A DNA stretch of 64,000 nucleotides from Bacillota bacterium (lineage in GTDB: Bacteria > Bacillota > Clostridia > Peptostreptococcales > Acidaminobacteraceae), in NCBI GenBank assembly GCA_025210655.1, contig JAOARG010000013.1:62001-126000 (forward strand). The letters run 5' to 3'. This document shows positions 1 to 64,000 of the stretch, one piece after another. The translations under genes were made by a program, and so were the position numbers. Position 1 is the stretch's first letter. Each line of letters starts with the position of its first letter. The notes under the pieces are model-generated. The model searched no databases, was not told where the DNA came from, and saw only the letters and a program-made list of their open reading frames with translations.

Positions 1-855
1 TCTGATGAAATAAAATATATAGAATTGGAACTAAGTCTTTTAAGGGAACATGAGTATGAAAATATGAATCCGTGGGATAGGGTGAATATAGCAAGAATGA
101 AGGAAAGACCTACTGCGCTTGATTATATAAATGAAATATTTGAAGGATTCATAGAGCTTCACGGGGATAGATTATACGGAGATGACCCAGCAATGGTAGG
201 GGGTATTGCATATTTTAATGGTAAGCCGATTACTGTTATAGGTCATCAAAAAGGTAAGGATACAAAAGATAATCTAAAGAGAAACTTTGGTATGGCAAAT
301 CCCGAAGGTTATAGAAAAGCACTTAGGCTTATGAAACAGGCAGAGAAATTTGGAAGACCAGTAGTAACTTTTGTTGATACACCTGGAGCATATTGTGGAC
401 TAGGTGCAGAAGAAAGGGGACAGGGGGAAGCAATTGCAAGAAATCTACTTGAAATGAGTGGATTAAATGTACCCATAATAGTATTTGTAATAGGTGAAGG
501 TGGCAGCGGTGGTGCACTTGGACTTAGTATAGGTGATAGAATCTATATGCTAGAGAATTCCATTTACTCCGTAATATCGCCAGAAGGACTTTCAAGTATT
601 CTTTGGGGGGATGCATCCTTAGTAGAAAAAGCAGCAAATATAATGAAATTAACTGCAAAAAATTTAAAAAAGTTAGGAATAATAGAAGGGGTAATTAAAG
701 AAGCAGCTGGAGGAGCCCATAAGGATATTTCCTTAGTTGCAAATCAGATGAAAGAAATACTTAAAAGTGAACTTAACTTACTTTCAAGTTATGAATCGGA
801 TGAACTGCTTGATAAGAGGTATGAGAAGTATAGGAGTATAGGTAGGACTATTTAA
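1..855 (+). CDS. accA: Acetyl-CoA carboxylase carboxyltransferase subunit alpha, 5' end outside window
   Basis: AccA pairs with AccD to move the carboxyl group from carboxybiotin to acetyl-CoA, giving malonyl-CoA for fatty acid synthesis in the cytoplasm. The visible 284 residues include the family hallmarks: the [14 protein letters not shown] stretch, [26 protein letters not shown], the FVDTPGAY segment, [15 protein letters not shown] and the oxyanion-hole region [10 protein letters not shown] followed by YSVISPEG. The reading frame is open from base 1; an in-frame TTG at 25 exists, but residues before it continue the helical N-terminus expected of AccA, so the true start is upstream of the window. 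The stop is embedded in a small hairpin (GACTATT/AATAGTC, 845-863). It is probably the last gene of an acc/fab operon (inference). Confidence 0.95.
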
Positions 856-1262
856 ATAATAGTCGGGTGGTTAGTTTGCTGAAGCAAACGGTGGTTAGGT
901 GTTGGGAAGAGATATTAGGTGAACCGCACAAGATATTTCTTGTGCTAGGGGAATTCGTTTTGTAATCAAAACTAAGGGGAAGAGGAAGAACTAAAGATCT
1001 TTATAAAGCGATTTTAAAGATACTTGTTCTGCCTTTTCCCCTAATTTTATTTATAAAATTAATTCCCCCAGCACTGACGAAGTTCAGTGCGATTCCCCAT
1101 TTCCCCCTATACCCAACCACCACTTGACTAAGTCAAGTACACCACCACGAGTCCCAAAAGGACAAGTAAACCACCATTTCTGCCAATAGCAGAAATACAC
1201 CACCCATTTACACCCAAAACTCTAAATACTATAATATACTTATTAAAAGAAAGCAGGTAAAA
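845..1262. repeat. Nested-palindrome hairpin array A
   Basis: No gene is seen here. The region is a series of short perfect hairpins with unrelated stems: GTTTGCT/AGCAAAC (874-889), GCACAAGA/TCTTGTGC (926-945), GTTTTG/CAAAAC (957-972), a larger central one (AGGGGAA...TTCCCCT, about 974-1043), AATTTTAT/ATAAAATT (1044-1061), GCACTGA/TCAGTGC (1070-1089), ACTTGACT/AGTCAAGT (about 1123-1139) and ATTTCTGC/GCAGAAAT (about 1177-1197). Spacers on the left are G-rich (GGGTGGTTAG, GGTGGTTAGGTG, AGGGGAATT, AAGGGG) and those on the right are their complements (CCCCTA, AATTCCCCC, CCCAACCACCAC, ACACCACCA). The whole is thus one large imperfect palindrome with small palindromes set into both arms. See findings. 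Confidence 0.8.
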
Positions 1263-1263
1263 C

Positions 1264-1803
1264 ATGAAAAATAGAAAAGGTATATATTACATAGGTGAAA
1301 ATAAAGAGTATAGGGATAAGATGGTAGCTTTTTTCGATTACTATGAAGATTATAATAGTATTACTTTATATATGAATTATTCAGAAAGTGAAATTAACTA
1401 TATTTTTAATAATAGTGTTATTAAAGATTTGATGAAAATTGGAATAAAAAAAGGAAGATACTTGTCAATTGGATTATTTCCAAATCAAAATGATGAGGAA
1501 TTATTTATAAAGAAAAACTTAAGTGTATCCCATATAAATGACCATGGATATCAAAAGTTTCTATATATCAAAATAGAAGATTCTGTGATAGATTTTTTAG
1601 AAAAAGCATCTATGGATGATTCAGGGAAAATAAGATGGTTTTCGTATAGGTTTTGTGATGATGTTAAGGGTAATAGTTCAATTATAGATATTGAACATTG
1701 TGGAGAAGAATGTCATTTGAAAGTAGGAAAATATTTTTCTTATGATGATTTTTTGAAGATATTATTTGATAATGATTTAGAATTGGGAAAGTTTGTTTTG
1801 TAG
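1264..1803 (+). CDS. Uncharacterised 179-residue protein
   Basis: I do not recognise this protein. It has no signal peptide and no clear membrane segment; it is acidic and rich in Asp, Tyr, Phe and Ile, with an HCGEECH cluster near residue 146-152 that could bind metal or be incidental. ATG 1264 is preceded by a modest site (GCAGGT). It stands alone: hairpin array A lies upstream, and it ends 14 bases before a bidirectional terminator shared with the convergent SLH gene. Base composition matches its neighbours, so it is likely a real gene, but no function can be offered. Confidence 0.65.
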   Translation: MKNRKGIYYIGENKEYRDKMVAFFDYYEDYNSITLYMNYSESEINYIFNNSVIKDLMKIGIKKGRYLSIGLFPNQNDEELFIKKNLSVSHINDHGYQKFLYIKIEDSVIDFLEKASMDDSGKIRWFSYRFCDDVKGNSSIIDIEHCGEECHLKVGKYFSYDDFLKILFDNDLELGKFVL

Positions 1804-1816
1804 ATCTAGTTGACTA

Positions 1817-1850
1817 GGGTGAATCCTTTAAAAAGGATTCACCCTATATT
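1817..1850. terminator. Bidirectional intrinsic terminator
   Basis: A perfect 13-bp stem (GGGTGAATCCTTT / AAAGGATTCACCC) with a two-base loop, followed by TATATTTTTAAT on the + strand. It serves the two convergent genes on either side. Confidence 0.9.
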
Positions 1851-1851
1851 T

Positions 1852-3267
1852 TTAATCTTCCTCTAAGTTAATCCTAACAGTGTTTGAAGTATACTTTCCA
1901 TCTTTAAATACAGCAGTTATAGAAACATAATACTTTCCAGGAAGTAATTTTCCTCCGAAATCTCCGCCGTTATACTTTTTGTATAGTTCAATTTCAAATT
2001 CTGTTTCGTTAGGGTTGCTTATATAAGTCATATAACCATCATCAGGATATTTTGGAGAACTATTTTCTTTTGAAATAACAATTTTATAATAAGTGAAGTT
2101 GTCAGATGAAACAGGTGACCATTTGATTTCAACTTCATCATCGTCCTCTTCGATTATTTTAAGCTCTGGTGTTTTAGCATCTACATTATTGTTATATTTG
2201 TCTTCATCTTTATTGTATTTGTCTTCAACTTCCCCATCAAAGGTTACAAGTCTAACATTTGATGGATAACTTCCATCTTTGTAAACAGCAATAATGGAAA
2301 TATAATAAGTTCCTTCTTTGATATAATCTCCGAAATCTCCATTGTTGTACTTATTACCTAATTTTACATATGTGCTGTTACTTTTAACATTAGATATTGA
2401 TTGGGCATATCCATTTTCGGGATATACAGGAGTTGAGTCTTTTTTTGATAATACTACCTTATAGTATTTAAAGCCGTCAGAAGAGACTTTTGACCATTCT
2501 AGTTTTGCTTTTTCATCGTTGTATTTAGATACTTCAAGTTTTGGTGTTCTAGAAGAAGGATCATATTCTTCTTTATCTTCTTTATCATCATATGTTACTT
2601 TTTCTTCATCGCCATAGGTTACTTTTTCACCATTTTCAGTATCTTTAATTAATCTTGCCAAAAGAGTAGCTGTTTCTGCTCTTGAAATAGGTGACATAGG
2701 ATTTAGATATTTCTTGCCGTCCCTTTCTTCGCCTGTAAAAAGACCAATTTCTACTGCTTTTGCCATGTAAGATTTAAGATTTGGTGAAATTTCATCTTGA
2801 TCTTCAAAATTTCTTAAAACAGTCAATGAGTTTTCTGTTGCGCTATGGCCTAAAGCTTTAACAAGAGCAACTGCTAAGTCTTCCCTTACAGAAGGATCAT
2901 CTGGTTTGAAGTAATTTTTGTCTGAAATTATATAGCCTGTCATATAGAATTTTGAACCTTCAACATAGCCATATGCCCAATGGTTTTTAGCTACATCTTC
3001 AAAACTAGCTTTGCTAGGTTTTGAAGTGTTAAGATTTAAAGTTCGAATCATCATTTTTGCAAATTGAGCTCTGGTTATCTCCGCATCTGGTCTGAATGTT
3101 CCATCTTCAAAACCATTTATTATGCCTCTTTCGGACATTTTCATTATTGATTCATATGCCCAGTGATCTTCTCCAATATCTGAAAAACTCTTATTGGATT
3201 CTCCAAAAACAGGAGAAAAAGAAGTTAAAATAAGCATAATAGCTAAAAGTATTCCTAATTTCCTCAT
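1852..3267 (-). CDS. S-layer-homology domain surface protein with two C-terminal beta repeats
   Basis: A secreted cell-surface protein of 471 residues. A signal peptide (MRKLGILLAIMLILTSFSPVFG) is followed by three SLH domains (about residues 27-75, 85-140, 150-212), which anchor proteins to pyruvylated secondary cell-wall polymer. The SLH signatures are plain: DHWAYESIMKMSERGIINGF and ITRAQFAKMMIRTL. A charged linker then carries EKVTYGDEEKVTYDD, itself a short duplication. The C-terminus is two homologous modules of about 100 residues (241-345 and 365-470), each with a WSxVSSDxFxYYKxVxS core and an NGDFG / GGDFG turn, fibronectin-like in pattern. No enzymatic motif is visible, so a structural or adhesive role is inferred. 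It is monocistronic, with AGGAGTG upstream of the ATG. Confidence 0.9.
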   Translation of the reverse strand: MRKLGILLAIMLILTSFSPVFGESNKSFSDIGEDHWAYESIMKMSERGIINGFEDGTFRPDAEITRAQFAKMMIRTLNLNTSKPSKASFEDVAKNHWAYGYVEGSKFYMTGYIISDKNYFKPDDPSVREDLAVALVKALGHSATENSLTVLRNFEDQDEISPNLKSYMAKAVEIGLFTGEERDGKKYLNPMSPISRAETATLLARLIKDTENGEKVTYGDEEKVTYDDKEDKEEYDPSSRTPKLEVSKYNDEKAKLEWSKVSSDGFKYYKVVLSKKDSTPVYPENGYAQSISNVKSNSTYVKLGNKYNNGDFGDYIKEGTYYISIIAVYKDGSYPSNVRLVTFDGEVEDKYNKDEDKYNNNVDAKTPELKIIEEDDDEVEIKWSPVSSDNFTYYKIVISKENSSPKYPDDGYMTYISNPNETEFEIELYKKYNGGDFGGKLLPGKYYVSITAVFKDGKYTSNTVRINLEED

Positions 3268-3536
3268 TTTTTTTCACTCCTTTGAGTAATGTTCATTTGC
3301 GCCTTTTATGATGGCACAATAATATAACCTTTATATGTTAGGTATACCCCTAATAATGTTTTTTACTTTTACATTCTTGTTAAATCTACTTTTAAAGAAT
3401 AATAAATCAGAAAATGTTTTTACTTAGTAATGATTTCAACAAAAAAATAATTACTAATTAGTGATTATTGTTTTAAAGTATAAAAGTGCTGGGTATATAG
3501 TATTGAAAGTCATAAATTATATCAGGAGGAATGGTA

Positions 3537-5639
3537 ATGTTTAAGAACATGAAACTTGTCAACAAAATAATATTTTTAGCAGTCATAATTGTTGTTATCA
3601 ATTTGGCTCTGCAGGGGAACTTCATATGGAATATCAGGAATACAGATTTGGAAAGTATGGAAAGTAGGGCTAATAGTCTTTCGCAGCAGCAAGCCAAAAT
3701 TTTTTCCGATGAATTTAAGCATATAGAGTTTGTGGTTAAAAGTTATTCTGAAGATTTTGCTATATTGATAAAAAATAATAATCTTAGTAGAGAAGATGCT
3801 ATAGCAATAATGTCAGATAGTCTTATAGAAAATGCAAGTGTTGTAGCCCATGGCATGGGATTTGAACCTGGGACATTTGATGGAAGGGATTCTGAATATC
3901 AAGGAATGAGTAATTTGGGATCTGACGGAAATGGACGATTTTTACCCTACATATACTTTGATGGGAACAATAATGTAGCTGTTGAAGATTTGGTTGGATA
4001 TGATGTACCTGGAGATGGTGATTGGTATTTGATTCCAAAGAAAACTGGAAAGCCAATTATTACGGAACCATATTTTTACCCTATAAATGGTGTAGATGTA
4101 TTGATGTTTACTATTTCATACCCAGTGAAAGTAGATGGGGGTTTTATTGGTGTTGTAACAGCGGATGTGGCTATTGATAGTGTTCAGAAGAACTTAATTG
4201 AAGCAGATACTAGACGAGAACTCAATATTGAATCATTCATGTTTACAAATATGGGAACAGCTATAGCTGCAACTGTGGATGAAAGTCTGATTAATACAGA
4301 TATATCATCAGACGAATCAATTTCAAAAATTCTTTCATCAGATGGAAATGAGTCGTATTTTGGTGAAACTAAGTTTGTTGATGGTAAACAGCTAGTGGTT
4401 TCTTATCCAGTTAATTTTATATCGAAGGATACTAAGTGGTATTTGATGAATAATATCCCTGAAAAAGTAATTCTTTCGAAATATCAAAATCAGCTGAAGA
4501 TAAATTTAATAGTAATTGCTATAGCTCTTATAATTATTGTTTTATTGATATACTTTATTAGTAGAAGTATAAAAAGACCTATAACTAAATTATCAGATAC
4601 TATTGAAAAAATAGGCATGGGTGATTTGACAGAGAGTTGTGATATGGATACTAGAGATGAAATTGGTCAACTTTCAAAAAACTTTGATTCCATGATTGAT
4701 AAGATGAAAGATTTAATAAGAAATGTACAGCAATCAGCTGGTGTCGTTGGTGATAGCTCAGGAAAAATGCTTGAATACTCAAATGAAAGTGTGGATTCAA
4801 TTAATGGGGTTACTACGATTGTATCTGAGATAGCTGAGGCGAATGTAAAGCAGTCAGAGGATATCGAAGGAATAGTTCAAAAGACAGCAAGTCTTAGTAA
4901 TATGATAAATGAAATGAATCAAGTTATTGCAGAGGTTACATCTATATCGGAAGATACTCAAAATATATCAAATCAAGGTATAGAAATATTAAGTGATCTT
5001 GATGAAAAAACTAATGATACAAGGGAAAAATCTAGGGAAATTTCAGTTGCAGTTCAAGATGTAAATACATCAATTGTAGATATTGAGAATATAACTTCAA
5101 TGATTGATTCTATAGCTGCCCAGACTAATCTTTTAGCCCTTAATGCTTCTATTGAGGCTGCAAGAGCAGGGGAAGCCGGTAAAGGTTTTGCAGTTGTTGC
5201 AGATGAAATAAGAAAACTTGCTGAAGAAACTGGAAGTGCAACAAATGAAATTAAGGATATCGTTCTTCAGGTCATAAATAAATCTCAAACAGCCGTAGTA
5301 AGTGTGGATGAGGTTTCAAAGTCTCAGGAAGAACAGTTTGAAATAATTAAAAAATCTATTAGTACTTTTGATGAAATAAATAAATCTTTTATTATTCTAT
5401 CAGAAAAAATAAATGCAGTAGATAATAATGCAAGTGTAATAGACAGAAATAAAGAAGATATTATGGATGCTATTTCAAATATTTCTGCTGTATCAGAAGA
5501 GACTACAGCAAGCACTGAAGAAGCTACTTCAACGATGATTGAACAAAAACATTCAATAGAGGAATTGAGATCATATAGTGAAGGATTACAGAAGATGACT
5601 GAAGAACTTGAAAAACAAGTTGGACAGTTTAGAGTATAA
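3537..5639 (+). CDS. Methyl-accepting chemotaxis protein with periplasmic-type Cache sensor
   Basis: A transmembrane chemoreceptor that signals to CheA/CheW. Order: transmembrane helix 1 (about residues 10-30), large extracellular double-Cache region (about 35-310, including the [19 protein letters not shown] segment typical of Cache sensors), transmembrane helix 2 (about 322-342), HAMP (about 345-395), and the cytoplasmic methyl-accepting domain with the conserved hairpin tip [27 protein letters not shown] occupies 3524-3530, directly against an ATG at 3531, so the ATG at 3537 with a 6-base gap is chosen as the start. No che genes are adjacent. The ligand is unknown; amino acids or carboxylates are common for this sensor class. 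Confidence 0.93.
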
Positions 5640-5646
5640 GATAAAT

Positions 5647-5679
5647 AAGACCAAGTTATATTTGACTTGGTCTTGTTTT
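5647..5679 (+). terminator. Intrinsic terminator after the MCP gene
   Basis: Perfect 10-bp stem AAGACCAAGT / ACTTGGTCTT followed by GTTTTC, directly after the stop codon. Confidence 0.85.
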
Positions 5680-5752
5680 CATGTCTTTACAAAAGCCTAT
5701 ATATATGTTAAACTCCACGGGAATAATAATATAAAACAAAGGGGTAAATTAA

Positions 5753-6103
5753 ATGGAAATCAAAAGATTTGAAGGTACAGGAAGAATGAGCAGGGTTGTT
5801 GAGCATAATAATACAATATATTTATGCGGACAAACATGTAATGATGCAACTAAAGATATTAAAGAGCAGACGAAGGTCGTTCTAGAGAAGGTTGAAGATT
5901 TACTTAATCAATATGGTTCAGATAAGTATCATATTTTATCAACAACAATTTATTTAAAAGATATTAGCCAATTTGCTCAAATGAACGAAATATGGGATGC
6001 GTGGGTTGAAAATGGACATGAGCCAGCAAGAGCATGTGTTGAAGCAAGACTTGCAACAGATGCTATACTAGTTGAAATGTCTGTAATAGCGGCGGTGAAG
6101 TAG
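5753..6103 (+). CDS. RidA/YjgF/YER057c family protein
   Basis: A 116-residue protein of the Rid family. RidA proper hydrolyses reactive enamine/imine intermediates released by PLP enzymes such as threonine dehydratase; other subgroups have different or unknown roles. The conserved C-terminal core is present ([26 protein letters not shown]), including the Arg of EARLA that contacts the substrate carboxylate in RidA. The N-terminus ([23 protein letters not shown]) is closer to the divergent subgroup seen in anaerobes than to classic RidA, so enzyme activity is not certain. Start ATG 5753 follows AAAGGGG. It ends three bases before the selenoprotein candidate, so the two are probably co-transcribed. 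Confidence 0.88.
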
Positions 6104-6106
6104 CTT

Positions 6107-6397
6107 ATGAAAATAAATATTGAGGAAGCGGTATTAAATAAAATCAATGATGAAAAAATATCATCTTTGTATATATTTATAGAATATATTCCTATGAGAT
6201 GACGAAGGGACTTGGAGTCACCGGTGGTGACAGGGGAAAAACCTGAAAATATAAATTGTTATAATGAAATAGATATTGATGGATTAAAACTTTTGCTTCA
6301 TGAAGATGTTAAGTATCATGAAAGTGGTATTAGAATAAAGCTAGACAGGTATGGAAAATTTGATGTTACAGGTATAGATTACTACAGGGGATATTAG
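6107..6397 (+). CDS. Probable small selenoprotein read through in-frame UGA (HesB-like / CC-Se type)
   Basis: From ATG 6107 to TAG 6395-6397 the frame is continuous over 96 codons except for one TGA at 6200-6202 (residue 32). The reading frame is the same on both sides, so no frameshift is needed. The part after the TGA (SPVVTGEKPENINCYNEIDI then DGLKLLLHEDV and a C-terminal FDVTGIDYY) has the layout of short redox proteins in which a Cys or selenocysteine sits mid-protein before a P-x-V-x-x-G-x-P segment. Beginning 14 bases after the UGA is a hairpin, GTCACC-GGT-GGTGAC (6217-6231), whose GGU apical loop and distance fit a bacterial SECIS element. The alternative is a pseudogene with one nonsense mutation. 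The start has only a weak upstream site (GGTGAAG), but the gap to ridA is three bases. Confidence 0.65.
6217..6231 (+). promoter_or_regulatory. Candidate bacterial SECIS hairpin
   Basis: A six-base-pair stem GTCACC/GGTGAC closing a GGT loop, the loop starting 21 bases past the UGA codon. In E. coli fdhF mRNA the GGU loop bound by SelB lies at a nearly identical distance. It lies within the coding frame, as bacterial SECIS elements do. Confidence 0.55.
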
Positions 6398-6492
6398 TGG
6401 TCAGAGACTATGCAAACAAAAAAGTGCCTACTTGTTAGTAAAATAGATAATTGATAATATTAATATATAAATATTATTAAAGGGGTGTTAGT

Positions 6493-7128
6493 GTGAAAGT
6501 TGTAGCATTTAATGGTAGTCCTAAGAAAGATGGAAATACCTATCATGGAATAAAAATGGTAGCTGAAGAACTTGAAAAAGAAGGCATTGAAGTTGAAATA
6601 GTTCATGTTGGAAATAAAAATGTACGTGGCTGTGTAGGATGTGCCATGTGCAAGTCAAATAAAGATGAGCGCTGTGTAATCAGGGGTGATGAAGTAAATG
6701 AATGGATTCAGAAAATGAAAAATGCTGATGGTATTATTCTTGCTTCTCCAGTTTATTATTCAGCAGTAGCAGGAACTATGAAAGCATTTTTAGATAGGGC
6801 AACTTATGTTTCAGGAGCTAATGGTGGATTATTCAGACATAAGGTAGGAGCATCTGTAATTGCTGTAAGAAGATCAGGTGGTATACCTGCATTCAATGAG
6901 CTTAATCATTATATTAATTATTCTGAGATGATCATTCCAACATCGAATTACTGGAATGTTATATATGGTACAGCTCCAGGGGAAGCTCTTAAGGACGAGG
7001 AAGGCACTCAAATAATGAGAGTTTTAGGAAAGAACATGGCTTGGATAATGAAGGTAATTGATTTTAGTAAGGATAAGATTGAAAAGCCGGAAGCTGAAGA
7101 AAAAGTGTATATGAATTTTATTAGGTAG
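6493..7128 (+). CDS. Flavodoxin-fold NAD(P)H-dependent FMN reductase family protein
   Basis: A 211-residue protein of the NADPH-dependent FMN reductase / iron-sulfur flavoprotein superfamily. It starts with the FMN phosphate-binding loop AFNGSPKKDGNTYHG, has ASPVYYSAVAGTMKAFLDRATY in the flavin-binding region, and a CVGCAMCKSNKDERCVIRGD segment at about residues 40-60 resembling the cysteine motif of iron-sulfur flavoproteins (CxxCxxC-type). The start is GTG at 6493 after AGGGGTG. A redox role in the cytoplasm is likely; the electron partner cannot be told. It may share a transcript with ridA and the selenoprotein, although about 95 bases separate them. Confidence 0.88.
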   Translation: MKVVAFNGSPKKDGNTYHGIKMVAEELEKEGIEVEIVHVGNKNVRGCVGCAMCKSNKDERCVIRGDEVNEWIQKMKNADGIILASPVYYSAVAGTMKAFLDRATYVSGANGGLFRHKVGASVIAVRRSGGIPAFNELNHYINYSEMIIPTSNYWNVIYGTAPGEALKDEEGTQIMRVLGKNMAWIMKVIDFSKDKIEKPEAEEKVYMNFIR

Positions 7129-7519
7129 AAAAATCCGTGTGAGGATTTTTAGCTTAGCATACCTTTGGTATTTAGCCCAGTCGTTAGTTTTTTGAACTAA
7201 CTTGCCTAGCCAGAACTTGTAGTCACAGTTCTGAGCCCAGCGGGTTACCTTGTAACCCTGAGCATGGTTATTTCTCTTATGAGAAATTATATTTAAAAAG
7301 AAAACTAAGACCTTTAAGAACTTAAATAATCAAAGTTCTTAGAGGTCTTTAGTAATTTTTATTATAGTAATTTCTCGAAAGAGAAATATCGATTTACAAG
7401 CTTGTTATATAAGCAGCTGGGCTTGGAATTACGTCAGTTTATTCCAGCTGGGCGAATGAACCATGTGTATGACTGGGCGAGTTACTTAGGTAACGTCTAG
7501 GCAAAAACACTATAGTGTT
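7129..7519. repeat. Nested-palindrome hairpin array B
   Basis: A gene-free region between convergent genes. Hairpins in order: AAAAATCC/GGATTTTT (7129-7150), ATACC/GGTAT (7159-7171), GTTAGTT/AACTAAC (7183-7201), CAGAACT/AGTTCTG (about 7210-7232), GGGTTAC/GTAACCC (about 7242-7259), ATTTCTC/GAGAAAT (about 7267-7284), a central larger stem (CTAAGACCT...AGGTCTTTAG, about 7305-7353), ATTTCTC/GAGAAAT again (about 7370-7388), ACAAGCTTGT, TGGAAT/ATTCCA, GTTAC/GTAAC and AAAAACACTATAGTGTTTTT at the right edge. Left spacers read AGCTTAGC, TAGCCCAG, GCCTAGC, GAGCCCAG; right spacers are their complements CTGGGC (three times) and TCTAGGC. It therefore has the same architecture as array A with different sequence. 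Confidence 0.8.
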
Positions 7520-7522
7520 TTT

Positions 7523-8869
7523 TTACCACCCCTTAGACGTCTCCAAAACCTCATCAGGTATTTCTCCGTTTAGAAATTCAACTATTGATTCTTCAATCAT
7601 TTCAAGAGCACTATCTATTTCTTCTTTTGAAATTATTAGCGGTGGTTGAATTCTAAGGACGTTTTGAGATATGAAGGTTAATAAAACACCTTTTTCCCAT
7701 GCTCTATAGCAAATCTTTGATGCTGCTACACTGTTTTTTTCCTTAGTATCAGTAATTAATTCTACCCCTATTGAAAGACCCAAACCTCTGACATCTCCGA
7801 TGATATTGTACTTTTCTTGCATTTTCTTAAACTCTTCTCTGATGTAGTCTCCATGGGTATTCGCTTTAGAAATCAAATCTTCATCTTTAATGATTTCAAT
7901 TGTAGCAAGTGATGCTTTACAAGCCATCGGGTTTCCGGCACCAGTAAAGGTATGGGCAGGTGCACCTAGGGATTCCATGATTTCTTTTCTTCCTACGAGG
8001 GCACTCATAGGTAGTCCAGAAGCTATGGATTTTCCTAGAACCATTATATCTGGTTCAATATCAAAATGGTCTATTCCGAACCACTTGCCAGTACGTCCAA
8101 AGCCTTGTTGAATTTCATCAACTACAAATAGTATATTGTTTTCTTTACATAAAGAATATAATTTCTCCATGTATTTTTTTGGAGGAACAACCATACCAAC
8201 ATCACCGGCAATAGGTTCGATTACAATGGCTGCAACTTCATCAGTAGGAAGATAATATTTGAAAGCATCTTCCAACTCATTTAGACATTCAAGTGAGCAA
8301 GTGTCACAAGTATTATTAAATCTACAGCGGTAGCAATTAGGGTAGTTTATGTGATGTATGTCCGGAAGCAGAGGTCCAATTTTTCGCTTCATGTTAAGGC
8401 TTATTGCAGATAGTGATATAGCTCCAAAAGTTGATCCATGGTATGAACCTATATAGGATATAATCTTAGATTTACCGGTATAGGCCCTTGCAAATTTTAT
8501 CATCCCGTCATTTGCATCAGAACCTGATAGTCCGAAGATAACTTTTTTATCAAAATTTCCTGGTGTTATTTCTGTAAGTTTTTTTGCTAATTGTACAGAT
8601 GGTTCATGATATATATATGGAAAAATATAATGTACAAAGTCCTTAGCTTGCTCAGTAATTACTTCAACAATTTTTGGATGTGAAATACCAGTGTTAAGCA
8701 TTGCGGCACTGGAAAGAAAATCAATATATGAGTTGTCATCTTGATCCTTAATTATGGCACCCTGACCACTTTTGATAGCAAGGGGGAAATAAGGTAATTT
8801 ACCTGCTTGTGAGTAGTAGTGTTTTTCATTTTCAACGATTTGATTACATTGCTGTGTATTTTTTTTCAT
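7523..8869 (-). CDS. Class III PLP enzyme, isoleucine 2-epimerase / aminotransferase-like
   Basis: A 448-residue fold-type I PLP enzyme of the class III aminotransferase family. PLP-binding landmarks: SGSDANDGMIKFARAYTG, SYHGSTFGA, IEPIAGDVG, FVVDEIQQGFGRTGKW and the catalytic lysine in VLGKSIASGLP. From memory it is strikingly close to lactobacillal isoleucine 2-epimerase over the stretch SLNMKRKIGPLLP and its surroundings, so amino-acid racemisation or epimerisation is as likely as transamination. A CxxC-x5-CxxC-x3-C type Cys cluster (YRCRFNNTCDTCSLEC, near residues 180-200) is an insertion not expected in the lactobacillal enzyme and could bind metal. The start has AAGGAG. A sigma-54 promoter lies just upstream, and the neighbouring sigma-54 activator is probably its regulator. 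Confidence 0.85.
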   Translation of the reverse strand: MKKNTQQCNQIVENEKHYYSQAGKLPYFPLAIKSGQGAIIKDQDDNSYIDFLSSAAMLNTGISHPKIVEVITEQAKDFVHYIFPYIYHEPSVQLAKKLTEITPGNFDKKVIFGLSGSDANDGMIKFARAYTGKSKIISYIGSYHGSTFGAISLSAISLNMKRKIGPLLPDIHHINYPNCYRCRFNNTCDTCSLECLNELEDAFKYYLPTDEVAAIVIEPIAGDVGMVVPPKKYMEKLYSLCKENNILFVVDEIQQGFGRTGKWFGIDHFDIEPDIMVLGKSIASGLPMSALVGRKEIMESLGAPAHTFTGAGNPMACKASLATIEIIKDEDLISKANTHGDYIREEFKKMQEKYNIIGDVRGLGLSIGVELITDTKEKNSVAASKICYRAWEKGVLLTFISQNVLRIQPPLIISKEEIDSALEMIEESIVEFLNGEIPDEVLETSKGW

Positions 8870-8910
8870 GGTTAAAATCTCCTTATATAATTATTTGATA
8901 ATTTATATAA

Positions 8911-8926
8911 GCAAGAATTGTTCCAA
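8911..8926 (-). promoter_or_regulatory. Sigma-54 (-24/-12) promoter for the PLP enzyme gene
   Basis: Read on the minus strand: TTGGAACAATTCTTGCTT. The invariant GG (8923-8924) and GC (8911-8912) are exactly ten bases apart, as in the TGGCAC-N5-TTGC consensus. Predicted transcription start is near 8899, about 30 bases before the start codon. Confidence 0.75.
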
Positions 8927-8985
8927 AGTTAAAGAGTCGCAAAATTGTTGGAAATACTAGTTTATTAAAATGTTCACACTGATAA

Positions 8986-9006
8986 AAGTGTAAAGTGTTT
9001 ACACTT
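8986..9006. promoter_or_regulatory. Palindromic upstream activator site
   Basis: AAGTGTAAA-GTG-TTTACACTT, a perfect 9-bp inverted repeat about 62 bases upstream of the -24 element. A further GTTCACACT/AGTGTAAAG pair overlaps it (8972-8995). Position and symmetry fit a binding site for the adjacent sigma-54 activator. Confidence 0.6.
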
Positions 9007-9060
9007 ATGAAAGTTTTAAGATACAGGTTAATCAATAGAAGTGAGTGTTTGTAACATAAA

Positions 9061-9100
9061 AACAGTGTAAAGCATTTACATGTAAACACTTTACACTGTT
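9061..9100 (-). terminator. Terminator of the activator gene, built from the same GTGTAAA motif
   Basis: A 40-base near-perfect palindrome: AACAGTGTAAAG / CTTTACACTGTT outer arms with TTTACATGTAAA in the middle. On the minus strand it is followed by TTTTTATG, fitting an intrinsic terminator for the gene that starts at 10414. Its arms repeat the GTGTAAA half-site of the palindrome at 8986, so it may also be bound by the activator. Confidence 0.65.
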
Positions 9101-9103
9101 GGA

Positions 9104-10414
9104 TTATAGATTATATTTTTTTAGATACTTGTATAGTGTAGGACGAGATATATTTAATAAATTTGCAGCTTCTCTCTTATTGCCTTTTGTTTTAACTAGT
9201 GTTTTTGAAAGTATATCTTTGCTAAGTTTTGTAAGTTTCTTTTGTTGTATCTGGTCATAAGTTTTTGTTTCAAGTCCTGATTGAATCAATAAATCTTTTG
9301 TTATGGTATCGCTGTCACACATATAAATTGCCCTAGACATTATATTTTCTAGTTCCCTTACATTTCCATCCCATGTATGGTTTAAGAGCATTGATTTTCC
9401 TTCTTCAGAGATATGTTTAATTAGCTTGTTTGCTTTTTTAGAAAGCTTATCAAGAAAATAATTAGATAGAAGCAATATATCTTCTTCTCTGGAACGAAGT
9501 GGTGGAATTTCAAGATTTAAAACTTTTAAACGGTAGTAGAGATCCTGTCTAAATTGGCCATTTCTAACCATTTCTTCAAGATTTCTGTTTGTAGCAGCAA
9601 TTATTCTCACATCTACTTGAATGGGTTTGCTACTTCCTATTCTATTTATGCACATGGTTTCTAGTACTCTTAATAATTTAGCCTGAATGTGTATTTGCAT
9701 TTCACCAAGTTCGTCAAGAAATAAAGTTCCTCCATTGGCAAGTTCAAATTTTCCTGACTTGCCACCTTTTTTTGCACCGGTAAAGGCACCTTCCTCATAT
9801 CCGAAAAGTTCACTGTCTATAAGTTCTGAAGGAAGAGTTGCACAATTTAGGGCTACGAAAGGATTATTTCTACGATTGCTATAATTATGTATCGACTGGG
9901 CAAAAAGTTCTTTGCCTGTTCCTGTTTCTCCATGTATTAAAATATTTTCATCATTGTTAGAGAAAATTTTGGAAAGGTTGATAACACTCTTTATAGAGTC
10001 ACATTCGCCGATTATATCTTCAAAATTGAAAAAAGCCTGATGACCGGCAATTGAGTTGGCTAGTTTTCTTGAACGCTCTATACTTCTAAATATATCAATG
10101 GCTCCAACAATTTCTCCGTAGTCATCAAAAATAGGATAGCCAGAGTTAATTAGGTGAAATTTTTTCCCTTTAAAACTCCAAAAGTATTCTACATCTATAA
10201 TACTTTTCTTTTTTTCTAATACATTTATCAACATTGATTTATCAGGTGATATTCGAGCTACTGCATGATTCAAAATATCATTTTTCTCAGCTCCGACTAT
10301 TTTGTAAGCAGCTTCGTTAAGATATATAATTACTCCATTTTTATCACATATTGATATACCATCATTAACAGAATCCAAAGCATTTAAGATTGCTTTATCA
10401 ATTGGAAAATTCAT
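9104..10414 (-). CDS. Sigma-54-dependent transcriptional activator (PAS, AAA+, Fis-type HTH)
   Basis: An enhancer-binding protein that opens sigma-54 holoenzyme promoters using ATP. Order: PAS sensor (about residues 8-110), AAA+ domain (about 135-365) with Walker A GETGTGKE, the sigma-54-contacting loop GAFTGAKKGG, Walker B GGTLFLDELGEM and the RIIAATNRNLEEM sensor region, then a C-terminal Fis-type HTH (NKREAANLLNISRPTLYKYL). ATG 10414 is chosen because GAGGTG sits six bases before it; an upstream ATG at 10447 lacks a site. It lies upstream of the PLP enzyme gene on the same strand, which has a matching -24/-12 promoter, so local control is likely. The PAS ligand is unknown. Confidence 0.93.
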   Translation of the reverse strand: MNFPIDKAILNALDSVNDGISICDKNGVIIYLNEAAYKIVGAEKNDILNHAVARISPDKSMLINVLEKKKSIIDVEYFWSFKGKKFHLINSGYPIFDDYGEIVGAIDIFRSIERSRKLANSIAGHQAFFNFEDIIGECDSIKSVINLSKIFSNNDENILIHGETGTGKELFAQSIHNYSNRRNNPFVALNCATLPSELIDSELFGYEEGAFTGAKKGGKSGKFELANGGTLFLDELGEMQIHIQAKLLRVLETMCINRIGSSKPIQVDVRIIAATNRNLEEMVRNGQFRQDLYYRLKVLNLEIPPLRSREEDILLLSNYFLDKLSKKANKLIKHISEEGKSMLLNHTWDGNVRELENIMSRAIYMCDSDTITKDLLIQSGLETKTYDQIQQKKLTKLSKDILSKTLVKTKGNKREAANLLNISRPTLYKYLKKYNL

Positions 10415-10586
10415 CTTTTTCACCTCAAGTACTTTATTTATGTACATTATAATATAATAGCAAGTTAAAATACAGACTAGGCTAAATAATATTGTTTACA
10501 TGTACAATAATCTTTATTTAAGTATAAGTGTATAATATAATAAATAAATAGACGGTAAAAAATGTTCTAAAATAGGAGACTTAATC

Positions 10587-12233
10587 ATGAACAAGGAACT
10601 TAGAATAAAAGTATGCACAGGTGTATATATATTGTTTCTTTTAGCTAGCTTGGTGATATCATTTTATACCAGTTACTTTCCAATGTTTAATGAAGAAAAT
10701 TCAATAAAACTTTATGGAGAAGATTTTACAAATAAATATACAGATTTAAAACTTCATAGATTAGATTCTAATTGGGGAAATCGATTGAGTTATGAGTATG
10801 GATTTAGCAAAGAAGATTTACCAATGAAAACATCAAAAAAACTAGCCTTATTGGTCTACCGATTTGCTAGCAATGGATATGAAATATATCTAAATGATCA
10901 ACTTATTGGTTATTATGGAGATATAGATGAAGGTAAAAGCAATCTATGGAATGCAGGTAATTATTTTGTTATTCCAGAAAGCTTTATTAAAGATGATAAT
11001 ATTTTAAGGGTTGAAAGTTATGCACAATATGCATCAGGTCTTCCAAGATTACCATTTGTCATATCTGATTATCATAGGGTAAGCCATGCTTATGGACAAA
11101 TACATTTATTCAATGAAATATTCATTACTATAGGTATAGGATGTATTATTTTTGGTGCAGTCTTAGTTATCTTATTGTCTTTTTCCAATTCAGAACACAA
11201 AAAAGCATACCTGTATTTTGGTATTTCAGCATTTTCCATAGGGATAAATGCTATTGACTATTTACCTATAAATAATACTATAGTTAGTCATATAGTGTAT
11301 AAAAAGCTAGTAATGGGTGGATTTTATGCATGTGCTATATTTATGACCCTTGCTTTATGTGAATACTTCAATAATAAAAAGGGCAAAATTGTTGCATACA
11401 TGTCGGCTTTGATATATCTACTTATGCTAATACTTATTAAAGATAATCTTTTCTTCAATAAGCTTTACAGTGTATTTAATGCCAGTAATCTAATTCACGT
11501 ATTGCTTTGGATATATATTACTGCTAAGAAAAGAAAAAATAGCTTTGAAGCAAAATTCTTATTTATTGGATTTTTAGGATTAATAGTATTTGGTATATTC
11601 AATTTTATTTCCGATATTAATGATGGTTTCTTTGTACTAAATACACCCCTATTTTATGTAGTTCTTATAGGAATCATTGTACAATTCTTAGTTATGATGG
11701 ATTTCCTCAGAAAAGAAGATGCAATAAGGCTTGAGAGAATAAATAGAATTATCGAATATAACAACTCTATTACTGATTCGTTGACCGGTGTTAAAAACCA
11801 GAGATATATATTAAGTGTTCTTAATGATATACCAAAGGACACTATCATTTCCATGATAGATATCGATGATTTTAAAAAGATAAATGATAATTATGGTCAT
11901 GCAGTTGGTGATGTTATTTTAAAGAAAGTATCATCACTCTTAGAAAAATCATTGGATTCTGATGATATTGTATGTAGGTATGGTGGTGATGAATTCATTA
12001 TTCTTCATCAAAGTAAAAATAAGAAAATGATATGTGAGAGAATGAAAAATATACTTGCTAAAATAGAAAGCAGTAAGTTTAGATATAAGGATTCGGAAGT
12101 CTTTGTAACACTTTCTGTAGGGATATTTACTACTGATGAGAGTGGAATAGGTAGAAAGATACTTGAAAAGTTGGATAGTGCCCTTTATAAAGCAAAGGCA
12201 AAGGGTAAAAATACAGTTGAAGTATATAGTTAG
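10587..12233 (+). CDS. Membrane diguanylate cyclase with 7TMR-DISM sensor and GGDEF domain
   Basis: A 548-residue membrane protein. An N-terminal helix and an extracellular beta-rich domain of the DISM extracellular type (about residues 35-165; LVYRFASNGYEIYLNDQLIG) lead into about seven transmembrane helices (about 175-375), then a GGDEF domain (about 395-548). The active-site motif RYGGDEF (GGDEF at residues 466-470) is intact and the IDIDDFKKINDNYGH metal-binding motif is present, so c-di-GMP synthesis from two GTP is expected. No clear RxxD inhibitory site is seen just upstream of GGDEF. The start has AGGAGA. Its terminator has been split by an inserted MITE-like element. Confidence 0.92.
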   Translation: MNKELRIKVCTGVYILFLLASLVISFYTSYFPMFNEENSIKLYGEDFTNKYTDLKLHRLDSNWGNRLSYEYGFSKEDLPMKTSKKLALLVYRFASNGYEIYLNDQLIGYYGDIDEGKSNLWNAGNYFVIPESFIKDDNILRVESYAQYASGLPRLPFVISDYHRVSHAYGQIHLFNEIFITIGIGCIIFGAVLVILLSFSNSEHKKAYLYFGISAFSIGINAIDYLPINNTIVSHIVYKKLVMGGFYACAIFMTLALCEYFNNKKGKIVAYMSALIYLLMLILIKDNLFFNKLYSVFNASNLIHVLLWIYITAKKRKNSFEAKFLFIGFLGLIVFGIFNFISDINDGFFVLNTPLFYVVLIGIIVQFLVMMDFLRKEDAIRLERINRIIEYNNSITDSLTGVKNQRYILSVLNDIPKDTIISMIDIDDFKKINDNYGHAVGDVILKKVSSLLEKSLDSDDIVCRYGGDEFIILHQSKNKKMICERMKNILAKIESSKFRYKDSEVFVTLSVGIFTTDESGIGRKILEKLDSALYKAKAKGKNTVEVYS

Positions 12234-12241
12234 AGTTATGA

Positions 12242-12398
12242 TGGCATTCATTTAGGGGAAGCCGCTGAAAAAGTACCTATGGTTGATTCTTATCTACAAT
12301 ATGTTGGGTTCCATAGTTGAAAGAAAGATACATATTGTGGTATAAGAATTTCAAATAGGACTTTTTCAGCGGCCTGCATTTAGGGTGCCATTTTTTTG
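12242..12398 (+). terminator. Intrinsic terminator interrupted by a MITE-like insertion
   Basis: ATGGCA (12241-12246) and TGCCAT followed by seven T (12386 onward) would form the stem of a normal terminator for the cyclase gene with a loop TTCATTTAGGG. The MITE-like element sits inside that loop, flanked on both sides by CATTTAGGG (12249-12257 and 12377-12385). Confidence 0.65.
12261..12373. mobile_element. MITE-like element, copy 1
   Basis: A 113-bp element bounded by a perfect 14-bp terminal inverted repeat, GCCGCTGAAAAAGT / ACTTTTTCAGCGGC. It has no coding capacity. The interior matches copy 2 (19080-19190) closely, for example TATGTTGGGTT and GAAAGAAAGATACATATTG. A 9-base direct repeat CATTTAGGG flanks it, consistent with a target-site duplication. 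Confidence 0.8.
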
Positions 12399-12493
12399 CG
12401 TAAATAAAAGGTAAAGAAATGGTTAGGATACTGTTAAAAGGAGTTATATAGAATATAATTAAGATGATTAAAATAAAAAATAAGGGGGAAAAT

Positions 12494-13951
12494 ATGAAGA
12501 AAATATTAAGTTTAATAACTATAGTGGTTTTATTAGTAAGCCAGTTTACTATGAGTTTTGCGGGAGCATACGATAGGGAAATAAATTTTACAAAATCTTT
12601 AAAAGTGAACAATGATAATCGTTACATAAAACCATCTTGGGTTGGTGAAGAATACAGAGAAAAAAAGTTGAAATTACTTCTAGATGAATCAGCAAAAAAT
12701 GGATATCTTACTGTTACGGAAAAAGCAACTTTAAATAATATGTTAGATGAATACATTAAAATGTTTAATGAGAGTACGGAGTATGTATATGCTACAGAAG
12801 ATGGAATACCTGAAGCTTACAAAGATGGTATTGCGAAATATTTATATCGATCAAATCCTACTGGACCAGACTTTAGAATGTTTAAGGATGGAAAGCAAAT
12901 TTTTATTTGTTACACTATTGAACATATTGAGTCAACTATGAACCTTATGACATATGGTTTGATTAATGAAAATGATAGGGTATTGGATTTAAATGGTGTA
13001 CCAAGTAGATCAGATGGAGTTGTTATGGCTGTAAAAATGCTTGGAGGAGAAAAAGAAGCACTTGAAGGAAAAATTTCTTCACCATATATTGGTGTTCCTG
13101 AATATGCTAAAGCCTATGTAGCCTATGCTAACAAAGTGGGTATTTTAGAATCTGTTCCAGATGGAACTCAGTGGGATGACTCAGTACTGAATCTAGAGGA
13201 ATATGGAGCTATGTTAGTAAGGGTTTTAGATTACAAAGTAGCGGATATTGAATATATAGGTAGTGGTGAGTATTTAGTTGATGGTAAAAAGGTAGCTCAA
13301 AAAGATTTGAATGCAAAATCATATGAAAATGCATATCTAGACTTACCAAGTATGTATCAACGTCTAGGAACTTATTATGATGCAGTAAGTACATTTAATA
13401 AACTCCAAGCAGGTGAGCCTTTAAGAAATGGTGATATGATATCTTTAGCGGATAAAATGTTATATGAAACTAAATCAAAGAGCAACGTAAGGCTAATAGA
13501 TGAACTTACTAATAAGAAAATAATAAGCAAAGATTTAAGACGATATATGGAGAATAAAAAATACTACGAAAAATTTACAGATGTTCCAGGGAATAGACCA
13601 GATGATGTTAGTGATTTTACAAAGATGTTATATTCATATGAAATGGATGATAGTGATATACGTTGTTATTCGATTATTGCTAACTACGATAAGTTTTATC
13701 ATAAGAAAGAAAATCAGATTGCTAGAATTGATATATATAGTGTTTATAGTAGTATAGAGGAAGCTAAGATTAAAGCTGAAAACATTTTAGTTGATTTAGG
13801 CTTATCTGAAAGTAAAGCTGAGAGATATGTAGATAAAGTGGTAAAGGAATCTGGTAAATATAAAGATTCTGTAGATATTAATTTTAATGGAATGAAAATA
13901 GAAGGTAATTACTTTGAAAATAAGATGTGGTATGATGTTATTATGAACTAG
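12494..13951 (+). CDS. Secreted protein with SLH-like middle region, paralogue of the 26895 gene
   Basis: An exported protein of 485 residues. MKKILSLITIVVLLVSQF through SFAG is a signal peptide. The start at 12494 is preferred because AGGGGG lies just before it; an in-frame ATG at 12464 would only add a charged tail. A helical N-terminal part (WVGEEYREKKLKLLLDESAK) is followed by degenerate SLH-type segments (RSDGVVMAVKMLGGEKEALE, YIGVPEYAKAYVAYANKVGIL) and a C-terminal IKAENILVDLGLSESKAE motif. All three segments recur in the same order in the protein at 26895, so the two are diverged paralogues. Function unknown; a cell-envelope role is inferred. Confidence 0.75.
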   Translation: MKKILSLITIVVLLVSQFTMSFAGAYDREINFTKSLKVNNDNRYIKPSWVGEEYREKKLKLLLDESAKNGYLTVTEKATLNNMLDEYIKMFNESTEYVYATEDGIPEAYKDGIAKYLYRSNPTGPDFRMFKDGKQIFICYTIEHIESTMNLMTYGLINENDRVLDLNGVPSRSDGVVMAVKMLGGEKEALEGKISSPYIGVPEYAKAYVAYANKVGILESVPDGTQWDDSVLNLEEYGAMLVRVLDYKVADIEYIGSGEYLVDGKKVAQKDLNAKSYENAYLDLPSMYQRLGTYYDAVSTFNKLQAGEPLRNGDMISLADKMLYETKSKSNVRLIDELTNKKIISKDLRRYMENKKYYEKFTDVPGNRPDDVSDFTKMLYSYEMDDSDIRCYSIIANYDKFYHKKENQIARIDIYSVYSSIEEAKIKAENILVDLGLSESKAERYVDKVVKESGKYKDSVDINFNGMKIEGNYFENKMWYDVIMN

Positions 13952-13964
13952 AAAATATACGGTG

Positions 13965-13991
13965 AAGAAGGCTTTTTATAGCCTTCTTTTT
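13965..13991 (+). terminator. Intrinsic terminator
   Basis: AAGAAGGCT / AGCCTTCTT stem with a TTTTAT loop and a following T-run, 13 bases after the secreted-protein stop codon. Confidence 0.85.
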
Positions 13992-14034
13992 CCATTCGCT
14001 TATACATTGTGAAAATAATAAAGGAGGAATGATT

Positions 14035-14577
14035 ATGAAATGTAAATGGGCAAGTAATGAAATACTAGAAAAGTATCATGATGAAGAGTGGGGAAAGGTT
14101 ACAAAGGATGAAAAGGTACTTTACGAATTTTTAGTTTTAGAGTCGGCTCAGGCTGGTCTTAACTGGCTAACAATACTTAAAAAACGTGAAGGATATAGAA
14201 AATCCTATGATGATTTTGATTACATAAAGGTTTCTAAGTATGATGAGGCAAAGATTCAGGAGCTTTTATCTAATCCTGAGATTGTAAGAAATAAACTCAA
14301 GGTAAGGGCATCTGTGAATAATGCTCAAAAATTTATTGAAATTCAAAAAGAGTTTGGAAGCTTTTATAATTATATATGGAGTTTTGTTGATGGAGAACAA
14401 GTAATTAATACTTGGAAAGAGGATAGTGAAGTTCCAGCTTCAACTGAATTATCAGATAGATTGTCTAAGGACATGAAAAAAAGAGGCTTCAAATTTGTTG
14501 GAACAACCATAATGTATTCATATTTACAGGCCGTAGGGGTAATTAACGATCATATTATAGACTGTGAATGCAGATAG
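14035..14577 (+). CDS. tag: DNA-3-methyladenine glycosylase I
   Basis: A base-excision repair enzyme that removes 3-methyladenine from alkylated DNA. Family features: the N-terminal CKWAS with YHDEEWG, the ESAQAGLNWLTILKKREGYRK region that includes the base-pocket residues, and the C-terminal KFVGTTIMYSYLQAVGVINDH with the His/Cys residues of the zinc snap (Cys near the N-terminus; H and C near the C-terminus, DHIIDCEC). Length of 180 residues is normal. AGGAGG at 14022-14027 is too near the ATG at 14029, so the ATG at 14035 is chosen. It is apparently monocistronic. Confidence 0.95.
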   Translation: MKCKWASNEILEKYHDEEWGKVTKDEKVLYEFLVLESAQAGLNWLTILKKREGYRKSYDDFDYIKVSKYDEAKIQELLSNPEIVRNKLKVRASVNNAQKFIEIQKEFGSFYNYIWSFVDGEQVINTWKEDSEVPASTELSDRLSKDMKKRGFKFVGTTIMYSYLQAVGVINDHIIDCECR

Positions 14578-14715
14578 TATGTTTATAATAAAATACAATT
14601 TTTCTGAAAATTTCGAATTGACTTTAGTTGAAGAAAGTGCTAAATTATTTCATAAGAAAAAATGAATTATTATTCTTTATATAGAATAAAGTTAACTTTT
14701 GAAAGGAGAAGCATA

Positions 14716-15174
14716 ATGAGTGTTGAAAGTGTAAAAAAGCAATTCGAAGTAGAAAAATTAGAATTAGAAGTAATGGAGTTTGAAAGTAGCAGTGCTACTG
14801 TTGAACTTGCTGCGGAAGTTATAGGTGTTGAGCCAGGACAAATTGCTAAAACGATGGCTTTTAAGGTTGCTGATGAGGATATTCTAATAGTATCCAAAGG
14901 GGATGCTAGAATTGATAATAGAAAGTATAAGGATCAATTTAAATCAAAGGCTAAGATGTTAAAGTTTGAAGAGGTTATGGAGGCTACAGGTCATCCTGTT
15001 GGGGGTGTGTGCCCATTTGGCCTTAAAAATCCACTAAAGGTATATCTTGATGAATCTCTTAAGGTGTATGATACAGTGTACCCTGCTGGAGGGTCTCCTA
15101 GCTCTGCTGTGAAGATTTCTGTTGATAGGCTGGAAGAAGTAACTGCTGGTATGTGGATTGATGTATGCAAATAA
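14716..15174 (+). CDS. YbaK/EbsC family aminoacyl-tRNA deacylase
   Basis: A 152-residue protein of the YbaK/ProX superfamily, which hydrolyses misacylated tRNAs in trans (for example Cys-tRNA-Pro). Seen are the ELAAEVIGVEPGQIAKTMAFKV segment with the conserved catalytic-site Lys, and the glycine-rich GHPVGGVCPFGLKNPLKVYLDESL and AGGSPSSAVKIS motifs diagnostic for this fold. The start at 14716 follows GAAAGGAG; a longer in-frame start at 14662 has no ribosome site. Which tRNA it corrects cannot be told. Confidence 0.9.
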   Translation: MSVESVKKQFEVEKLELEVMEFESSSATVELAAEVIGVEPGQIAKTMAFKVADEDILIVSKGDARIDNRKYKDQFKSKAKMLKFEEVMEATGHPVGGVCPFGLKNPLKVYLDESLKVYDTVYPAGGSPSSAVKISVDRLEEVTAGMWIDVCK

Positions 15175-15271
15175 TTCACAATTTCTTTACAAAAAAGAAA
15201 TGATATTTGTATATACAAATAGAATCTCCTGTGTTATACTAATAGCGAAAAAACATTAAAGGAGAATCACT

Positions 15272-15496
15272 ATGAGAGAAGAAGTAATCAAATCTTTAGA
15301 AAAAGTTAGACCAGTACTTCAAAGAGACGGCGGAGACGTTGAATTTGTTGATGTAAATGAAGAAGGTGTTGTTGCTGTAAGACTTCAAGGGGCTTGTAAT
15401 GGATGTCCTGGAGCTACTATGACATTAAAGATGCTTATCGAAGGAACTTTAAAGCAAGATGTTCCTGGTGTAACTCAAGTAATAAATGTAATGTAA
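15272..15496 (+). CDS. NifU-like iron-sulfur scaffold protein (Nfu domain only)
   Basis: A 74-residue protein made of a single NifU C-terminal (Nfu) domain, which carries or transfers a [4Fe-4S] cluster between subunits. The typical RPVLQRDGGDVEFV motif and the cluster-binding CNGCPGA (CxxC) are present. The start follows AAAGGAG. It is monocistronic with its own terminator directly after it. The length is usual for stand-alone Nfu proteins in anaerobic Firmicutes. Confidence 0.95.
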   Translation: MREEVIKSLEKVRPVLQRDGGDVEFVDVNEEGVVAVRLQGACNGCPGATMTLKMLIEGTLKQDVPGVTQVINVM

Positions 15497-15503
15497 TTAA
15501 TTT

Positions 15504-15530
15504 AAAGACACCTTTAAGGTGTCTTTTCTT
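15504..15530 (+). terminator. Intrinsic terminator
   Basis: AAAGACACC / GGTGTCTTT stem with a TTTAA loop and trailing T-rich bases after the nifU-like gene. Confidence 0.85.
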
Positions 15531-15555
15531 ATATACAATATTAAGGGGATTGAGA

Positions 15556-16383
15556 ATGTATATTGATATAAATGATGTAAGGGTTCATTATGAAATTGAG
15601 GGCAATGGTATACCTTTGTTGTGTATTCATGGATATTATGCTGATCATAGGCTTATGAAAGGTATGATGGAAGCAATAATTGGCCATATGAATATAAAGA
15701 GAATATATTTAGACCTTCCAGGAATGGGTCTTACAGAAAATTACTCAAGTATAAAATCGGCAGATGATTTTGTAAGTCTTATATGTGACTTTGTTGATGA
15801 AATTATTCCAGAGGAAAGATTCCTTATTGCTGGATTTTCTTATGGTGGCTATCTTAGTCGGGCTGTTCATAAGAAAAAAAGAGAGTTAGTTGACGGAATA
15901 GTCTTGGTTTGTCCTGCAATTTATTCTGATAGAAAAATGCGTGAACTACCAAAACAGGAAATACTTTTACTTGACGAAAATATTGATGATCATTTTACTG
16001 AGCTTGAAAAAGTGGCCTTTAATAAGGTTTCGGTTATTCAAGATGTAAAGGTTTATGAAAGATATAAAAAAGAAATTCTAGTGAGTAACGGTTTATGTGA
16101 TTTTAAGTTTTTAGTCAGGATGCTTAAGAATAATTATAGTGTATCATTTGATGTAGACCATATAGAAAGCCTTTATGAAATGCCTGCTCTGATAATATGT
16201 GGAAGACAAGATTCTGTAGTTGGCTATAAGGATGCTTTTGGAATACTGAGTAATTACAAACACATTGACTACCATGTGATTGATGGTGCCGGTCATAATG
16301 TTCATTTTGAAAGAGAAGAATTATTTAATAGCATTGTTTTAGAGTGGTTTGAGCGAGTGATAAAGAGAAATGGCAAGGAATGA
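15556..16383 (+). CDS. Alpha/beta hydrolase
   Basis: A 275-residue alpha/beta-fold hydrolase. The nucleophile elbow is GFSYGG, the acid is in ICGRQDSV, and the catalytic His is in GAGHNVHFE; the oxyanion segment CIHGYYADH follows strand 3. The start at 15556 is supported by AAGGGG; an in-frame extension reaching back to 15403 overlaps the nifU-like gene and terminator and is rejected. The substrate is unknown. It is followed by hairpin array C. Confidence 0.88.
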   Translation: MYIDINDVRVHYEIEGNGIPLLCIHGYYADHRLMKGMMEAIIGHMNIKRIYLDLPGMGLTENYSSIKSADDFVSLICDFVDEIIPEERFLIAGFSYGGYLSRAVHKKKRELVDGIVLVCPAIYSDRKMRELPKQEILLLDENIDDHFTELEKVAFNKVSVIQDVKVYERYKKEILVSNGLCDFKFLVRMLKNNYSVSFDVDHIESLYEMPALIICGRQDSVVGYKDAFGILSNYKHIDYHVIDGAGHNVHFEREELFNSIVLEWFERVIKRNGKE

Positions 16384-16860
16384 TTTAGACCGTAGACAAA
16401 CTACAGTCTGGTTGAGTATTATGATGAATCATAACGTTAAGCGGTCATTTCATTCCTGTGAAGCGATGAATTTATCAATTCATTGTTAAGCAGTAATTCT
16501 TCGAATTACGTACAAGGTAATTTCCCTTAGGGGAAATACTTATATAAGAAAGAATTTAAATCATTAAAAACGAACCAATTTAATGGAATAATCTTGAAAA
16601 CCTTGCTATTACAAGCTTTGGAATTTTAGCTTGCGTAGCAAGGTTTCCTTGTTGACTAGGAAATTATATTTATAATTTCCTTCGGACAGGTTAAACAATC
16701 CCGCTGCGCGGGACCAGCAAATCCTTTCTTAAAAGGATTTGACTTTGTTCTACAGCGTTTAAAAAACGCCGCTTTACGTCTATGATAATAGATGCTTAAC
16801 GGTGCGAATGCACCTGCTTCACATATATTGAGATTCTCAATATATTGCTTAACACTTTTT
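16384..16860. repeat. Nested-palindrome hairpin array C
   Basis: A 477-bp gene-free stretch between convergent genes containing about a dozen hairpins: GACCGTAG/CTACAGTC (16388-16408, one mismatch), TTATGAT/ATCATAA (16419-16434), ATGAATT/AATTCAT (16466-16483), GTAATTC/GAATTAC (16493-16509), ATTTCCC/GGGAAAT (16520-16537), the central AAACCTTGCTA...TAGCAAGGTTT with an inner ACAAGCT/AGCTTG stem (16598-16646), GGAAATTATA/TATAATTTCC (16659-16680), TCCCGC/GCGGGA (16699-16713), AAATCCTTT/AAAGGATTT (16719-16740), GCGTTT/AAACGC (from 16755), GGTGC/GCACC and ATATATTGAG/CTCAATATAT. Left spacers GTTAAGCGG and GTTAAGCAG are complementary to right spacers GCTTAACG and TGCTTAAC. Confidence 0.8.
16649..16751. 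repeat. Dispersed 103-bp block, copy 1
   Basis: This block differs from 22833-22935 at only about 6 of 103 positions and holds three hairpins: GGAAATTATA/TATAATTTCC, TCCCGC/GCGGGA and AAATCCTTT/AAAGGATTT. A third, shorter and inverted relative is at 51090-51154. Confidence 0.9.
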
Positions 16861-16863
16861 TAA

Positions 16864-17790
16864 TTACTTTGCACCTTTTGTACTAAATTGAAATACATCA
16901 GGTCTACTATAGTGACCGCATGGATCAAAATCTATTCTACTTAATACCACTTGATCTAAATCTATTTCAGCTATAGAAAGTTTTTCTTCATTCCATACTG
17001 GTTCGACTACATAGTTTCCGAAAGGATCAACTATACAAGATCCACCTGGACACATTTCTTCAGGTTGCTTTTCAAGCTCATGATAGTAGTTGATGTTTTC
17101 TGGATACATACTCTTATTTACATACTGGTTACAGCCAATTACGAAACATCTTCCTTCGCATGCAATATGCCTCATAGTTGCTTGCCATGCATCTCTTGAA
17201 TCAGCAGTTGGAGCAATATATATACTTACACCCTTGCTGTACATGTCGTATCTTGCTAAAGGCATGTAGTTTTCCCAGCAAATAAGTGAACCCATAGTAC
17301 CAAATGGAGTATCAATAGTTGTTAGTGTAGTTTCATCACCTTCACCCCAAAGACATCTTTCTGTGCCAGTTGGCTTTAGCTTTCTATGCTTGCCAAGAAG
17401 TTTTCCGTCTGGGCCAAAGAAAAGATTTGTACAGTATAGGGTACAATTATTATAATCTCTTTCTGTTACTCCAATAGAAACATATAAGTTGTTTCTTTTG
17501 GCAGCTTCCCCAATTATATCAGTGTCTTTACTAGGTACAAGAACAGAATTGTCATAGTACATTTTGAAATCTTGTCTTCCTTCATCAGTACGGCTTCCAA
17601 CTACGAAACCATATGAGAAACCTCTTGGATATGCAGGTATGTATGACTCAGGAAAAACTATAAGATCAACATTCTCTTTACCAGCCATATTGATATAATC
17701 AACAGTTTTTTCAATAGTTTCATCCTTATTAAGTATTACTGGTGAAACCTGTGCAACAGCTACTTTCATTTTCGTTTTTTCAACTTTCAT
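16864..17790 (-). CDS. Nitrilase (aliphatic, branch 1-like carbon-nitrogen hydrolase)
   Basis: A 308-residue nitrilase-superfamily enzyme that hydrolyses a nitrile to the acid and ammonia. The catalytic triad is visible: Glu48 in FPESYIPAYPRG, Lys137 in HRKLKPT and Cys171 in LICWENYMPLARY. The FPESYIPAYPRG and CWENYMPL contexts match true nitrilases rather than amidases of the family. The start ATG follows GGAGG. It stands alone, its 3' end facing array C. The natural substrate cannot be told; aromatic or indole nitriles are possible given the nearby aromatic amino acid genes (inference). Confidence 0.9.
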   Translation of the reverse strand: MKVEKTKMKVAVAQVSPVILNKDETIEKTVDYINMAGKENVDLIVFPESYIPAYPRGFSYGFVVGSRTDEGRQDFKMYYDNSVLVPSKDTDIIGEAAKRNNLYVSIGVTERDYNNCTLYCTNLFFGPDGKLLGKHRKLKPTGTERCLWGEGDETTLTTIDTPFGTMGSLICWENYMPLARYDMYSKGVSIYIAPTADSRDAWQATMRHIACEGRCFVIGCNQYVNKSMYPENINYYHELEKQPEEMCPGGSCIVDPFGNYVVEPVWNEEKLSIAEIDLDQVVLSRIDFDPCGHYSRPDVFQFSTKGAK

Positions 17791-17949
17791 TGTATGTAAC
17801 CTCCATATTTTTCTCTACTTAATTATAGGATACAATAAAATAACAAAATAAGTAAGTATATTTATTCGTACTTTGGAAAAAATATATAAAAATATAGCTA
17901 TTACATGTATAATAGATGTGTATTTAGAATAAAAATTATGAGGTGTAAT

Positions 17950-18867
17950 ATGAAGAAAATAATAATAGATTGTGATCCCGGTTTTGATGACTCAATAGCA
18001 CTTATGCTTGCCTATGGATCTAGGGCTTTTGATATAAGACTTATTACAACTTGTGCTGGAAATCAGACCTTAGAAAAGATAAGTAAAAATGCTCTTAAAG
18101 TATTAGAGCATCTTGGTATAGATGACAAAGTATATATGGGGGCTGAGAAACCTTTAATGAAAGCCCTTGAAGTTGCAGAGGATGTACATGGAGAAAGTGG
18201 ACTTAAAAGTGATATCTTAGTGAGTGATACAAAGAAATCTCCAGAAAAAAATGGTATCTTGAAAATGTATCAAGAAATAATGAGCTCAGATGAGAATGTT
18301 ACAATAATAGCAACTGGGCCCCTTACTAATGTTGCTTTACTTGTTTCTAGCTTCCCAGATGTTTTAGCAAGAATTGAGTGTATAACCCTAATGGGTGGAG
18401 GTATCCACAAGGGTAATGTTACAAAGTATGCAGAATTTAATATTTATACAGACCCTGAGGCAGCCTATATAGTTTATAACTGTGGGGCAAAGATAAATAT
18501 GCTTGGTCTTGATGTAACTCATAAAGCTTTAATAAATGGGGATGTTATAGATAGAATTAGGAAAATTGAAACAAAGGGCAGCAAACTGTTTATTGATATA
18601 TATAATAATAATAAAGAGTTTTATGAAAAGCATACTAATCTTCCTGGGGTTCCTGTACATGATGCATGTGCAGTAGCATTTGAAATAGATAGGGGATTGT
18701 TTGAAGTTGAAGAGTTGAATGTTGATATAGAGGTAAAGGACTTAGAGAGAATTGCTATGACTAAGCTTGTAGATATGGAAAAAGCTCAGACTGTAAGTGT
18801 ATCTATGGACATTGATTTTGAAAAGTTTGTAAATTATTTATGTGAAGCACTGGAAAACTTAAATTAA
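17950..18867 (+). CDS. Inosine-uridine preferring nucleoside hydrolase family protein
   Basis: A nucleoside ribohydrolase of 305 residues that cleaves the N-glycosidic bond of ribonucleosides for salvage. The Ca2+-binding N-terminal signature DCDPGFDDSIAL (D-x-D-x-x-x-DD) is intact, as are ATGPLTNVA, MGGG and the E-x-N-x-x-x-DPEAA motif (AEFNIYTDPEAAYIV), with the His of VHDACAVA late in the protein. ATG 17950 with GAGGTG just upstream is preferred over an earlier in-frame ATG. No partner genes are adjacent. Confidence 0.93.
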   Translation: MKKIIIDCDPGFDDSIALMLAYGSRAFDIRLITTCAGNQTLEKISKNALKVLEHLGIDDKVYMGAEKPLMKALEVAEDVHGESGLKSDILVSDTKKSPEKNGILKMYQEIMSSDENVTIIATGPLTNVALLVSSFPDVLARIECITLMGGGIHKGNVTKYAEFNIYTDPEAAYIVYNCGAKINMLGLDVTHKALINGDVIDRIRKIETKGSKLFIDIYNNNKEFYEKHTNLPGVPVHDACAVAFEIDRGLFEVEELNVDIEVKDLERIAMTKLVDMEKAQTVSVSMDIDFEKFVNYLCEALENLN

Positions 18868-18875
18868 GGATAAGG

Positions 18876-18895
18876 TAAAATTATAAATATAATTT
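18876..18895. repeat. Stray copy of the AAATTATA hairpin
   Basis: AAAATTATAAATATAATTTC repeats the hairpin found within the two 103-bp blocks (there written on the other strand). It lies between the nucleoside hydrolase gene and its terminator. The rest of 18958-19079 shows only the sigma-54 promoter. Confidence 0.5.
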
Positions 18896-18913
18896 CCTAG
18901 TTAATTAAAAATT

Positions 18914-18963
18914 AAAGTGTCACATAATGTAACGGTTGTTACATTATGTGACACTTTTTTTAT
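18914..18963 (+). terminator. Very long intrinsic terminator
   Basis: A perfect 20-bp stem (AAAGTGTCACATAATGTAAC and its complement) with a GGTT loop and a seven-T tail. It is the strongest simple terminator in the window. Confidence 0.93.
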
Positions 18964-19025
18964 ATCTAAATAGAATTCTTTTGTAGAAAATATGGATTTT
19001 AAAGGTCTTAAGACAATAAGAAATT

Positions 19026-19042
19026 ATGGCATGTTATTTGCT
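19026..19042 (+). promoter_or_regulatory. Sigma-54 (-24/-12) promoter for the MFS-hydrolase operon
   Basis: ATGGCATGTTATTTGCT: GG at 19028-19029 and GC at 19040-19041 are exactly ten bases apart and the rest matches TGGCAC-N5-TTGC well. Predicted start is near 19053. The MITE-like element lies between this promoter and the gene. Confidence 0.78.
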
Positions 19043-19079
19043 TTATTTTTTTGTGTAGTTAAAAATTTATTACAAGAAA

Positions 19080-19190
19080 GCCACTGAAAAAGTATCTATA
19101 GTTGATTTTTATCTATAATATGTTGGGTTCTATACTTGAAAGAAAGATACATATTGTGGAAAGAATTTCAAATTGGACTTTTTCAGTGGC
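19080..19190. mobile_element. MITE-like element, copy 2
   Basis: A 111-bp copy with terminal inverted repeat GCCACTGAAAAAGT / ACTTTTTCAGTGGC. Compared with copy 1, the fourth base and its partner have both changed (G:C in copy 1, A:T in copy 2), so pairing is kept. It ends 22 bases before the MFS start codon and would be transcribed as part of the 5' leader from the sigma-54 promoter. Confidence 0.8.
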
Positions 19191-19211
19191 ATGATAAGAA
19201 GGGGGATACAT

Positions 19212-20489
19212 ATGAGTAACTCAAAGAAAAACAAGTTTTTTTATGGATGGATTATTGTGCTAGTAGCATTTTTATCTGTAGGTATTACTTATGGAACTAA
19301 GGGGGCTTTTGGAGTAATCCAATTATTTATGTTAAATGACCTTGGATGGACTAGGGCTCAGATAGCAGGTGCATTTTCTGCTAATATGTTTGTTTATGCC
19401 ATAGTTGTATTATTTGTTGGAAAGACAATGGATAAAATAGGGGTTAAGAATGTACTTGTAATAGGTGGAGCCTTAACGGGAGCTGCTTACTATGCAATGA
19501 CACTTATTAATACTCCAGTACAGTTTTACTTATGCTATGGTCTTCTTCTAGGTATTGCAGGTTCTTGTATGGGAATGGTACCTGGACCAACGGCTGTATC
19601 AAGATGGTTTGATAAAAAGAGAGGTAGAGCGATTGCTATAACATTAGTGGCATCACCTTTAGGTGCTGCAATTTTTACTTTCCTTGCAAAGGGATGGTTA
19701 GAGAGTGTTGGATGGAGGGGTGTATTTAAGATAATGGCATTTTCTTCATGGATTTTAGTAATAATACCGGCCCTGATTTTTATGAAAAACAAACCTGAAG
19801 ACATAGGCTTATTACCTGATGGTGCAGAAAAAATAGAAAGAAAAGAATCTAATGATACAAATTTAGATAATGAAGAAGAGTGGACTTATAAAAAAATATT
19901 TACATCACCGAAGGCATGGGCCCTAATATTAGCATATTTCTTATTTGGGGGTAATGGTCTAGCACAACAAATTCATCAGGTTCCTCATTTGATAAATAGA
20001 GGATTATCAGAGGCTCAGGCTACTGATGTTTTAGGTATAAATATGACACTATCTATTATTTCTATGCTTATTTGGCCGACTATTTCTGATTTTATTGATA
20101 GGAAAAAGGCATTACTACTTTCATTGATTTGTCAAATTGTCGGTACTTTTGTTTTGATGAACGTATCCAGCGTAACTTCAGCCTATATATTTGTTTTGAT
20201 TATGGGTTTATCGTATATGGGTGCATTTGGTTTGTTTTCATCCCTTACAGCAGATATATTTGGAAGGAGAAGTTTAGGTACATTAAATGGTGTAATGGCT
20301 ACAAGTGCTGCCCTTGGATCAGCTACAGCAATTTATTTTGGTGGTTATATTTATGATATAACTAAGTCTTACAGAACTTTATGGTCGGTTTGTTTAGCAG
20401 GTCTTGTACTTGCAATGATTTTCTCAATTTATTTAATCAAAGTAACTCAAAAAGAAGAAAAGAGTCTAAGTTCAATAAAAAATAACTAG
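19212..20489 (+). CDS. MFS transporter, oxalate/formate antiporter-like
   Basis: A 12-helix major facilitator of 425 residues, probably a carboxylate transporter. Family signs are FFYGWIIVLVAF at the N-terminus, the loop 2-3 motif GKTMDKIGVK, the TAVSRWFDKKRGRA segment typical of the OFA and monocarboxylate groups, and WRGVFKIMA. The start at 19212 follows AAGGGGG; an extended in-frame start at 19173 lies inside the MITE-like element and is rejected. It forms an operon with the hydrolase (gap 24 bases) behind a sigma-54 promoter. The downstream sigma-54 activator is the probable regulator. Confidence 0.88.
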   Translation: MSNSKKNKFFYGWIIVLVAFLSVGITYGTKGAFGVIQLFMLNDLGWTRAQIAGAFSANMFVYAIVVLFVGKTMDKIGVKNVLVIGGALTGAAYYAMTLINTPVQFYLCYGLLLGIAGSCMGMVPGPTAVSRWFDKKRGRAIAITLVASPLGAAIFTFLAKGWLESVGWRGVFKIMAFSSWILVIIPALIFMKNKPEDIGLLPDGAEKIERKESNDTNLDNEEEWTYKKIFTSPKAWALILAYFLFGGNGLAQQIHQVPHLINRGLSEAQATDVLGINMTLSIISMLIWPTISDFIDRKKALLLSLICQIVGTFVLMNVSSVTSAYIFVLIMGLSYMGAFGLFSSLTADIFGRRSLGTLNGVMATSAALGSATAIYFGGYIYDITKSYRTLWSVCLAGLVLAMIFSIYLIKVTQKEEKSLSSIKNN

Positions 20490-20513
20490 TATAATTAATA
20501 AGGAGGAAAAAGT

Positions 20514-21293
20514 ATGTTTAAGAATGTTAATGGAATCAATATGTATTATGAGGAAAAGGGCAATGGTATTCCTTTAGTATTTATTCATGGTCTTGGCGAA
20601 AATGCAGATTCGTGGAAGTATCAGATTGATGCATTTAGTAAGGATTTTAGAACAATTGCCATGGATTTGAGAGGACACCACAGAAGTGACGATGGGGACG
20701 ATTTTATTACTATGGAAATATATGCTGATGATGTAATAGGATTGATGGATAAACTTAAAATAGATAAGGCTCATTTTGTTGGATTGTCTATGGGAGGATT
20801 AATCTGTCAGGAGATGACGAAAAAATATCAAGATAGAATGATTTCCATGACCTTAAGTGATGCAGCAGGATTCTATCCAGAACCAATGTGTACAAGTGGT
20901 CTAGAAGAAAGACTAGACAGAATTGATACAAAAGAAATGAGTGAAATAGGTGAGGCGATTGGTAAGGCCGCATGTAAAGCTAATGTAGACAAAAAAATAC
21001 TTGATGAGGCGATAAAGATGTTTCAGTTAAACAGACAAAAGCCATATAGACAGGCAACTTTTTCTACTTTGAAAGCTGACTATAGGGATATCCATAAGGA
21101 TATAAAAATACCTACATATATTACGGTTGGAGAACTTGATCCTGTTACACCGATTGAATTCTCAGTATATTTGAAGGAACATATCAAAAATTCTAGAATG
21201 AAAATTGTTCCTGATGCATCCCATTTATCTAAAATGGATAACTATAGTGAATATAATAAAGCTTTATACGATTTTTTAATTTCATTTAAGTAA
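20514..21293 (+). CDS. Alpha/beta hydrolase
   Basis: A 259-residue alpha/beta hydrolase with nucleophile elbow GLSMGG, the HGLGENADSW oxyanion segment, acid in VGELDPVTP and His in DASHLSKMD. It resembles carboxyl-ester or C-C bond hydrolases (3-oxoadipate enol-lactonase type), but the substrate is not set by sequence. AAGGAGGAAAAAGT precedes the ATG. Co-transcription with the MFS gene suggests it acts on the imported compound or releases a carboxylate (inference). Confidence 0.85.
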   Translation: MFKNVNGINMYYEEKGNGIPLVFIHGLGENADSWKYQIDAFSKDFRTIAMDLRGHHRSDDGDDFITMEIYADDVIGLMDKLKIDKAHFVGLSMGGLICQEMTKKYQDRMISMTLSDAAGFYPEPMCTSGLEERLDRIDTKEMSEIGEAIGKAACKANVDKKILDEAIKMFQLNRQKPYRQATFSTLKADYRDIHKDIKIPTYITVGELDPVTPIEFSVYLKEHIKNSRMKIVPDASHLSKMDNYSEYNKALYDFLISFK

Positions 21294-21311
21294 AACTTAA
21301 GACTCCGTGTT

Positions 21312-21405
21312 ACTAAAGTGATAATTATTTTGAAAATGTTATAATAGTAATGTTCTTGTTTATAAAGATTAATCTAAAAAACACATAAATTATTATCACT
21401 TTAGT
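21312..21405. promoter_or_regulatory. Long-spaced 19-bp inverted repeat around the activator promoter
   Basis: ACTAAAGTGATAATTATTT (21312-21330) and AAATTATTATCACTTTAGT (21387-21405) are complementary at 18 of 19 positions and bracket about 56 bases that include a TATAAT-like box (near 21341). This looks like a paired operator or a large hairpin. The core AAATTATTATCA also appears in the tna operator. Confidence 0.5.
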
Positions 21406-21425
21406 TATTATTAGGGGGTAAAAAG

Positions 21426-22802
21426 ATGATAGATATTAAATCAAAGAGTTTTATTGATTTTTGCCATAGTGCCTTTGACAATATTCCTGTTGCTATTGAT
21501 TTTTTAGATATAGAAGGAAATATTATCTATATCAATGAAGCTTTTTCTGAGTTTTTGCAAATACCTGTTGATGATATGACTGGAAAACTTGTAACTGATA
21601 TTAATCCAACTTCAAAATTTCTTCAAACTCTTAAGGAAAAAAAGGCTGATATTGCTGTAGTGCATGAATTTCCAACTGGTAAAAAAGCTATATGTCACCG
21701 TATTCCTATCATTAACAACACTGGTGGACTTGTGGGTGGAATAGGGATGATTCTTTTTGATGAAGTTAAAAATGTAAAGGAAGTTTTAGAAAAGTATGAG
21801 TCACTAAATAAGGAACTGAATATGTATAAAAAAGAGATTGCCAGAATGAATCATGCCACTTATGGTCTGGATGATATTATAGGAAAGTCTATGGGAATAG
21901 AAGAATGCAAGAAAAAAGTTAGAAAATTTTCTAAGGTTAATTTCAACGTACTTATTACAGGTGAAAGTGGTGTAGGTAAAGAATTGTTTGCCCATGCTAT
22001 ACATAGGGAAAGTGAAAGATTTGATAAAGCCTTTGTAAGGGTTAATTGTTCGGCAATTCCTGAGAATTTGATGGAATCTGAATTTTTTGGATATGAAGAG
22101 GGAGCTTTTACAGGTTCCAAAAAAGGTGGATCTATTGGTAAGTTTGAATTGGCTGATGGTGGAACTATATTTTTAGATGAGATAAGTGAAATGCCATATT
22201 ATTTACAAGCTAAGTTGTTAAGGGTTCTTCAAGAATCAGAGCTAGTAAGGGTTGGTGGCAAGAGAGTTATTCCAATAGATGTAAAAGTGATTTGTGCATC
22301 TAACAAAAATCTTAAATCTATGGTCGATCAAGGTAAGTTTAGGGAAGATTTATATTATAGAATTAATGTCTTAAATATTGATATACCTCCACTTAGGGAA
22401 CGTGAAGGAGATTTAGAAGATTTAGTAAGATTTTTTCTTCATAATTTTCATAGGGAATCGGGTATTTTTAAGAAAATAGATAAGGATTCCTTAAATATTT
22501 TAAATGAATATAAATGGCCAGGAAATATTAGGGAGTTGAAAAACTTAATAGATAGAATCTGTGTAATGTCTGATTCAGTAAGTTTGGGTATAGAAGATAT
22601 TCCAGAGTATATAAATACTGGTTCTACTGAAAGAATAGATAATTCAGATACATTAAAAAACGCTAAAGAAGTTGTAGAGGAGAATATGATAAGAGAAGCT
22701 TTAAAAAAATGTGATAATAATAAGAGTAAGGCTTCAAGGTACTTAGATATTCCAAGAAATACTTTGTATAGGAAGATAAAAGAATATAACATTGAAATAT
22801 AA
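21426..22802 (+). CDS. Sigma-54-dependent transcriptional activator (PAS, AAA+, HTH)
   Basis: A 458-residue enhancer-binding protein. Order: PAS (about residues 10-115), short coiled segment (about 120-145), AAA+ domain (about 150-380) with Walker A GESGVGKE, Walker B GGTIFLDEISEM and VKVICASNKNLKSM, and C-terminal HTH (NKSKASRYLDIPRNTLYRKI). The sigma-54 loop reads GAFTGS rather than GAFTGA, a conservative change at the last position. AGGGGG precedes the start. It follows the MFS-hydrolase operon, which has a -24/-12 promoter, so it probably controls that operon. Its own promoter region carries a long inverted repeat. Confidence 0.92.
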   Translation: MIDIKSKSFIDFCHSAFDNIPVAIDFLDIEGNIIYINEAFSEFLQIPVDDMTGKLVTDINPTSKFLQTLKEKKADIAVVHEFPTGKKAICHRIPIINNTGGLVGGIGMILFDEVKNVKEVLEKYESLNKELNMYKKEIARMNHATYGLDDIIGKSMGIEECKKKVRKFSKVNFNVLITGESGVGKELFAHAIHRESERFDKAFVRVNCSAIPENLMESEFFGYEEGAFTGSKKGGSIGKFELADGGTIFLDEISEMPYYLQAKLLRVLQESELVRVGGKRVIPIDVKVICASNKNLKSMVDQGKFREDLYYRINVLNIDIPPLREREGDLEDLVRFFLHNFHRESGIFKKIDKDSLNILNEYKWPGNIRELKNLIDRICVMSDSVSLGIEDIPEYINTGSTERIDNSDTLKNAKEVVEENMIREALKKCDNNKSKASRYLDIPRNTLYRKIKEYNIEI

Positions 22803-22952
22803 TAGGACACACGGCATTTAGCCGTGTGTTATTTGTTGACTAAGAAATTATATTTATAATTTCCTTCGAACAGGTTAAACAATCCCGCTGCACGGGACCA
22901 TCAAATCCTTTCTTAAAAGGAGTTGATTTTGTTCTTGTGTGCCAAGTATGGT
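22803..22952. repeat. Hairpin array D between convergent genes
   Basis: It begins with the terminator ACACACGGC-ATTTA-GCCGTGTGT (22807-22829), then the second copy of the 103-bp block (22833-22935) with its three hairpins, and ends with TTGTGTGCC, which can pair back with GGACACAC at the left edge. Confidence 0.75.
22833..22935. repeat. Dispersed 103-bp block, copy 2
   Basis: About 94% identical to 16649-16751. In the middle hairpin one stem base pair is lost (GCGGGA becomes ACGGGA); elsewhere the hairpins are kept. Confidence 0.9.
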
Positions 22953-22953
22953 A

Positions 22954-23631
22954 CTAATCTTTATTAATTTTACTCAAATATCTATAAATACTTGGTTCTG
23001 AACATGAAAGCTGTTTAGCCACTTCGCTTACAGCTCCTTTCAACATAAAGACACCTTTTTTGTCTAATATCTCTACAATTTGTAGTCTTTCTTCACTAGA
23101 TATTTTATCAAGTGGTATTTCTTTTTCCTCAAGTACTTGATTCAAAACAGATGAAGTTACATCTGGAATAGAACCAGTGAAGCTTTCAGGGTCATCTTCG
23201 ATTATCAGTGTAGATGAAACAAATGTATTTTGAACATCAACCATGCTGTCTGGATGACAAAGTTTTAATATTTGATTACTAATATCAATGTACTTAGTAT
23301 CATCAAAGTTGATACATAATAATCCTATGAGCTCCCCTTTATCATCTTTTATGAACATGGAAGATGATCTAAGTACTTTGTGATTACGTGAAACACCATT
23401 ATAGTTTACTTTATATTCACTATCCTTATAACTTTTATCAGCGATGGTACTGAGACCAAAATTTGTGATTGGAGCTCCTATAGTTCTTCCGCTTACATGA
23501 CCGTTTGCTATTGCAAGTATTGAATGATTATAATTTTCCACATCATGAAGTACTACTTCATAGTCGGGTCCTAAAGCCTTGCCTAAAAACTCTACTATGA
23601 TGCTATATTGTTCAATGTTTTTTTTATCCAT
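22954..23631 (-). CDS. YheO-type PAS-HTH transcriptional regulator
   Basis: A 225-residue regulator with an N-terminal YheO-like PAS region (about residues 8-120; LGKALGPDYEVVLHDVENYNHSILAIANGHVSGR) and a C-terminal HTH (about 170-225; FMLKGAVSEVAKQLSCSEPSIYRYL). Proteins of this build often control amino-acid or tryptophanase-related genes in anaerobes. ATG 23631 with AGGAGG is chosen; the frame extends upstream to 23718 but without a ribosome site. It is divergent from tnaA, and the shared 298-bp intergenic region holds four copies of a palindrome, which supports control of both genes. Confidence 0.85.
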   Translation of the reverse strand: MDKKNIEQYSIIVEFLGKALGPDYEVVLHDVENYNHSILAIANGHVSGRTIGAPITNFGLSTIADKSYKDSEYKVNYNGVSRNHKVLRSSSMFIKDDKGELIGLLCINFDDTKYIDISNQILKLCHPDSMVDVQNTFVSSTLIIEDDPESFTGSIPDVTSSVLNQVLEEKEIPLDKISSEERLQIVEILDKKGVFMLKGAVSEVAKQLSCSEPSIYRYLSKINKD

Positions 23632-23647
23632 GAGTATCCTCCTAAAA

Positions 23648-23806
23648 TAATAAATTATTATTATATTTATTAAGTATATTATCATATGTGATTGGATATA
23701 ACAATAAATTATTCGCACGGCAATAATAAATTATTACGAAACATATAATTGTGTATATAAATCAGTTGGTTTTGATAAAAAATATAAAAATGATAATAAA
23801 TTATTA
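23648..23806. promoter_or_regulatory. Array of four palindromic operators, TAATAA-A-TTATTA
   Basis: Perfect 13-base palindromes TAATAAATTATTA at 23648-23660, 23724-23736 and 23794-23806, with a variant CAATAAATTATTC at 23702-23714. The last is extended to TGATAATAAATTATTATCA (23791-23809). The first abuts the regulator's ribosome site; the last ends seven bases before the tnaA -35 box. They are the likely binding sites of the divergent YheO-type regulator. Confidence 0.75.
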
Positions 23807-23815
23807 TCAAAAGTG

Positions 23816-23844
23816 TTGACTTTTTATTATCGCAGTGCTAATAT
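23816..23844 (+). promoter_or_regulatory. Sigma-A promoter of tnaA
   Basis: TTGACT (23816-23821), 17-base spacer, TAATAT (23839-23844). The leader of about 80 bases to the ATG shows no obvious TnaC-like leader peptide with Trp codons. Confidence 0.65.
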
Positions 23845-23929
23845 GAATTTGTACTAAGGAAAACGTTTTGCATAATTTATGACACAGTAATTAGTTACCA
23901 AAAATATAATAATAATGGAGGGCTATGAA

Positions 23930-25315
23930 ATGAGTAGAAATTATGTACCAGAACCATTTAGAATTAAGATGGTGGAGACAATCAAAATGTTGACAAGAGA
24001 AGAAAGGGAGCAGAGAATAGCAGAAGCTAAGTACAATCTGTTCAACTTAAGAGGTGAAGATGTATACATAGATCTTTTAACTGATAGTGGTACTAACGCT
24101 ATGAGTCAGGATCAGTGGGCTGGAGTCATGAAAGGTGATGAAGCTTACGCTGGAGCAACAAGTTATTACAAATTGGTGGAAAAGGCACAAGAGGTATTTG
24201 GATTTAATTACATACAGCCAGTTCACCAGGGGCGTGCGGCTGAGAAAGTTCTTTTTGGTCTTTTACTTGAAGAAGGTAAGTTCTCAATCTCAAATATGCA
24301 CTTTGATACTACAAGGGCTCATGTAGAGTTGGCAGGTGCCAGAGCTATCGACTGTGTAGTAGAAGAAGCGGGCCAACCTTCTGTAAGGGTACCTTTTAAA
24401 GGTAATATGGATGTTGAAAAATTAGAAAAACTTATTAATGAGCATGGTGCTGAAAATATTGGTGTAGTAGTTATGACTATTACAAACAACTCAGCAGGTG
24501 GACAACCTGTTTCATTAGAAAATATTAGAGAGACTTCAGCAATTTGTAAAAAGTATGGTATTAAAATGTGTATTGATGCTGCTAGATATGCTGAAAATGC
24601 GTATTTTATCAAACAAAGAGAAGAAGCTTGCAAGGATATGTCTATTAAGGAAATAATCAAAGAAGTATTCTCTTATGCTGACATATTTACTATGAGTGCT
24701 AAAAAAGACACTATTGTAAATATGGGTGGACTACTAGGCGTAAAAGAAGATCAAGAATTATTCCAAGCTTGTAAGGGTAGAACTATTTCATTTGAAGGTT
24801 TTGTTACTTACGGTGGACTTGCTGGTAGAGACTTAGAGTGTTTAGCTATTGGTATAGAAGAAGGTCTTGATGAAAACTACTTAAGATACAGAATTGGTCA
24901 AATGGAATATCTTGCTTCTAGACTTGATGAAGCAGGTATTGCTTATCAATCTCCTGTTGGAGGACATGGTGTATTTGTAGATGCAAAATCACTTTTCCCT
25001 CATATTCCATACAATGAGTATCCAGGACAGGCCCTAGCTATAGAGTTATACAAGGAAGCTGGAATCCGTACTTGTGATATTGGTTCGTATATGTTAGGTA
25101 ATGATCCTGATACTGGTGAGCAGTTAAAAGCAAACTTCGAATTTACTAGACTTGCAATTCCAAGAAGGGTTTATACTCAAGCTCATATTGATGTTATGGC
25201 TGATGCTTTAATAGCAATTAAAGAAAGAGCTAATCAAGTGCAGGGATATAAAATTACTTGGGAGCCACCTATTTTAAGACACTTCCAAGCTAGTCTTGCA
25301 CCACTTGATAAATAA
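23930..25315 (+). CDS. tnaA: Tryptophanase
   Basis: A PLP beta-eliminating lyase of 461 residues that splits tryptophan to indole, pyruvate and ammonia. Typical are [13 protein letters not shown], the [13 protein letters not shown] motif, [48 protein letters not shown] and the PLP-lysine segment MSAKKD. It is chosen over tyrosine phenol-lyase because the C-terminal substrate region reads [16 protein letters not shown], as in tryptophanase, where TPL has an Arg in a different sequence; TPL remains possible. ATG 23930 is seven bases after GGAGGG; an in-frame ATG at 23915 overlaps that site. It is probably an operon with the NSS transporter. Confidence 0.85.
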
Positions 25316-25393
25316 GGGGAACTATCAATACAAATGAATACTTATCACCAGGGAAGGCATAATTTATGAAATTAAATTATATGAGGTGAAGCT

Positions 25394-26755
25394 ATGTCTA
25401 TTAACGATCGGGAAAATAAAGCTGAAACTATAGAAGAAATTGAGGGAAGGGATACTTTTAATTCTAAGGTAGGTTTTATCCTAGCTTGTATTGGTTCAGC
25501 TGTTGGTATGGGAAATATATGGATGTTTCCCTACCGTGTAGGGCAATTTGGTGGAGCAGCATTTTTGCTACCATATTTTTTCTTCATAATTGTAATTGGA
25601 TTTACTGGTGTAATTGGGGAAATGTCTTTTGGAAGGTCTATGAGGACTGGTCCCCTTGGGGCGTTTAGAAAGGCATTTGAGTTAAGAAGTAATAAAAACG
25701 GAGGCTTACTAGGACTTATACCTGTAGCAGGGTCACTTGCTCTTGCAACTGGATATGCAGTCGTGGTAGGCTGGATACTTAGATTTACAGTTGGATCTAT
25801 AGCTGGTGCGGTTACATCTAATGCTATGGATAGTGGTAGTTACTTTGGGCAGATAGCTGGTCCTTATGGAAGTATATTCTGGCATTTGGCAGGTCTGGTT
25901 ATCACTTTTGGTGTAATGTTATTTGGTATATCAAATGGAATTGAAAAGGCTAATAAAATTATGATGCCAGCTTTTTTCTTTTTATTTCTGATTTTGGCTG
26001 TAAGGGTAGTGATGTTGCCAGGGGCAATAGATGGATATAAATATTTATTTATTCCTAAGTGGGAATTCTTAGGGAGTCCCAAAACTTGGGTTTATGCACT
26101 TGGACAAGCTTTCTTCTCCCTTTCATTAGCTGGGTCAGGAACAATAGTTTATGGTTCTTACCTTAAGAAAAGTGAAGATGTTGTCGGTTGTGCTAAGCAT
26201 GTAGCATTCTTTGATACATGTGCGGCTATGTTAGCAGCACTTGTTATTATACCATCGGTATTTGCATATAATTTGGATCCGGCAGCAGGACCACCACTAA
26301 TGTTTATAACGATGCCAAGTGTATTCAAAGGAATGCCAATGGGACAATTGTTTTCGATAGTTTTCTTTTTAGCGGTACTATTTGCAGGGGTTAGTTCTTT
26401 AATGAACTTATTTGAAACACCTATTGAAGCGCTTCAAGAAAGATTTAATTTGTCAAGAAAGCTTTCAATTGCGATTGTAGCAGTAGTGGCAGTAGGTATT
26501 GGTGTATTCTTAGAAGGTGGAAATATGTTAGGCCTTTGGATGGATATAGTATCAATATACGTAATACCACTGGGAGCATTACTTGCTGGAATAGTATTCT
26601 TTTGGGTGTGTGGATCGGAATTTGCTAGGGAGCAGGCACAACTTGGAAGAAAAGAAAAAATAGGACCATGGTTTGAGCCAATGACTAAGTATGTATTTTG
26701 TGGACTTACAGTAATTGTGTATATTCTAGGGATTTTTTACGGAGGAATTGGTTGA
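25394..26755 (+). CDS. Sodium-dependent amino acid transporter, NSS/SNF family (probable tryptophan importer)
   Basis: A 453-residue LeuT-fold symporter with about 11-12 helices. The first helix holds the unwound Na+/substrate motif GSAVGMGNIWMFPYRVGQFGG, followed by GEMSFGRSMRTGPLGAFRKAF. Helix 6 carries FFSLSLAGSGTIVYGSY, and SSLMNLFETPIEAL is helix 8. The 11-helix length fits bacterial members such as TnaT. It follows tnaA by 78 bases with GAGGTG before its start, and a strong terminator comes after. Its position implies tryptophan (or tyrosine) uptake coupled to the lyase. Confidence 0.9.
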   Translation: MSINDRENKAETIEEIEGRDTFNSKVGFILACIGSAVGMGNIWMFPYRVGQFGGAAFLLPYFFFIIVIGFTGVIGEMSFGRSMRTGPLGAFRKAFELRSNKNGGLLGLIPVAGSLALATGYAVVVGWILRFTVGSIAGAVTSNAMDSGSYFGQIAGPYGSIFWHLAGLVITFGVMLFGISNGIEKANKIMMPAFFFLFLILAVRVVMLPGAIDGYKYLFIPKWEFLGSPKTWVYALGQAFFSLSLAGSGTIVYGSYLKKSEDVVGCAKHVAFFDTCAAMLAALVIIPSVFAYNLDPAAGPPLMFITMPSVFKGMPMGQLFSIVFFLAVLFAGVSSLMNLFETPIEALQERFNLSRKLSIAIVAVVAVGIGVFLEGGNMLGLWMDIVSIYVIPLGALLAGIVFFWVCGSEFAREQAQLGRKEKIGPWFEPMTKYVFCGLTVIVYILGIFYGGIG

Positions 26756-26766
26756 TAAAAAAATGA

Positions 26767-26803
26767 TTAGGAATTGCTATATAAGCAGTTCCTAATTTTT
26801 TTT
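26767..26803 (+). terminator. Intrinsic terminator of the tna operon
   Basis: TTAGGAATTGCT / AGCAGTTCCTAA (one mismatch) with an ATATA loop and eight T. Confidence 0.92.
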
Positions 26804-26894
26804 GTAAAGAATACTTTGCAATTGAGAAAATCTGGTCATAATATAGTATAATAAGTATATGATAAATTCTTAAAAATGAATTAGGGGGATTAAA

Positions 26895-28415
26895 ATGAAA
26901 AAGATATTGTCAGTTGCTTTAGCGGCATCTCTAATGTGTGGTTCACTAGGTTTTACATATGGTGCAGAACAAACACAGCTAAGTGAAAATATGTATCAAA
27001 GTAACTTTTCAATTGAAGGATATCAAGGTATTGATTCAAGTGCATCACTGGTTAGGGGAGAGTATGAAAGTGACCCTAAAAATTCTAAAAATGATATATA
27101 TAAGGCTAAGTTTTATGATATAGATAGTCCTTATCATCCTTATAAAACACCAACTTGGGTTGATTTATCTTATAGAAGACAAATATACGCTTTGGCTGAT
27201 GAGGTTAAATCTTTAGACTTAATTACTGACGAAGAGTATAAAGAGTATATTGCCATGTTGGACATGTTTTCTGAAAGATTGAGAGTAGATTTAGAGTATA
27301 GACTTAACAATGGTACTATAGATGATTCTGATTTTGGAACATGGATGAGTGAGTTATCAAATAGAAAAGGTGGAGTTATGGTAAATGCTGAAGGGACTCC
27401 TATCTATTGGTGTTATGGTAGAACTCATTTAAAAGCCGTTTTAGATTTGATGGTTTATAATATTATTGATGTAGATGATCCCGTTCTTGATATGAGAGCC
27501 CTTGCTAAGAGATCTGATGCAACTAGACTTTTAGTAAAAGCATTTGGTCTTGAAAGGGAAGCATTAGAGAAGAACTATAGTTCTCCATATGTGAATGTAC
27601 CTGAAGAAGTTTCACCTTATGTAGGAATTGCTTATAAGAAAGGTTGGTTTGATTCTGTTAAAAAAGGAACAGAGTGGAATGAGTCAGATATAAGTGAAAA
27701 TATTTTTGGTGAAATGTTTGCAAGGGCTAAAGGTATTGATTTAGAAAAAGAGAGAATGGTTGGTGAAGGTCACGAAGAGCAATTCGCTCTTAGCATATAT
27801 TCAAGAGTAGGTACTTTCCATGATATATGGAAGAATCGTACTAAACTTCAACAAGGTGAAGTTTTAAGAAATGGTGATTTAGTTTCAATGCTTAGAACAG
27901 TAGTAGATGCTAGATCAGCAGTATATGATGTTAATTTAGTAGAAAATTTGGTAGATGAAAAGGTAACTAACAGAAAAGCAGTAGAGTATATGAAATATCA
28001 GAAGTATTTCTTAACTATTGAAAACGATATGCCTTACCTTTACCAACTAGCTTATCAGTATAGATATTCTGAATATAATAATGTTGGAGCAGTTATAAGA
28101 CAATCAGATAAGAGGATAGGTTCCACCAATGATGATTACAATAGACTTCAAGCAGAATTTTATACGAATGGTGAATACTACGGAGATGCAGCTATGAAAT
28201 CAACAGCAAAAAGAATTCTTATGGACCTTGGCGTTGGGAGAAGTAAAGCTGAAAGTGCTATAGAACATGCAATAAAAAATCCAAAGTATGCTGATAGTGT
28301 TATTATTAGACTTGAAGATGACATGGAAGTACTTGTTGGGGCAAATGATGGTTTCATGAATGAAAAACTTGGTAGAAGAGATGGTCAGTTTATGTACATT
28401 AAAGTGTATAAGTAA
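26895..28415 (+). CDS. Secreted protein with SLH-like middle region, paralogue of the 12494 gene
   Basis: An exported protein of 506 residues with signal peptide MKKILSVALAASLMCGSLGF and cleavage near TYGAEQ. After a linker, TPTWVDLSYRRQIYALADEVK parallels KPSWVGEEYREKKLKLLLDE of the other protein. SLH-like segments follow (RSDATRLLVKAFGLEREALE, YVNVPEEVSPYVGIAYKKGW), then RVGTFHDIWKNRTKLQQGEV (compare RLGTYYDAVSTFNKLQAGEP) and a C-terminal KRILMDLGVGRSKAESAIEH. Shared order over the full length marks diverged paralogues. GGGGG lies before the start. The role is unknown; an envelope protein is inferred. Confidence 0.78.
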   Translation: MKKILSVALAASLMCGSLGFTYGAEQTQLSENMYQSNFSIEGYQGIDSSASLVRGEYESDPKNSKNDIYKAKFYDIDSPYHPYKTPTWVDLSYRRQIYALADEVKSLDLITDEEYKEYIAMLDMFSERLRVDLEYRLNNGTIDDSDFGTWMSELSNRKGGVMVNAEGTPIYWCYGRTHLKAVLDLMVYNIIDVDDPVLDMRALAKRSDATRLLVKAFGLEREALEKNYSSPYVNVPEEVSPYVGIAYKKGWFDSVKKGTEWNESDISENIFGEMFARAKGIDLEKERMVGEGHEEQFALSIYSRVGTFHDIWKNRTKLQQGEVLRNGDLVSMLRTVVDARSAVYDVNLVENLVDEKVTNRKAVEYMKYQKYFLTIENDMPYLYQLAYQYRYSEYNNVGAVIRQSDKRIGSTNDDYNRLQAEFYTNGEYYGDAAMKSTAKRILMDLGVGRSKAESAIEHAIKNPKYADSVIIRLEDDMEVLVGANDGFMNEKLGRRDGQFMYIKVYK

Positions 28416-28426
28416 TTACAAAATTG

Positions 28427-28460
28427 AAAGGTTGTGGAAATATTCCACAACCTTTTTGTA
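28427..28460 (+). terminator. Intrinsic terminator
   Basis: Perfect 13-bp stem AAAGGTTGTGGAA / TTCCACAACCTTT with an ATA loop and T-run. Confidence 0.92.
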
Positions 28461-28591
28461 TTTTTTGGAATATTGTTGTATTTTACCAAAAAACCTTATA
28501 TAATATGTAGTAATACACAATAAAAATATGACATAATGATTTAGAGACTTTGGAAGGAAAGTACATAATTAGACTAATGGGGGAATGCAAA

Positions 28592-30586
28592 ATGAAGAGT
28601 TTTAAGTCAAAGTTAATATTGTTATTTTCTGTTATTATTATCCTCGGTGGTGTAGTGACAGGCTTTGTAACAATAAACAAGGCAGCAGATGCATTAATGA
28701 CAAGTAACATGGAGGATATGGAGCTTATAGCTCAAAAGTCTTCTGAAATTGTTTCTGAAAGAATCAATATTGAGATGGAAAAGCTAAAAGTTATTGCGGG
28801 AAGAACTAGAATGGCTGATCCTGAAAATACTATTGAAGATAAGCTAAATGCTTTAAGAGAAGAGATAGACAGAAGCGGATACATATTGATGGACATAGTT
28901 GATAAGGATGGTATTGCCGTTGCTACTAACGGAAAGACCTTGGATCTTTCTACTAGGGGATATTTTAAAGAAGCTATGTCTGGAAAGACTGTTGTTTCAG
29001 ATATTTTAGTTAGTAAGATTGATGGATCCTTGATTATTATATATGCGTCACCTATAAAGTATAATGGTGAAGTCACAGGTGTTGTTGTTGCAGTTAAGGA
29101 CGCGGGGGCATTTAGTGAAATTGTTTCTGATATAAAAATTGGACAAAGTGGATACGGATATGTAATTAATAGTACGGGGAAAATCGTTGCTGATAAGGAT
29201 ATTCAGAGAGTAAAAGATGGTGTTAACCTTCTTGAAATGACTTCTGAGGAAGAAGATTTAACAAAGTTTAAAGAAGTAATTACTAAGATGACTAAAAAAG
29301 AAAGTGGATCAGATGTTTATACACTTGAAGGTGTTGAAAAATTAGTAAGTTACTATCCTATAGAAAATACTGACTGGACTTTAGCTTTAGTGGCTCCAGT
29401 TGATGAAGTTTTAAATGAGCTTGGATCCATGAAAAGTTCAATTATGGTAACGTCTCTTATGATATTACTTGTATCAATAGTAATGGTGTATTTTATAGGA
29501 AACTATTTAACTAAACCACTAGTTACAATGAAAGAGTATGCTAATCATATGGCAAATAGTGACTTTACAAAGGATATTCCAAATGAATTAAAGTCTAAGA
29601 GTGATGAGGTTGGTGAATTGGCAAAGGCTTTTGATGAAATGACTATAAACTTTAGGGGATTAATATCTGAAATTAAAGATTCTGCTAATCTAGTTGCTAA
29701 GTCAGCTGATGAATTCTCTGAGACCACAAGTCAAGCATCTTATTCATCGGAAGAAGTATCAAGGGTAATTGAAGAAATGGCAAAGGGTGCTATGAACCAA
29801 GCTAAGGATACTGAGGATGGTTATGAAAAGGCAAATACTTTAGGTGAGATTATTGAAAAAGAACTTAAGCATATTAAGGAACTCAACGAAGCTTCTGATG
29901 AAGTTGTAGGAGTTATTGACGAAGGGCTTGAAGTAATCAATGAACTTACTGATAAAACAAATGAATCAGGTAAGGCTATCGGAAATATCTTTGATATTAT
30001 TGTTAAAACAAATGAGAGTTCAGCTAAGATTGGTAATGCAAGTACAGTAATTGCTTCTATTGCTGAGCAGACAAATCTTTTAGCTCTTAATGCAGCAATA
30101 GAGGCAGCAAGAGCAGGAGAACATGGTAAAGGATTTGCAGTAGTTGCAGACGAAATCAGAAAACTAGCAGAGCAATCTACACTTTCTACAAAAGAGATAG
30201 ATACTATAGTTAGTGAACTTGTTGAGAATTCAGATAGAGCTGTTAAGACAATGGAAACAGCATCTAAAATAGTAGAAGAGCAGGTTGATAGTGTTAAGAT
30301 AACAGGTGAGAAGTATGGTATGATTTCTGAAAGCATGAAGAAATCTCAAGATGTTATTGATATTCTAAACGAATCAAGTGTAACATTAAACTCAAAGAAG
30401 GTAGAGATACTTGATGTAATCCAAAATCTATCTGCAATAGCTGAAGAAAATGCAGCTAGTACTGAAGAAGCTTCTGCTTCAACGGAAGAACAACTTAGTA
30501 GTATGGAAACAATGGCTTCAACTAGTAAGGATTTATCCGATATTGCTCAGGAACTTACAAATTCTGTTTCTAAGTTTAAAATTTAA
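28592..30586 (+). CDS. Methyl-accepting chemotaxis protein with dCache sensor
   Basis: A 664-residue chemoreceptor: transmembrane helix 1 (about residues 5-25), extracellular dCache_1 domain (about 35-275; [31 protein letters not shown] region and [14 protein letters not shown] before the membrane), transmembrane helix 2 (about 285-305), HAMP (about 308-360), and the cytoplasmic signalling domain with the tip [20 protein letters not shown]. The start at 28592 follows GGGGGAA; the frame extends to 28550 without a site. dCache_1 receptors often bind amino acids, but the critical binding motif cannot be confirmed by eye. It is monocistronic. Confidence 0.93.
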
Positions 30587-30601
30587 TAAAACAAATAAAA
30601 T

Positions 30602-30630
30602 AGACATGGCATTTAGCCATGTCTATTTAT
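30602..30630. terminator. Bidirectional intrinsic terminator
   Basis: AGACATGGC-ATTTA-GCCATGTCT between convergent genes, with T-rich flanks on both strands. Confidence 0.85.
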
Positions 30631-30639
30631 ATTGTATAT

Positions 30640-31758
30640 TTACTTCATTTTAAATTTTTCACCTACATCTTTCAAGCTTTCTATATATGATTTGCTTAGT
30701 GGGGAAACTTTAATTACTTGACCGCCAATTTCTTCTGCAACTGTTTCAGCTTGGCTACTATCAAATTCTTCTTGATAAAAAATGTATTTGATATTTTCTG
30801 ATTTAGCAAGATCAATCACTTCTTTTAATCTTTTAATAGTAGCATCTTTTCCATTTTCTTCGATTGTAATAATATCGATACCGTAATCCCTAGCAAAATA
30901 TCCATATGCAGGATGATACATTATGATCTTTAAATCCTTGTGCTGTTCAAATATATTTGATAAATCATCATGTAAGGAGATTAGCTCTTTAATATACTCA
31001 TCTCCATTCGCCCTGTATATGTCCTTGTTGTCAGGATCAGCAATGCTCAATTCTTTTACCATTATATCAACAATTTCTGCAGCTATTTTTGGAGAGAGCC
31101 AAATGTGAGGATCTACACCGCTATGATCATGATCGTGGCGTGAATTATCAATCTCAACATGGTTATCTTCATGAATATCCTGGTCTTCGTGAGTGGCATG
31201 ATCTTCATGAGTGGCATGATCTTCATGAGTGGCATGATCTTCATGAGTATCATAATCTTCATGAGTGGCATGATCTTCATGAGTGGCATGATCTTCATGA
31301 GTGGCATGATCTTCATGAGTATCATGATCTTCATGAGTATCATGGTCTTCATGTACATCACCCTCATCATAGTGAATAGACATGTCAATCAAAGGAAATT
31401 TCTTTCCGATTTCATCCCTTAACATAACTACTTTCATATCACTATTTATATCTGAAATTTTTGGTATGATGTTATTTGTTTCAGAATTTACTCCCATGGC
31501 AAAGTATATTTTAGATTCAGAAAAATCAACCATTTCCTTAGGTGTTGGCTGATAATTTGAAGGACTATAACCTGGTGGTATCATCACAACTACATCTACA
31601 AGGTCTCCAGCTATTTTTTCGACAAACTCAGCCTCTGGGACAATTCCGACTGCTATTTTTAGTTTTTCTTTTTCAGCCTCTGTAGAAGCTGAATTTCCTC
31701 CACAGCCTACTAAAAGTATAAGAACTAATGCTGTACATAATAGTTTTAAATGCTTCAT
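30640..31758 (-). CDS. Zinc/manganese ABC-type substrate-binding lipoprotein with His-rich hexapeptide repeats (ZnuA/AdcA-like)
   Basis: A 372-residue lipoprotein of the cluster A-I metal-binding family. A lipobox LLVGCGG follows the signal helix. The N-lobe has FVEKIAGDLVDVVVMIPPG and the NYQPTPKEM motif; the C-lobe has DPHIWLSP, MYHPAYGYFARDYGI and YFYQEEFDSSQAETVAEEIG, supplying the metal-ligand His and Glu/Asp residues. Between the lobes lies a flexible loop of ten hexapeptides HED(H/Y/Q)(A/D)(T/I), which should bind or scavenge Zn2+. The ATG at 31758 is chosen because GGAGGAA overlaps the earlier in-frame ATG at 31773. No permease or ATPase gene is adjacent, so it is an orphan subunit. 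Confidence 0.92.
   Translation of the reverse strand: MKHLKLLCTALVLILLVGCGGNSASTEAEKEKLKIAVGIVPEAEFVEKIAGDLVDVVVMIPPGYSPSNYQPTPKEMVDFSESKIYFAMGVNSETNNIIPKISDINSDMKVVMLRDEIGKKFPLIDMSIHYDEGDVHEDHDTHEDHDTHEDHATHEDHATHEDHATHEDYDTHEDHATHEDHATHEDHATHEDQDIHEDNHVEIDNSRHDHDHSGVDPHIWLSPKIAAEIVDIMVKELSIADPDNKDIYRANGDEYIKELISLHDDLSNIFEQHKDLKIIMYHPAYGYFARDYGIDIITIEENGKDATIKRLKEVIDLAKSENIKYIFYQEEFDSSQAETVAEEIGGQVIKVSPLSKSYIESLKDVGEKFKMK
31180..31362. repeat. Tandem 18-bp repeat coding for the HEDHAT loop
   Basis: About ten tandem copies of GATCTTCATGAGTGGCAT-type units in the binding-protein gene. Several copies are identical at DNA level, implying recent slippage or recombination. Unit variants give HEDHDT, HEDHAT, HEDYDT and HEDQDI. 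Confidence 0.93.
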
Positions 31759-31884
31759 ATAAATTTCCTCCATTATTTAATATATATCACTTATACCATA
31801 ATATTGAATATAATAATCAAAAAAATAAAATGTACGTATACAAAATACAAATGTTCTATGTATACATGACGATGAATGAAAAAA

Positions 31885-31900
31885 TGTAGTCTAGACTACA
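31885..31900. promoter_or_regulatory. 16-bp perfect palindrome in divergent intergenic region
   Basis: TGTAGTCT-AGACTACA, 68 bases before the peptide-binding protein start. Nearby are ATGTATACAT (31858-31867) and a second GTATACA (31836-31842). All look like candidate operators for the divergent metal-binding and peptide-transport genes; the regulator is unknown. Confidence 0.5.
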
Positions 31901-31967
31901 GAAGTTGCAAAAGTATTGTAATATACTATTCTTAATCGTGGTAAAAATATATAAAAGGGGAGATACT

Positions 31968-33554
31968 ATGAAGAAAAAATTAGCGATTATCTTATCATTG
32001 ATAATGATGTTATCAATGGTATTAGTTGGATGTGGCGGTCAAAAAGCCGAGACTCCAAGCAGCTCAGAACCAGCTAGTTCTGAAGCAGGTGAATCAGCAG
32101 AAAGTGCTGAGGTAAAAGATACTTTAGTTGTAGCAACTACATATGATGCTAAGTCTTTAGATCCACATGCGACTAATGACGTTGCTTCATCAAACGTTAT
32201 GCAACAAATTTATGGAACATTAGTTAAGTTAAACGAAAACAACGAAGTTGTTGGATCTTTAGCTGAGAAGTTTGAAGTTGTGGATGAACTTACTTATAAG
32301 TTCTACTTAAAGCAAGGTGTTAAATTCCACAATGGTGAAGAATTAAAAGCTTCTGATGTAGTTTATACACTTAAGAGAGCTATATCACCTATCGGTGGTT
32401 CTATTGCTCATATCGTTGGTGATATCGATCCAGAAGGATTTGAAATTGTTGATGATTATACTGTAATTGTAAAAACTAAAACTCCTAACTCATCTTTCTT
32501 ACCTTCTTTAACTCACTTTGGTGGTGGAGTAATCCTAAACGAAAAAGCTGTTGAAGAAGCAGGAGATAATTACTCAATGAACCCAGTTGGTACTGGTCCT
32601 TTCAAATTTGAAAGTTGGGCAAAGGGTAATGAGATTGTATTAGCAAGATTTGATGACTACTACGGAGATAAGCCATCTTTTGCTAAGATGGTAATCAGAG
32701 CGATTCCTGAAGCTACAAATAGAACTATTGAACTTGAGAGTGGCGGAGTTGATATTGCTTATGATATTACTACAAATGATATTAAGAGAGTTGAAGAGAA
32801 TAAAGACCTTAAATTAATTAGAAAAATGGGTAACTCTACAACTTACTTTGCATTCAATACAGAGAAAGAACCTTTCAATGATCCTAAGGTAAGACAAGCT
32901 ATCGGACTTGCTATTGATACTGAGACGATTGTTAATGCAGTATTCAGAGGAGTTGGTGCTCCAGCTCAAGGTGCAGTGCCACCAAACATTAAGTACTTCA
33001 ACAAAGAATTAGGAGCTCCTGATTTCGATGTTGAGAAGGCTAAAGCTTTACTTGCAGAAGCAGGATACCCTGATGGATTCAAAGCTAAGGTTTGGACAAA
33101 TGAGAAAAAAGCTAGAGTTGATATGTGTACAATTATCCAGAGTCAATTAAAAGAAATTGGCGTTGATGTTGAGATTCAGGTTCTTGAGTGGGGTGCTTAC
33201 CTTGAGGGAATCAAGACTGGACAACATGAAATGTTCATGGTTGGTTGGTCTACACAAACTCCAGATCCAGATATGTCACTTTATGGACCTTTCCATTCAA
33301 GCCAGAAAGGAAAGAACAACTTCTCTTACTACGACAATCCAAAAGTTGACGAGTTATTACAACAAGGTAGACTTATGGAAGATTCTCCAGAAAGAGAAGC
33401 AGTATACGCTGAATTACAATCTATCATCAGAAATGATGCTCCATGGATCGTAATGAATAATGGTGAGATCGTGGTTGGTGTTCGTTCTAATATTGAAGGA
33501 TTTGAGCCAAGTCCATTTGGATACCACGTATTATACAACGTAGATATTAAGTAG
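31968..33554 (+). CDS. Peptide ABC transporter substrate-binding lipoprotein (family 5, DppA/OppA-like)
   Basis: A 528-residue extracellular solute-binding protein. The lipobox is LVGCGGQ after MKKKLAIILSLIMMLSMV; a Ser/Glu-rich linker follows. Family features are DPHATNDVASSNVMQQIYGTL, VKFHNGEELKASDVVYTLKR, GTGPFKFESWAKGNEI and DPKVRQAIGLAIDTE. The start at 31968 follows AAGGGGAG; an in-frame ATG at 31905 lies upstream without a site. It heads the operon with two permeases, two ATPases and an aminopeptidase. A hairpin in the 73-base gap before the permease probably lets this subunit be made in excess. Confidence 0.93.
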   Translation: MKKKLAIILSLIMMLSMVLVGCGGQKAETPSSSEPASSEAGESAESAEVKDTLVVATTYDAKSLDPHATNDVASSNVMQQIYGTLVKLNENNEVVGSLAEKFEVVDELTYKFYLKQGVKFHNGEELKASDVVYTLKRAISPIGGSIAHIVGDIDPEGFEIVDDYTVIVKTKTPNSSFLPSLTHFGGGVILNEKAVEEAGDNYSMNPVGTGPFKFESWAKGNEIVLARFDDYYGDKPSFAKMVIRAIPEATNRTIELESGGVDIAYDITTNDIKRVEENKDLKLIRKMGNSTTYFAFNTEKEPFNDPKVRQAIGLAIDTETIVNAVFRGVGAPAQGAVPPNIKYFNKELGAPDFDVEKAKALLAEAGYPDGFKAKVWTNEKKARVDMCTIIQSQLKEIGVDVEIQVLEWGAYLEGIKTGQHEMFMVGWSTQTPDPDMSLYGPFHSSQKGKNNFSYYDNPKVDELLQQGRLMEDSPEREAVYAELQSIIRNDAPWIVMNNGEIVVGVRSNIEGFEPSPFGYHVLYNVDIK

Positions 33555-33568
33555 TGGTTAATTAATCA

Positions 33569-33600
33569 GGGATGTATCACCATGGTGGTACATCCCCTTT
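33569..33600 (+). promoter_or_regulatory. Intra-operon hairpin between binding protein and permease
   Basis: GGGATGTA-T-CACCATGGTG-G-TACATCCC followed by CTTT. The stem is strong but the T-run is short, fitting a leaky terminator or an mRNA 3'-stabiliser that favours the binding protein. Confidence 0.75.
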
Positions 33601-33627
33601 GATATTAAATCGGTAGGAGGGCATTCG

Positions 33628-34557
33628 ATGCTTAAATATTTAGTTAGAAGAATTCTTATGCTTATTCCTGTAATACTAGGTGTTGCATTTATAGTTTTCT
33701 TTCTATTGTATATAACTCCAGGAGATCCAGCTAGAATTATTTTAGGTGATCAGGCTCCTGAAGAGGCAGTACTTGAACTGAGAGAAGAAATGGGACTTAA
33801 TGATCCATTCCTTGTACAATTTGGAAACTATGTATACAACTTAGTTGTAAATCAGGATATAGGTAAATCATATGTAACAAAAAGACCAGTTATTGAGGAA
33901 ATACTAAATGTATTCCCTGCTACACTTAGGCTTTCTGCATCGGCAGTACTTCTGGCCTTGGTAGTAGGTATACCTTTTGGAATAATATCTGCAATAAAGC
34001 AGTATTCAATATTTGATTCAATAACAATGATATTTGCACTTATAGGTATATCCATGCCGGTGTTCTGGCTAGGACTTCTCCTTATACTATTTTTCTCAGT
34101 ATATTTGGGATGGCTTCCTGCGTCAGGATACACAACTTTCAGTGCTATGATTTTACCGGCAATAGCCTTAGGTGCTCAATCGGTAGCGATTATTACAAGA
34201 ATGACTAGATCAAGTATGTTAGAAGTAATCAGAATGGATTACATAAGAACTGCAAGAGCAAAGGGACAAAGTGAAAATAAGGTAGTTCTTAAGCATGCCT
34301 TAGGAAATGCACTTATTCCTATTATCACAATTGCTGGACTTCAATTTGGTAGACTTCTTGGTGGAGCAGTACTTACAGAATCAATATTCTCAATTCCTGG
34401 TATAGGAAGATTGATGGTTGAGTCTATCAAGATGAGAGACTTCCCGGTAGTACAGGGTGGTGTACTTTTCGTTGCAGTATCATTCTCACTTGTTAACCTT
34501 CTTGTTGATTTATTGTATGCGTATGTTGATCCAAGAATCAAGTCGCAGTTTAAGTAG
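33628..34557 (+). CDS. Peptide ABC transporter permease (DppB-like)
   Basis: A 309-residue inner permease with about six helices. N-terminal YLVRRILMLIPVILGVAFIVFFLLYITPGDPA is the standard DppB opening, and the EAA loop that docks the ATPase reads MDYIRTARAKGQSENKVVLKHALGNALIPI. AGGAGGG precedes the ATG. Gap to dppC is 11 bases. Confidence 0.95.
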   Translation: MLKYLVRRILMLIPVILGVAFIVFFLLYITPGDPARIILGDQAPEEAVLELREEMGLNDPFLVQFGNYVYNLVVNQDIGKSYVTKRPVIEEILNVFPATLRLSASAVLLALVVGIPFGIISAIKQYSIFDSITMIFALIGISMPVFWLGLLLILFFSVYLGWLPASGYTTFSAMILPAIALGAQSVAIITRMTRSSMLEVIRMDYIRTARAKGQSENKVVLKHALGNALIPIITIAGLQFGRLLGGAVLTESIFSIPGIGRLMVESIKMRDFPVVQGGVLFVAVSFSLVNLLVDLLYAYVDPRIKSQFK

Positions 34558-34568
34558 GAGGTGGACAT

Positions 34569-35429
34569 ATGTCGAAGAAAAATAAGAAAAAAAGTTACTG
34601 GCTTGAAGTCTGGAAAAGACTTAGAAGAAATAAAATGGCTATGTTCGGACTTTTTATTATAATAGTGTTGTTTATTACAGCGATATTTGCTGATTTTATA
34701 GCTCCATACCCTTATGATAAACAAGATCTTATCAATATGTTCCAAACTCCAAGTAAAGACCATTTATTTGGTACTGATGAGTTTGGAAGAGATATTTTCT
34801 CAAGGGTAGTTTATGGTTCGAGAATTTCTCTAGAAGTTGGATTTATAGCGGTTGGTATATCTCTTATATTTGGTGGAGTTATAGGTGCAGTTGCAGGTTT
34901 CTACGGTGGTAGAATAGAAAATTTCCTTATGAGAATAATGGATATTCTTCTTGCTATTCCACAGATTCTTCTTGCAATAGCAATTGTTGCGGCTTTAGGG
35001 CCAAGTATTGCCAATCTAATGATTGCAGTAGGTATTTCATCTATACCTGGCTACGCAAGAATAGTAAGAGCGTCAGTACTAACAATCAGAGAACAAGAAT
35101 TTATTGAAGCAGCAAAAGCTGCTGGATCAAGTGACTTTAGAATAATATTCAAGCATATACTACCAAATAGTATGGCGCCTATTATTGTTCAGGCTACTAT
35201 TGGTGTTGCTATAGCAATACTTACTGCAGCGGGTCTAAGTTTTATCGGTCTTGGAATTGCACCACCAACTCCAGAGTGGGGATCAATGCTTTCTGGCGGT
35301 AGATCATATATTAGAGATTTCCCTCATATGACACTTTATCCGGGATTAGCGATAATGGTAACAATTTTTGCACTTAACTTACTTGGTGATGGATTAAGGG
35401 ATGCTCTAGATCCTAAGCTTAGAAACTAA
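34569..35429 (+). CDS. Peptide ABC transporter permease (DppC-like)
   Basis: A 286-residue second permease. The N-terminal oligopeptide-transport segment WKRLRRNKMAMFGLFIIIVL, then HLFGTDEFGRDIFSRVVYGSR, and the EAA loop QEFIEAAKAAGSSDFRIIFKHILPNSMAPIIV are all present. GGAGGTG precedes the start, and it pairs with the preceding permease. Confidence 0.95.
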   Translation: MSKKNKKKSYWLEVWKRLRRNKMAMFGLFIIIVLFITAIFADFIAPYPYDKQDLINMFQTPSKDHLFGTDEFGRDIFSRVVYGSRISLEVGFIAVGISLIFGGVIGAVAGFYGGRIENFLMRIMDILLAIPQILLAIAIVAALGPSIANLMIAVGISSIPGYARIVRASVLTIREQEFIEAAKAAGSSDFRIIFKHILPNSMAPIIVQATIGVAIAILTAAGLSFIGLGIAPPTPEWGSMLSGGRSYIRDFPHMTLYPGLAIMVTIFALNLLGDGLRDALDPKLRN

Positions 35430-35444
35430 TGGAGGATATTTATT

Positions 35445-36410
35445 ATGAAAGATGAAAAATTATTGGAAATAAAGAATCTTTCCATTCAATATAAAACTGA
35501 CGATGGTGTTGTTCATGCTGTTGAGAACCTTAACCTTGAAGTAGGTAATGGTGAGACTCTTGGATTTGTTGGTGAGACAGGGGCTGGCAAGACTACAACA
35601 GCTCTTGGTGTTCTTCAACTTGTCCCAGAACCAGCAGGTAAGATAGTTGGTGGAGAGATATTTTTTCAAGGTGAGAACCTGTTAGATAAAAATAGAAATG
35701 AAATGAAGAAAATTTTAGGTAAAAAGATAGCGATGATTTTCCAAGATCCTATGACGTCTCTTAATCCTGTTATGACAGTTGGGGATCAAATTAAGGAAAT
35801 GATACTTCTGCATGAAAATGTTAGTAATTCAGAAGCATCTGAAAAAGCTAGGGAAATATTAGAGGTTGTTGGTATTCCAGGCGAAAGACAGGATGAATAT
35901 CCACACCAGTTTAGTGGTGGTATGAAGCAGAGGGTTGTAATTGCAATTGCATTATCTTGTAATCCAACACTACTTATAGCAGATGAGCCTACTACTGCTC
36001 TTGATGTTACTATTCAAGCACAGGTTCTTGACCTTATGAAAAATCTTAAGGAAGAGTTCCAAACATCAATGATTATGATTACCCATGACCTAGGTGTTGT
36101 TGCAGATATATGCGACAAGGTAGCTATAATGTATGGTGGAAATGTTCTTGAGTACGCGACAAAAGAATCTTTATTTACAAAGGCATATCATCCATATACA
36201 CAGGGATTATTTAACTCAATTCCTGATTTAGATGATGAGCAGGATAGACTGAATGTAATTGATGGTCTTCCTCCAGACCCTACGGATATGCCAAGTGGTT
36301 GTTCATTCCATCCTAGATGTCCTCACGCTATGGACAAGTGTAGCGAATGTGCTCCTCCAAAGTTTGAAGTAGCACCGGGACATACAGTTAATTGTTACTT
36401 ATATGAATAA
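35445..36410 (+). CDS. Peptide ABC transporter ATP-binding protein (DppD-like)
   Basis: A 321-residue ATPase. Walker A GETGAGKTT, signature FSGGMKQR, Walker B LLIADEPTTALD and the switch His in MITHDLGVV are intact. The C-terminal oligopeptide-transporter domain has the cysteine cluster CSFHPRCPHAMDKCSECAPP, typical of DppD/DppF and able to bind an iron-sulfur cluster. Start by GGAGG, 15 bases after dppC. Confidence 0.95.
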   Translation: MKDEKLLEIKNLSIQYKTDDGVVHAVENLNLEVGNGETLGFVGETGAGKTTTALGVLQLVPEPAGKIVGGEIFFQGENLLDKNRNEMKKILGKKIAMIFQDPMTSLNPVMTVGDQIKEMILLHENVSNSEASEKAREILEVVGIPGERQDEYPHQFSGGMKQRVVIAIALSCNPTLLIADEPTTALDVTIQAQVLDLMKNLKEEFQTSMIMITHDLGVVADICDKVAIMYGGNVLEYATKESLFTKAYHPYTQGLFNSIPDLDDEQDRLNVIDGLPPDPTDMPSGCSFHPRCPHAMDKCSECAPPKFEVAPGHTVNCYLYE

Positions 36411-36424
36411 AGGATGTGATTTGA

Positions 36425-37405
36425 ATGGCTAACAAAATATTAGAAGTTAAAAATCTTAAAAAGCATTTTAAGACAAAAACTGGTATGTTACATGCTGTTG
36501 ATGGTCTTAATTTCTATATTAACGAAGGTGAAACTCTTGGACTTGTTGGAGAGTCTGGATGTGGTAAATCAACTACAGGTAGAGTTTTGATTAGATTATT
36601 AGATGCTAATGATGGTGAAGTAATATTCAATAATGAAAACATTTTAGATTATAGTTCAGGAAGAATGAAAGACTTAAGAAAAGATGTTCAGATAGTTTTT
36701 CAAGATCCATACTCATGTCTAAACCCAAGACTTTCAGTTGCTGAAATTATTGCGGAACCTTTAATTGTAAATAAGGTATATAAGACAAAAGAAGAGCTTG
36801 ATGCAAGAATAGATGAGCTTATGAGTCTTGTAGGTATTGCTAAGAGACTTAAAAATTCTTATCCCCATGAACTTGATGGTGGAAGGAGACAAAGGGTTGG
36901 TATAGCTAGATCACTTGCTTTAAATCCAAAGTTTATTGTTCTAGATGAGCCCGTTTCTGCACTGGATGTATGTATCCAGGCTCAGATTCTTAATCTACTT
37001 AAGGATCTTCAAAAAGAACTTGGACTTACTTATCTGTTTATTGCCCACAACCTAAGTGTTGTTAAGCATATTAGTGATAGAATTGCAGTAATGTATCTTG
37101 GTAAGATAGTTGAGCTTACAGACTATAATAGTATTTTTAAGGATCCACTTCATCCTTATACACAAGCTTTATTATCGGCAATTCCTGTACCTAAGCTTGA
37201 TGCAAATCAAGATAGACTAATATTAAAGGGAGACGTTCCAAGTCCGATAAATCCACCGGATGGATGTAGATTTGCTGGTAGATGTTATTACTGTAAAGAT
37301 AAGTGTTTTACTGAAACACCTGAACTTAGAGAAATTGAAGAAGGTAGATTTGTAGCGTGTCACTATGCTAGAGAACTTGTAAGAAATGAAGAAGAGGTGA
37401 AATAA
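36425..37405 (+). CDS. Peptide ABC transporter ATP-binding protein (DppF-like)
   Basis: A 326-residue ATPase. Walker A is GESGCGKSTT, Walker B FIVLDEPVSALD and the switch His sits in LFIAHNLSVV. The signature motif reads ELDGGRRQR in place of LSGGQ(Q/R)QR: the conserved Ser is replaced by Asp. The C-terminal cluster CRFAGRCYYCKDKC repeats the DppD arrangement. The asymmetry suggests one of the two ATP sites is degenerate, as in many heterodimeric ABC systems (inference). Confidence 0.94.
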   Translation: MANKILEVKNLKKHFKTKTGMLHAVDGLNFYINEGETLGLVGESGCGKSTTGRVLIRLLDANDGEVIFNNENILDYSSGRMKDLRKDVQIVFQDPYSCLNPRLSVAEIIAEPLIVNKVYKTKEELDARIDELMSLVGIAKRLKNSYPHELDGGRRQRVGIARSLALNPKFIVLDEPVSALDVCIQAQILNLLKDLQKELGLTYLFIAHNLSVVKHISDRIAVMYLGKIVELTDYNSIFKDPLHPYTQALLSAIPVPKLDANQDRLILKGDVPSPINPPDGCRFAGRCYYCKDKCFTETPELREIEEGRFVACHYARELVRNEEEVK

Positions 37406-38437
37406 ATGGATCAAATTATGAAATACACTTTGGACTTCATGGAAGAAATAGTTAATATACCTAGCCCAGGTGGATTTACAGATGAAAGTATGGAAAGAAT
37501 AGATAAAGAGTTTAAAGACTTAGGATTTGAAACAAGTATGAGCAATAAAAAGTCTTTATATGTAAAGGTTGATGGACAAGATAAGGAAAATCATAAATTA
37601 GTAGTTGGTCATGTGGATACACTTGGGGCGATTATTAAAGAAGTAAAGCCTAATGGAAGACTTTTACTAGCTCAAATTGGTGGATTTTCTTGGAATTCCC
37701 TTGAGGGGGAAAATGTAATAATTCACTGTGATGATGGAAAAAGAATAACTGGCTCAATTATGCCTGTAAAGTCATCTATCCATATAGATTCAGAAGAAGT
37801 TAGAACTATGCTTAGAACTGATGAAACGGTTGAAGTAAGAATAGATGAGTTCACAAACTCAAAAGAAGAAACACTTGCTTTAGGAATAGATGTAGGCGAT
37901 TTTGTTTCATTTGAGCCAAGATTTATGATTACAGAAAATGGCTTTATTAAAACTAGACATATAGATGATAAGTCTGCTGTAGCTATTATTCTTGGAATGT
38001 GTAAGTATATCAAAGAAAACAACATTACTCCAAAATATACTATACATTTTAATATAAGTAATTACGAAGAAATTGGACATGGTGTAGCATATTTACCTGA
38101 AAAAACAGATGAAATAATTGCTATAGATATTGGTCCAGTAGGCCCAAGACAAAAATGTACAGAAACAGCAGTATGTATATGTGCTAAGGATAGTAGGACA
38201 CCATATGATTATGGTTTCAGAAAAAAACTAGCAGAGATTTGCAAGGAAAAAGAAATTGAATACGTTGTAGACGTATACAACAGATACGGATCAGACGCAA
38301 GTATTGGTGTGCTTCAAGGACTTGATGCCAACTTTGCTTGTGTAGGACCAGGAGTAGATTCAACTCATCACTATGAAAGAACCCATGTGAGAGCAGTTGA
38401 GAATACTATGAAATTGTTGATTGAATATTTGGTTTAA
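37406..38437 (+). CDS. M42 family glutamyl-aminopeptidase-like metallopeptidase
   Basis: A 343-residue cytosolic dinuclear metallo-aminopeptidase. Metal ligands and base are visible in order: His in VVGHVDT, Asp in HIDDKSAV, the catalytic Glu pair in NYEEIGHG, Asp in IAIDIGP and His in STHHYERTH. It begins at the base after the dppF stop, with GAAGAGGTG as its ribosome site inside dppF, so it is translationally coupled. It most likely trims the imported peptides. A strong terminator follows. Confidence 0.92.
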   Translation: MDQIMKYTLDFMEEIVNIPSPGGFTDESMERIDKEFKDLGFETSMSNKKSLYVKVDGQDKENHKLVVGHVDTLGAIIKEVKPNGRLLLAQIGGFSWNSLEGENVIIHCDDGKRITGSIMPVKSSIHIDSEEVRTMLRTDETVEVRIDEFTNSKEETLALGIDVGDFVSFEPRFMITENGFIKTRHIDDKSAVAIILGMCKYIKENNITPKYTIHFNISNYEEIGHGVAYLPEKTDEIIAIDIGPVGPRQKCTETAVCICAKDSRTPYDYGFRKKLAEICKEKEIEYVVDVYNRYGSDASIGVLQGLDANFACVGPGVDSTHHYERTHVRAVENTMKLLIEYLV

Positions 38438-38444
38438 AAAATAG

Positions 38445-38476
38445 CTACATTGCAATTTTGCAATGTAGTTTTTTTC
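38445..38476 (+). terminator. Intrinsic terminator of the peptide operon
   Basis: CTACATTGCAA / TTGCAATGTAG, two-base loop, seven T. Confidence 0.92.
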
Positions 38477-38585
38477 GTTATACTAAAAAAGTGTCTATAC
38501 ATTTTACCCTGTTATGCTATAATATAAAAAATGAATTGTTGGATAGTAAGTGTTTATCATAGTTAGAAATGCTGAGGTGGTTAGT

Positions 38586-39245
38586 TTGTGGGAAACAAGT
38601 AGTTTAATGCAATATAATGAAGTTAGGCAGTATTATTTAGATAAATTTCAAGATATGGGAAGTTCTCGTTTATATAATAAAAATAAGGTTATAAATTTTA
38701 GTAGGGGAGAAAATATTCTCTTGGTTCGTGAGGGGAGAGTAAAGGTATCTACTGTTAGTGAAAGTGGAAATGAGAAGATATTGTACATACTTAGTGAAGG
38801 GGATTTGGTTGGTGAAATAGAGTATTTCAATAAATCAACCCATGATTATGATGTCACTACACTTACCAAGTGTTCTGTACAGGTTATGGAGACGAATGAG
38901 TTCCATACTACTGTAAGCAAAAATAGAAGCATTTATGAATATTTAATAAAAAGTATTATTAGGAAGTTTGAAATTGTTACTTCTCAGCTAACGGATAATG
39001 TTTTTAAGGATGCTGAAGGAAAGATTGCAAGTGTTTTAGTTCGTATGGCTAGCCAGGAAGGTAAAGAGGTAAATGGTCACATCGAATATTTTTATTTAAA
39101 ACATCAGGACATGGCAGATTTATTAGGGTGTTCAAGGGTAACTATAACTAAAACTTTGAAAAAGTTTAGAGATCAGAAAATAATTGATATTAGTGACAAT
39201 AAGATAAAGATATTACATAAGGACAAATTATTATCATATATATAG
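38586..39245 (+). CDS. Crp/Fnr family transcriptional regulator
   Basis: A regulator of about 219 residues: cyclic-nucleotide-binding-like beta-roll (about residues 20-125; LVREGRVKVSTVSESGNEKILYILSEGDLVGEIEYF), long dimer helix, and a C-terminal winged HTH (about 150-215; KHQDMADLLGCSRVTITKTLKKFRDQKII). No four-cysteine Fnr cluster is present, so it is not an oxygen-sensing Fnr; the ligand is unknown. The start is uncertain: TTG 38586 has GAGGTGG five bases upstream and is preferred over upstream non-ATG codons and the later ATG at 38607. The GGDEF gene follows in 16 bases, so the two are an operon. Confidence 0.85.
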   Translation: MWETSSLMQYNEVRQYYLDKFQDMGSSRLYNKNKVINFSRGENILLVREGRVKVSTVSESGNEKILYILSEGDLVGEIEYFNKSTHDYDVTTLTKCSVQVMETNEFHTTVSKNRSIYEYLIKSIIRKFEIVTSQLTDNVFKDAEGKIASVLVRMASQEGKEVNGHIEYFYLKHQDMADLLGCSRVTITKTLKKFRDQKIIDISDNKIKILHKDKLLSYI

Positions 39246-39261
39246 TGGGAGGTAGATAGGA

Positions 39262-40347
39262 ATGCTTAACACTCAAATTTTTATAGGAATCAATATAGTT
39301 TTGATAGGTTTAGTTTTGATAATTTACTTTATTGGAAGAAAGACAAGAGATGAACTAATAGAATTTAAAAAATTGAGTGAGGCTGCTATTGATATTTCAA
39401 ACAAAGTTATAGCAATGGAGTCCAGTGACAAGATGTTTGATTATATATTAGATACATGTATGTCTCTGATTCCTAAGGCTAAATTTGGTAGTGTGTTGAT
39501 TCTTAATGAAAAAGGAAATCTTACTGCAAAAGCTCATGTGGGATTTAAGGAAGAAGATATTGAAGCTTTTAGTGTGAAGTTGGAAGAATCATTTTTATAT
39601 ACTGCTTCAGAAGGAAAACTTGATAGGACCATGATAATTGATGGACTTGACACGATGGAGTCAAAAGAAAGAGTTGTTTCCACTGAGGATGAAAAGTATG
39701 TAATTAAGTCTGAAATATCATCACCTTTATATCTTGAGGGTTCTTTTGTTGGAATGTTGTGTATCAACGGAGATAGAAATGGAATCTTTGTTGATAAGGA
39801 TATTTATGTTCTTGAATATATGTCTAAGCAGATAGCAAATGTAATCAAAAACCAGTATTTATATAATGAAGTTTTGTTCTTATCAAAGTTTGACAAACTT
39901 TCTTCCCTATACAATAGGCACAGTTTCGACCGAATAGCTATGCAAATGATAGAAAATATAGAACTCTCTTATGAAACTTTATGTATGGTTGTAATTGATA
40001 TTAATGGTCTAAAAAAGATAAATGATAGCTGTGGTCACATTGTTGGAGATAGGGTTATAAAAAGACTATCCAATCTTATTTTAGAAGAGACAGATGATAA
40101 TACCATAGGCTCAAGATATGGTGGGGATGAGTTTGTTATTCTAATAAGGAATAAAAGTCTTGATGATATTAAAGAAATGCTTGAATTTATGAAGAAAAGT
40201 TATAATGAGATGGTCATTAAGGGCTTGGAGTGTGGAATGATTCCAGACTTCAGCTATGGAATATCATGTTTAGATAATAGTAAACTTAATCTTGATATTC
40301 TGTATACATTAGCTGATGAGCAAATGTATTTGGATAAAAATAGGTAA
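39262..40347 (+). CDS. GAF-GGDEF diguanylate cyclase
   Basis: A 361-residue protein with one N-terminal membrane helix (about residues 5-24), a GAF domain (about 50-195) and a GGDEF domain (about 205-360). The catalytic SRYGGDEFVIL motif and the DINGLKKINDSCGH metal site are intact, so c-di-GMP synthesis is expected. GGGAGG precedes the ATG. It sits between a Crp-type regulator and carbonic anhydrase, which may reflect CO2- or redox-linked control (speculative). Confidence 0.92.
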   Translation: MLNTQIFIGINIVLIGLVLIIYFIGRKTRDELIEFKKLSEAAIDISNKVIAMESSDKMFDYILDTCMSLIPKAKFGSVLILNEKGNLTAKAHVGFKEEDIEAFSVKLEESFLYTASEGKLDRTMIIDGLDTMESKERVVSTEDEKYVIKSEISSPLYLEGSFVGMLCINGDRNGIFVDKDIYVLEYMSKQIANVIKNQYLYNEVLFLSKFDKLSSLYNRHSFDRIAMQMIENIELSYETLCMVVIDINGLKKINDSCGHIVGDRVIKRLSNLILEETDDNTIGSRYGGDEFVILIRNKSLDDIKEMLEFMKKSYNEMVIKGLECGMIPDFSYGISCLDNSKLNLDILYTLADEQMYLDKNR

Positions 40348-40379
40348 AAGATTGATATGGCATATGAGGGGGAGAAAAA

Positions 40380-40946
40380 ATGGGGAGAAAGACAATAGAA
40401 GATATTTTATCTTTTAATAAGGATTTTGTTGAAGGTGAAAAATATAAAGATTTTTCAACTAGCAAAAAACCTGCAAAGAAAACAGTAATTTTATCTTGTA
40501 TGGATACTAGACTTACTGAATTGTTACCACAAGCTATGAATTTAAAAAATGGTGATATAAAGCTTATTAAAAATGCAGGTGCGACAATTATGCATCCTTT
40601 TGGTAGTGTTATGAGAAGTATTGTTGTAGCTGTTTATGAGTTTAAAGCAGATAACATTATTGTCATAGGTCATCACGGTTGTGGAATGAGTAATTTAGAT
40701 GGTGAGGGCATAATCAGTAAGATGGTGGATAGGAATGTAAATGGAGAAACAATTGATATTTTAGAAAATTCGGGGATAAATATAAGAAAATGGCTTAAGG
40801 GATTTGATTCAGAAATTGAAGCTATTAAAGAAAGTGTTTCTTCTATAAAGAATCATCCTCTTATTCCAGAGGATGTTAATGTACACGGAATGATAATGGA
40901 TCCGGAAACAGGTAAGCTAGATGTAGTTGTTGATGGTTTTAAATAA
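40380..40946 (+). CDS. Beta-class carbonic anhydrase
   Basis: A 188-residue enzyme that interconverts CO2 and bicarbonate. Zinc ligands Cys40 (SCMDTRL), His98 and Cys101 (GHHGCGM) are present with the Asp42-Arg44 dyad. The short length and the spacing fit the small type found in Firmicutes and archaea. Gap to the GGDEF gene is 32 bases with GAGGGGGAG; co-transcription is likely. Confidence 0.93.
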   Translation: MGRKTIEDILSFNKDFVEGEKYKDFSTSKKPAKKTVILSCMDTRLTELLPQAMNLKNGDIKLIKNAGATIMHPFGSVMRSIVVAVYEFKADNIIVIGHHGCGMSNLDGEGIISKMVDRNVNGETIDILENSGINIRKWLKGFDSEIEAIKESVSSIKNHPLIPEDVNVHGMIMDPETGKLDVVVDGFK

Positions 40947-40948
40947 GA

Positions 40949-40985
40949 AAAGCAGTTGCTGATTAATCAGCAACTGCTTTTTTAC
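40949..40985. terminator. Bidirectional terminator overlapping the AI-2E gene end
   Basis: A perfect palindrome, AAAGCAGTTGCTGAT with its complement, plus T-runs on both strands. It contains the stop codon of the convergent membrane protein gene. Confidence 0.92.
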
Positions 40986-42057
40986 GTTCATATCTATTTA
41001 ATAGCCTAGTCAATACAATTTTAGCAATTGCTCCAATAGGAATTGCTAAGAGTATTCCCAACATTCCTAGGAATCCACCACCAATAGTTATTGATAGTAT
41101 TATCCATATTGGGTCAAGTCCAATGTAATTACCCATTATTTTCGGTCCTAAAAAATTGCCGTCAAATTGTTGAAGTACTAATATATAAATCATTACTATT
41201 AAAGCTAGTTTAGGATCATAAAGGAATGTTGCAACTACAGCTGGTACTGCACCAATAAATGGACCTATATATGGTATCACATTTGTAAAGCATATTATCA
41301 TTGCAAGTATTGGAGCGTACCTTACATTTAGTATAGTCATACCAATAAAAGCCAAAGTACCAACAGTCATAGCTTCAACTATTAATCCAGTAATGAAGTG
41401 AGAAAAAATAACATTAACTTCACTCATAAAATCAATGATTCCATTTGCTCTTTTTTCTGAAAAAAGGATTTTGATAATATTTTTAAATAAATTTCTTATT
41501 TTGAGTTTATCTATTAACATATATATAGAAATAATTATACCAAAAATTAAATTCATTAAAGTTGAAGTAATGCTAATCATTGCTTTTGCCACATTATCAA
41601 CAAGGAAATTTGTTACATATCCTAACAATTCAGTAATCTTACTCAAGTTACTTTCCAGTGTAGATTTGATAGGGGAGTTAGATACTGACTCCATATTTGC
41701 TATGTAGTTTGGGATATTCTCGATACCTTTAGAAAGTGCAGTAATTAGTTTTACTGAACTATCGATAACACTAGGCATAAAATAACTAACGAATATTGTG
41801 ATAAGACCTAGTACAACAATATATGAAGAAAGTATAAGGTATCCACGTTTGATTTTTGTTTTTCCTTCGAGAAAATTAATAGGTCTATTAAGGATATAGG
41901 CAATAGCAAAACCAATATAAAAAGGCTTTAATATGCTGAAGAATTTACCGATAGATCCTGTTATTAAATCGATTTTTAGAATAATTACAGTACTTATAAT
42001 TAAAGCAATAAAAAAAATTGTAAGATATTCTATGTATTTGATTCGGTTTTTGAACAT
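40963..42057 (-). CDS. AI-2E family (PerM/TqsA/YtvI) membrane transporter
   Basis: A 364-residue protein with about eight membrane helices. The family pattern is clear: N-terminal helix pair, central amphipathic soluble part (SKGIENIPNYIANMESVS), then VIPYIGPFIGAVPAVVATFL and QQFDGNFLGPKIMGNYIGLDPIWIILSITIGGG, the conserved signature. Members include TqsA, implicated in AI-2 export, and Na+(Li+)/H+ antiporters and sporulation proteins, so sequence alone does not set the substrate. The gene lies next to a complete Lsr AI-2 uptake locus. AAGGAG precedes the start. Confidence 0.9.
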   Translation of the reverse strand: MFKNRIKYIEYLTIFFIALIISTVIILKIDLITGSIGKFFSILKPFYIGFAIAYILNRPINFLEGKTKIKRGYLILSSYIVVLGLITIFVSYFMPSVIDSSVKLITALSKGIENIPNYIANMESVSNSPIKSTLESNLSKITELLGYVTNFLVDNVAKAMISITSTLMNLIFGIIISIYMLIDKLKIRNLFKNIIKILFSEKRANGIIDFMSEVNVIFSHFITGLIVEAMTVGTLAFIGMTILNVRYAPILAMIICFTNVIPYIGPFIGAVPAVVATFLYDPKLALIVMIYILVLQQFDGNFLGPKIMGNYIGLDPIWIILSITIGGGFLGMLGILLAIPIGAIAKIVLTRLLNRYERKKAVAD

Positions 42058-42125
42058 GTATATACTCCTTATATTAAGATTATATCTATATTATACCAAA
42101 TGACTAGATTAAAATGCACAAAAAT

Positions 42126-42162
42126 AATTGCCTATCTAGAAAAATCTAGATAGGCAATTTGA
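42126..42162 (-). terminator. Intrinsic terminator of the lsrR-lsrF operon
   Basis: AATTGCCTATCTAGA / TCTAGATAGGCAATT, with TATTTTTG following on the minus strand. A second small hairpin, GATTTCTCA/TGAGAAATC (about 42169-42187), sits before it at the lsrF stop. Confidence 0.9.
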
Positions 42163-42186
42163 TAAGGGGATTTCTCAATGAGAAAT

Positions 42187-43071
42187 CTATCTGTTTTTTA
42201 TTGTTTCATATAGTTCATATGCTTCTTTTGTTGTAAGTTTATCATGTACTATTCCTCTAACGGCCTGAACCATTGCAAATGGATCATCTGATTGGAATAT
42301 ATTTCTACCCATATCAACACCAGCAGCTCCAAGTTGAAGAGCTTTGTAGCACATATCCATAGCATCGTATTCAGGTATTTTCTTTCCGCCAGCAATTACA
42401 ATAGGAACAGGACAAGCAGCTACAACAGTTTCGAAATCATCGCAGTAATAGCATTTTACTACTTGAGCTCCTACTTCGGCAATTATTCTAGTAGCAAGTC
42501 TAAAGTATTCAGCTGTTCTAGCCATTTCTTTACCTACTGCCACAACCCCCATTGTAGGTATACCATACCTATTTCCTGTATTGATTACTTTTGATAGATT
42601 ATCTATAGATTCTTTTTGGTGTGGAGCACCTATAAATACCTGTGTAGCCATTAAATCAGCATTCATTCTTATTGCTTCCTCGATATCTACAGATATAATT
42701 TCGTTACTTAAATCATCGTTCAAAATCGATGAACCTGAAGAAACCCTAAGGGCGATTGCCTTATCACCAGTGATTGAAGGATCTATACAAGATGTTAAGC
42801 CACCTCTTGTCCCCATAAAGCAGTCTATGTATTCAGCTAGTGGAGGTATCTTTAAATCTAATCTTTCAAGTCCAGATGTAGGTCCTAAAAAGTAACCATG
42901 ATCAAATGCAAGCATAAGTGAGTTACCACTTCGAGGGTTGAATATTTTACTCAATCTTGATTTCATTCCCCAACTTGCGTGACTGTTTCCTTTTACATGG
43001 AAAGTAGAGTTTGCTTGTGGTATATCAATACCATAATCCTTTGGATTTAAAATTCCATCCTTATCTGCCAT
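42187..43071 (-). CDS. lsrF: 3-hydroxy-5-phosphonooxypentane-2,4-dione thiolase
   Basis: LsrF is the class I aldolase-like thiolase that moves an acetyl group from phospho-AI-2 breakdown product to CoA. Matching motifs are WGMKSRLSKIFNPRSGNSLMLAFDHGYF and GPTSGLERLDLKI, VAVGKEM, VVKCYYCDDFE with the Schiff-base lysine, CPVPIVIAGGKK and AGVDMGRNIFQSDDP. Length of 294 is normal. It starts two bases after the cupin stop, with GAGGAGG inside the cupin end, so it is translationally coupled. Confidence 0.95.
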   Translation of the reverse strand: MADKDGILNPKDYGIDIPQANSTFHVKGNSHASWGMKSRLSKIFNPRSGNSLMLAFDHGYFLGPTSGLERLDLKIPPLAEYIDCFMGTRGGLTSCIDPSITGDKAIALRVSSGSSILNDDLSNEIISVDIEEAIRMNADLMATQVFIGAPHQKESIDNLSKVINTGNRYGIPTMGVVAVGKEMARTAEYFRLATRIIAEVGAQVVKCYYCDDFETVVAACPVPIVIAGGKKIPEYDAMDMCYKALQLGAAGVDMGRNIFQSDDPFAMVQAVRGIVHDKLTTKEAYELYETIKNR

Positions 43072-43073
43072 TT

Positions 43074-43433
43074 TTATTCCTCCTCAATATTGTTATCTTC
43101 AACTACAACTTTATCTTGTAGTTGGAATGGTGCTAACATAAATACTGCTTTTGCAACTTCATCAGATGTGTTTTTAATATAATGGCTTTCACCAGGTTCT
43201 GCAGTAACAAGATCGCCAGCTTTACATTTAACAAGTTTATTATCAATATAGAAATCCAATTGACCTTCAATAATTAGAAAGCTTTCTTCCATAATACTGT
43301 GGTAGTGACATTGAAAGTCTTGACCAGGATTAAAGGCAACAATTCCGGTACTGAGGAATGGACCTTTTCTTAAATACTTTGGCCCGCTATCACCAAAACG
43401 ATATTCTCTTTCTGACTCATGAACTTTAATCAT
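43074..43433 (-). CDS. Cupin-domain protein in the Lsr operon, in place of lsrG
   Basis: A 119-residue single-domain cupin. The metal-binding pattern is split over two motifs: CHYHSIMEESFLIIEG (cupin 1: His-x-His ... Glu) and AGDLVTAEPGESHYIKN (cupin 2: His). It lies between lsrK and lsrF, where enteric operons carry the small isomerase LsrG. No LsrG homologue is seen, so this protein probably does or bypasses the phospho-AI-2 isomerisation (inference). ATG 43433 follows GAGGTG; the longer open frame overlaps lsrK and is rejected. Confidence 0.85.
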   Translation of the reverse strand: MIKVHESEREYRFGDSGPKYLRKGPFLSTGIVAFNPGQDFQCHYHSIMEESFLIIEGQLDFYIDNKLVKCKAGDLVTAEPGESHYIKNTSDEVAKAVFMLAPFQLQDKVVVEDNNIEEE

Positions 43434-43464
43434 ATTAATCACCTCAATAGAATTTTTAATTATT

Positions 43465-45027
43465 TTATATACCTGGCGCTTTCCACATATGGTCAACTGT
43501 ACCCTTATCGGAAATACTGATTTGAGACTTTGAAAGATCTGTCCAGCAATCAAATATTTCTTGATATTTTTTATGATTGTCCATATTTGGAGAGTAAGTT
43601 TTTTCTATTTTTATGTACTTTTTAATATCTTCGCCTAAGTTTTTCACTATTCCAGCAGCATGCCCTGCGCAAAAGGCTGCACCTAAAGCAGTTGATTCTT
43701 TTATAACAGGAACATTGACTTTTACCCCTAATACATCTGAAACAATTTGACACCATAAACTACTATTAGAAGCCCCGGATGCAAATGTTATCTCTTTGGG
43801 GAAGTTGCCAAAAGTGCTTTCAATTATTTTTTTGTGACCTAAAGTTACTAGAGCTGAATTTTCTAGTATTGATCTGTAAAATGTTGCAGTGTTATATTTT
43901 TCAGGATCAATGCCGAAATTAGTGAAACAAGGTGAAGGGTGTTTCCAATTTTTATAATCCATTATACTTGAAAACGAACACATTACACCATTAGAGCCAA
44001 CAGGTACACTTTCTGCATCTTTATTTAAAATATCGAAAGGGCTTATATTAAGTTCCTTTGCTTTTTCTACTTCATATCTACAAAAACTATCCCTAAACCA
44101 TCTTAAAACAAGACCAGGATAAAAAGCTATAAGTTCTTGTTGCCATAGGTCTCTTGTTGCATGACAGTTAACTCTGATTTTCATGTCCTCTGAAACAGAA
44201 GGGGAGGAAGTATTGTACTCAAGTTGCCAGAAGCTACCTCCAAATAGAGCAACTTCCTTTTCTTCAACAACACCAACACCAACACAACCAATTTGTACAT
44301 CACCACCTCCTACAGCGACGATGCAGTCAGTACTTAAACCGGTTTTTTTAGATATTTCATCAGAAATATAGGAAATTACAGAGCCACTTTCAAGGACTTT
44401 GGGATAGATACCTTTTTTTAGGTTACATTTCTCAATTATTTTATCATCCCATGACCTAGTGGAAGTATTAATTATACCTGTTGTGGAACCATTAGAAGGT
44501 TCTACAGAAAATACACCAGTAAGTTTGTAAGTAATCCAGTCATTCAACATAGTTATGGCATAAGTTTTATCATAAACTTCAGGAAGTTTATTTTTTACCC
44601 ACATTAATCTAGGTATAGCTCCCAAGGCGAAAGTTTGACCTGAAAGATTGTATACTTCTTTTTCGATACTATCAGAAAGATTTTTTAATTGATGTACTTC
44701 GTTAATGGCCCGTGAATCTACATTAGATACTGCCCAAATTTCTTTACCTTTTTCATCGTATAGTACGAAAGCTTCCCTCATACTTGTAGAAGATACAGCT
44801 AATATGTCATTAGGATCAATTTTTGAAATGCTTATTACATCTTTTATGGTTTTGAAAAGAAGCTCTGTGTTATTTTCTATGTCAAAATCGATAGCGCCCT
44901 CATATCTTGGGTCTTCCTTGTGTGTCCATTCTTCACTTGATATTGCAATCTGATTAAAGTTAGTGTCAAAAATTATTGATCGGATGCTTCCTGTGCCAGC
45001 ATCAATTGCCAATAGATATTTGCTCAT
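43465..45027 (-). CDS. lsrK: Autoinducer-2 kinase
   Basis: A 520-residue FGGY-family sugar kinase that phosphorylates imported AI-2 (DPD) and traps it. The N-terminal LLAIDAGTGSIRSIIFD phosphate loop, RPLMW-like IPRLMWVKNKLPEVYD, GGGDVQIGCVGVG adenosine region and the C-terminal FASGASNSSLWCQIVSDVLGVKVNVPVIKESTALGAAFCAG motif are all in place. The LsrK assignment rests on its context with lsrR, lsrF and the transporter. GGGTG precedes the ATG; the gap to lsrR is 31 bases. Confidence 0.93.
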   Translation of the reverse strand: MSKYLLAIDAGTGSIRSIIFDTNFNQIAISSEEWTHKEDPRYEGAIDFDIENNTELLFKTIKDVISISKIDPNDILAVSSTSMREAFVLYDEKGKEIWAVSNVDSRAINEVHQLKNLSDSIEKEVYNLSGQTFALGAIPRLMWVKNKLPEVYDKTYAITMLNDWITYKLTGVFSVEPSNGSTTGIINTSTRSWDDKIIEKCNLKKGIYPKVLESGSVISYISDEISKKTGLSTDCIVAVGGGDVQIGCVGVGVVEEKEVALFGGSFWQLEYNTSSPSVSEDMKIRVNCHATRDLWQQELIAFYPGLVLRWFRDSFCRYEVEKAKELNISPFDILNKDAESVPVGSNGVMCSFSSIMDYKNWKHPSPCFTNFGIDPEKYNTATFYRSILENSALVTLGHKKIIESTFGNFPKEITFASGASNSSLWCQIVSDVLGVKVNVPVIKESTALGAAFCAGHAAGIVKNLGEDIKKYIKIEKTYSPNMDNHKKYQEIFDCWTDLSKSQISISDKGTVDHMWKAPGI

Positions 45028-45058
45028 AGTATCACCCTTTTTTTAAAAATAAGTAACT

Positions 45059-45991
45059 TTATGAATTTTTAAACTTTAGTAATTCAGTTGCGGTGTCTTC
45101 ATCGGTAATTAAAATGTTTAAATATCCTCCTATTAGAGCAGAGTAAATAGCTTGTACCTTATGAATACCTCCAGCAACTCCAATTGTTTGGTTCGATTCT
45201 TTTAATTTATCTAGCTTGATACCAATTAGCTTATTGTGCAAATCGGATTCGAGTATATTACCATTTTTATCATAAAATTGACTCAGAATATCACCTACAG
45301 CACCTTGCATTTTTAATAATGTAAGGTCTTCGTTGTTAGCTATTCCATATTTGAAGATCGTAGCATTATCCGATACTGATCCTATTCCGACGATAGACAT
45401 TGATGATAAGGTAGTCATATTTAAGATATTTTGAATACTTTTTTCTTGTAAAAATGTGTTGGCAACTTCTTCGGAAGAAACAAGAAGAGGTGATGGTATT
45501 ATATGAATATTTGGGGTTATACTGTTTGAAGATTTCTTTTTTGTACCTGAAACAATAGCAGAAGTGTAGTATGATACCCCGCCTGATAATGTAACTAGAG
45601 AAATCTCCTTTTCAATTGAATATATGAGGTGATTAAGTGTCTTTGAAACTGTATCACCGTATCCTATATTAATGAAAGTATTTTCATCAACCTTATCTTC
45701 TATATATTGAGCTGCTGCTTTTGCAATGTTATCATTAAGGTTTTCAGGAGAACTTGGTACTACGAAAACATCTTTAAGACCAAACTTTTTTATTAATTCC
45801 TGTTCTAGCTGGATGTTTGATTTTGCTTCTGGATCCATTTTGAACTTAATTAATCCTTCTTGCTTAGCTTGGTTTAACAGCTTTACAACTTTCATTCTAG
45901 ATATTCCAAGATGTTGAGCTATTTCCTGTTGTGTCATATTATTTTCGTAGTAAAACCATGTTACCTTATAAATTAGATTGCTTTCATACAT
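45059..45991 (-). CDS. lsrR: SorC/DeoR-type regulator of the lsr operons
   Basis: A 310-residue repressor with an N-terminal HTH (NNMTQQEIAQHLGISRMKVVKLLNQAKQEGLI) and a SorC sugar-phosphate-binding domain (about residues 60-310; FGLKDVFVVPSS, NIGYGDTVSKTL, GVAGGIHKVQAIYSALIGGYLNILITDE). In the Lsr system phospho-AI-2 releases it from DNA. It is first in its operon and divergent from lsrA; two copies of a 31-32-base operator-like repeat flank the divergent promoters. AAGGAG lies before the start. Confidence 0.93.
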   Translation of the reverse strand: MYESNLIYKVTWFYYENNMTQQEIAQHLGISRMKVVKLLNQAKQEGLIKFKMDPEAKSNIQLEQELIKKFGLKDVFVVPSSPENLNDNIAKAAAQYIEDKVDENTFINIGYGDTVSKTLNHLIYSIEKEISLVTLSGGVSYYTSAIVSGTKKKSSNSITPNIHIIPSPLLVSSEEVANTFLQEKSIQNILNMTTLSSMSIVGIGSVSDNATIFKYGIANNEDLTLLKMQGAVGDILSQFYDKNGNILESDLHNKLIGIKLDKLKESNQTIGVAGGIHKVQAIYSALIGGYLNILITDEDTATELLKFKNS

Positions 45992-46031
45992 ATTATTTCT
46001 CCTTGTATCTTTAATAGTTTTAATAAAAATA

Positions 46032-46062
46032 ACAAATGTTTAACGTTTGATAAAATGTTTAT
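46032..46062. promoter_or_regulatory. Candidate LsrR operator, copy 1
   Basis: Starts ACAAATGTTTAACGTTTG and ends GATAAAATGTTTAT. CAAATGTTTAACGTTTG within it is a near palindrome. It begins just downstream of the predicted lsrR transcription start. Confidence 0.65.
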
Positions 46063-46070
46063 TTGTTTGA

Positions 46071-46099
46071 ATTATATCAATCAGATTATACGGTGTCAA
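46071..46099 (-). promoter_or_regulatory. Consensus sigma-A promoter of lsrR
   Basis: On the minus strand TTGACA (46099-46094), 17-base spacer, TATAAT (46076-46071): a perfect consensus. Strong basal expression held down by the overlapping operator is implied. Confidence 0.85.
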
Positions 46100-46135
46100 G
46101 CACTGTGTGAATTTTTAAAAAATTTCAAATATATG

Positions 46136-46165
46136 TTGACAAGCCACATTTAAATGGACTATGAT
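46136..46165 (+). promoter_or_regulatory. Sigma-A promoter of lsrA
   Basis: TTGACA (46136-46141), 18-base spacer, TATGAT (46160-46165). The operator-like copy 2 starts 24 bases downstream. Confidence 0.75.
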
Positions 46166-46188
46166 GTAATTGGATATAGGAAGTACAT

Positions 46189-46220
46189 ACAAATGTTAAT
46201 TGATGGATAAAATGTTTTAT
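46189..46220. promoter_or_regulatory. Candidate LsrR operator, copy 2
   Basis: Starts ACAAATGTTAATTGATGG and ends GGATAAAATGTTTTAT; it is the same layout as copy 1 in the same orientation, placed symmetrically downstream of the lsrA promoter. Confidence 0.65.
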
Positions 46221-46313
46221 AAAAAGTTAATTAAAGCAAAAACGAACAAAATATTTAATACATAACAATTGTACTATACGCACAAAATATGATAACTACG
46301 AGGGGGATAGCTT

Positions 46314-47795
46314 ATGCATGAAAAGGAATCTCTCATTAAACTATGTGAAATAAGAAAATCATTCGGTGATAATGAGGTTCTTAAAGGGGCATCACTAGAA
46401 TTGTCTCGAGGAGAAGTTGTAGCTATTATTGGTGGTAACGGTGCAGGTAAAAGTACCCTGATGAAAATACTAATGGGGATATACTCCTGTGATGATGGAG
46501 AAATATACATAGAAGAAGAAAAAGTTAATATGACATCACCAACAATTGCTCTTGATAATGGAATATATCTTGTACCACAAGAGCCTCTACTTTTTCCTAA
46601 TATGACAGTAGAGGAAAACGTTTTGATTGGATTCAGTGGTAATAAATCACTTTTAAAAGATAAACTTAAGAATCTTTTAAAACAGTTAGGATGGAAAATC
46701 TCTTTAAGTAGAAAGGCGGCAACCCTTTCAATAGCAGAACAACAATTAGTAGAAATATTACGTGGTCTACTTAGAGAGGCTAAGATATTAATACTAGATG
46801 AGCCGACCTCAACTCTTACATTTAATGAAATCCAGTCCTTCTTTAAATTGATGAAAGATTTGCAAGAAAAAGGTATAGGTATGTTTTATATTACTCACCG
46901 ATTGACTGAAGTTTTTGAAGTAGCAACAGATGTTGTTATCTTAAGGGATGGAGAAATAACCGTAAATGGACCAGTTTCTGAATTTACTAAGGAAATGTTA
47001 ATTCAGGGACTTATGCCAGACAATGTAGAAAAATCAGAAAAGAACAAGAAAGAAATAGTGGTAGATTATAATTCAAATCCAGTACTAAAATTAGACAAAG
47101 TATCTGGATATGGATTTAAAGATATATCACTCTCAGTTTATTCTGGTGAAATACTAGGTCTAGCAGGAGTTGTTGGTTCAGGAAGAACTGAATTAGCTGA
47201 AGCTATATTTGGTAAAGGAGAAATTCTTGGGGGACAAGTACTACTAGAGAATGAGTCAATTATAGGGTATTCTACAAAGGAAATTGTAGAAAGAGGACTT
47301 AATTATGTACCGGAAGATAGGCATTTAAATGGAGTATTTAGTCTATCTGATGTAACTATGAATCTCACATCTGCTATTCTTTCCAGAATAAGCAATGTAT
47401 TTATTGACAGAAAAAGGGAAAAAGAAATTACTCAAAAGTATATTGATGACTTTAGAATAAAAGTTACGGGACAAGATCAATCTTTGAAATCATTATCAGG
47501 GGGTAATCAGCAGAAAGTAGTTATTGGTAGAATACTATCATCAAATCCTAAAATAATTATTTTAGATGAACCTACAAGGGGGATTGATGCTGGAGCTAGG
47601 GGAGATGTCTATAGGATTATTAATAAACTTAAATCTATGGGCCTTGCTATACTTTTGATATCGTCGGACTTTGAAGAGATAGGAGAACTGGCTGATAGGG
47701 CTGAGGTCATGTACCATGGTACAAATACGGAGAATCTTACTAAAGATGAAATAACCATGGATAGACTCACCAAAGCTGCATTCGGGATTAAATAA
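46314..47795 (+). CDS. lsrA: AI-2 import ATP-binding protein
   Basis: A 493-residue double ATPase of the sugar (carbohydrate uptake 2) type. N-terminal half: Walker A GGNGAGKST, signature LSIAEQQLVEILRGL, Walker B ILILDEPTSTL. C-terminal half: VVGSGRTELAEAIFG, signature LSGGNQQKVVIGRIL, Walker B IIILDEPTRGIDAG. As in this family, the C-terminal P-loop is degenerate (GVVGSGRTE). AGGGGG precedes the start. It heads lsrA-C-D-B. Confidence 0.94.
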   Translation: MHEKESLIKLCEIRKSFGDNEVLKGASLELSRGEVVAIIGGNGAGKSTLMKILMGIYSCDDGEIYIEEEKVNMTSPTIALDNGIYLVPQEPLLFPNMTVEENVLIGFSGNKSLLKDKLKNLLKQLGWKISLSRKAATLSIAEQQLVEILRGLLREAKILILDEPTSTLTFNEIQSFFKLMKDLQEKGIGMFYITHRLTEVFEVATDVVILRDGEITVNGPVSEFTKEMLIQGLMPDNVEKSEKNKKEIVVDYNSNPVLKLDKVSGYGFKDISLSVYSGEILGLAGVVGSGRTELAEAIFGKGEILGGQVLLENESIIGYSTKEIVERGLNYVPEDRHLNGVFSLSDVTMNLTSAILSRISNVFIDRKREKEITQKYIDDFRIKVTGQDQSLKSLSGGNQQKVVIGRILSSNPKIIILDEPTRGIDAGARGDVYRIINKLKSMGLAILLISSDFEEIGELADRAEVMYHGTNTENLTKDEITMDRLTKAAFGIK

Positions 47796-47826
47796 CTATT
47801 TCGTAAACAAAGGAAGGTGATGAAAA

Positions 47827-48867
47827 ATGGATTTTTTGAAGAGAATTTTTGAAAAAAGGGAAGTATCAGCGTTTGTCTTTCTTTTAATATTATTCTTTGG
47901 AGTCGGACTTCGGAATCCTGATTTTATTGGATTTCAAAGTATTTCCACTGTACTTAAGGGTAGTGTAATGTATATTTTATTAGCTATCGGTATGACTTTT
48001 GTACTTTTAACTGGAGGTATTGACGTATCAGTCGGAGCAACATTAGGTATATCTGCCGCTGTATCGGCTACTTTAATAAGGGATGAGCATAGTGTGTTTC
48101 TTGCTATTATACTAGCTCTCATTATAGGTATTATTATTGGTCTTATTAATGGAATAGGTGTAGCAATAATTAAAGTTCCAGCAATAATAATGACACTAGG
48201 AGTCTTAGGGATAGTCAGGGGAGCAATGATAGTGTATACGGACGGTAAGTGGGTTGAAAATCTTCCAGACAATTTTAAAATGGCTTCCCAAAATTTGTTT
48301 TTAGGGTTAAATGTATATTTTATAATTGCTGTAATAGCAGTAGTATTAGTTCAATTTTATTTTGCAAGGGCTAAATCTGGAAAGTACTTTGCTGCAATAG
48401 GTGATAATATCGAAGGATCTATTTTAGTAGGGATACACGTTAAAAAGTTTATTATACTTGCTTATATTATTTCTGGTGTCTGTGCTTCTATTGCTGGAGT
48501 TGTTTTCGCATCTCAAGTTGGTTTCGTTACAAGTAATACTGGACTGGATATTGAAATGACAGCGATAGCTGCATGTGTTTTAGGTGGTGTTAGTTTAAGC
48601 GGAGGAATAGGTTCTGTGGTTGGAGCTTCAATAGGAGCAGTAATAATGACCGCTATAAATTCGGCTCTTGTATTCCTTAAAGTACCTTCATTTTGGAATA
48701 AATCCATACAGGGAATACTACTTATCATAATAGTTGTATCTGATGTAATTATTCACAAATACTTTGAGGAAAAGGCTAGAAAACAAAGATTGTCAGCTAG
48801 ATCCATGGAAGATTTGGAATCTGTGGAGGAATATTCCCAGTCAGTTTCCTTAGGGGGGAATAAATAA
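47827..48867 (+). CDS. lsrC: AI-2 import permease
   Basis: A 346-residue permease of the ribose/AI-2 family with about 9-10 helices. GMTFVLLTGGIDVSVGATLG and ACVLGGVSLSGGIGSVVGASIGA are the family hallmarks. The C-terminus has a charged cytoplasmic tail. AAGGTG precedes the ATG, and the stop overlaps the lsrD start by one base. Confidence 0.93.
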   Translation: MDFLKRIFEKREVSAFVFLLILFFGVGLRNPDFIGFQSISTVLKGSVMYILLAIGMTFVLLTGGIDVSVGATLGISAAVSATLIRDEHSVFLAIILALIIGIIIGLINGIGVAIIKVPAIIMTLGVLGIVRGAMIVYTDGKWVENLPDNFKMASQNLFLGLNVYFIIAVIAVVLVQFYFARAKSGKYFAAIGDNIEGSILVGIHVKKFIILAYIISGVCASIAGVVFASQVGFVTSNTGLDIEMTAIAACVLGGVSLSGGIGSVVGASIGAVIMTAINSALVFLKVPSFWNKSIQGILLIIIVVSDVIIHKYFEEKARKQRLSARSMEDLESVEEYSQSVSLGGNK

Positions 48868-49871
48868 TGAATAGATTAAAAGGAGTAAAATGTAAATGGG
48901 AATTGTCCCTTGTTGCCTTTCTAATACTTGAGATAGTTTTATTTGGTCTAATAAATCCAAGATTTTTAAAAGTAAGAGTTTTATTGAACAGTGCAAATGA
49001 TTTTGTAACTGTTGCTATAATTGCATTATTTATGACTCTAGTAATAATAACTGGAGGTATAGATATATCTATGGGGTCAGTTGTAGGTCTTTCTTCAGTT
49101 GTAATGGGATTACTGTGGCAAGAGATGGGAGTCAATATTTGGTTAGCTGTTTTGATTGCCATAGTTGTTGGAGGAATTTGTGGAGCATTTAATGGATTTT
49201 TAGTCGCTTATGTCGGTGTACAAGCTATGGTTGCAACATTGGGAACAAGTTTCTTATATGCGGGGATTTCACTTGTGATCATAGGGTTTTCAGGTATAAG
49301 TGCTGCTGAGGGAATAACGGGATTCCCAGATAGTTTTAGACTAATTGGTCATGGCAAAATATTTGGAATACCAAGTTCTCTTATTATATTTGCTACTCTT
49401 ATTATAATTGCATATGTTATTCTTCATCGTACTACATATGGTAGAAGGGTATATTTAACTGGTGTGAATAGAAAAGCCGCTGAATTTTCAGGTATAAAAA
49501 CTAAAATAATTATTTTAAGTACCCATATGCTAGTGGGGATTGGAGCTTCGGTATCTGGTATGTATATTACATCTTATCTTAGTTCTTCTAGGGCTGATCA
49601 TGGTGCGACTTTAACTCTTTCAGTTATAACGGCTGTTGTTTTAGGAGGAACTGCCATCACTGGTGGAGAAGGATCGATTATTGGAACAGCTTTGGCTAGT
49701 GTAATTATTGGTCTTATGACTTTAGGTTTACAAATGGCAGGTTTATCTACTCAATTTGTAGGAATAGGAATAGGACTTTTATTAGTAATATCTGTATCGG
49801 TTAAAAGCATTTTATCAGGGAGCAATATATTCAGAGATATTAAAAAACGGATGAAAATACAGAGAGCATAA
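48867..49871 (+). CDS. lsrD: AI-2 import permease
   Basis: A 334-residue second permease, about nine helices, with MTLVIITGGIDISMGSVVGLSS and AVVLGGTAITGGEGSIIGTAL. Its ATG overlaps the lsrC stop (TAATG), so the two permeases are translationally coupled, giving the usual heterodimer. Confidence 0.93.
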   Translation: MNRLKGVKCKWELSLVAFLILEIVLFGLINPRFLKVRVLLNSANDFVTVAIIALFMTLVIITGGIDISMGSVVGLSSVVMGLLWQEMGVNIWLAVLIAIVVGGICGAFNGFLVAYVGVQAMVATLGTSFLYAGISLVIIGFSGISAAEGITGFPDSFRLIGHGKIFGIPSSLIIFATLIIIAYVILHRTTYGRRVYLTGVNRKAAEFSGIKTKIIILSTHMLVGIGASVSGMYITSYLSSSRADHGATLTLSVITAVVLGGTAITGGEGSIIGTALASVIIGLMTLGLQMAGLSTQFVGIGIGLLLVISVSVKSILSGSNIFRDIKKRMKIQRA

Positions 49872-49962
49872 ATATCTAGTTACCGTTAAAATAGTTTTAT
49901 TGCTCTTTCTAAAACTATATAGAAAGAGTTTTAATAAAAAAACAAAAGGGAGGAAGAAAGAA

Positions 49963-51075
49963 ATGAAAAGAAAGTATTTATCTTTGTTACTTGCTGCATT
50001 AATGGTATTAACAGGTTTGATGGGTTGTTCTAAGGAAGCTCCAGCTTCTTCTGGTGGGGAAAGTGCTCCAGCTGAAAATGCTGAAGCAACTGACGATAAG
50101 TTACTTGATCCTTCAGATGTTTCTGTAGTATTTATTCCTAAGCTAACAGGTAATATGTTCTTTGAATCTGCAAATGTTGGTGCTCAGGATATGGCAGGCA
50201 AGGTTGGTTTCGATTGTAAGTATGATGGTACTACAAATGCAACTGTTGCTGATCAAGTTCAAGTAATTAACTCCGCTGTTAACCAAGGTTATAATGCAAT
50301 TGCAGTTTCTTCTAATTCACCTGATGGATTAAATGAAGCTCTTAAGTCAGCTACTGATTCAGGAATGAAAGTTGTTACTTGGGATTCAGATGTTAATCCA
50401 GAGTATCGTTCATTAATGGTAAGTCAAGGAACTCCAGAACAGTTAGGTAAAATGTTAGTAGATATGGTAGCTGAGCAAATTGATGATGCTAAAAATGCTG
50501 AAATTGATTTTGCATTCTTCTACTCAAGTCCAACTGTAACAGATCAAAACTCATGGGTTGATGCAGCTAAGAAGTATGTTGCTGAGGAATTCCCAAAATG
50601 GAATCTAGTTACTACAGAGTATGGTGAGTCTGATGCACAAAAATCTATTCAAGTTGGAGAATCAATCCTAAATACATATAAAGACATTGACGCAATTATC
50701 TGCCCAGATTCTACTGCATTACCTGGAATGGCTCAGGCTGCTAAGAATCTAGGAAAGAGTGCAGAAGATGTTATAATAACAGGTTTCGCTACTCCTAGTT
50801 CTATGAGGGATTTTGTTAAAGATGGTACTTTAACTCAGTTTGGTTTATGGGATTGTAAAGTTCAAGGAGCTATGGGTGCATACATTGCATATTGGTTAGC
50901 TGCAGGTAATGATTTTGTAGTTGGGGATACTATTGATATTCCTGAAATAGGAGCTGTAGAAATTATGCCTAACTCAGTATTAGGTCATGAGTATCTATCA
51001 GATAAGTCTGGTGTAGTTCTAATGCCAGAGAGAACAATATTTACTAAAGACAATATTGACAATTATAATTTCTAA
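49963..51075 (+). CDS. lsrB: AI-2-binding lipoprotein
   Basis: A 370-residue periplasmic-binding-protein-fold lipoprotein; lipobox LMGCSK after MKRKYLSLLLAALMVLTG. LsrB-like features are VSVVFIPKLTGNMFFESANVGAQDM, DQVQVINSAVNQGYNAIAVSSNSPDGL, the TWDSDVNPEYRSLMVSQGT hinge (Asp and neighbouring residues contact AI-2 in LsrB) and DAIICPDSTALPGMAQ. The Lys and Asp contacts of LsrB appear conserved by eye. ATG 49963 follows GGGAGG; a longer frame upstream lacks a site. Confidence 0.93.
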   Translation: MKRKYLSLLLAALMVLTGLMGCSKEAPASSGGESAPAENAEATDDKLLDPSDVSVVFIPKLTGNMFFESANVGAQDMAGKVGFDCKYDGTTNATVADQVQVINSAVNQGYNAIAVSSNSPDGLNEALKSATDSGMKVVTWDSDVNPEYRSLMVSQGTPEQLGKMLVDMVAEQIDDAKNAEIDFAFFYSSPTVTDQNSWVDAAKKYVAEEFPKWNLVTTEYGESDAQKSIQVGESILNTYKDIDAIICPDSTALPGMAQAAKNLGKSAEDVIITGFATPSSMRDFVKDGTLTQFGLWDCKVQGAMGAYIAYWLAAGNDFVVGDTIDIPEIGAVEIMPNSVLGHEYLSDKSGVVLMPERTIFTKDNIDNYNF

Positions 51076-51089
51076 TTGGATATAGCAAA

Positions 51090-51154
51090 GTTAAGTCCTT
51101 TAAATAAAGGATTTGACAGTCCCGTGAAGCGGTATTGTTTAACGAGTCAGAAGG
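51090..51154 (-). repeat. Inverted, diverged copy of the dispersed block (array E)
   Basis: Read on the minus strand it matches the second part of the 103-bp blocks (GTTAAACAAT, CCGCTTCACGGGA, GTCAAATCCTTT), about 80% identical over 65 bases. The AAATCCTTT/AAAGGA hairpin is kept; the CCCGC stem is weakened. It lies between convergent lsrB and the pilin gene. Confidence 0.8.
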
Positions 51155-51187
51155 AAAAGGGGAAGTCTATTAATGACTTCCCCTTTT
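51155..51187. terminator. Bidirectional terminator between lsrB and the pilin gene
   Basis: Perfect 13-bp stem AAAAGGGGAAGTC / GACTTCCCCTTTT with a TATTAAT loop; A-run and T-run serve both strands. Confidence 0.9.
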
Positions 51188-51887
51188 AGTTGTATCCTTG
51201 ACCATATGGTACGAATTCCCATGAACCATCATTCAGTTGTCTTATTGCTCCAATATTAGTTTCTGATCTGTCAGGATGATTTATTCTAATTATATGGAGA
51301 TTATTTAGGCCGCTGTAAAGATACATAATGTAATTATCAATATTAGGGAAATCTTCTAATCCAGCTCTTGATATTATTTCAGCTTTAAGTTGTGGGTCAG
51401 TAATGAAAGGTGAGGTATTACCATTGTATGTTAATGAGCTGTATGAAAATCTATTATATTGTAAGTTTGCAGCTCCATCTTCAAGCATGGTTATCAAGGT
51501 ATCTCCTACAACTCGCCCCTTATCCCTAGATGTGGGATTGTCTGGTAGTTCATAAATATCCCATGGATTATTGAATCTAGTGGGAATCTTATCTAAATAA
51601 TCAGGAACAAGATGATTCTCAAGGGATACTCTTTTTGAGTATTCTAATAAACTTTCTTCAGTAGGGTTTTCGGAGTCAAAAAATGAGTTTTTCGGTATAT
51701 CATTATATATCTCAGCGAGTTTGATTGCATTAGAAACAATCCTAAACTCTTCTTTTTCAAGACCTTCAAGAATATGATCCCTTGAAGGAGAATAAAGAAC
51801 TGTTGTAATTGAAGTTAGTGTTAGGAGTATAGCTAATACTATTATCAATTCAATTAATGTGAAACCCCTATTGTTTTTTCTCATCAT
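51186..51887 (-). CDS. Orphan type IV prepilin-like protein
   Basis: A 233-residue protein with a class III prepilin leader: MRKNNRGFTLIELIIVLAIL has the G/F cleavage site and the Glu at +5 of the mature protein, followed by the hydrophobic helix. The rest is a soluble head without recognised fold; KGRVVGDTLITMLEDGAAN and DNYIMYLYSGLNNLHIIRINHPD stand out. No pilus assembly genes are adjacent. Two ATGs (51887, 51884) are possible after GGTGGG. It may be a minor pilin or a competence/type II-like pseudopilin using machinery encoded elsewhere. Confidence 0.82.
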   Translation of the reverse strand: MMRKNNRGFTLIELIIVLAILLTLTSITTVLYSPSRDHILEGLEKEEFRIVSNAIKLAEIYNDIPKNSFFDSENPTEESLLEYSKRVSLENHLVPDYLDKIPTRFNNPWDIYELPDNPTSRDKGRVVGDTLITMLEDGAANLQYNRFSYSSLTYNGNTSPFITDPQLKAEIISRAGLEDFPNIDNYIMYLYSGLNNLHIIRINHPDRSETNIGAIRQLNDGSWEFVPYGQGYN

Positions 51888-52093
51888 TATCCCACCGCAT
51901 TTTTTTTCGTTCTATTATATAGTATATATATTATCAAATTAGCCCTTTTGGTACAATGTTAAAAACATAAGCTGATATTATTGACAAAGGGAGTTTAATA
52001 ATATACTATTGTGGTGATTTTAGGATTTTACCTTTGGGAAAGGTTTGTTAAAGAGGACGGTCGAATACAAAAATATAGAAGGGAAGTTTGACT

Positions 52094-53245
52094 ATGGATT
52101 ACTTTTTAACAGATCCGATTTTTTTGATTTTTTTGAGTATTCTTATGGGGCAACTTATAGGAAAGATAAAAGTTTTTGGATTTAGTCTTGGAAGTTCTGG
52201 TGGTCTCTTTTCGGGGATTCTATTAGGTTACTTTGTAACTGCTTATGCTATGGCTAATGGAGGAACATTAGAAATACCAGATGCGCTTTTTAAGTATAGT
52301 CTAATTGCATTTATTTCTTCTGTGGGACTTATTGCTTCAAAAAGTCTTAAGGATACGATCAGGGATAATGGAGGAAAGTTTATTGTAATATCTTTTACAA
52401 TAACTTTTGTTGGAGCCATTGGAACATACATATTTTGTCGTATGTTTCCTCAAATGGAGATATCTATTTTGGGCACTTACTTAGGTGGTTTAACCTGTTC
52501 ACCAGCATTTGCGGCTACGATGGAAACAGCTAAAAACCTAGGAAGTGGTAAAGAGGCATTAGTTGGAATTGGATATGCCATTTCTTATGTACCAGGTGTA
52601 GTTGCAGTAGTTCTTTATTCTCATTTTGCTTTAAGAAAGCATAATGATATAGGACCTGAACTATTTGAGGCATCACCTATTGAAACTGATGATGGGAAAA
52701 TAGGTAAGTTTCCACTTATATCATACTTTATTGTGTGTATCCTTGGATCACTTATAGGAAAAATAGGTGTCAACTTAGGAAGCTATCTAGGAACAATATC
52801 ATTAGGAACTACCGGTGGTGTACTTATTTCAGCTTTAGCACTTGGAAGTATAAAGAAGCTTGGGCCACTAGATTTTGATATTAATGCTCACCAGCTAAGT
52901 GCATTAAAAGATATTTCATTAAATATGTTCACTACAATTATTGGACTAAAGTACGGTTATACTGCTATAATGCTTTTCAAATCTCAGGGGGTAGTACTTA
53001 TTGCTATAGGTGCTATTATTGCATTTGCAAGCATTATGTCAGGAATTGTTGTTGCGGCAAGACTTAGTATGAAAGTTACTTATGTTGTTGGTGGAATATG
53101 TGGAGGAATGACAAGTTCTTTGGGACTAGCAAAATCTATAGAAATGTATGATTCTGACGAGATTGTTTGTGGATATGGAGCAGCTTATCCATTCGCACTG
53201 ATATTTATGATACTTTTTAGTAAATTACTATTTAATATCATATAA
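52094..53245 (+). CDS. AspT/YidE-family membrane transporter
   Basis: A 383-residue membrane protein with about 10 helices arranged as two related halves. Each half has the aspartate-alanine antiporter family glycine pattern: LGSSGGLFSGILLGYF, GGLTCSPAFAATMETA, then LGTTGGVLISALALGSI and GGICGGMTSSLGLAKSIEMYDSDE with the closing CGYGAAYPFALIFMILFSKLL. It lacks the central TrkA_C domains of full-length AspT. Substrate unknown; a carboxylate or amino acid is plausible. The ATG at 52094 is preferred over the TTG at 52088. It is monocistronic with a branched terminator after it. Confidence 0.75.
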   Translation: MDYFLTDPIFLIFLSILMGQLIGKIKVFGFSLGSSGGLFSGILLGYFVTAYAMANGGTLEIPDALFKYSLIAFISSVGLIASKSLKDTIRDNGGKFIVISFTITFVGAIGTYIFCRMFPQMEISILGTYLGGLTCSPAFAATMETAKNLGSGKEALVGIGYAISYVPGVVAVVLYSHFALRKHNDIGPELFEASPIETDDGKIGKFPLISYFIVCILGSLIGKIGVNLGSYLGTISLGTTGGVLISALALGSIKKLGPLDFDINAHQLSALKDISLNMFTTIIGLKYGYTAIMLFKSQGVVLIAIGAIIAFASIMSGIVVAARLSMKVTYVVGGICGGMTSSLGLAKSIEMYDSDEIVCGYGAAYPFALIFMILFSKLLFNII

Positions 53246-53263
53246 ATTTAAAAAATATCATTT

Positions 53264-53341
53264 AAGAAAGCCAGTATTTCTGTCGATTTATTAGATAATT
53301 ATCTTAATAAACTGACGGTAATATGTGGCTTTCTTTTTTCT
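53264..53341 (+). terminator. Branched intrinsic terminator
   Basis: AAGAAAGCCA / TGGCTTTCTT outer stem, with an inner TTTATTA...TAATAAA palindrome (near 53287-53311), and a T-run at the end. Confidence 0.8.
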
Positions 53342-53424
53342 TTATAAATTCTTAATAATATATAAACTTTATCATAAGATATAGCTAGTATAATTATTGT
53401 ATATGACATAAAGGGGATAATAGT

Positions 53425-55191
53425 ATGGTTAAGGATTTTAAGGAAATAATAAATGGATTATATTTTTCAAAGGGAAGGTTTATAAAATATCAGTTAATAT
53501 CAAGATTATTTATTGCAATCATATTATTACCATTAGTAAAAATAATGATGATGGCTATTATGAATAGTAAAGGGATATCATCAATATCAAATGGTATGAT
53601 AACGAAGTACCTATTCTCTTTACAAGGGATTGCATCAATCGTATTAATGATACTTTTCGGTATATTTGTTGTTTTGGTAGAAATTGGTGGACTTATAATT
53701 ATGAGTCATCAAACTTATATTAGGGAAAAGGAGTCCTCATATCTTACTATATTTAAGTTCACATTGACTAAGTATAAGGATATGTTAGGAATATATGGTG
53801 CACTTATAGCTTTTGCATTTGTAATCGTAGCACCATTTTTAGGAATAGGCTATAATACGAGTGTTTTCAATTCATTACAAATTCCTGGTTTTGTAAAAGA
53901 TTATATAAATGTAGACACATTTTTATGGTTTATATACTCTGGACTGATTACAGTTGCAGTTGTTTGCGCGGTACTTTATATTTTCACTATGCATTTTATT
54001 ATATTAAAAGATAAAAAACCCCATGAAGCTTTAAAATTGAGTAGGAAATTGGTGATGGGTAATTTTAAGATTTTCCTTAAAAATATGTTTGGAGTATCCC
54101 TAGCCTTAGTTTTATCAGGAATAATTGTAACCATAGTAGCTCTTCTACTTGGTGGAATAGTTTATTCTATGTTTATGAATACATTTATGGAAGAGTATAT
54201 CATAACAGTAATAATAACACTTTTTGTATTAATAATTTCAGTATTGGCACTCTTTCTTATGCCCTTTGAGTCATACAGGCTAACTATGCTTTTTTATAAA
54301 TTGACAGGCAAAGTAGATCATCTAGAACTAGTTTCAAAAGAGAAGCATAATATCATTGATAAGATTTTCGAATATAAAAAGACGGTTGTTACTATTTTAG
54401 GGGTATCACTTCTAATAGTTTCGGCTGTTGTAATGTTCGGTCTAGAGGAGATGGATAATATTATGTATGATGTTAAAGTAACTGCCCACAGGGGATCTTC
54501 TTTTGAAGCCCCAGAAAACACTATGTCTTCAATTGAGATTGCTATAAGTAATGGTGCAGATTACGTTGAAATTGATGTACAGGAAATTAAAGATGGAAGT
54601 ATTATACTTATTCATGATAATAATTTTAAAAGAACGTCTGGATATGATGCTGATGTTTGGGAATTAACACTTGAAGAGGTAAAAAAGCTCGATAGTGGAT
54701 CATGGTTTTCGGATAAGTTTAAGGGAGAGAAATTTCCGACACTTGAGGAAGTTATTGAACAAACAAGGGGAAGGATTAAACTTAACATTGAAGTTAAATC
54801 CCATGGACACGAAAAGAACTTTGTTGAATCAGTTGCTAAAATAATTAAGAAGTATGAATACTATAATGATTGTGTTGTAACTTCACTTGATTATGAACTG
54901 TTAGATGAAATAGAAAAAATAGATTCTAAAATTAAGACGGGTAGAATAATGTATGCAGTTTTCGGAGACCTATCTGATATAAATGTTGATTTTTATAGTA
55001 TGGAAGAGAGTTATGTTAATGAAAAACTAATTAAGGATGCACATAGTTTGGGAAGAGAAGTTCATGTATGGACTATAAATGATAAATCATCTATGGAAGC
55101 TATGATTGATTTAGGAGTAGATAATATAATTACTGATAAGGATAAGGAGTTGAAAGAACTTATTATCCAAAGGAAAAAACTATCAAAATAA
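53425..55191 (+). CDS. Glycerophosphodiester phosphodiesterase with N-terminal membrane domain
   Basis: A 588-residue membrane enzyme. The N-terminal half has about seven helices (residues 15-305) of the GDPD membrane-domain type, and a further helix at about 320-340 leads into an outward-facing GDPD catalytic domain (about 350-580). The catalytic His pair and metal ligands are visible in TAHRGSSFEAPENTMSS and ILIHDNNFKRTSG, with EIDVQ and the LNIEVK segment supplying further Glu/Asp ligands. It should hydrolyse glycerophosphodiesters or lipoteichoic-acid-type polymers outside the cell. AAGGGG precedes the start. Confidence 0.93.
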   Translation: MVKDFKEIINGLYFSKGRFIKYQLISRLFIAIILLPLVKIMMMAIMNSKGISSISNGMITKYLFSLQGIASIVLMILFGIFVVLVEIGGLIIMSHQTYIREKESSYLTIFKFTLTKYKDMLGIYGALIAFAFVIVAPFLGIGYNTSVFNSLQIPGFVKDYINVDTFLWFIYSGLITVAVVCAVLYIFTMHFIILKDKKPHEALKLSRKLVMGNFKIFLKNMFGVSLALVLSGIIVTIVALLLGGIVYSMFMNTFMEEYIITVIITLFVLIISVLALFLMPFESYRLTMLFYKLTGKVDHLELVSKEKHNIIDKIFEYKKTVVTILGVSLLIVSAVVMFGLEEMDNIMYDVKVTAHRGSSFEAPENTMSSIEIAISNGADYVEIDVQEIKDGSIILIHDNNFKRTSGYDADVWELTLEEVKKLDSGSWFSDKFKGEKFPTLEEVIEQTRGRIKLNIEVKSHGHEKNFVESVAKIIKKYEYYNDCVVTSLDYELLDEIEKIDSKIKTGRIMYAVFGDLSDINVDFYSMEESYVNEKLIKDAHSLGREVHVWTINDKSSMEAMIDLGVDNIITDKDKELKELIIQRKKLSK

Positions 55192-55245
55192 AGAATAAAT
55201 TATAGAAAAAGGATAAATAAATTATAGATGATTTGGAGGTATATT

Positions 55246-57679
55246 ATGAAAAAATCTTTAATTATATTTATCCTTTTTTCTTTTATTTTTCTTTTATCAT
55301 ATTCTTATTGTGATGAAGTATCATATATGAATTTTGACAAAGCTAGTGTTAAATCTGGCAGAATTATGGAATCTGGAAGAGTAATAGGTAAATACAATAG
55401 TGATTATAAAGAAACTGTTAACATTACTGAAGATGGAGCTCTTTGCATCGGAAATTCAAGATATGAACAAAAAGTTTCAATGTATCTTGGTGAGATGTTT
55501 CCTGAAGACTTAGGAATAAAAATGAAATTAAAGGTTAAATGTATGGGTAATAATGGACACCTTAAAAGACCGATATTCAAATTGTATTTAGGCAAGGGGA
55601 AAGAGGGAGAAGAATATTATATAGCATACCACCTCGAAGAAATCTATAGAAAAAATATATCGGCAAATTTTTTTAGAACAAAATGGTCTTTAGTAGTTGA
55701 AAATGATGGTTTAATTACGGTTCTTGATGAAGGAATATACGAACTAAGTGAGTTGAATGAATATACAATTCTATTTTGTTCAAAAAATAATATGGATTCT
55801 GGAGTCCTTAGTCTATATATAATAGGAGATTCTGCAGAAATAGAAAAAAACCGTGTTATAAATCACCGATTTAATGGTTTAATACCATATAAGAGCAGTA
55901 AAGTATTAGAGATTTCCAATACTGGATTTAATGAAGATGTATGGGGAATCAATTCTAAGGTTTGTATTGATGATATAGTGATATCAAAGGAGGAATATAT
56001 AAGTAAATGGTTAAGAAAATATTTTGATTATTATGAAGATAAAAGAATTGAGAATGTCGCAGATGATAAATACATTGCGTACTTGATTCGAAATATTATA
56101 GAAAAGGATAGTATATCTTCAGAAGATATATATGAAATTTTTCATGAGTATTACGGATATGAGCTAGAAAAATATCATGATAAAATTGAAGTTTTGGATT
56201 TTGAAAGATTTGCTAGGGTTCTAAAGTTTTATTTAGATCCTAACAATTTATTTGAAATGGAAGGCTACTGGGAACTTGTAAATGCTAAAGTTGAGGAGGA
56301 TTCTAGAGAGTCGATAGAATATTGTCTTAGACAGGGAATAGTGGATTTTGCAAATAAAGATTTAAAGGATCAAATAAATGCCGAAGATGTTTATAATGCG
56401 TTGAAAAATACTGTTGATAGTAGATATAAATACTCCACATATAGACTATCTGTTTCTGATTTGTTCTCAGATTTTGCAGTAATACAAAAGGGAAGAAAAA
56501 CAATAATTTATGGAAATGGAGTAAGTGGGGATAATATTGATGTATACTTTGCAGGAAAGAAAAAGAAGGTTCCTGTGATTAACGGTAAATGGAAAGCAAC
56601 ATTGTATCCTAACAAATATAGTGGGCCCCATAGTTTAATAATTAAAGATTTGAAAAATAGAATCATTAGAAAGAATATATATATGTAGGTGAAGTATTTG
56701 TAGTTGCGGGTCAATCTAATGCTGAAATGTCACTGAGAGAATGCTTTGGTGGGGAAAAAATCGTAGAAAAATATCTTGGAAGTGACCAAATAAGAGTTTA
56801 TAGAGATGATCATATCATAGCAAGTGATGTTATTGACGAAAGTGATGGGATTTGGTACAGCAAATTCGATTGGGCTCTAAAAGAGTCAACAGCTCTTGGA
56901 TTTTTCCTAGCTGATAGACTTATTGAAAGTAATAATTTTTTGAAAGATGTAAGAATAGGAATCGTCCAATTAACATATGGTGGATCAACCATAGAGTTAT
57001 TTTTGCCTGAAGAAGTTTTTGAAAGTATTGGATATGAGTTTGATGATAGGGATCCGATAAAATCTGGTTTTTGGAATGGATATATACACAAGGTTACTGG
57101 TTTTGGTTCCCGGGCTTTAATATATTACCAAGGTGAAAATAGTATTCAACTAAAATATGAGTATGAGTATTATTTAAGAAAGTATATTGAAGTTATGAGA
57201 GAGAAGTTAGGGAATAGATTGCTACCAATTTATTTAGTTCAAATATCTGGATATGGTGAGAACTATTATGATAGAGATTTAGATTTGTGGTCAATTATTC
57301 GTGAGGTTCAGATGAGGGTATCTAATACTCAAGAAAATGTTGATATTGTTACAGCTATTGATTTATCTGAAGACGATCCTCTATTCTCTGGCATGAGTTT
57401 GAAATTGCGGGACAATCACCGGGAGATGAAATAATAAAATTAAGGCGACATGATAAAAGGTTAGCATATTCATCTACTGATGAAAGCAGATTAGTGATAC
57501 CAAACCATGGATTAAGTAAGGGTGATTGGATAAGAAATAATTCAAGGTTATGGGAAGTTAGGCAAGTGAAAAAAGTAATTGATAAGGATACATTTGAAGT
57601 AGATGAAATTCAAAAGCAAAGAAAAGCTGATGAAATAGAATTATATAAAGCATTCGGAATCATAAAATCAGTTAAATAA
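55246..57679 (+). pseudogene. Secreted sialate O-acetylesterase-like protein, broken into three frames
   Basis: Frame 1 (55246-56688) encodes a signal peptide, beta-rich and helical regions and the family's LSVSDLFSDFAVIQKGRKTI ... GKWKATLYPNKYSGPHSLII module, then stops. Frame 2, shifted by two bases, continues at once with YVGEVFVVAGQSNAEMSL, the catalytic-Ser block of SASA esterases, then ALIYYQGEN and LPIYLVQISGYGENY (to 57434). The shift falls exactly in AATATATATATG (56674-56685): one AT fewer restores a continuous frame. A second break near 57385-57425 leads to a third frame ending at 57679 (VIPNHGLSKGDWIRNNSRLW). The expected C-terminal DxxH segment is missing, so decay is likely; AT-tract phase variation or sequencing error are alternatives. 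Confidence 0.8.
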
Positions 57680-57807
57680 CATATGGGCTTTTAGATGAAA
57701 TAGAAAAATAAATAATCTATTTAACAAAGTCTTAACTTCAAGTTAAAAGGCATTTAATACTGAAACTATATTATAAAGATGCTTAGAAAATTTGAAGGAG
57801 GAGATTT

Positions 57808-58389
57808 ATGAAATTAAATATTTGTATTGACATTGATGGTACTGTAACTGATCCCTATTATTGGTTGGAAGAGGCTAATGGCTATTTTAGAAGTGATTTG
57901 AAACCGGATGAAGTTGTTTGCTATGATATTCACACGATACTTGGTATACCAAGAAAAGAGTATGATATTTTCTACGATAAATATGGAGAGAAAATTCATA
58001 GGGAAGCTTTAGTGAGGGAAGAGGCATCAACAATAGTAAATCACATTCATAAAAATAATAAAATTCATTTTGTAACAGCTAGGGATCCTAGAATGACCAC
58101 TGTAACTTATGAATGGCTTGATAAACATGATTTTATTTATCACGGTGTACATTTGCTAGGTTCACATCATAAGATTGAAAAAGCAAGAGAACTTGAGTGC
58201 GACATATTTATTGAAGATAGGTATGAAAATGCAGTAGAACTTGCTAAAGAAGGTTTTAAAGTACTTCTTGTGGACTGCACATACAATAGGTATGAAAATG
58301 TTGAGAATGTTACTAGGGTATATGATTGGGAAGATATATATAAAGAGATAATTGAATATAAGTTAGATTTATTAACCAGGGCATCTTAG
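57808..58389 (+). CDS. HAD-superfamily 5'(3')-nucleotidase-like protein (NT5C/YqfW type)
   Basis: A 193-residue HAD phosphatase. The nucleophile motif DIDGTVTDP (Asp8, Asp10), motif II in FVTARDPRM (Thr/Ser-type), and the motif III-IV region CDIFIEDRYENAVELAKEG are all present. The short helical cap after motif I (WLEEANGYFRSDLKPDEVVCYDIHTIL) fits the deoxyribonucleotidase group. Dephosphorylation of a nucleoside monophosphate is the best guess. AAGGAGGAG precedes the start. Confidence 0.85.
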   Translation: MKLNICIDIDGTVTDPYYWLEEANGYFRSDLKPDEVVCYDIHTILGIPRKEYDIFYDKYGEKIHREALVREEASTIVNHIHKNNKIHFVTARDPRMTTVTYEWLDKHDFIYHGVHLLGSHHKIEKARELECDIFIEDRYENAVELAKEGFKVLLVDCTYNRYENVENVTRVYDWEDIYKEIIEYKLDLLTRAS

Positions 58390-58525
58390 TATTCTTCAAT
58401 GAGGATACTAGATGTCCTTTTTACATACAAAAAAACACCTCTTACTAAGGATAAAATACCTCTTGGAGATATTGAAAGTCTAAGTTCATTTTCTTAAGTA
58501 TAATAGGGTGTAGGAGTTGATGAAA

Positions 58526-59902
58526 ATGAAAATTTTAGTTTTGAATGGTAGTCCAAAAGGAAGCGAAAGTGTTACGATGCAGTCTGTAAAAATTATGGAT
58601 TTGTACTCAAAGAAAAATGCTTTTCAATACTATGATGTAATTAAGCATGTTGATAAATTAGATAAAATAGAAGAACAAGAACATCTAAAAGAATTGATAA
58701 AAGAAAGTGATGGAATAATATGGGCGTTTCCTGTATATCATTTGCTAGTTCCAGGTCACTATAAAAGATTTATTGAGAAGATTTATGACTCTTCAGTTAA
58801 AGAATGCTTGAATGGAAAACACTCCGTTGTTTTTACAACATCAATAAATTACTATGATGTTGTAGCTCATAAGTATATGAAAGAAGTCTTATGTGATTTG
58901 GGATCTTTAGTAGTTGATAGCTTATCACATGATATGGAGTCGATATTCAATGTTAGTGCTCGAAAAGAACTTGTACAGTGCATTGAAAATTTGAACTTTG
59001 CTCTAGAAAATGGTATCAGTTTTTCAAACAAAAAGATTGTAAAAAAAGACTTGAGTATATATAAAGGAGTAAAGGGAATTGAAAAAATTCATATGAAAGG
59101 CAGAATTTGTATAGTAGGAGATATATCGAACTCGAAATCCTTAAGTAATATGGTTGAAGAATATACTTCTTATTTTGATAATACTGATATAATTGACTTA
59201 TCTAATATCGATAATTACAACTATTGCATAGGTTGTCTAAGATGTTCCAGAACTCAAAAATGCATTCATGAAAATAGTGATGATTTGCGAAGGATAATTG
59301 ATAGAATAAAAAACAACTATGACATAATTGTTTTTGCTGGTGAAATAAAAGACAGATATTTGACTTGGAGGATGAAAACATTCTTTGACAGAACATTTGT
59401 ATATAATCACATACCAGTTTTTAAGGGGAAGCAAGTTGCTTATATTATCTCTGGTGAATTGTCAAAAAATGATAATTTGAAAAACATACTAGAAATATAT
59501 TCCCAAGGTGGTAGGAATCTTATTGGAATAGTAAGTGACGAGTTAGAAGATATGGAGGAAATTTCAAGAAATATTAAGACGTTAGCACAATTAACTAAAA
59601 GGTATTTCGATGACAACTACTTTAGATCTGAAACTTTTTATGGAGTAAGTGGGCATAAAATTTTTAGGGATGCTGTATATGGTAACCTAGGGACAATTTT
59701 TAAGTATGATTATCAATATTATAAGCAAAACAAACAATTTGACTATATAAAAACAATAGATAAGATAAAATATTGTTTTAGAAGAATATTTTTTAACAGA
59801 AAAAAAGTTGAGAAGTTTATGAATAACAATATGACATCTCTTATGGTTTCGGGACATAAAAAAGTAGTAGAAGAGGTGTCTAAAAATGTTGAAAAATATT
59901 AA
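58526..59902 (+). CDS. Tandem flavodoxin-fold oxidoreductase (two FMN-reductase-like domains)
   Basis: A 458-residue protein made of two NAD(P)H-dependent oxidoreductase-type domains. Domain 1 (about residues 1-175) keeps the FMN loop LNGSPKGSESVTM and WAFPVYHLLVPGHYKRFIEKIY. Domain 2 (about 195-375) has a divergent loop (VGDISNSKSLSNM) but a Cys motif, YCIGCLRCSRTQKCIHENSDD, and FAGEIKDRYLTWRMKTFFDRTF. The last 80 residues are basic and helical. AGGAG sits nine bases before ATG 58526; earlier TTG/ATG codons are too close. Its end overlaps the next membrane protein gene by 17 bases. Role unknown. Confidence 0.85.
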   Translation: MKILVLNGSPKGSESVTMQSVKIMDLYSKKNAFQYYDVIKHVDKLDKIEEQEHLKELIKESDGIIWAFPVYHLLVPGHYKRFIEKIYDSSVKECLNGKHSVVFTTSINYYDVVAHKYMKEVLCDLGSLVVDSLSHDMESIFNVSARKELVQCIENLNFALENGISFSNKKIVKKDLSIYKGVKGIEKIHMKGRICIVGDISNSKSLSNMVEEYTSYFDNTDIIDLSNIDNYNYCIGCLRCSRTQKCIHENSDDLRRIIDRIKNNYDIIVFAGEIKDRYLTWRMKTFFDRTFVYNHIPVFKGKQVAYIISGELSKNDNLKNILEIYSQGGRNLIGIVSDELEDMEEISRNIKTLAQLTKRYFDDNYFRSETFYGVSGHKIFRDAVYGNLGTIFKYDYQYYKQNKQFDYIKTIDKIKYCFRRIFFNRKKVEKFMNNNMTSLMVSGHKKVVEEVSKNVEKY

Positions 59903-60395
59903 GATTGTAGCAAAAGCTAGTGTAGAATTTTTGCCACTTATGATTTTTTGGTCTAGTGATGGGAGAAATATTGTCTCCCCTATGATCTTATGCATACTGC
60001 TGATTATTCTTGGAGTGTATATAAAAAGAAAATCATTTATGCTAAATGGAATATTTATTATGCTAGTATCTTTTTTTATAATTGATTTCCTTGGAATCAG
60101 TATTGATAATACTATGGTTTCATATTTGATTCTAGGGCTAATATGTAGCATATCAGTATTGATTAATAGGCCCTATACAATGTATTTGTCAAAGGGTGAG
60201 TACCAGGAAATTTCAGATAGTCCATTATTTATAGAAATGAATGTTATTCTAAGTAATATTTTTGCAGGGGTCTATTATATATGTTTTCTAGTATACTTAT
60301 TTGCTATTCCTATGAAAGGGGTACTAATACCTTTCTTTATATTTTTAGGAGTTTTGGCTACATTTATTTTACCAAAAATGATGCCGGAAACTTAG
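59886..60395 (+). CDS. Small integral membrane protein
   Basis: A 169-residue protein with about five membrane helices (near residues 12-28, 31-45, 51-67, 77-95, 122-162) and no motif I recognise. Its ATG lies within the end of the double flavodoxin gene (overlap 17 bases, GAGGTG upstream), so the two are translationally coupled and probably act together, perhaps with the membrane protein as docking or electron-acceptor partner (speculative). Confidence 0.75.
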   Translation: MLKNIKIVAKASVEFLPLMIFWSSDGRNIVSPMILCILLIILGVYIKRKSFMLNGIFIMLVSFFIIDFLGISIDNTMVSYLILGLICSISVLINRPYTMYLSKGEYQEISDSPLFIEMNVILSNIFAGVYYICFLVYLFAIPMKGVLIPFFIFLGVLATFILPKMMPET

Positions 60396-60563
60396 AGATT
60401 TAATAATAGGTAAGTGATGACTTGATTCTAGCATAGAACGGTATCTTAAAGCTTGTAGGGTAATATAATAATTTCGCTAGTTACAAGCTATTGACTTTTG
60501 ATGATAATAAAAATATAATTAACTTGGAATCAAGAAATGATTTCTAAAAAAATACACTTAATC
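60396..60563. other. Intergenic stretch with stem structures and thi promoter
   Basis: CTTGATTC (60421-60428) can pair with GAATCAAG (60527-60534), enclosing AGCTTGTA...TTACAAGCT (about 60450-60489). No gene is seen. The right part holds the thi promoter. Confidence 0.5.
60491..60519 (+). promoter_or_regulatory. Sigma-A promoter of the thi operon
   Basis: TTGACT (60491-60496), 17-base spacer, TATAAT (60514-60519), start near 60526, about 40 bases before the riboswitch. Confidence 0.75.
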
Positions 60564-60654
60564 TATGGGGAGCTTGTGGAATCAGGCTGAGAGTTCATCT
60601 ATCGCGATGATAACCCTTAAACCTGATTTGGATAATGCCAACGTAGGGAACTTA
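60564..60654 (+). ncRNA. TPP riboswitch aptamer (THI element)
   Basis: The conserved TPP-binding pieces appear in order: TATGGGGAGCTTG, GGCTGAGAG, ACCCTTAAACCTGAT, TTGGATAATGCCAACG and TAGGGAACTTA. P1 pairs the GGGGAGC side with the closing strand, and a variable P3 hairpin (TTCATCTATCGCGATGATAA) lies between. It controls cytX-thiM/E-thiD downstream. Confidence 0.95.
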
Positions 60655-60667
60655 TAATAATTAGTTT

Positions 60668-60700
60668 GACATGCTTATCGGGCATGTCTTATTTTTTTTG
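60668..60700 (+). terminator. Riboswitch expression-platform terminator
   Basis: GACATGC-TTATCGG-GCATGTC followed by TTATTTTTTTTG, 14 bases after the aptamer. TPP binding should favour this terminator and shut off the thiamine genes. Confidence 0.88.
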
Positions 60701-60759
60701 CATAAATTCACATAACATTAGTTTCCCATAAATTTATAGTTAAGTGATGAAAGGGAGTT

Positions 60760-61974
60760 ATGAAAAGAAAAGAAGTACTAAATAATTCACTACTGTGGTT
60801 TGGTGCCGCGGTTTCTGTTGCAGAAATATTTACAGGTAGTTTGCTTGCTCCACTTGGATTTAAAAAGGGTCTAGTAGCAATATTTATTGGACATATAATT
60901 GGTGGAATATTAATGTATTTGGCAGGTATGATAGGTGGAAAAACAAAATTAGAATCAATTAAGTCAAGTGGAATATCAGTTGGTAGAGTTGGTTCATATG
61001 GATTTTCAATACTTAATATTTTACAATTAATAGGTTGGACTGCTGTAATGATAATAGGAGGAGCAAGAGCTCTTAATGGCATATTTAATAGCCTGTGGGG
61101 ATTTGATAACATTAATGTTTTTTCAATACTTATATGTGCACTAATTATACTATGGGTAATAATCGGACTTGAAAATCTAGGAAAAATCAACAGTGTCATA
61201 ATTTCCTCTTTATTTATTCTATCCCTAATACTTGCAGGTATAGTTTTTAAAGATTCAGCAGTAGTATCTTCAGTAGATACAAATGAAATAAGTATGGGAC
61301 TTGGAATTGAATTGTCCGTAGCAATGTGTTTATCTTGGCTTCCCTTAATTGGTGATTATACTTCTCAAAGTAAGTATCCTAAAGCGGTTACTATGGCCAG
61401 TGTATTAGCATATTTCTTTGGGGGATCCTTAATGTATGCAATAGGCTTAGGAAGCTCTATTTATGCTAATACTTCAGATATTTCTCAGATACTTTTAGCA
61501 GCAGGACTAGGAACTGTCGCCCTACTAATTGTATTATTGTCTACAGTTACAACAACTTTCCTTGATGTTTATTCAGCTGGGGTAAGTTTTGAAAATATAA
61601 GTCAAAGGTTTGGTAGAAAAAAGGTTATGACTATAATAAGTATTATTGGTTTGTTAATTGCAATTTATTTTAATATAGAACATTATGAAAGTTTTTTACT
61701 TCTAATCGGATCAGTATTTTCACCTATGATTTCCATAATGATAGCCGATGTGTTTATTTCTAAAAAAATGCAAGTATCTAAGGGTATAGATATTACAGGT
61801 ATAGTATTATGGCTGATTGGTTTTATACTATATAGAATGAGTCTTTCTATTTCGACACCATTAGGAAATTCAGTGCCAGTTATTTTTCTGACTGTATTAA
61901 TAGCAACAGTAGTTAGAAAAATAGAGTCTAATAATATAAAAGAAGGAGAGTATCAATATGGAAAGAACAATTAA
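60760..61974 (+). CDS. cytX: Putative hydroxymethylpyrimidine transporter
   Basis: A 404-residue membrane protein of the nucleobase:cation symporter-1 family with about 12 helices. LLWFGAAVSVAEIFTGSLLAPLG and SWLPLIGDYTSQSKYP are typical of the CytX subgroup, which is riboswitch-linked and assigned to HMP (thiamine pyrimidine) uptake by context. The gene is first after the TPP riboswitch. GAAAGGGAG precedes the start; its end overlaps thiM-thiE by 17 bases. Confidence 0.9.
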   Translation: MKRKEVLNNSLLWFGAAVSVAEIFTGSLLAPLGFKKGLVAIFIGHIIGGILMYLAGMIGGKTKLESIKSSGISVGRVGSYGFSILNILQLIGWTAVMIIGGARALNGIFNSLWGFDNINVFSILICALIILWVIIGLENLGKINSVIISSLFILSLILAGIVFKDSAVVSSVDTNEISMGLGIELSVAMCLSWLPLIGDYTSQSKYPKAVTMASVLAYFFGGSLMYAIGLGSSIYANTSDISQILLAAGLGTVALLIVLLSTVTTTFLDVYSAGVSFENISQRFGRKKVMTIISIIGLLIAIYFNIEHYESFLLLIGSVFSPMISIMIADVFISKKMQVSKGIDITGIVLWLIGFILYRMSLSISTPLGNSVPVIFLTVLIATVVRKIESNNIKEGEYQYGKNN

Positions 61975-63394
61975 TTTTTTTGAAAAACTTAGGGCAAAAT
62001 CACCTCTAGTACATAACATAACAAATTATGTTACTGTTAATGATGTTGCCAACTCGATTTTAGCAGTTGGAGGAGCTCCTTTAATGGCAGATGATATTGA
62101 AGAAGTGGGAGAAATTGTGGCAATTAGTAATGCCTTGGTTATTAACATTGGTACCCTTAATAGAAGAGTAATGAGATCCATGCTTGAAGCAGGAAAGATT
62201 GCCAATGAACTTAATATCCCGGTTGTATTAGATCCAGTTGGTGTAGGAGCCTCCTCACTTAGAAATGAAATAGTGGAGACCTTATTAGAAAAAGTCAAGT
62301 TTGCAGTAATTAAAGGTAACATGTCAGAAATTAAAGCATTATACACTAAAAGTCATAATTCAGGTGGTGTTGATGTTACAGATGAGGACCAAATTACAGA
62401 AGAGAATCTTGAGAGTAAGGTTGAGTTTATAAAAAAGGTTGCAAAAACAGTCGGAAGTACAATTGCAGTGACTGGTGCAATTGATATAATTACAGATGGT
62501 AAAAGAGTTACACTTATAAAAAACGGTCATGAGAATATGTCTAAAATAACTGGTACTGGTTGCATGACAGGAGGTATCCTTGGAGCGTGTTGTGGAGCTG
62601 AGGGAGATTATTATAAGGCTGCAGTTCAAGGAGTAGCACTTATGGGGATGGCCGGAGAGTATGCAGCAGCCAAAGCTGTGTCTGTGGGTAGTTTGAGAAC
62701 TCATTTGATTGATGGACTTGATCTTGTTTCAAAAGGTATAGAAAAAGTAGAGGCAAATTACGAACCCAATGATGCTTACCTAGGATTATACTTAGTTACT
62801 GACGAGTCATGGAAAAAAGGAGAAGCTTTATTTGAAGATATTGAAAAATCAATAGAGGCCGGAGTAACATGTGTTCAATATAGAAAGAAATCATCTATTG
62901 GAGATGAGGAAGTAAATGATGCTAAAAAGATAAAGGAAATTGCCTTAAAGCATGATATTCCTTTTATAGTAAATGATCATATAGCTCTTGCAAGTGAAAT
63001 AAAGGCCGATGGTATTCATATTGGTCAAGGAGACACAAATCTTCTAAAGGCAAGGGAAGTAGTTGGAAAAGATATGCTAATTGGTGTATCAGTATCAAAT
63101 ATTGAGGAAGCTAAATTAGCTGAAAAAAATGGGGCAGATTACTTAGGCGTAGGCGCTATTTTTCAAACAAGCAGTAAAGATGATGCCAATAGTGTAAGTA
63201 TAGAAATGCTAAAAAATATAATCAATTCTGTAGAGATTCCAGTAGTTGCTATTGGTGGAATAGGTAAAAATAATATCGAAGAGCTTACAAACTCTAAAGT
63301 ATCGGGTGTAGCGGTGATATCAGCTATCTTAGGGCAAGAAAGTATTACTGATGCTACAAGAGAACTAAAAAGTTTAGTGAATAAATATTTGTAA
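61958..63394 (+). CDS. thiM/thiE: Bifunctional hydroxyethylthiazole kinase / thiamine-phosphate synthase (ThiM-ThiE fusion)
   Basis: A single 478-residue frame joining two thiamine salvage enzymes. Residues 1-265 are ThiM (hydroxyethylthiazole + ATP to its phosphate): PLVHNITNYVTVNDVAN, PLMADDIEEV, VLDPVGVGAS and the TGTGCMTGG active-site loop. Residues 275-478 are ThiE, joining HMP-PP and thiazole phosphate: YLVTDE, CVQYRKKSS, FIVNDHIALA, DGIHIGQGDTNL, GVGAIFQTSSKDD and VVAIGGIG. No stop or frameshift lies at the junction (near residue 268, EPNDAYLGLY). The fused order hands thiazole phosphate directly to the synthase. GAAGGAGAG precedes the start. Confidence 0.94.
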   Translation: MERTINFFEKLRAKSPLVHNITNYVTVNDVANSILAVGGAPLMADDIEEVGEIVAISNALVINIGTLNRRVMRSMLEAGKIANELNIPVVLDPVGVGASSLRNEIVETLLEKVKFAVIKGNMSEIKALYTKSHNSGGVDVTDEDQITEENLESKVEFIKKVAKTVGSTIAVTGAIDIITDGKRVTLIKNGHENMSKITGTGCMTGGILGACCGAEGDYYKAAVQGVALMGMAGEYAAAKAVSVGSLRTHLIDGLDLVSKGIEKVEANYEPNDAYLGLYLVTDESWKKGEALFEDIEKSIEAGVTCVQYRKKSSIGDEEVNDAKKIKEIALKHDIPFIVNDHIALASEIKADGIHIGQGDTNLLKAREVVGKDMLIGVSVSNIEEAKLAEKNGADYLGVGAIFQTSSKDDANSVSIEMLKNIINSVEIPVVAIGGIGKNNIEELTNSKVSGVAVISAILGQESITDATRELKSLVNKYL

Positions 63395-63407
63395 AGGAGA
63401 TTGTTTT

Positions 63408-64000
63408 ATGAAAAAAGTACTTACTATAGCAGGTTCAGATTGTAGCGGTGGAGCAGGTATACAAGCAGACTTAAAAGCTATGTCAGAATTCAAGTGTTAC
63501 GGAATGAGTGTAATTACAGCGCTTACAGCTCAAAATACAACAGGAGTTTTTGCTGTTGAGAATTGTAGTGTAGATTTTGTATCAAAGCAGTTAGATGCTG
63601 TATTTAGTGATATTTTTCCAGATGCCGTTAAGATTGGAATGGTGTCTTCAGAAGCAATCATTGATGAAATATCAAGTTTCTTGGGAAAAAATAATGTTAA
63701 AAATTTAGTTCTTGATCCAGTAATGGTATCTACAAGTGGTTCTAGACTTTTAGAGGAAAATGCAATTAAGTCATTAAAAGAGAAATTAATACCACTTGCT
63801 ACTTTAATAACTCCTAATATATATGAAGCAGAAATTTTGGCTTCAATGGAAATAAATGATGAAAAAGATGTGTATCTGGCTATTGATAAAATTAAAGATT
63901 ATTATGAGGGTTCAATACTGATAAAGGGCGGACATATTAAAGATAATTGTAATGACTATCTGTATATCGATGGAAAAGTTGAGGTATTTCCTGGTAAAAT
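63408..64000 (+). CDS. thiD: Hydroxymethylpyrimidine/phosphomethylpyrimidine kinase, 3' end outside window
   Basis: ThiD phosphorylates HMP twice to HMP-PP for ThiE. The visible 197 residues carry TIAGSDCSGGAGIQADLKAM, GMSVITALTAQNT, KIGMVSSE, LVLDPVMVSTSGSRLL and TPNIYEAEIL, all standard. AAAGGAG precedes ATG 63408, 13 bases after thiM-thiE. The C-terminal GTGCT-type anion-hole motif falls beyond the window. With cytX and the fusion it gives a complete salvage route from imported HMP and thiazole to thiamine phosphate. Confidence 0.95.
   Translation, partial: MKKVLTIAGSDCSGGAGIQADLKAMSEFKCYGMSVITALTAQNTTGVFAVENCSVDFVSKQLDAVFSDIFPDAVKIGMVSSEAIIDEISSFLGKNNVKNLVLDPVMVSTSGSRLLEENAIKSLKEKLIPLATLITPNIYEAEILASMEINDEKDVYLAIDKIKDYYEGSILIKGGHIKDNCNDYLYIDGKVEVFPGK

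Follow-up and report, generated by a model that had tools for sequence, protein, structure and literature searches.

What are the long nested palindromes that stand between genes of this member of the Acidaminobacteraceae (Clostridia), and what keeps them there? Three such arrays, A, B, and C, lie in the window, that is, the whole stretch of 64,000 nucleotides that was analyzed, and the first-pass annotation had read array C (16384-16860) as one large imperfect palindrome with short hairpins along its arms and complementary spacers between the hairpins. Both features were borne out. We denoted this layout a "comb": short complementary spine pieces of two arms, with a hairpin rib between successive spine pieces.

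Comb architecture in the window

Arrays A, B, and C are real, with nested-palindrome structure beyond chance folding. Compared with 100 dinucleotide shuffles each, none of which folded as well, the MFE was -142.2 against a shuffle value of -80.8 for A (z = -11.2), -157.8 against -86.5 for B (z = -14.7), and -153.4 against -94.9 for C (z = -9.3). Both strands were folded and all three arrays form the structure from either one; the better-than-shuffled folding and the strand symmetry had been anticipated. Complementarity between left and right spine pieces lets either strand fold into a ribbed spine; alternatively, the duplex could extrude as a branched cruciform, as may also happen in vivo.

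Comb C (16387-16853, plus strand, GTTAAGC family), whose orientation was taken from its close copies, has convergent genes on either side, and all its parts are given here on the plus strand. The outer left hairpin, GACCGTAGACAAACTACAGTC (16388-16408), corresponds to the left element end in sister copies. It is followed by the left arm (16410-16517), with the spine pieces GGTTGAG (16410-16416), GTTAAGCGG (16436-16444), GTGAAGC (16458-16464), GTTAAGCAG (16485-16493), and GTACAAGG (16510-16517) and ribs between them. The right arm (16755-16853) likewise carries ribs between the spine pieces CGCTTTACG (16770-16778), GCTTAAC (16794-16800), GCTTCAC (16816-16822), and GCTTAAC (16847-16853), and its last three pieces are the complementary counterparts of the left set GTTGAG, GTTAAGCGG, GTGAAGC, GTTAAGCAG, and GTACAAGG. 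Between the arms lie a hairpin-forming segment of about 36 bp (16561-16596), present in the window copy and in one other (L003) and missing from the remaining C copies; the central hairpin, AACCTTGC...GCAAGGTT (16599-16645); and N99 (16652-16750), a 99-bp repeat with three hairpins that is inserted in C and whose empty site, CCTTG followed directly by TACAG, is seen in sister copies that lack it. The larger hairpin that had been placed at the middle of C is the center of the ancestral element, and N99 is a separate insertion beside it.

This anatomy bears on the proposal that the arrays grow by insertion of palindromes into a palindrome. It holds for N99 and the 36-bp segment, each found in only some of the C copies. 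Support is lacking, in contrast, for ribs as independent insertions: in every copy of a family the ribs stand at homologous positions, and their divergence is compensatory, such that ribs that are unrelated within one array, as had been observed, are homologous between copies of the family.

Comb A (865-1205, plus strand, GGTGGT/GGGGAAT family) is flanked by co-directional genes, and comb B (7151-7502, plus strand, GCCCAGC/GCTGGGC family) by convergent genes. The center of comb B, at about 7307-7349, is a terminator-like hairpin, and two more such hairpins, both unstranded, mark its left edge (AAAAATCC...GGATTTTT, 7129-7150) and its right edge (AAAAACAC...GTGTTTTT, 7503-7522). Apart from the combs, the window contains an 18-bp tandem repeat (31129-31380) within a minus-strand ORF (30640-31773) and a TPP riboswitch (60556-60667) preceding a gene whose product has hydroxyethylthiazole kinase and thiamine phosphate synthase domains.

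Copies, insertion sites, and relatives of the combs

Further examples, expected elsewhere in the genome, were found both by BLAST and by folding. In the 3.9-Mb genome itself, BLAST yielded 61 matches for C, 82 for A, and 16 for B; C had no match in 40 relatives. The B grammar GCCCAGC-rib-GCCCAGC-rib-GAGC recovered 34 half-elements in the same genome and none with the reversed control, and single matches in 2 of the 40 relatives that by eye are not hairpin-like. Half-elements of the B family recur at intervals along G000:C72:332-4270 and C15:32052-41572, a spacing suggesting duplicated gene-plus-comb units. Folding of intergenic regions was used for detection at large, a spine-word detector being too narrow, and in 1.66 Mb of the genome it identified 92 strict arrays with cut-offs on energy and loop count and three shuffles per region; some of the 92 are not combs, because relatives, too, pass comparable thresholds (the same detector flagged 13 of 146 regions there, and the five of these whose energy excess was greatest held no comb on reading). 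One common layout, with elements of about 250-480 bp, is shared by at least eight spine families: GTTAAGC, GCCCAGC, GTCTAGT, GACTAGT, TCTAGGG, GCCTAA, CTCGACAAGTC, and GGTGGT/GGGGAAT. The C family, of which 17 copies were aligned, consists of dispersed non-coding copies with similar length and ends, as in MITEs, and combs in general are numerous dispersed intergenic palindromes, as in REP/BIME.

The arrays had been described as lying mostly at convergent gene ends. With genes called by a simple longest-ORF rule, arrays occupy 27 of 137 convergent, 77 of 960 tandem, and 12 of 141 divergent junctions of the genome sample, that is, a roughly threefold enrichment at convergent over tandem junctions (odds ratio 2.8, p = 7e-5), whereas the majority of arrays lie elsewhere, two thirds of all arrays between co-directional genes. 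The count of four out of seven convergent junctions of the window with arrays or related blocks narrows in the same way. Only B and C are combs, since the two sites that we take to be the annotated blocks D and E, both at convergent junctions, are solo copies of N99, one behind a terminator-like hairpin (22833-22935, plus strand) and the other diverged (51086-51157, minus strand). An inverted N99 fragment is located at 18878-18911 (minus strand). N99 copies share one orientation, and about 12 of 17 solo sites, counted by eye, are directly 3' of a terminator-like hairpin. Head-to-tail tandem N99, repeating every 99 bp or so, was observed at G000:C50:74639-74833, at C70:14266-14462, and in L053.

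Terminators also flank part of the C family. In 4 of 9 close C copies, the host terminator hairpin is present on both sides, like a giant target-site duplication; the flanking copies are exact at C57:9103 (a 25-bp palindrome) and C71:34986 (20 bp) and approximate in L005 and L046. Terminator duplication is rare in arrays outside the C family and was not found as a general property of all arrays. A different, MITE-like repeat of about 112 bp, with terminal inverted repeats GCC(A/G)CTGAAAAAGT, has two copies in the window (12261-12373 and 19080-19190); the first appears inside a terminator hairpin, ATGGCA...TGCCAT, with CATTTAGGG flanking both sides, and a relative splits the second terminator copy at C71:34986.

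Combs are found in other Clostridia as well. A Clostridia metagenome-assembled genome from goat colon (L085) contains a comb with GAA/TTC spacers, and the pattern ATGAAAT-rib-ATGAAAT-rib-ATGAAAT has matches in 44 of 391 Clostridia genomes, about 16 of them with hairpin ribs on reading. The fetched gut loci are two-armed combs, many of which adjoin terminators and tRNA genes. Single arms of these gut combs match the Gut-1 model of Rfam (RF01706) above the gathering score (69.2 bits for L085 and 69.1 bits for L265); the window arrays gave no match to this covariance model. The description of Gut-1 (Weinberg et al. 2010, PMC2864571) is of a non-coding RNA, 77 nt long, that came from environmental sequences of the human gut; like the gut combs, it has three hairpins with UGAAAU spacers between them, and unlike the RNA so described, it is here one arm of a two-armed palindrome. 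The statement that no described element has this layout accordingly stands for the whole comb in everything searched and falls for the single gut-comb arm, which is Gut-1. Literature searches returned no paper on combs or on their link to PF05635. In the locus L146 (G000:C71:1-20000), a CRISPR-like array with the repeat GTATGTAGCTTAACTATGAGGAATTGAAAC, intergenic from 9131 and decaying towards one end, adjoins a comb-like region.

The reading to which we assign the highest probability, roughly 0.55, is that combs are DNA elements of a MITE-like kind with terminators as insertion sites, a PF05635 gene being linked to some of them, and with mobility and a role of the protein both putative. Insertion would take place beside an intrinsic terminator, sometimes with duplication of the whole terminator hairpin; termination would then survive on both sides, and we propose that the insertion therefore does little harm. 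The empty sites were read from sister copies within one genome, not from strains, and neither a transposition event nor an empty site at strain level was observed. A link of combs to a known transposase or reverse transcriptase was not found.

The PF05635 gene beside combs

The S23 protein, which is encoded in intervening sequences of 23S rRNA, belongs to the PF05635 family; these elements are regarded as selfish, and the role of the protein as unclear (PMC4990558). The genome encodes seven small four-helix-bundle proteins of this family, none of them in the window. Five of the seven loci have three or more strict hairpins in the 250 bp upstream, the threshold applied here, compared with 4.2% of 1412 genes (p = 3e-6), and by eye all seven genes lie in comb-like sequence of differing families, L278 and L280 being the weakest cases. 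In six of the seven, a GTATGC-N5-GCATAC hairpin precedes the ORF by 60-74 bp; the background of this motif is three occurrences in 1.66 Mb, one of which is itself at a PF05635 gene. Two of the genes are located between direct comb repeats with 83% and 91% identity (L284 and L281). Beyond this genome, upstream combs are present at 19 of 29 PF05635 loci, mostly from comb-chosen genomes, versus 6 of 258 control genes. Among 19 other Clostridia loci, hand-picked at middling scores from outside the comb-chosen genomes, five exceed the same threshold (p = 6e-5), and reading of these loci suggests nine combs, including new spines (AGCTAAAT and GTGATAT, for example). The p-values are descriptive, because the choice of thresholds and windows was made in sight of the same data.

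Strong as it is, the association covers only part of the family, because high-scoring PF05635 genes elsewhere are unlinked to combs (0 of 29 in the phylum and 1 of 27 top-scoring genes in the class). These counts rule out a general PF05635-comb linkage; the link holds in a subset of Clostridia. Given this restriction, a sizeable minority chance belongs to the view that the gene is a passenger and that the gene and the combs merely favor the same intergenic terminator sites: most combs have no PF05635 gene nearby, and both the gene and the combs adjoin terminators. Such a coincidence of preferences fits poorly with the gut loci, where the gene lies directly 3' of the comb in a fixed order next to many different spines, or with the direct repeats in comb-gene-comb order at L284 and L281. 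If combs are MITE-like elements linked to this gene, the PF05635 protein would be a candidate hairpin-binding factor that acts in their mobilization. PF05635 resembles Avd of the diversity-generating retroelements (PMC10053308), whose homing requires a hairpin or cruciform in the target DNA (PMC3240598), a parallel that is suggestive only.

DNA palindromes, RNA, and routes of dispersal

Covariation of the ribs was analyzed in the B and C families. For B rib 1, whose five outer pairs were read directly and not through a hairpin search, 30 distinct half-elements show Watson-Crick pairing in 27-28 of 30 cases at each pair, with 3-4 pair types, compared with shuffle control means of 9.6-21.3 and maxima of 18-26. 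B rib 2 is also perfect but is not independent evidence because the hairpin finder located it (24 of 30). In the C alignment, at least two Watson-Crick types occur at 25 of 94 pairs. If selection acted on an RNA, G-U pairs would be expected to persist and A-C to be kept out. Mismatches at paired positions of C comprise 29 G-T versus 36 A-C, whereas in terminators of the same genome the ratio is 26:8. The corresponding test on single-mismatch ribs is not strong, because the sense strand of tandem arrays gives G-T to A-C counts of 13:5 (p = 0.10) versus 3:7 in convergent and divergent arrays. The excess of sense over antisense folding in arrays (-16.4 kcal/mol) is near that of ordinary intergenic regions (-13.3). 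In gut combs, the ratio of pyrimidine-rich to purine-rich loops flips from 26:8 in left arms to 5:28 in right arms, and no sequence-conserved loop was found in combs.

The ribs thus covary, and neither G-U nor one of the strands is clearly preferred, so that the conserved object looks more like DNA than like one RNA; we infer that palindromic DNA is the thing that is kept, via selection or template-switch correction of palindromes, either of which would hold the DNA self-complementary as its sequence drifts. It is unlikely, in our assessment, that combs are functional RNAs (two-way terminators, 3'-end stabilizers, or Gut-1-like small RNAs) for which dispersal is secondary. Their position at gene ends with enrichment at convergent junctions, the terminator-like central hairpins of many arrays, the listing of Gut-1 as an RNA, and the G-T lean of tandem-array ribs are all compatible with RNA function, and the mismatch counts, the ordinary sense-strand advantage, the switch of loop types between arms, the absence of a conserved loop, and a comb (L273) whose two arms match Gut-1 on opposite strands speak against it. 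The G-U and A-C counts, folding energies, and loop polarity do not favor an RNA-only function, and the strand evidence likewise does not favor termination or RNA protection, both raised in the first-pass annotation, as the conserved function of combs.

The near-equality of G-T and A-C, together with covariation, fits a DNA-level process, as would the tandem N99 copies if combs were immobile structures that palindrome-specific mutation, through template switching and tandem duplication, creates and maintains and that ordinary recombination disperses. We consider this improbable in view of the many copies scattered over unrelated loci, the single orientation of N99 behind terminators, the terminators duplicated around C copies, and the PF05635 association across unrelated genera. 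That combs are REP/BIME-type elements moved by the RAYT (Y1) transposases of the genome is very improbable and was set aside: there are three Y1_Tnp genes, two of them RAYT-like in length (L216 and L217), but none is flanked by A, B, or C comb families, and the flanks carry other repeats, which in L216 and L217 are their own REP-type repeats, GGGGTCAGG..., distinct from combs. The third, L215, is a 176-aa Y1 transposase ORF with several flanking copies of another repeat, GACAAGAGCGACTTGAACTAGGGTCT..., possibly its substrate. A retroelement (group IIC intron or diversity-generating retroelement) was also ruled out, no reverse transcriptase match (PF00078, E 0.001) being detected in the genome, which is 93% complete.

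Returning to combs as MITE-like DNA elements, several known systems can be compared. Bacterial MITEs are, like combs, short, non-autonomous, palindromic, and present in many copies; combs differ by lacking a simple terminal inverted repeat and short target duplication, and what is duplicated at the target, in the cases observed, is an entire terminator hairpin. REP/BIME and RAYT-linked REPINs are dispersed non-coding hairpin repeats near gene 3' ends with a conserved REP head. Combs share with them the dispersal, non-coding nature, hairpin formation, and location near gene 3' ends, and are unlike them in having no conserved REP head, family-specific spine words, and a nested architecture, the RAYTs of this genome having other REPs of their own. 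The repetitive hairpin-forming and double-hairpin elements of mitochondria are similarly structurally divergent, possibly mobile, and invasive in intergenic DNA; they are organellar, however, have 1-2 hairpins each, and lack a ribbed spine, and their description names no linked gene (PMC2800124). Group IIC introns and diversity-generating retroelements, the latter with the PF05635-like Avd, target terminator-like or hairpin/cruciform DNA (PMC3240598, PMC10053308), as proposed for combs, and, unlike combs, both need reverse transcriptase. The 23S rRNA intervening sequences resemble combs in an ORF for a four-helix-bundle protein of the same Pfam family, long inverted repeats, a hairpin site, and the designation as selfish; unlike combs, they reside within 23S rRNA genes, possess a plain terminal stem, which in Coxiella measures about 28 bp, and are excised by RNase III (PMC4990558). 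Combs are intergenic and many-copy, with ribbed arms; the window arrays are flanked by protein-coding genes and lie outside any 23S rRNA gene, with no rRNA match within the window. A broader reading, which we hold to be doubtful, would unite combs and the PF05635 protein in an unrecognized class of mobile DNA that employs no known transposase or reverse transcriptase, recognizes hairpins, terminators among them, duplicates whole target palindromes, and includes the 23S rRNA intervening sequences.

If these readings are true, a group of Clostridia repeats has been overlooked or filed piecemeal as RNA (Gut-1), a context in DNA is found for the unexplained S23/four-helix-bundle protein, and the spread of 23S rRNA intervening sequences becomes testable. 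The duplicated terminators hint at insertion by a chemistry in which a palindrome is cut at both ends. In the comb families, compensatory evolution of DNA palindromes can be followed in nature, and they point the way to a type of selfish DNA that has hardly been studied.
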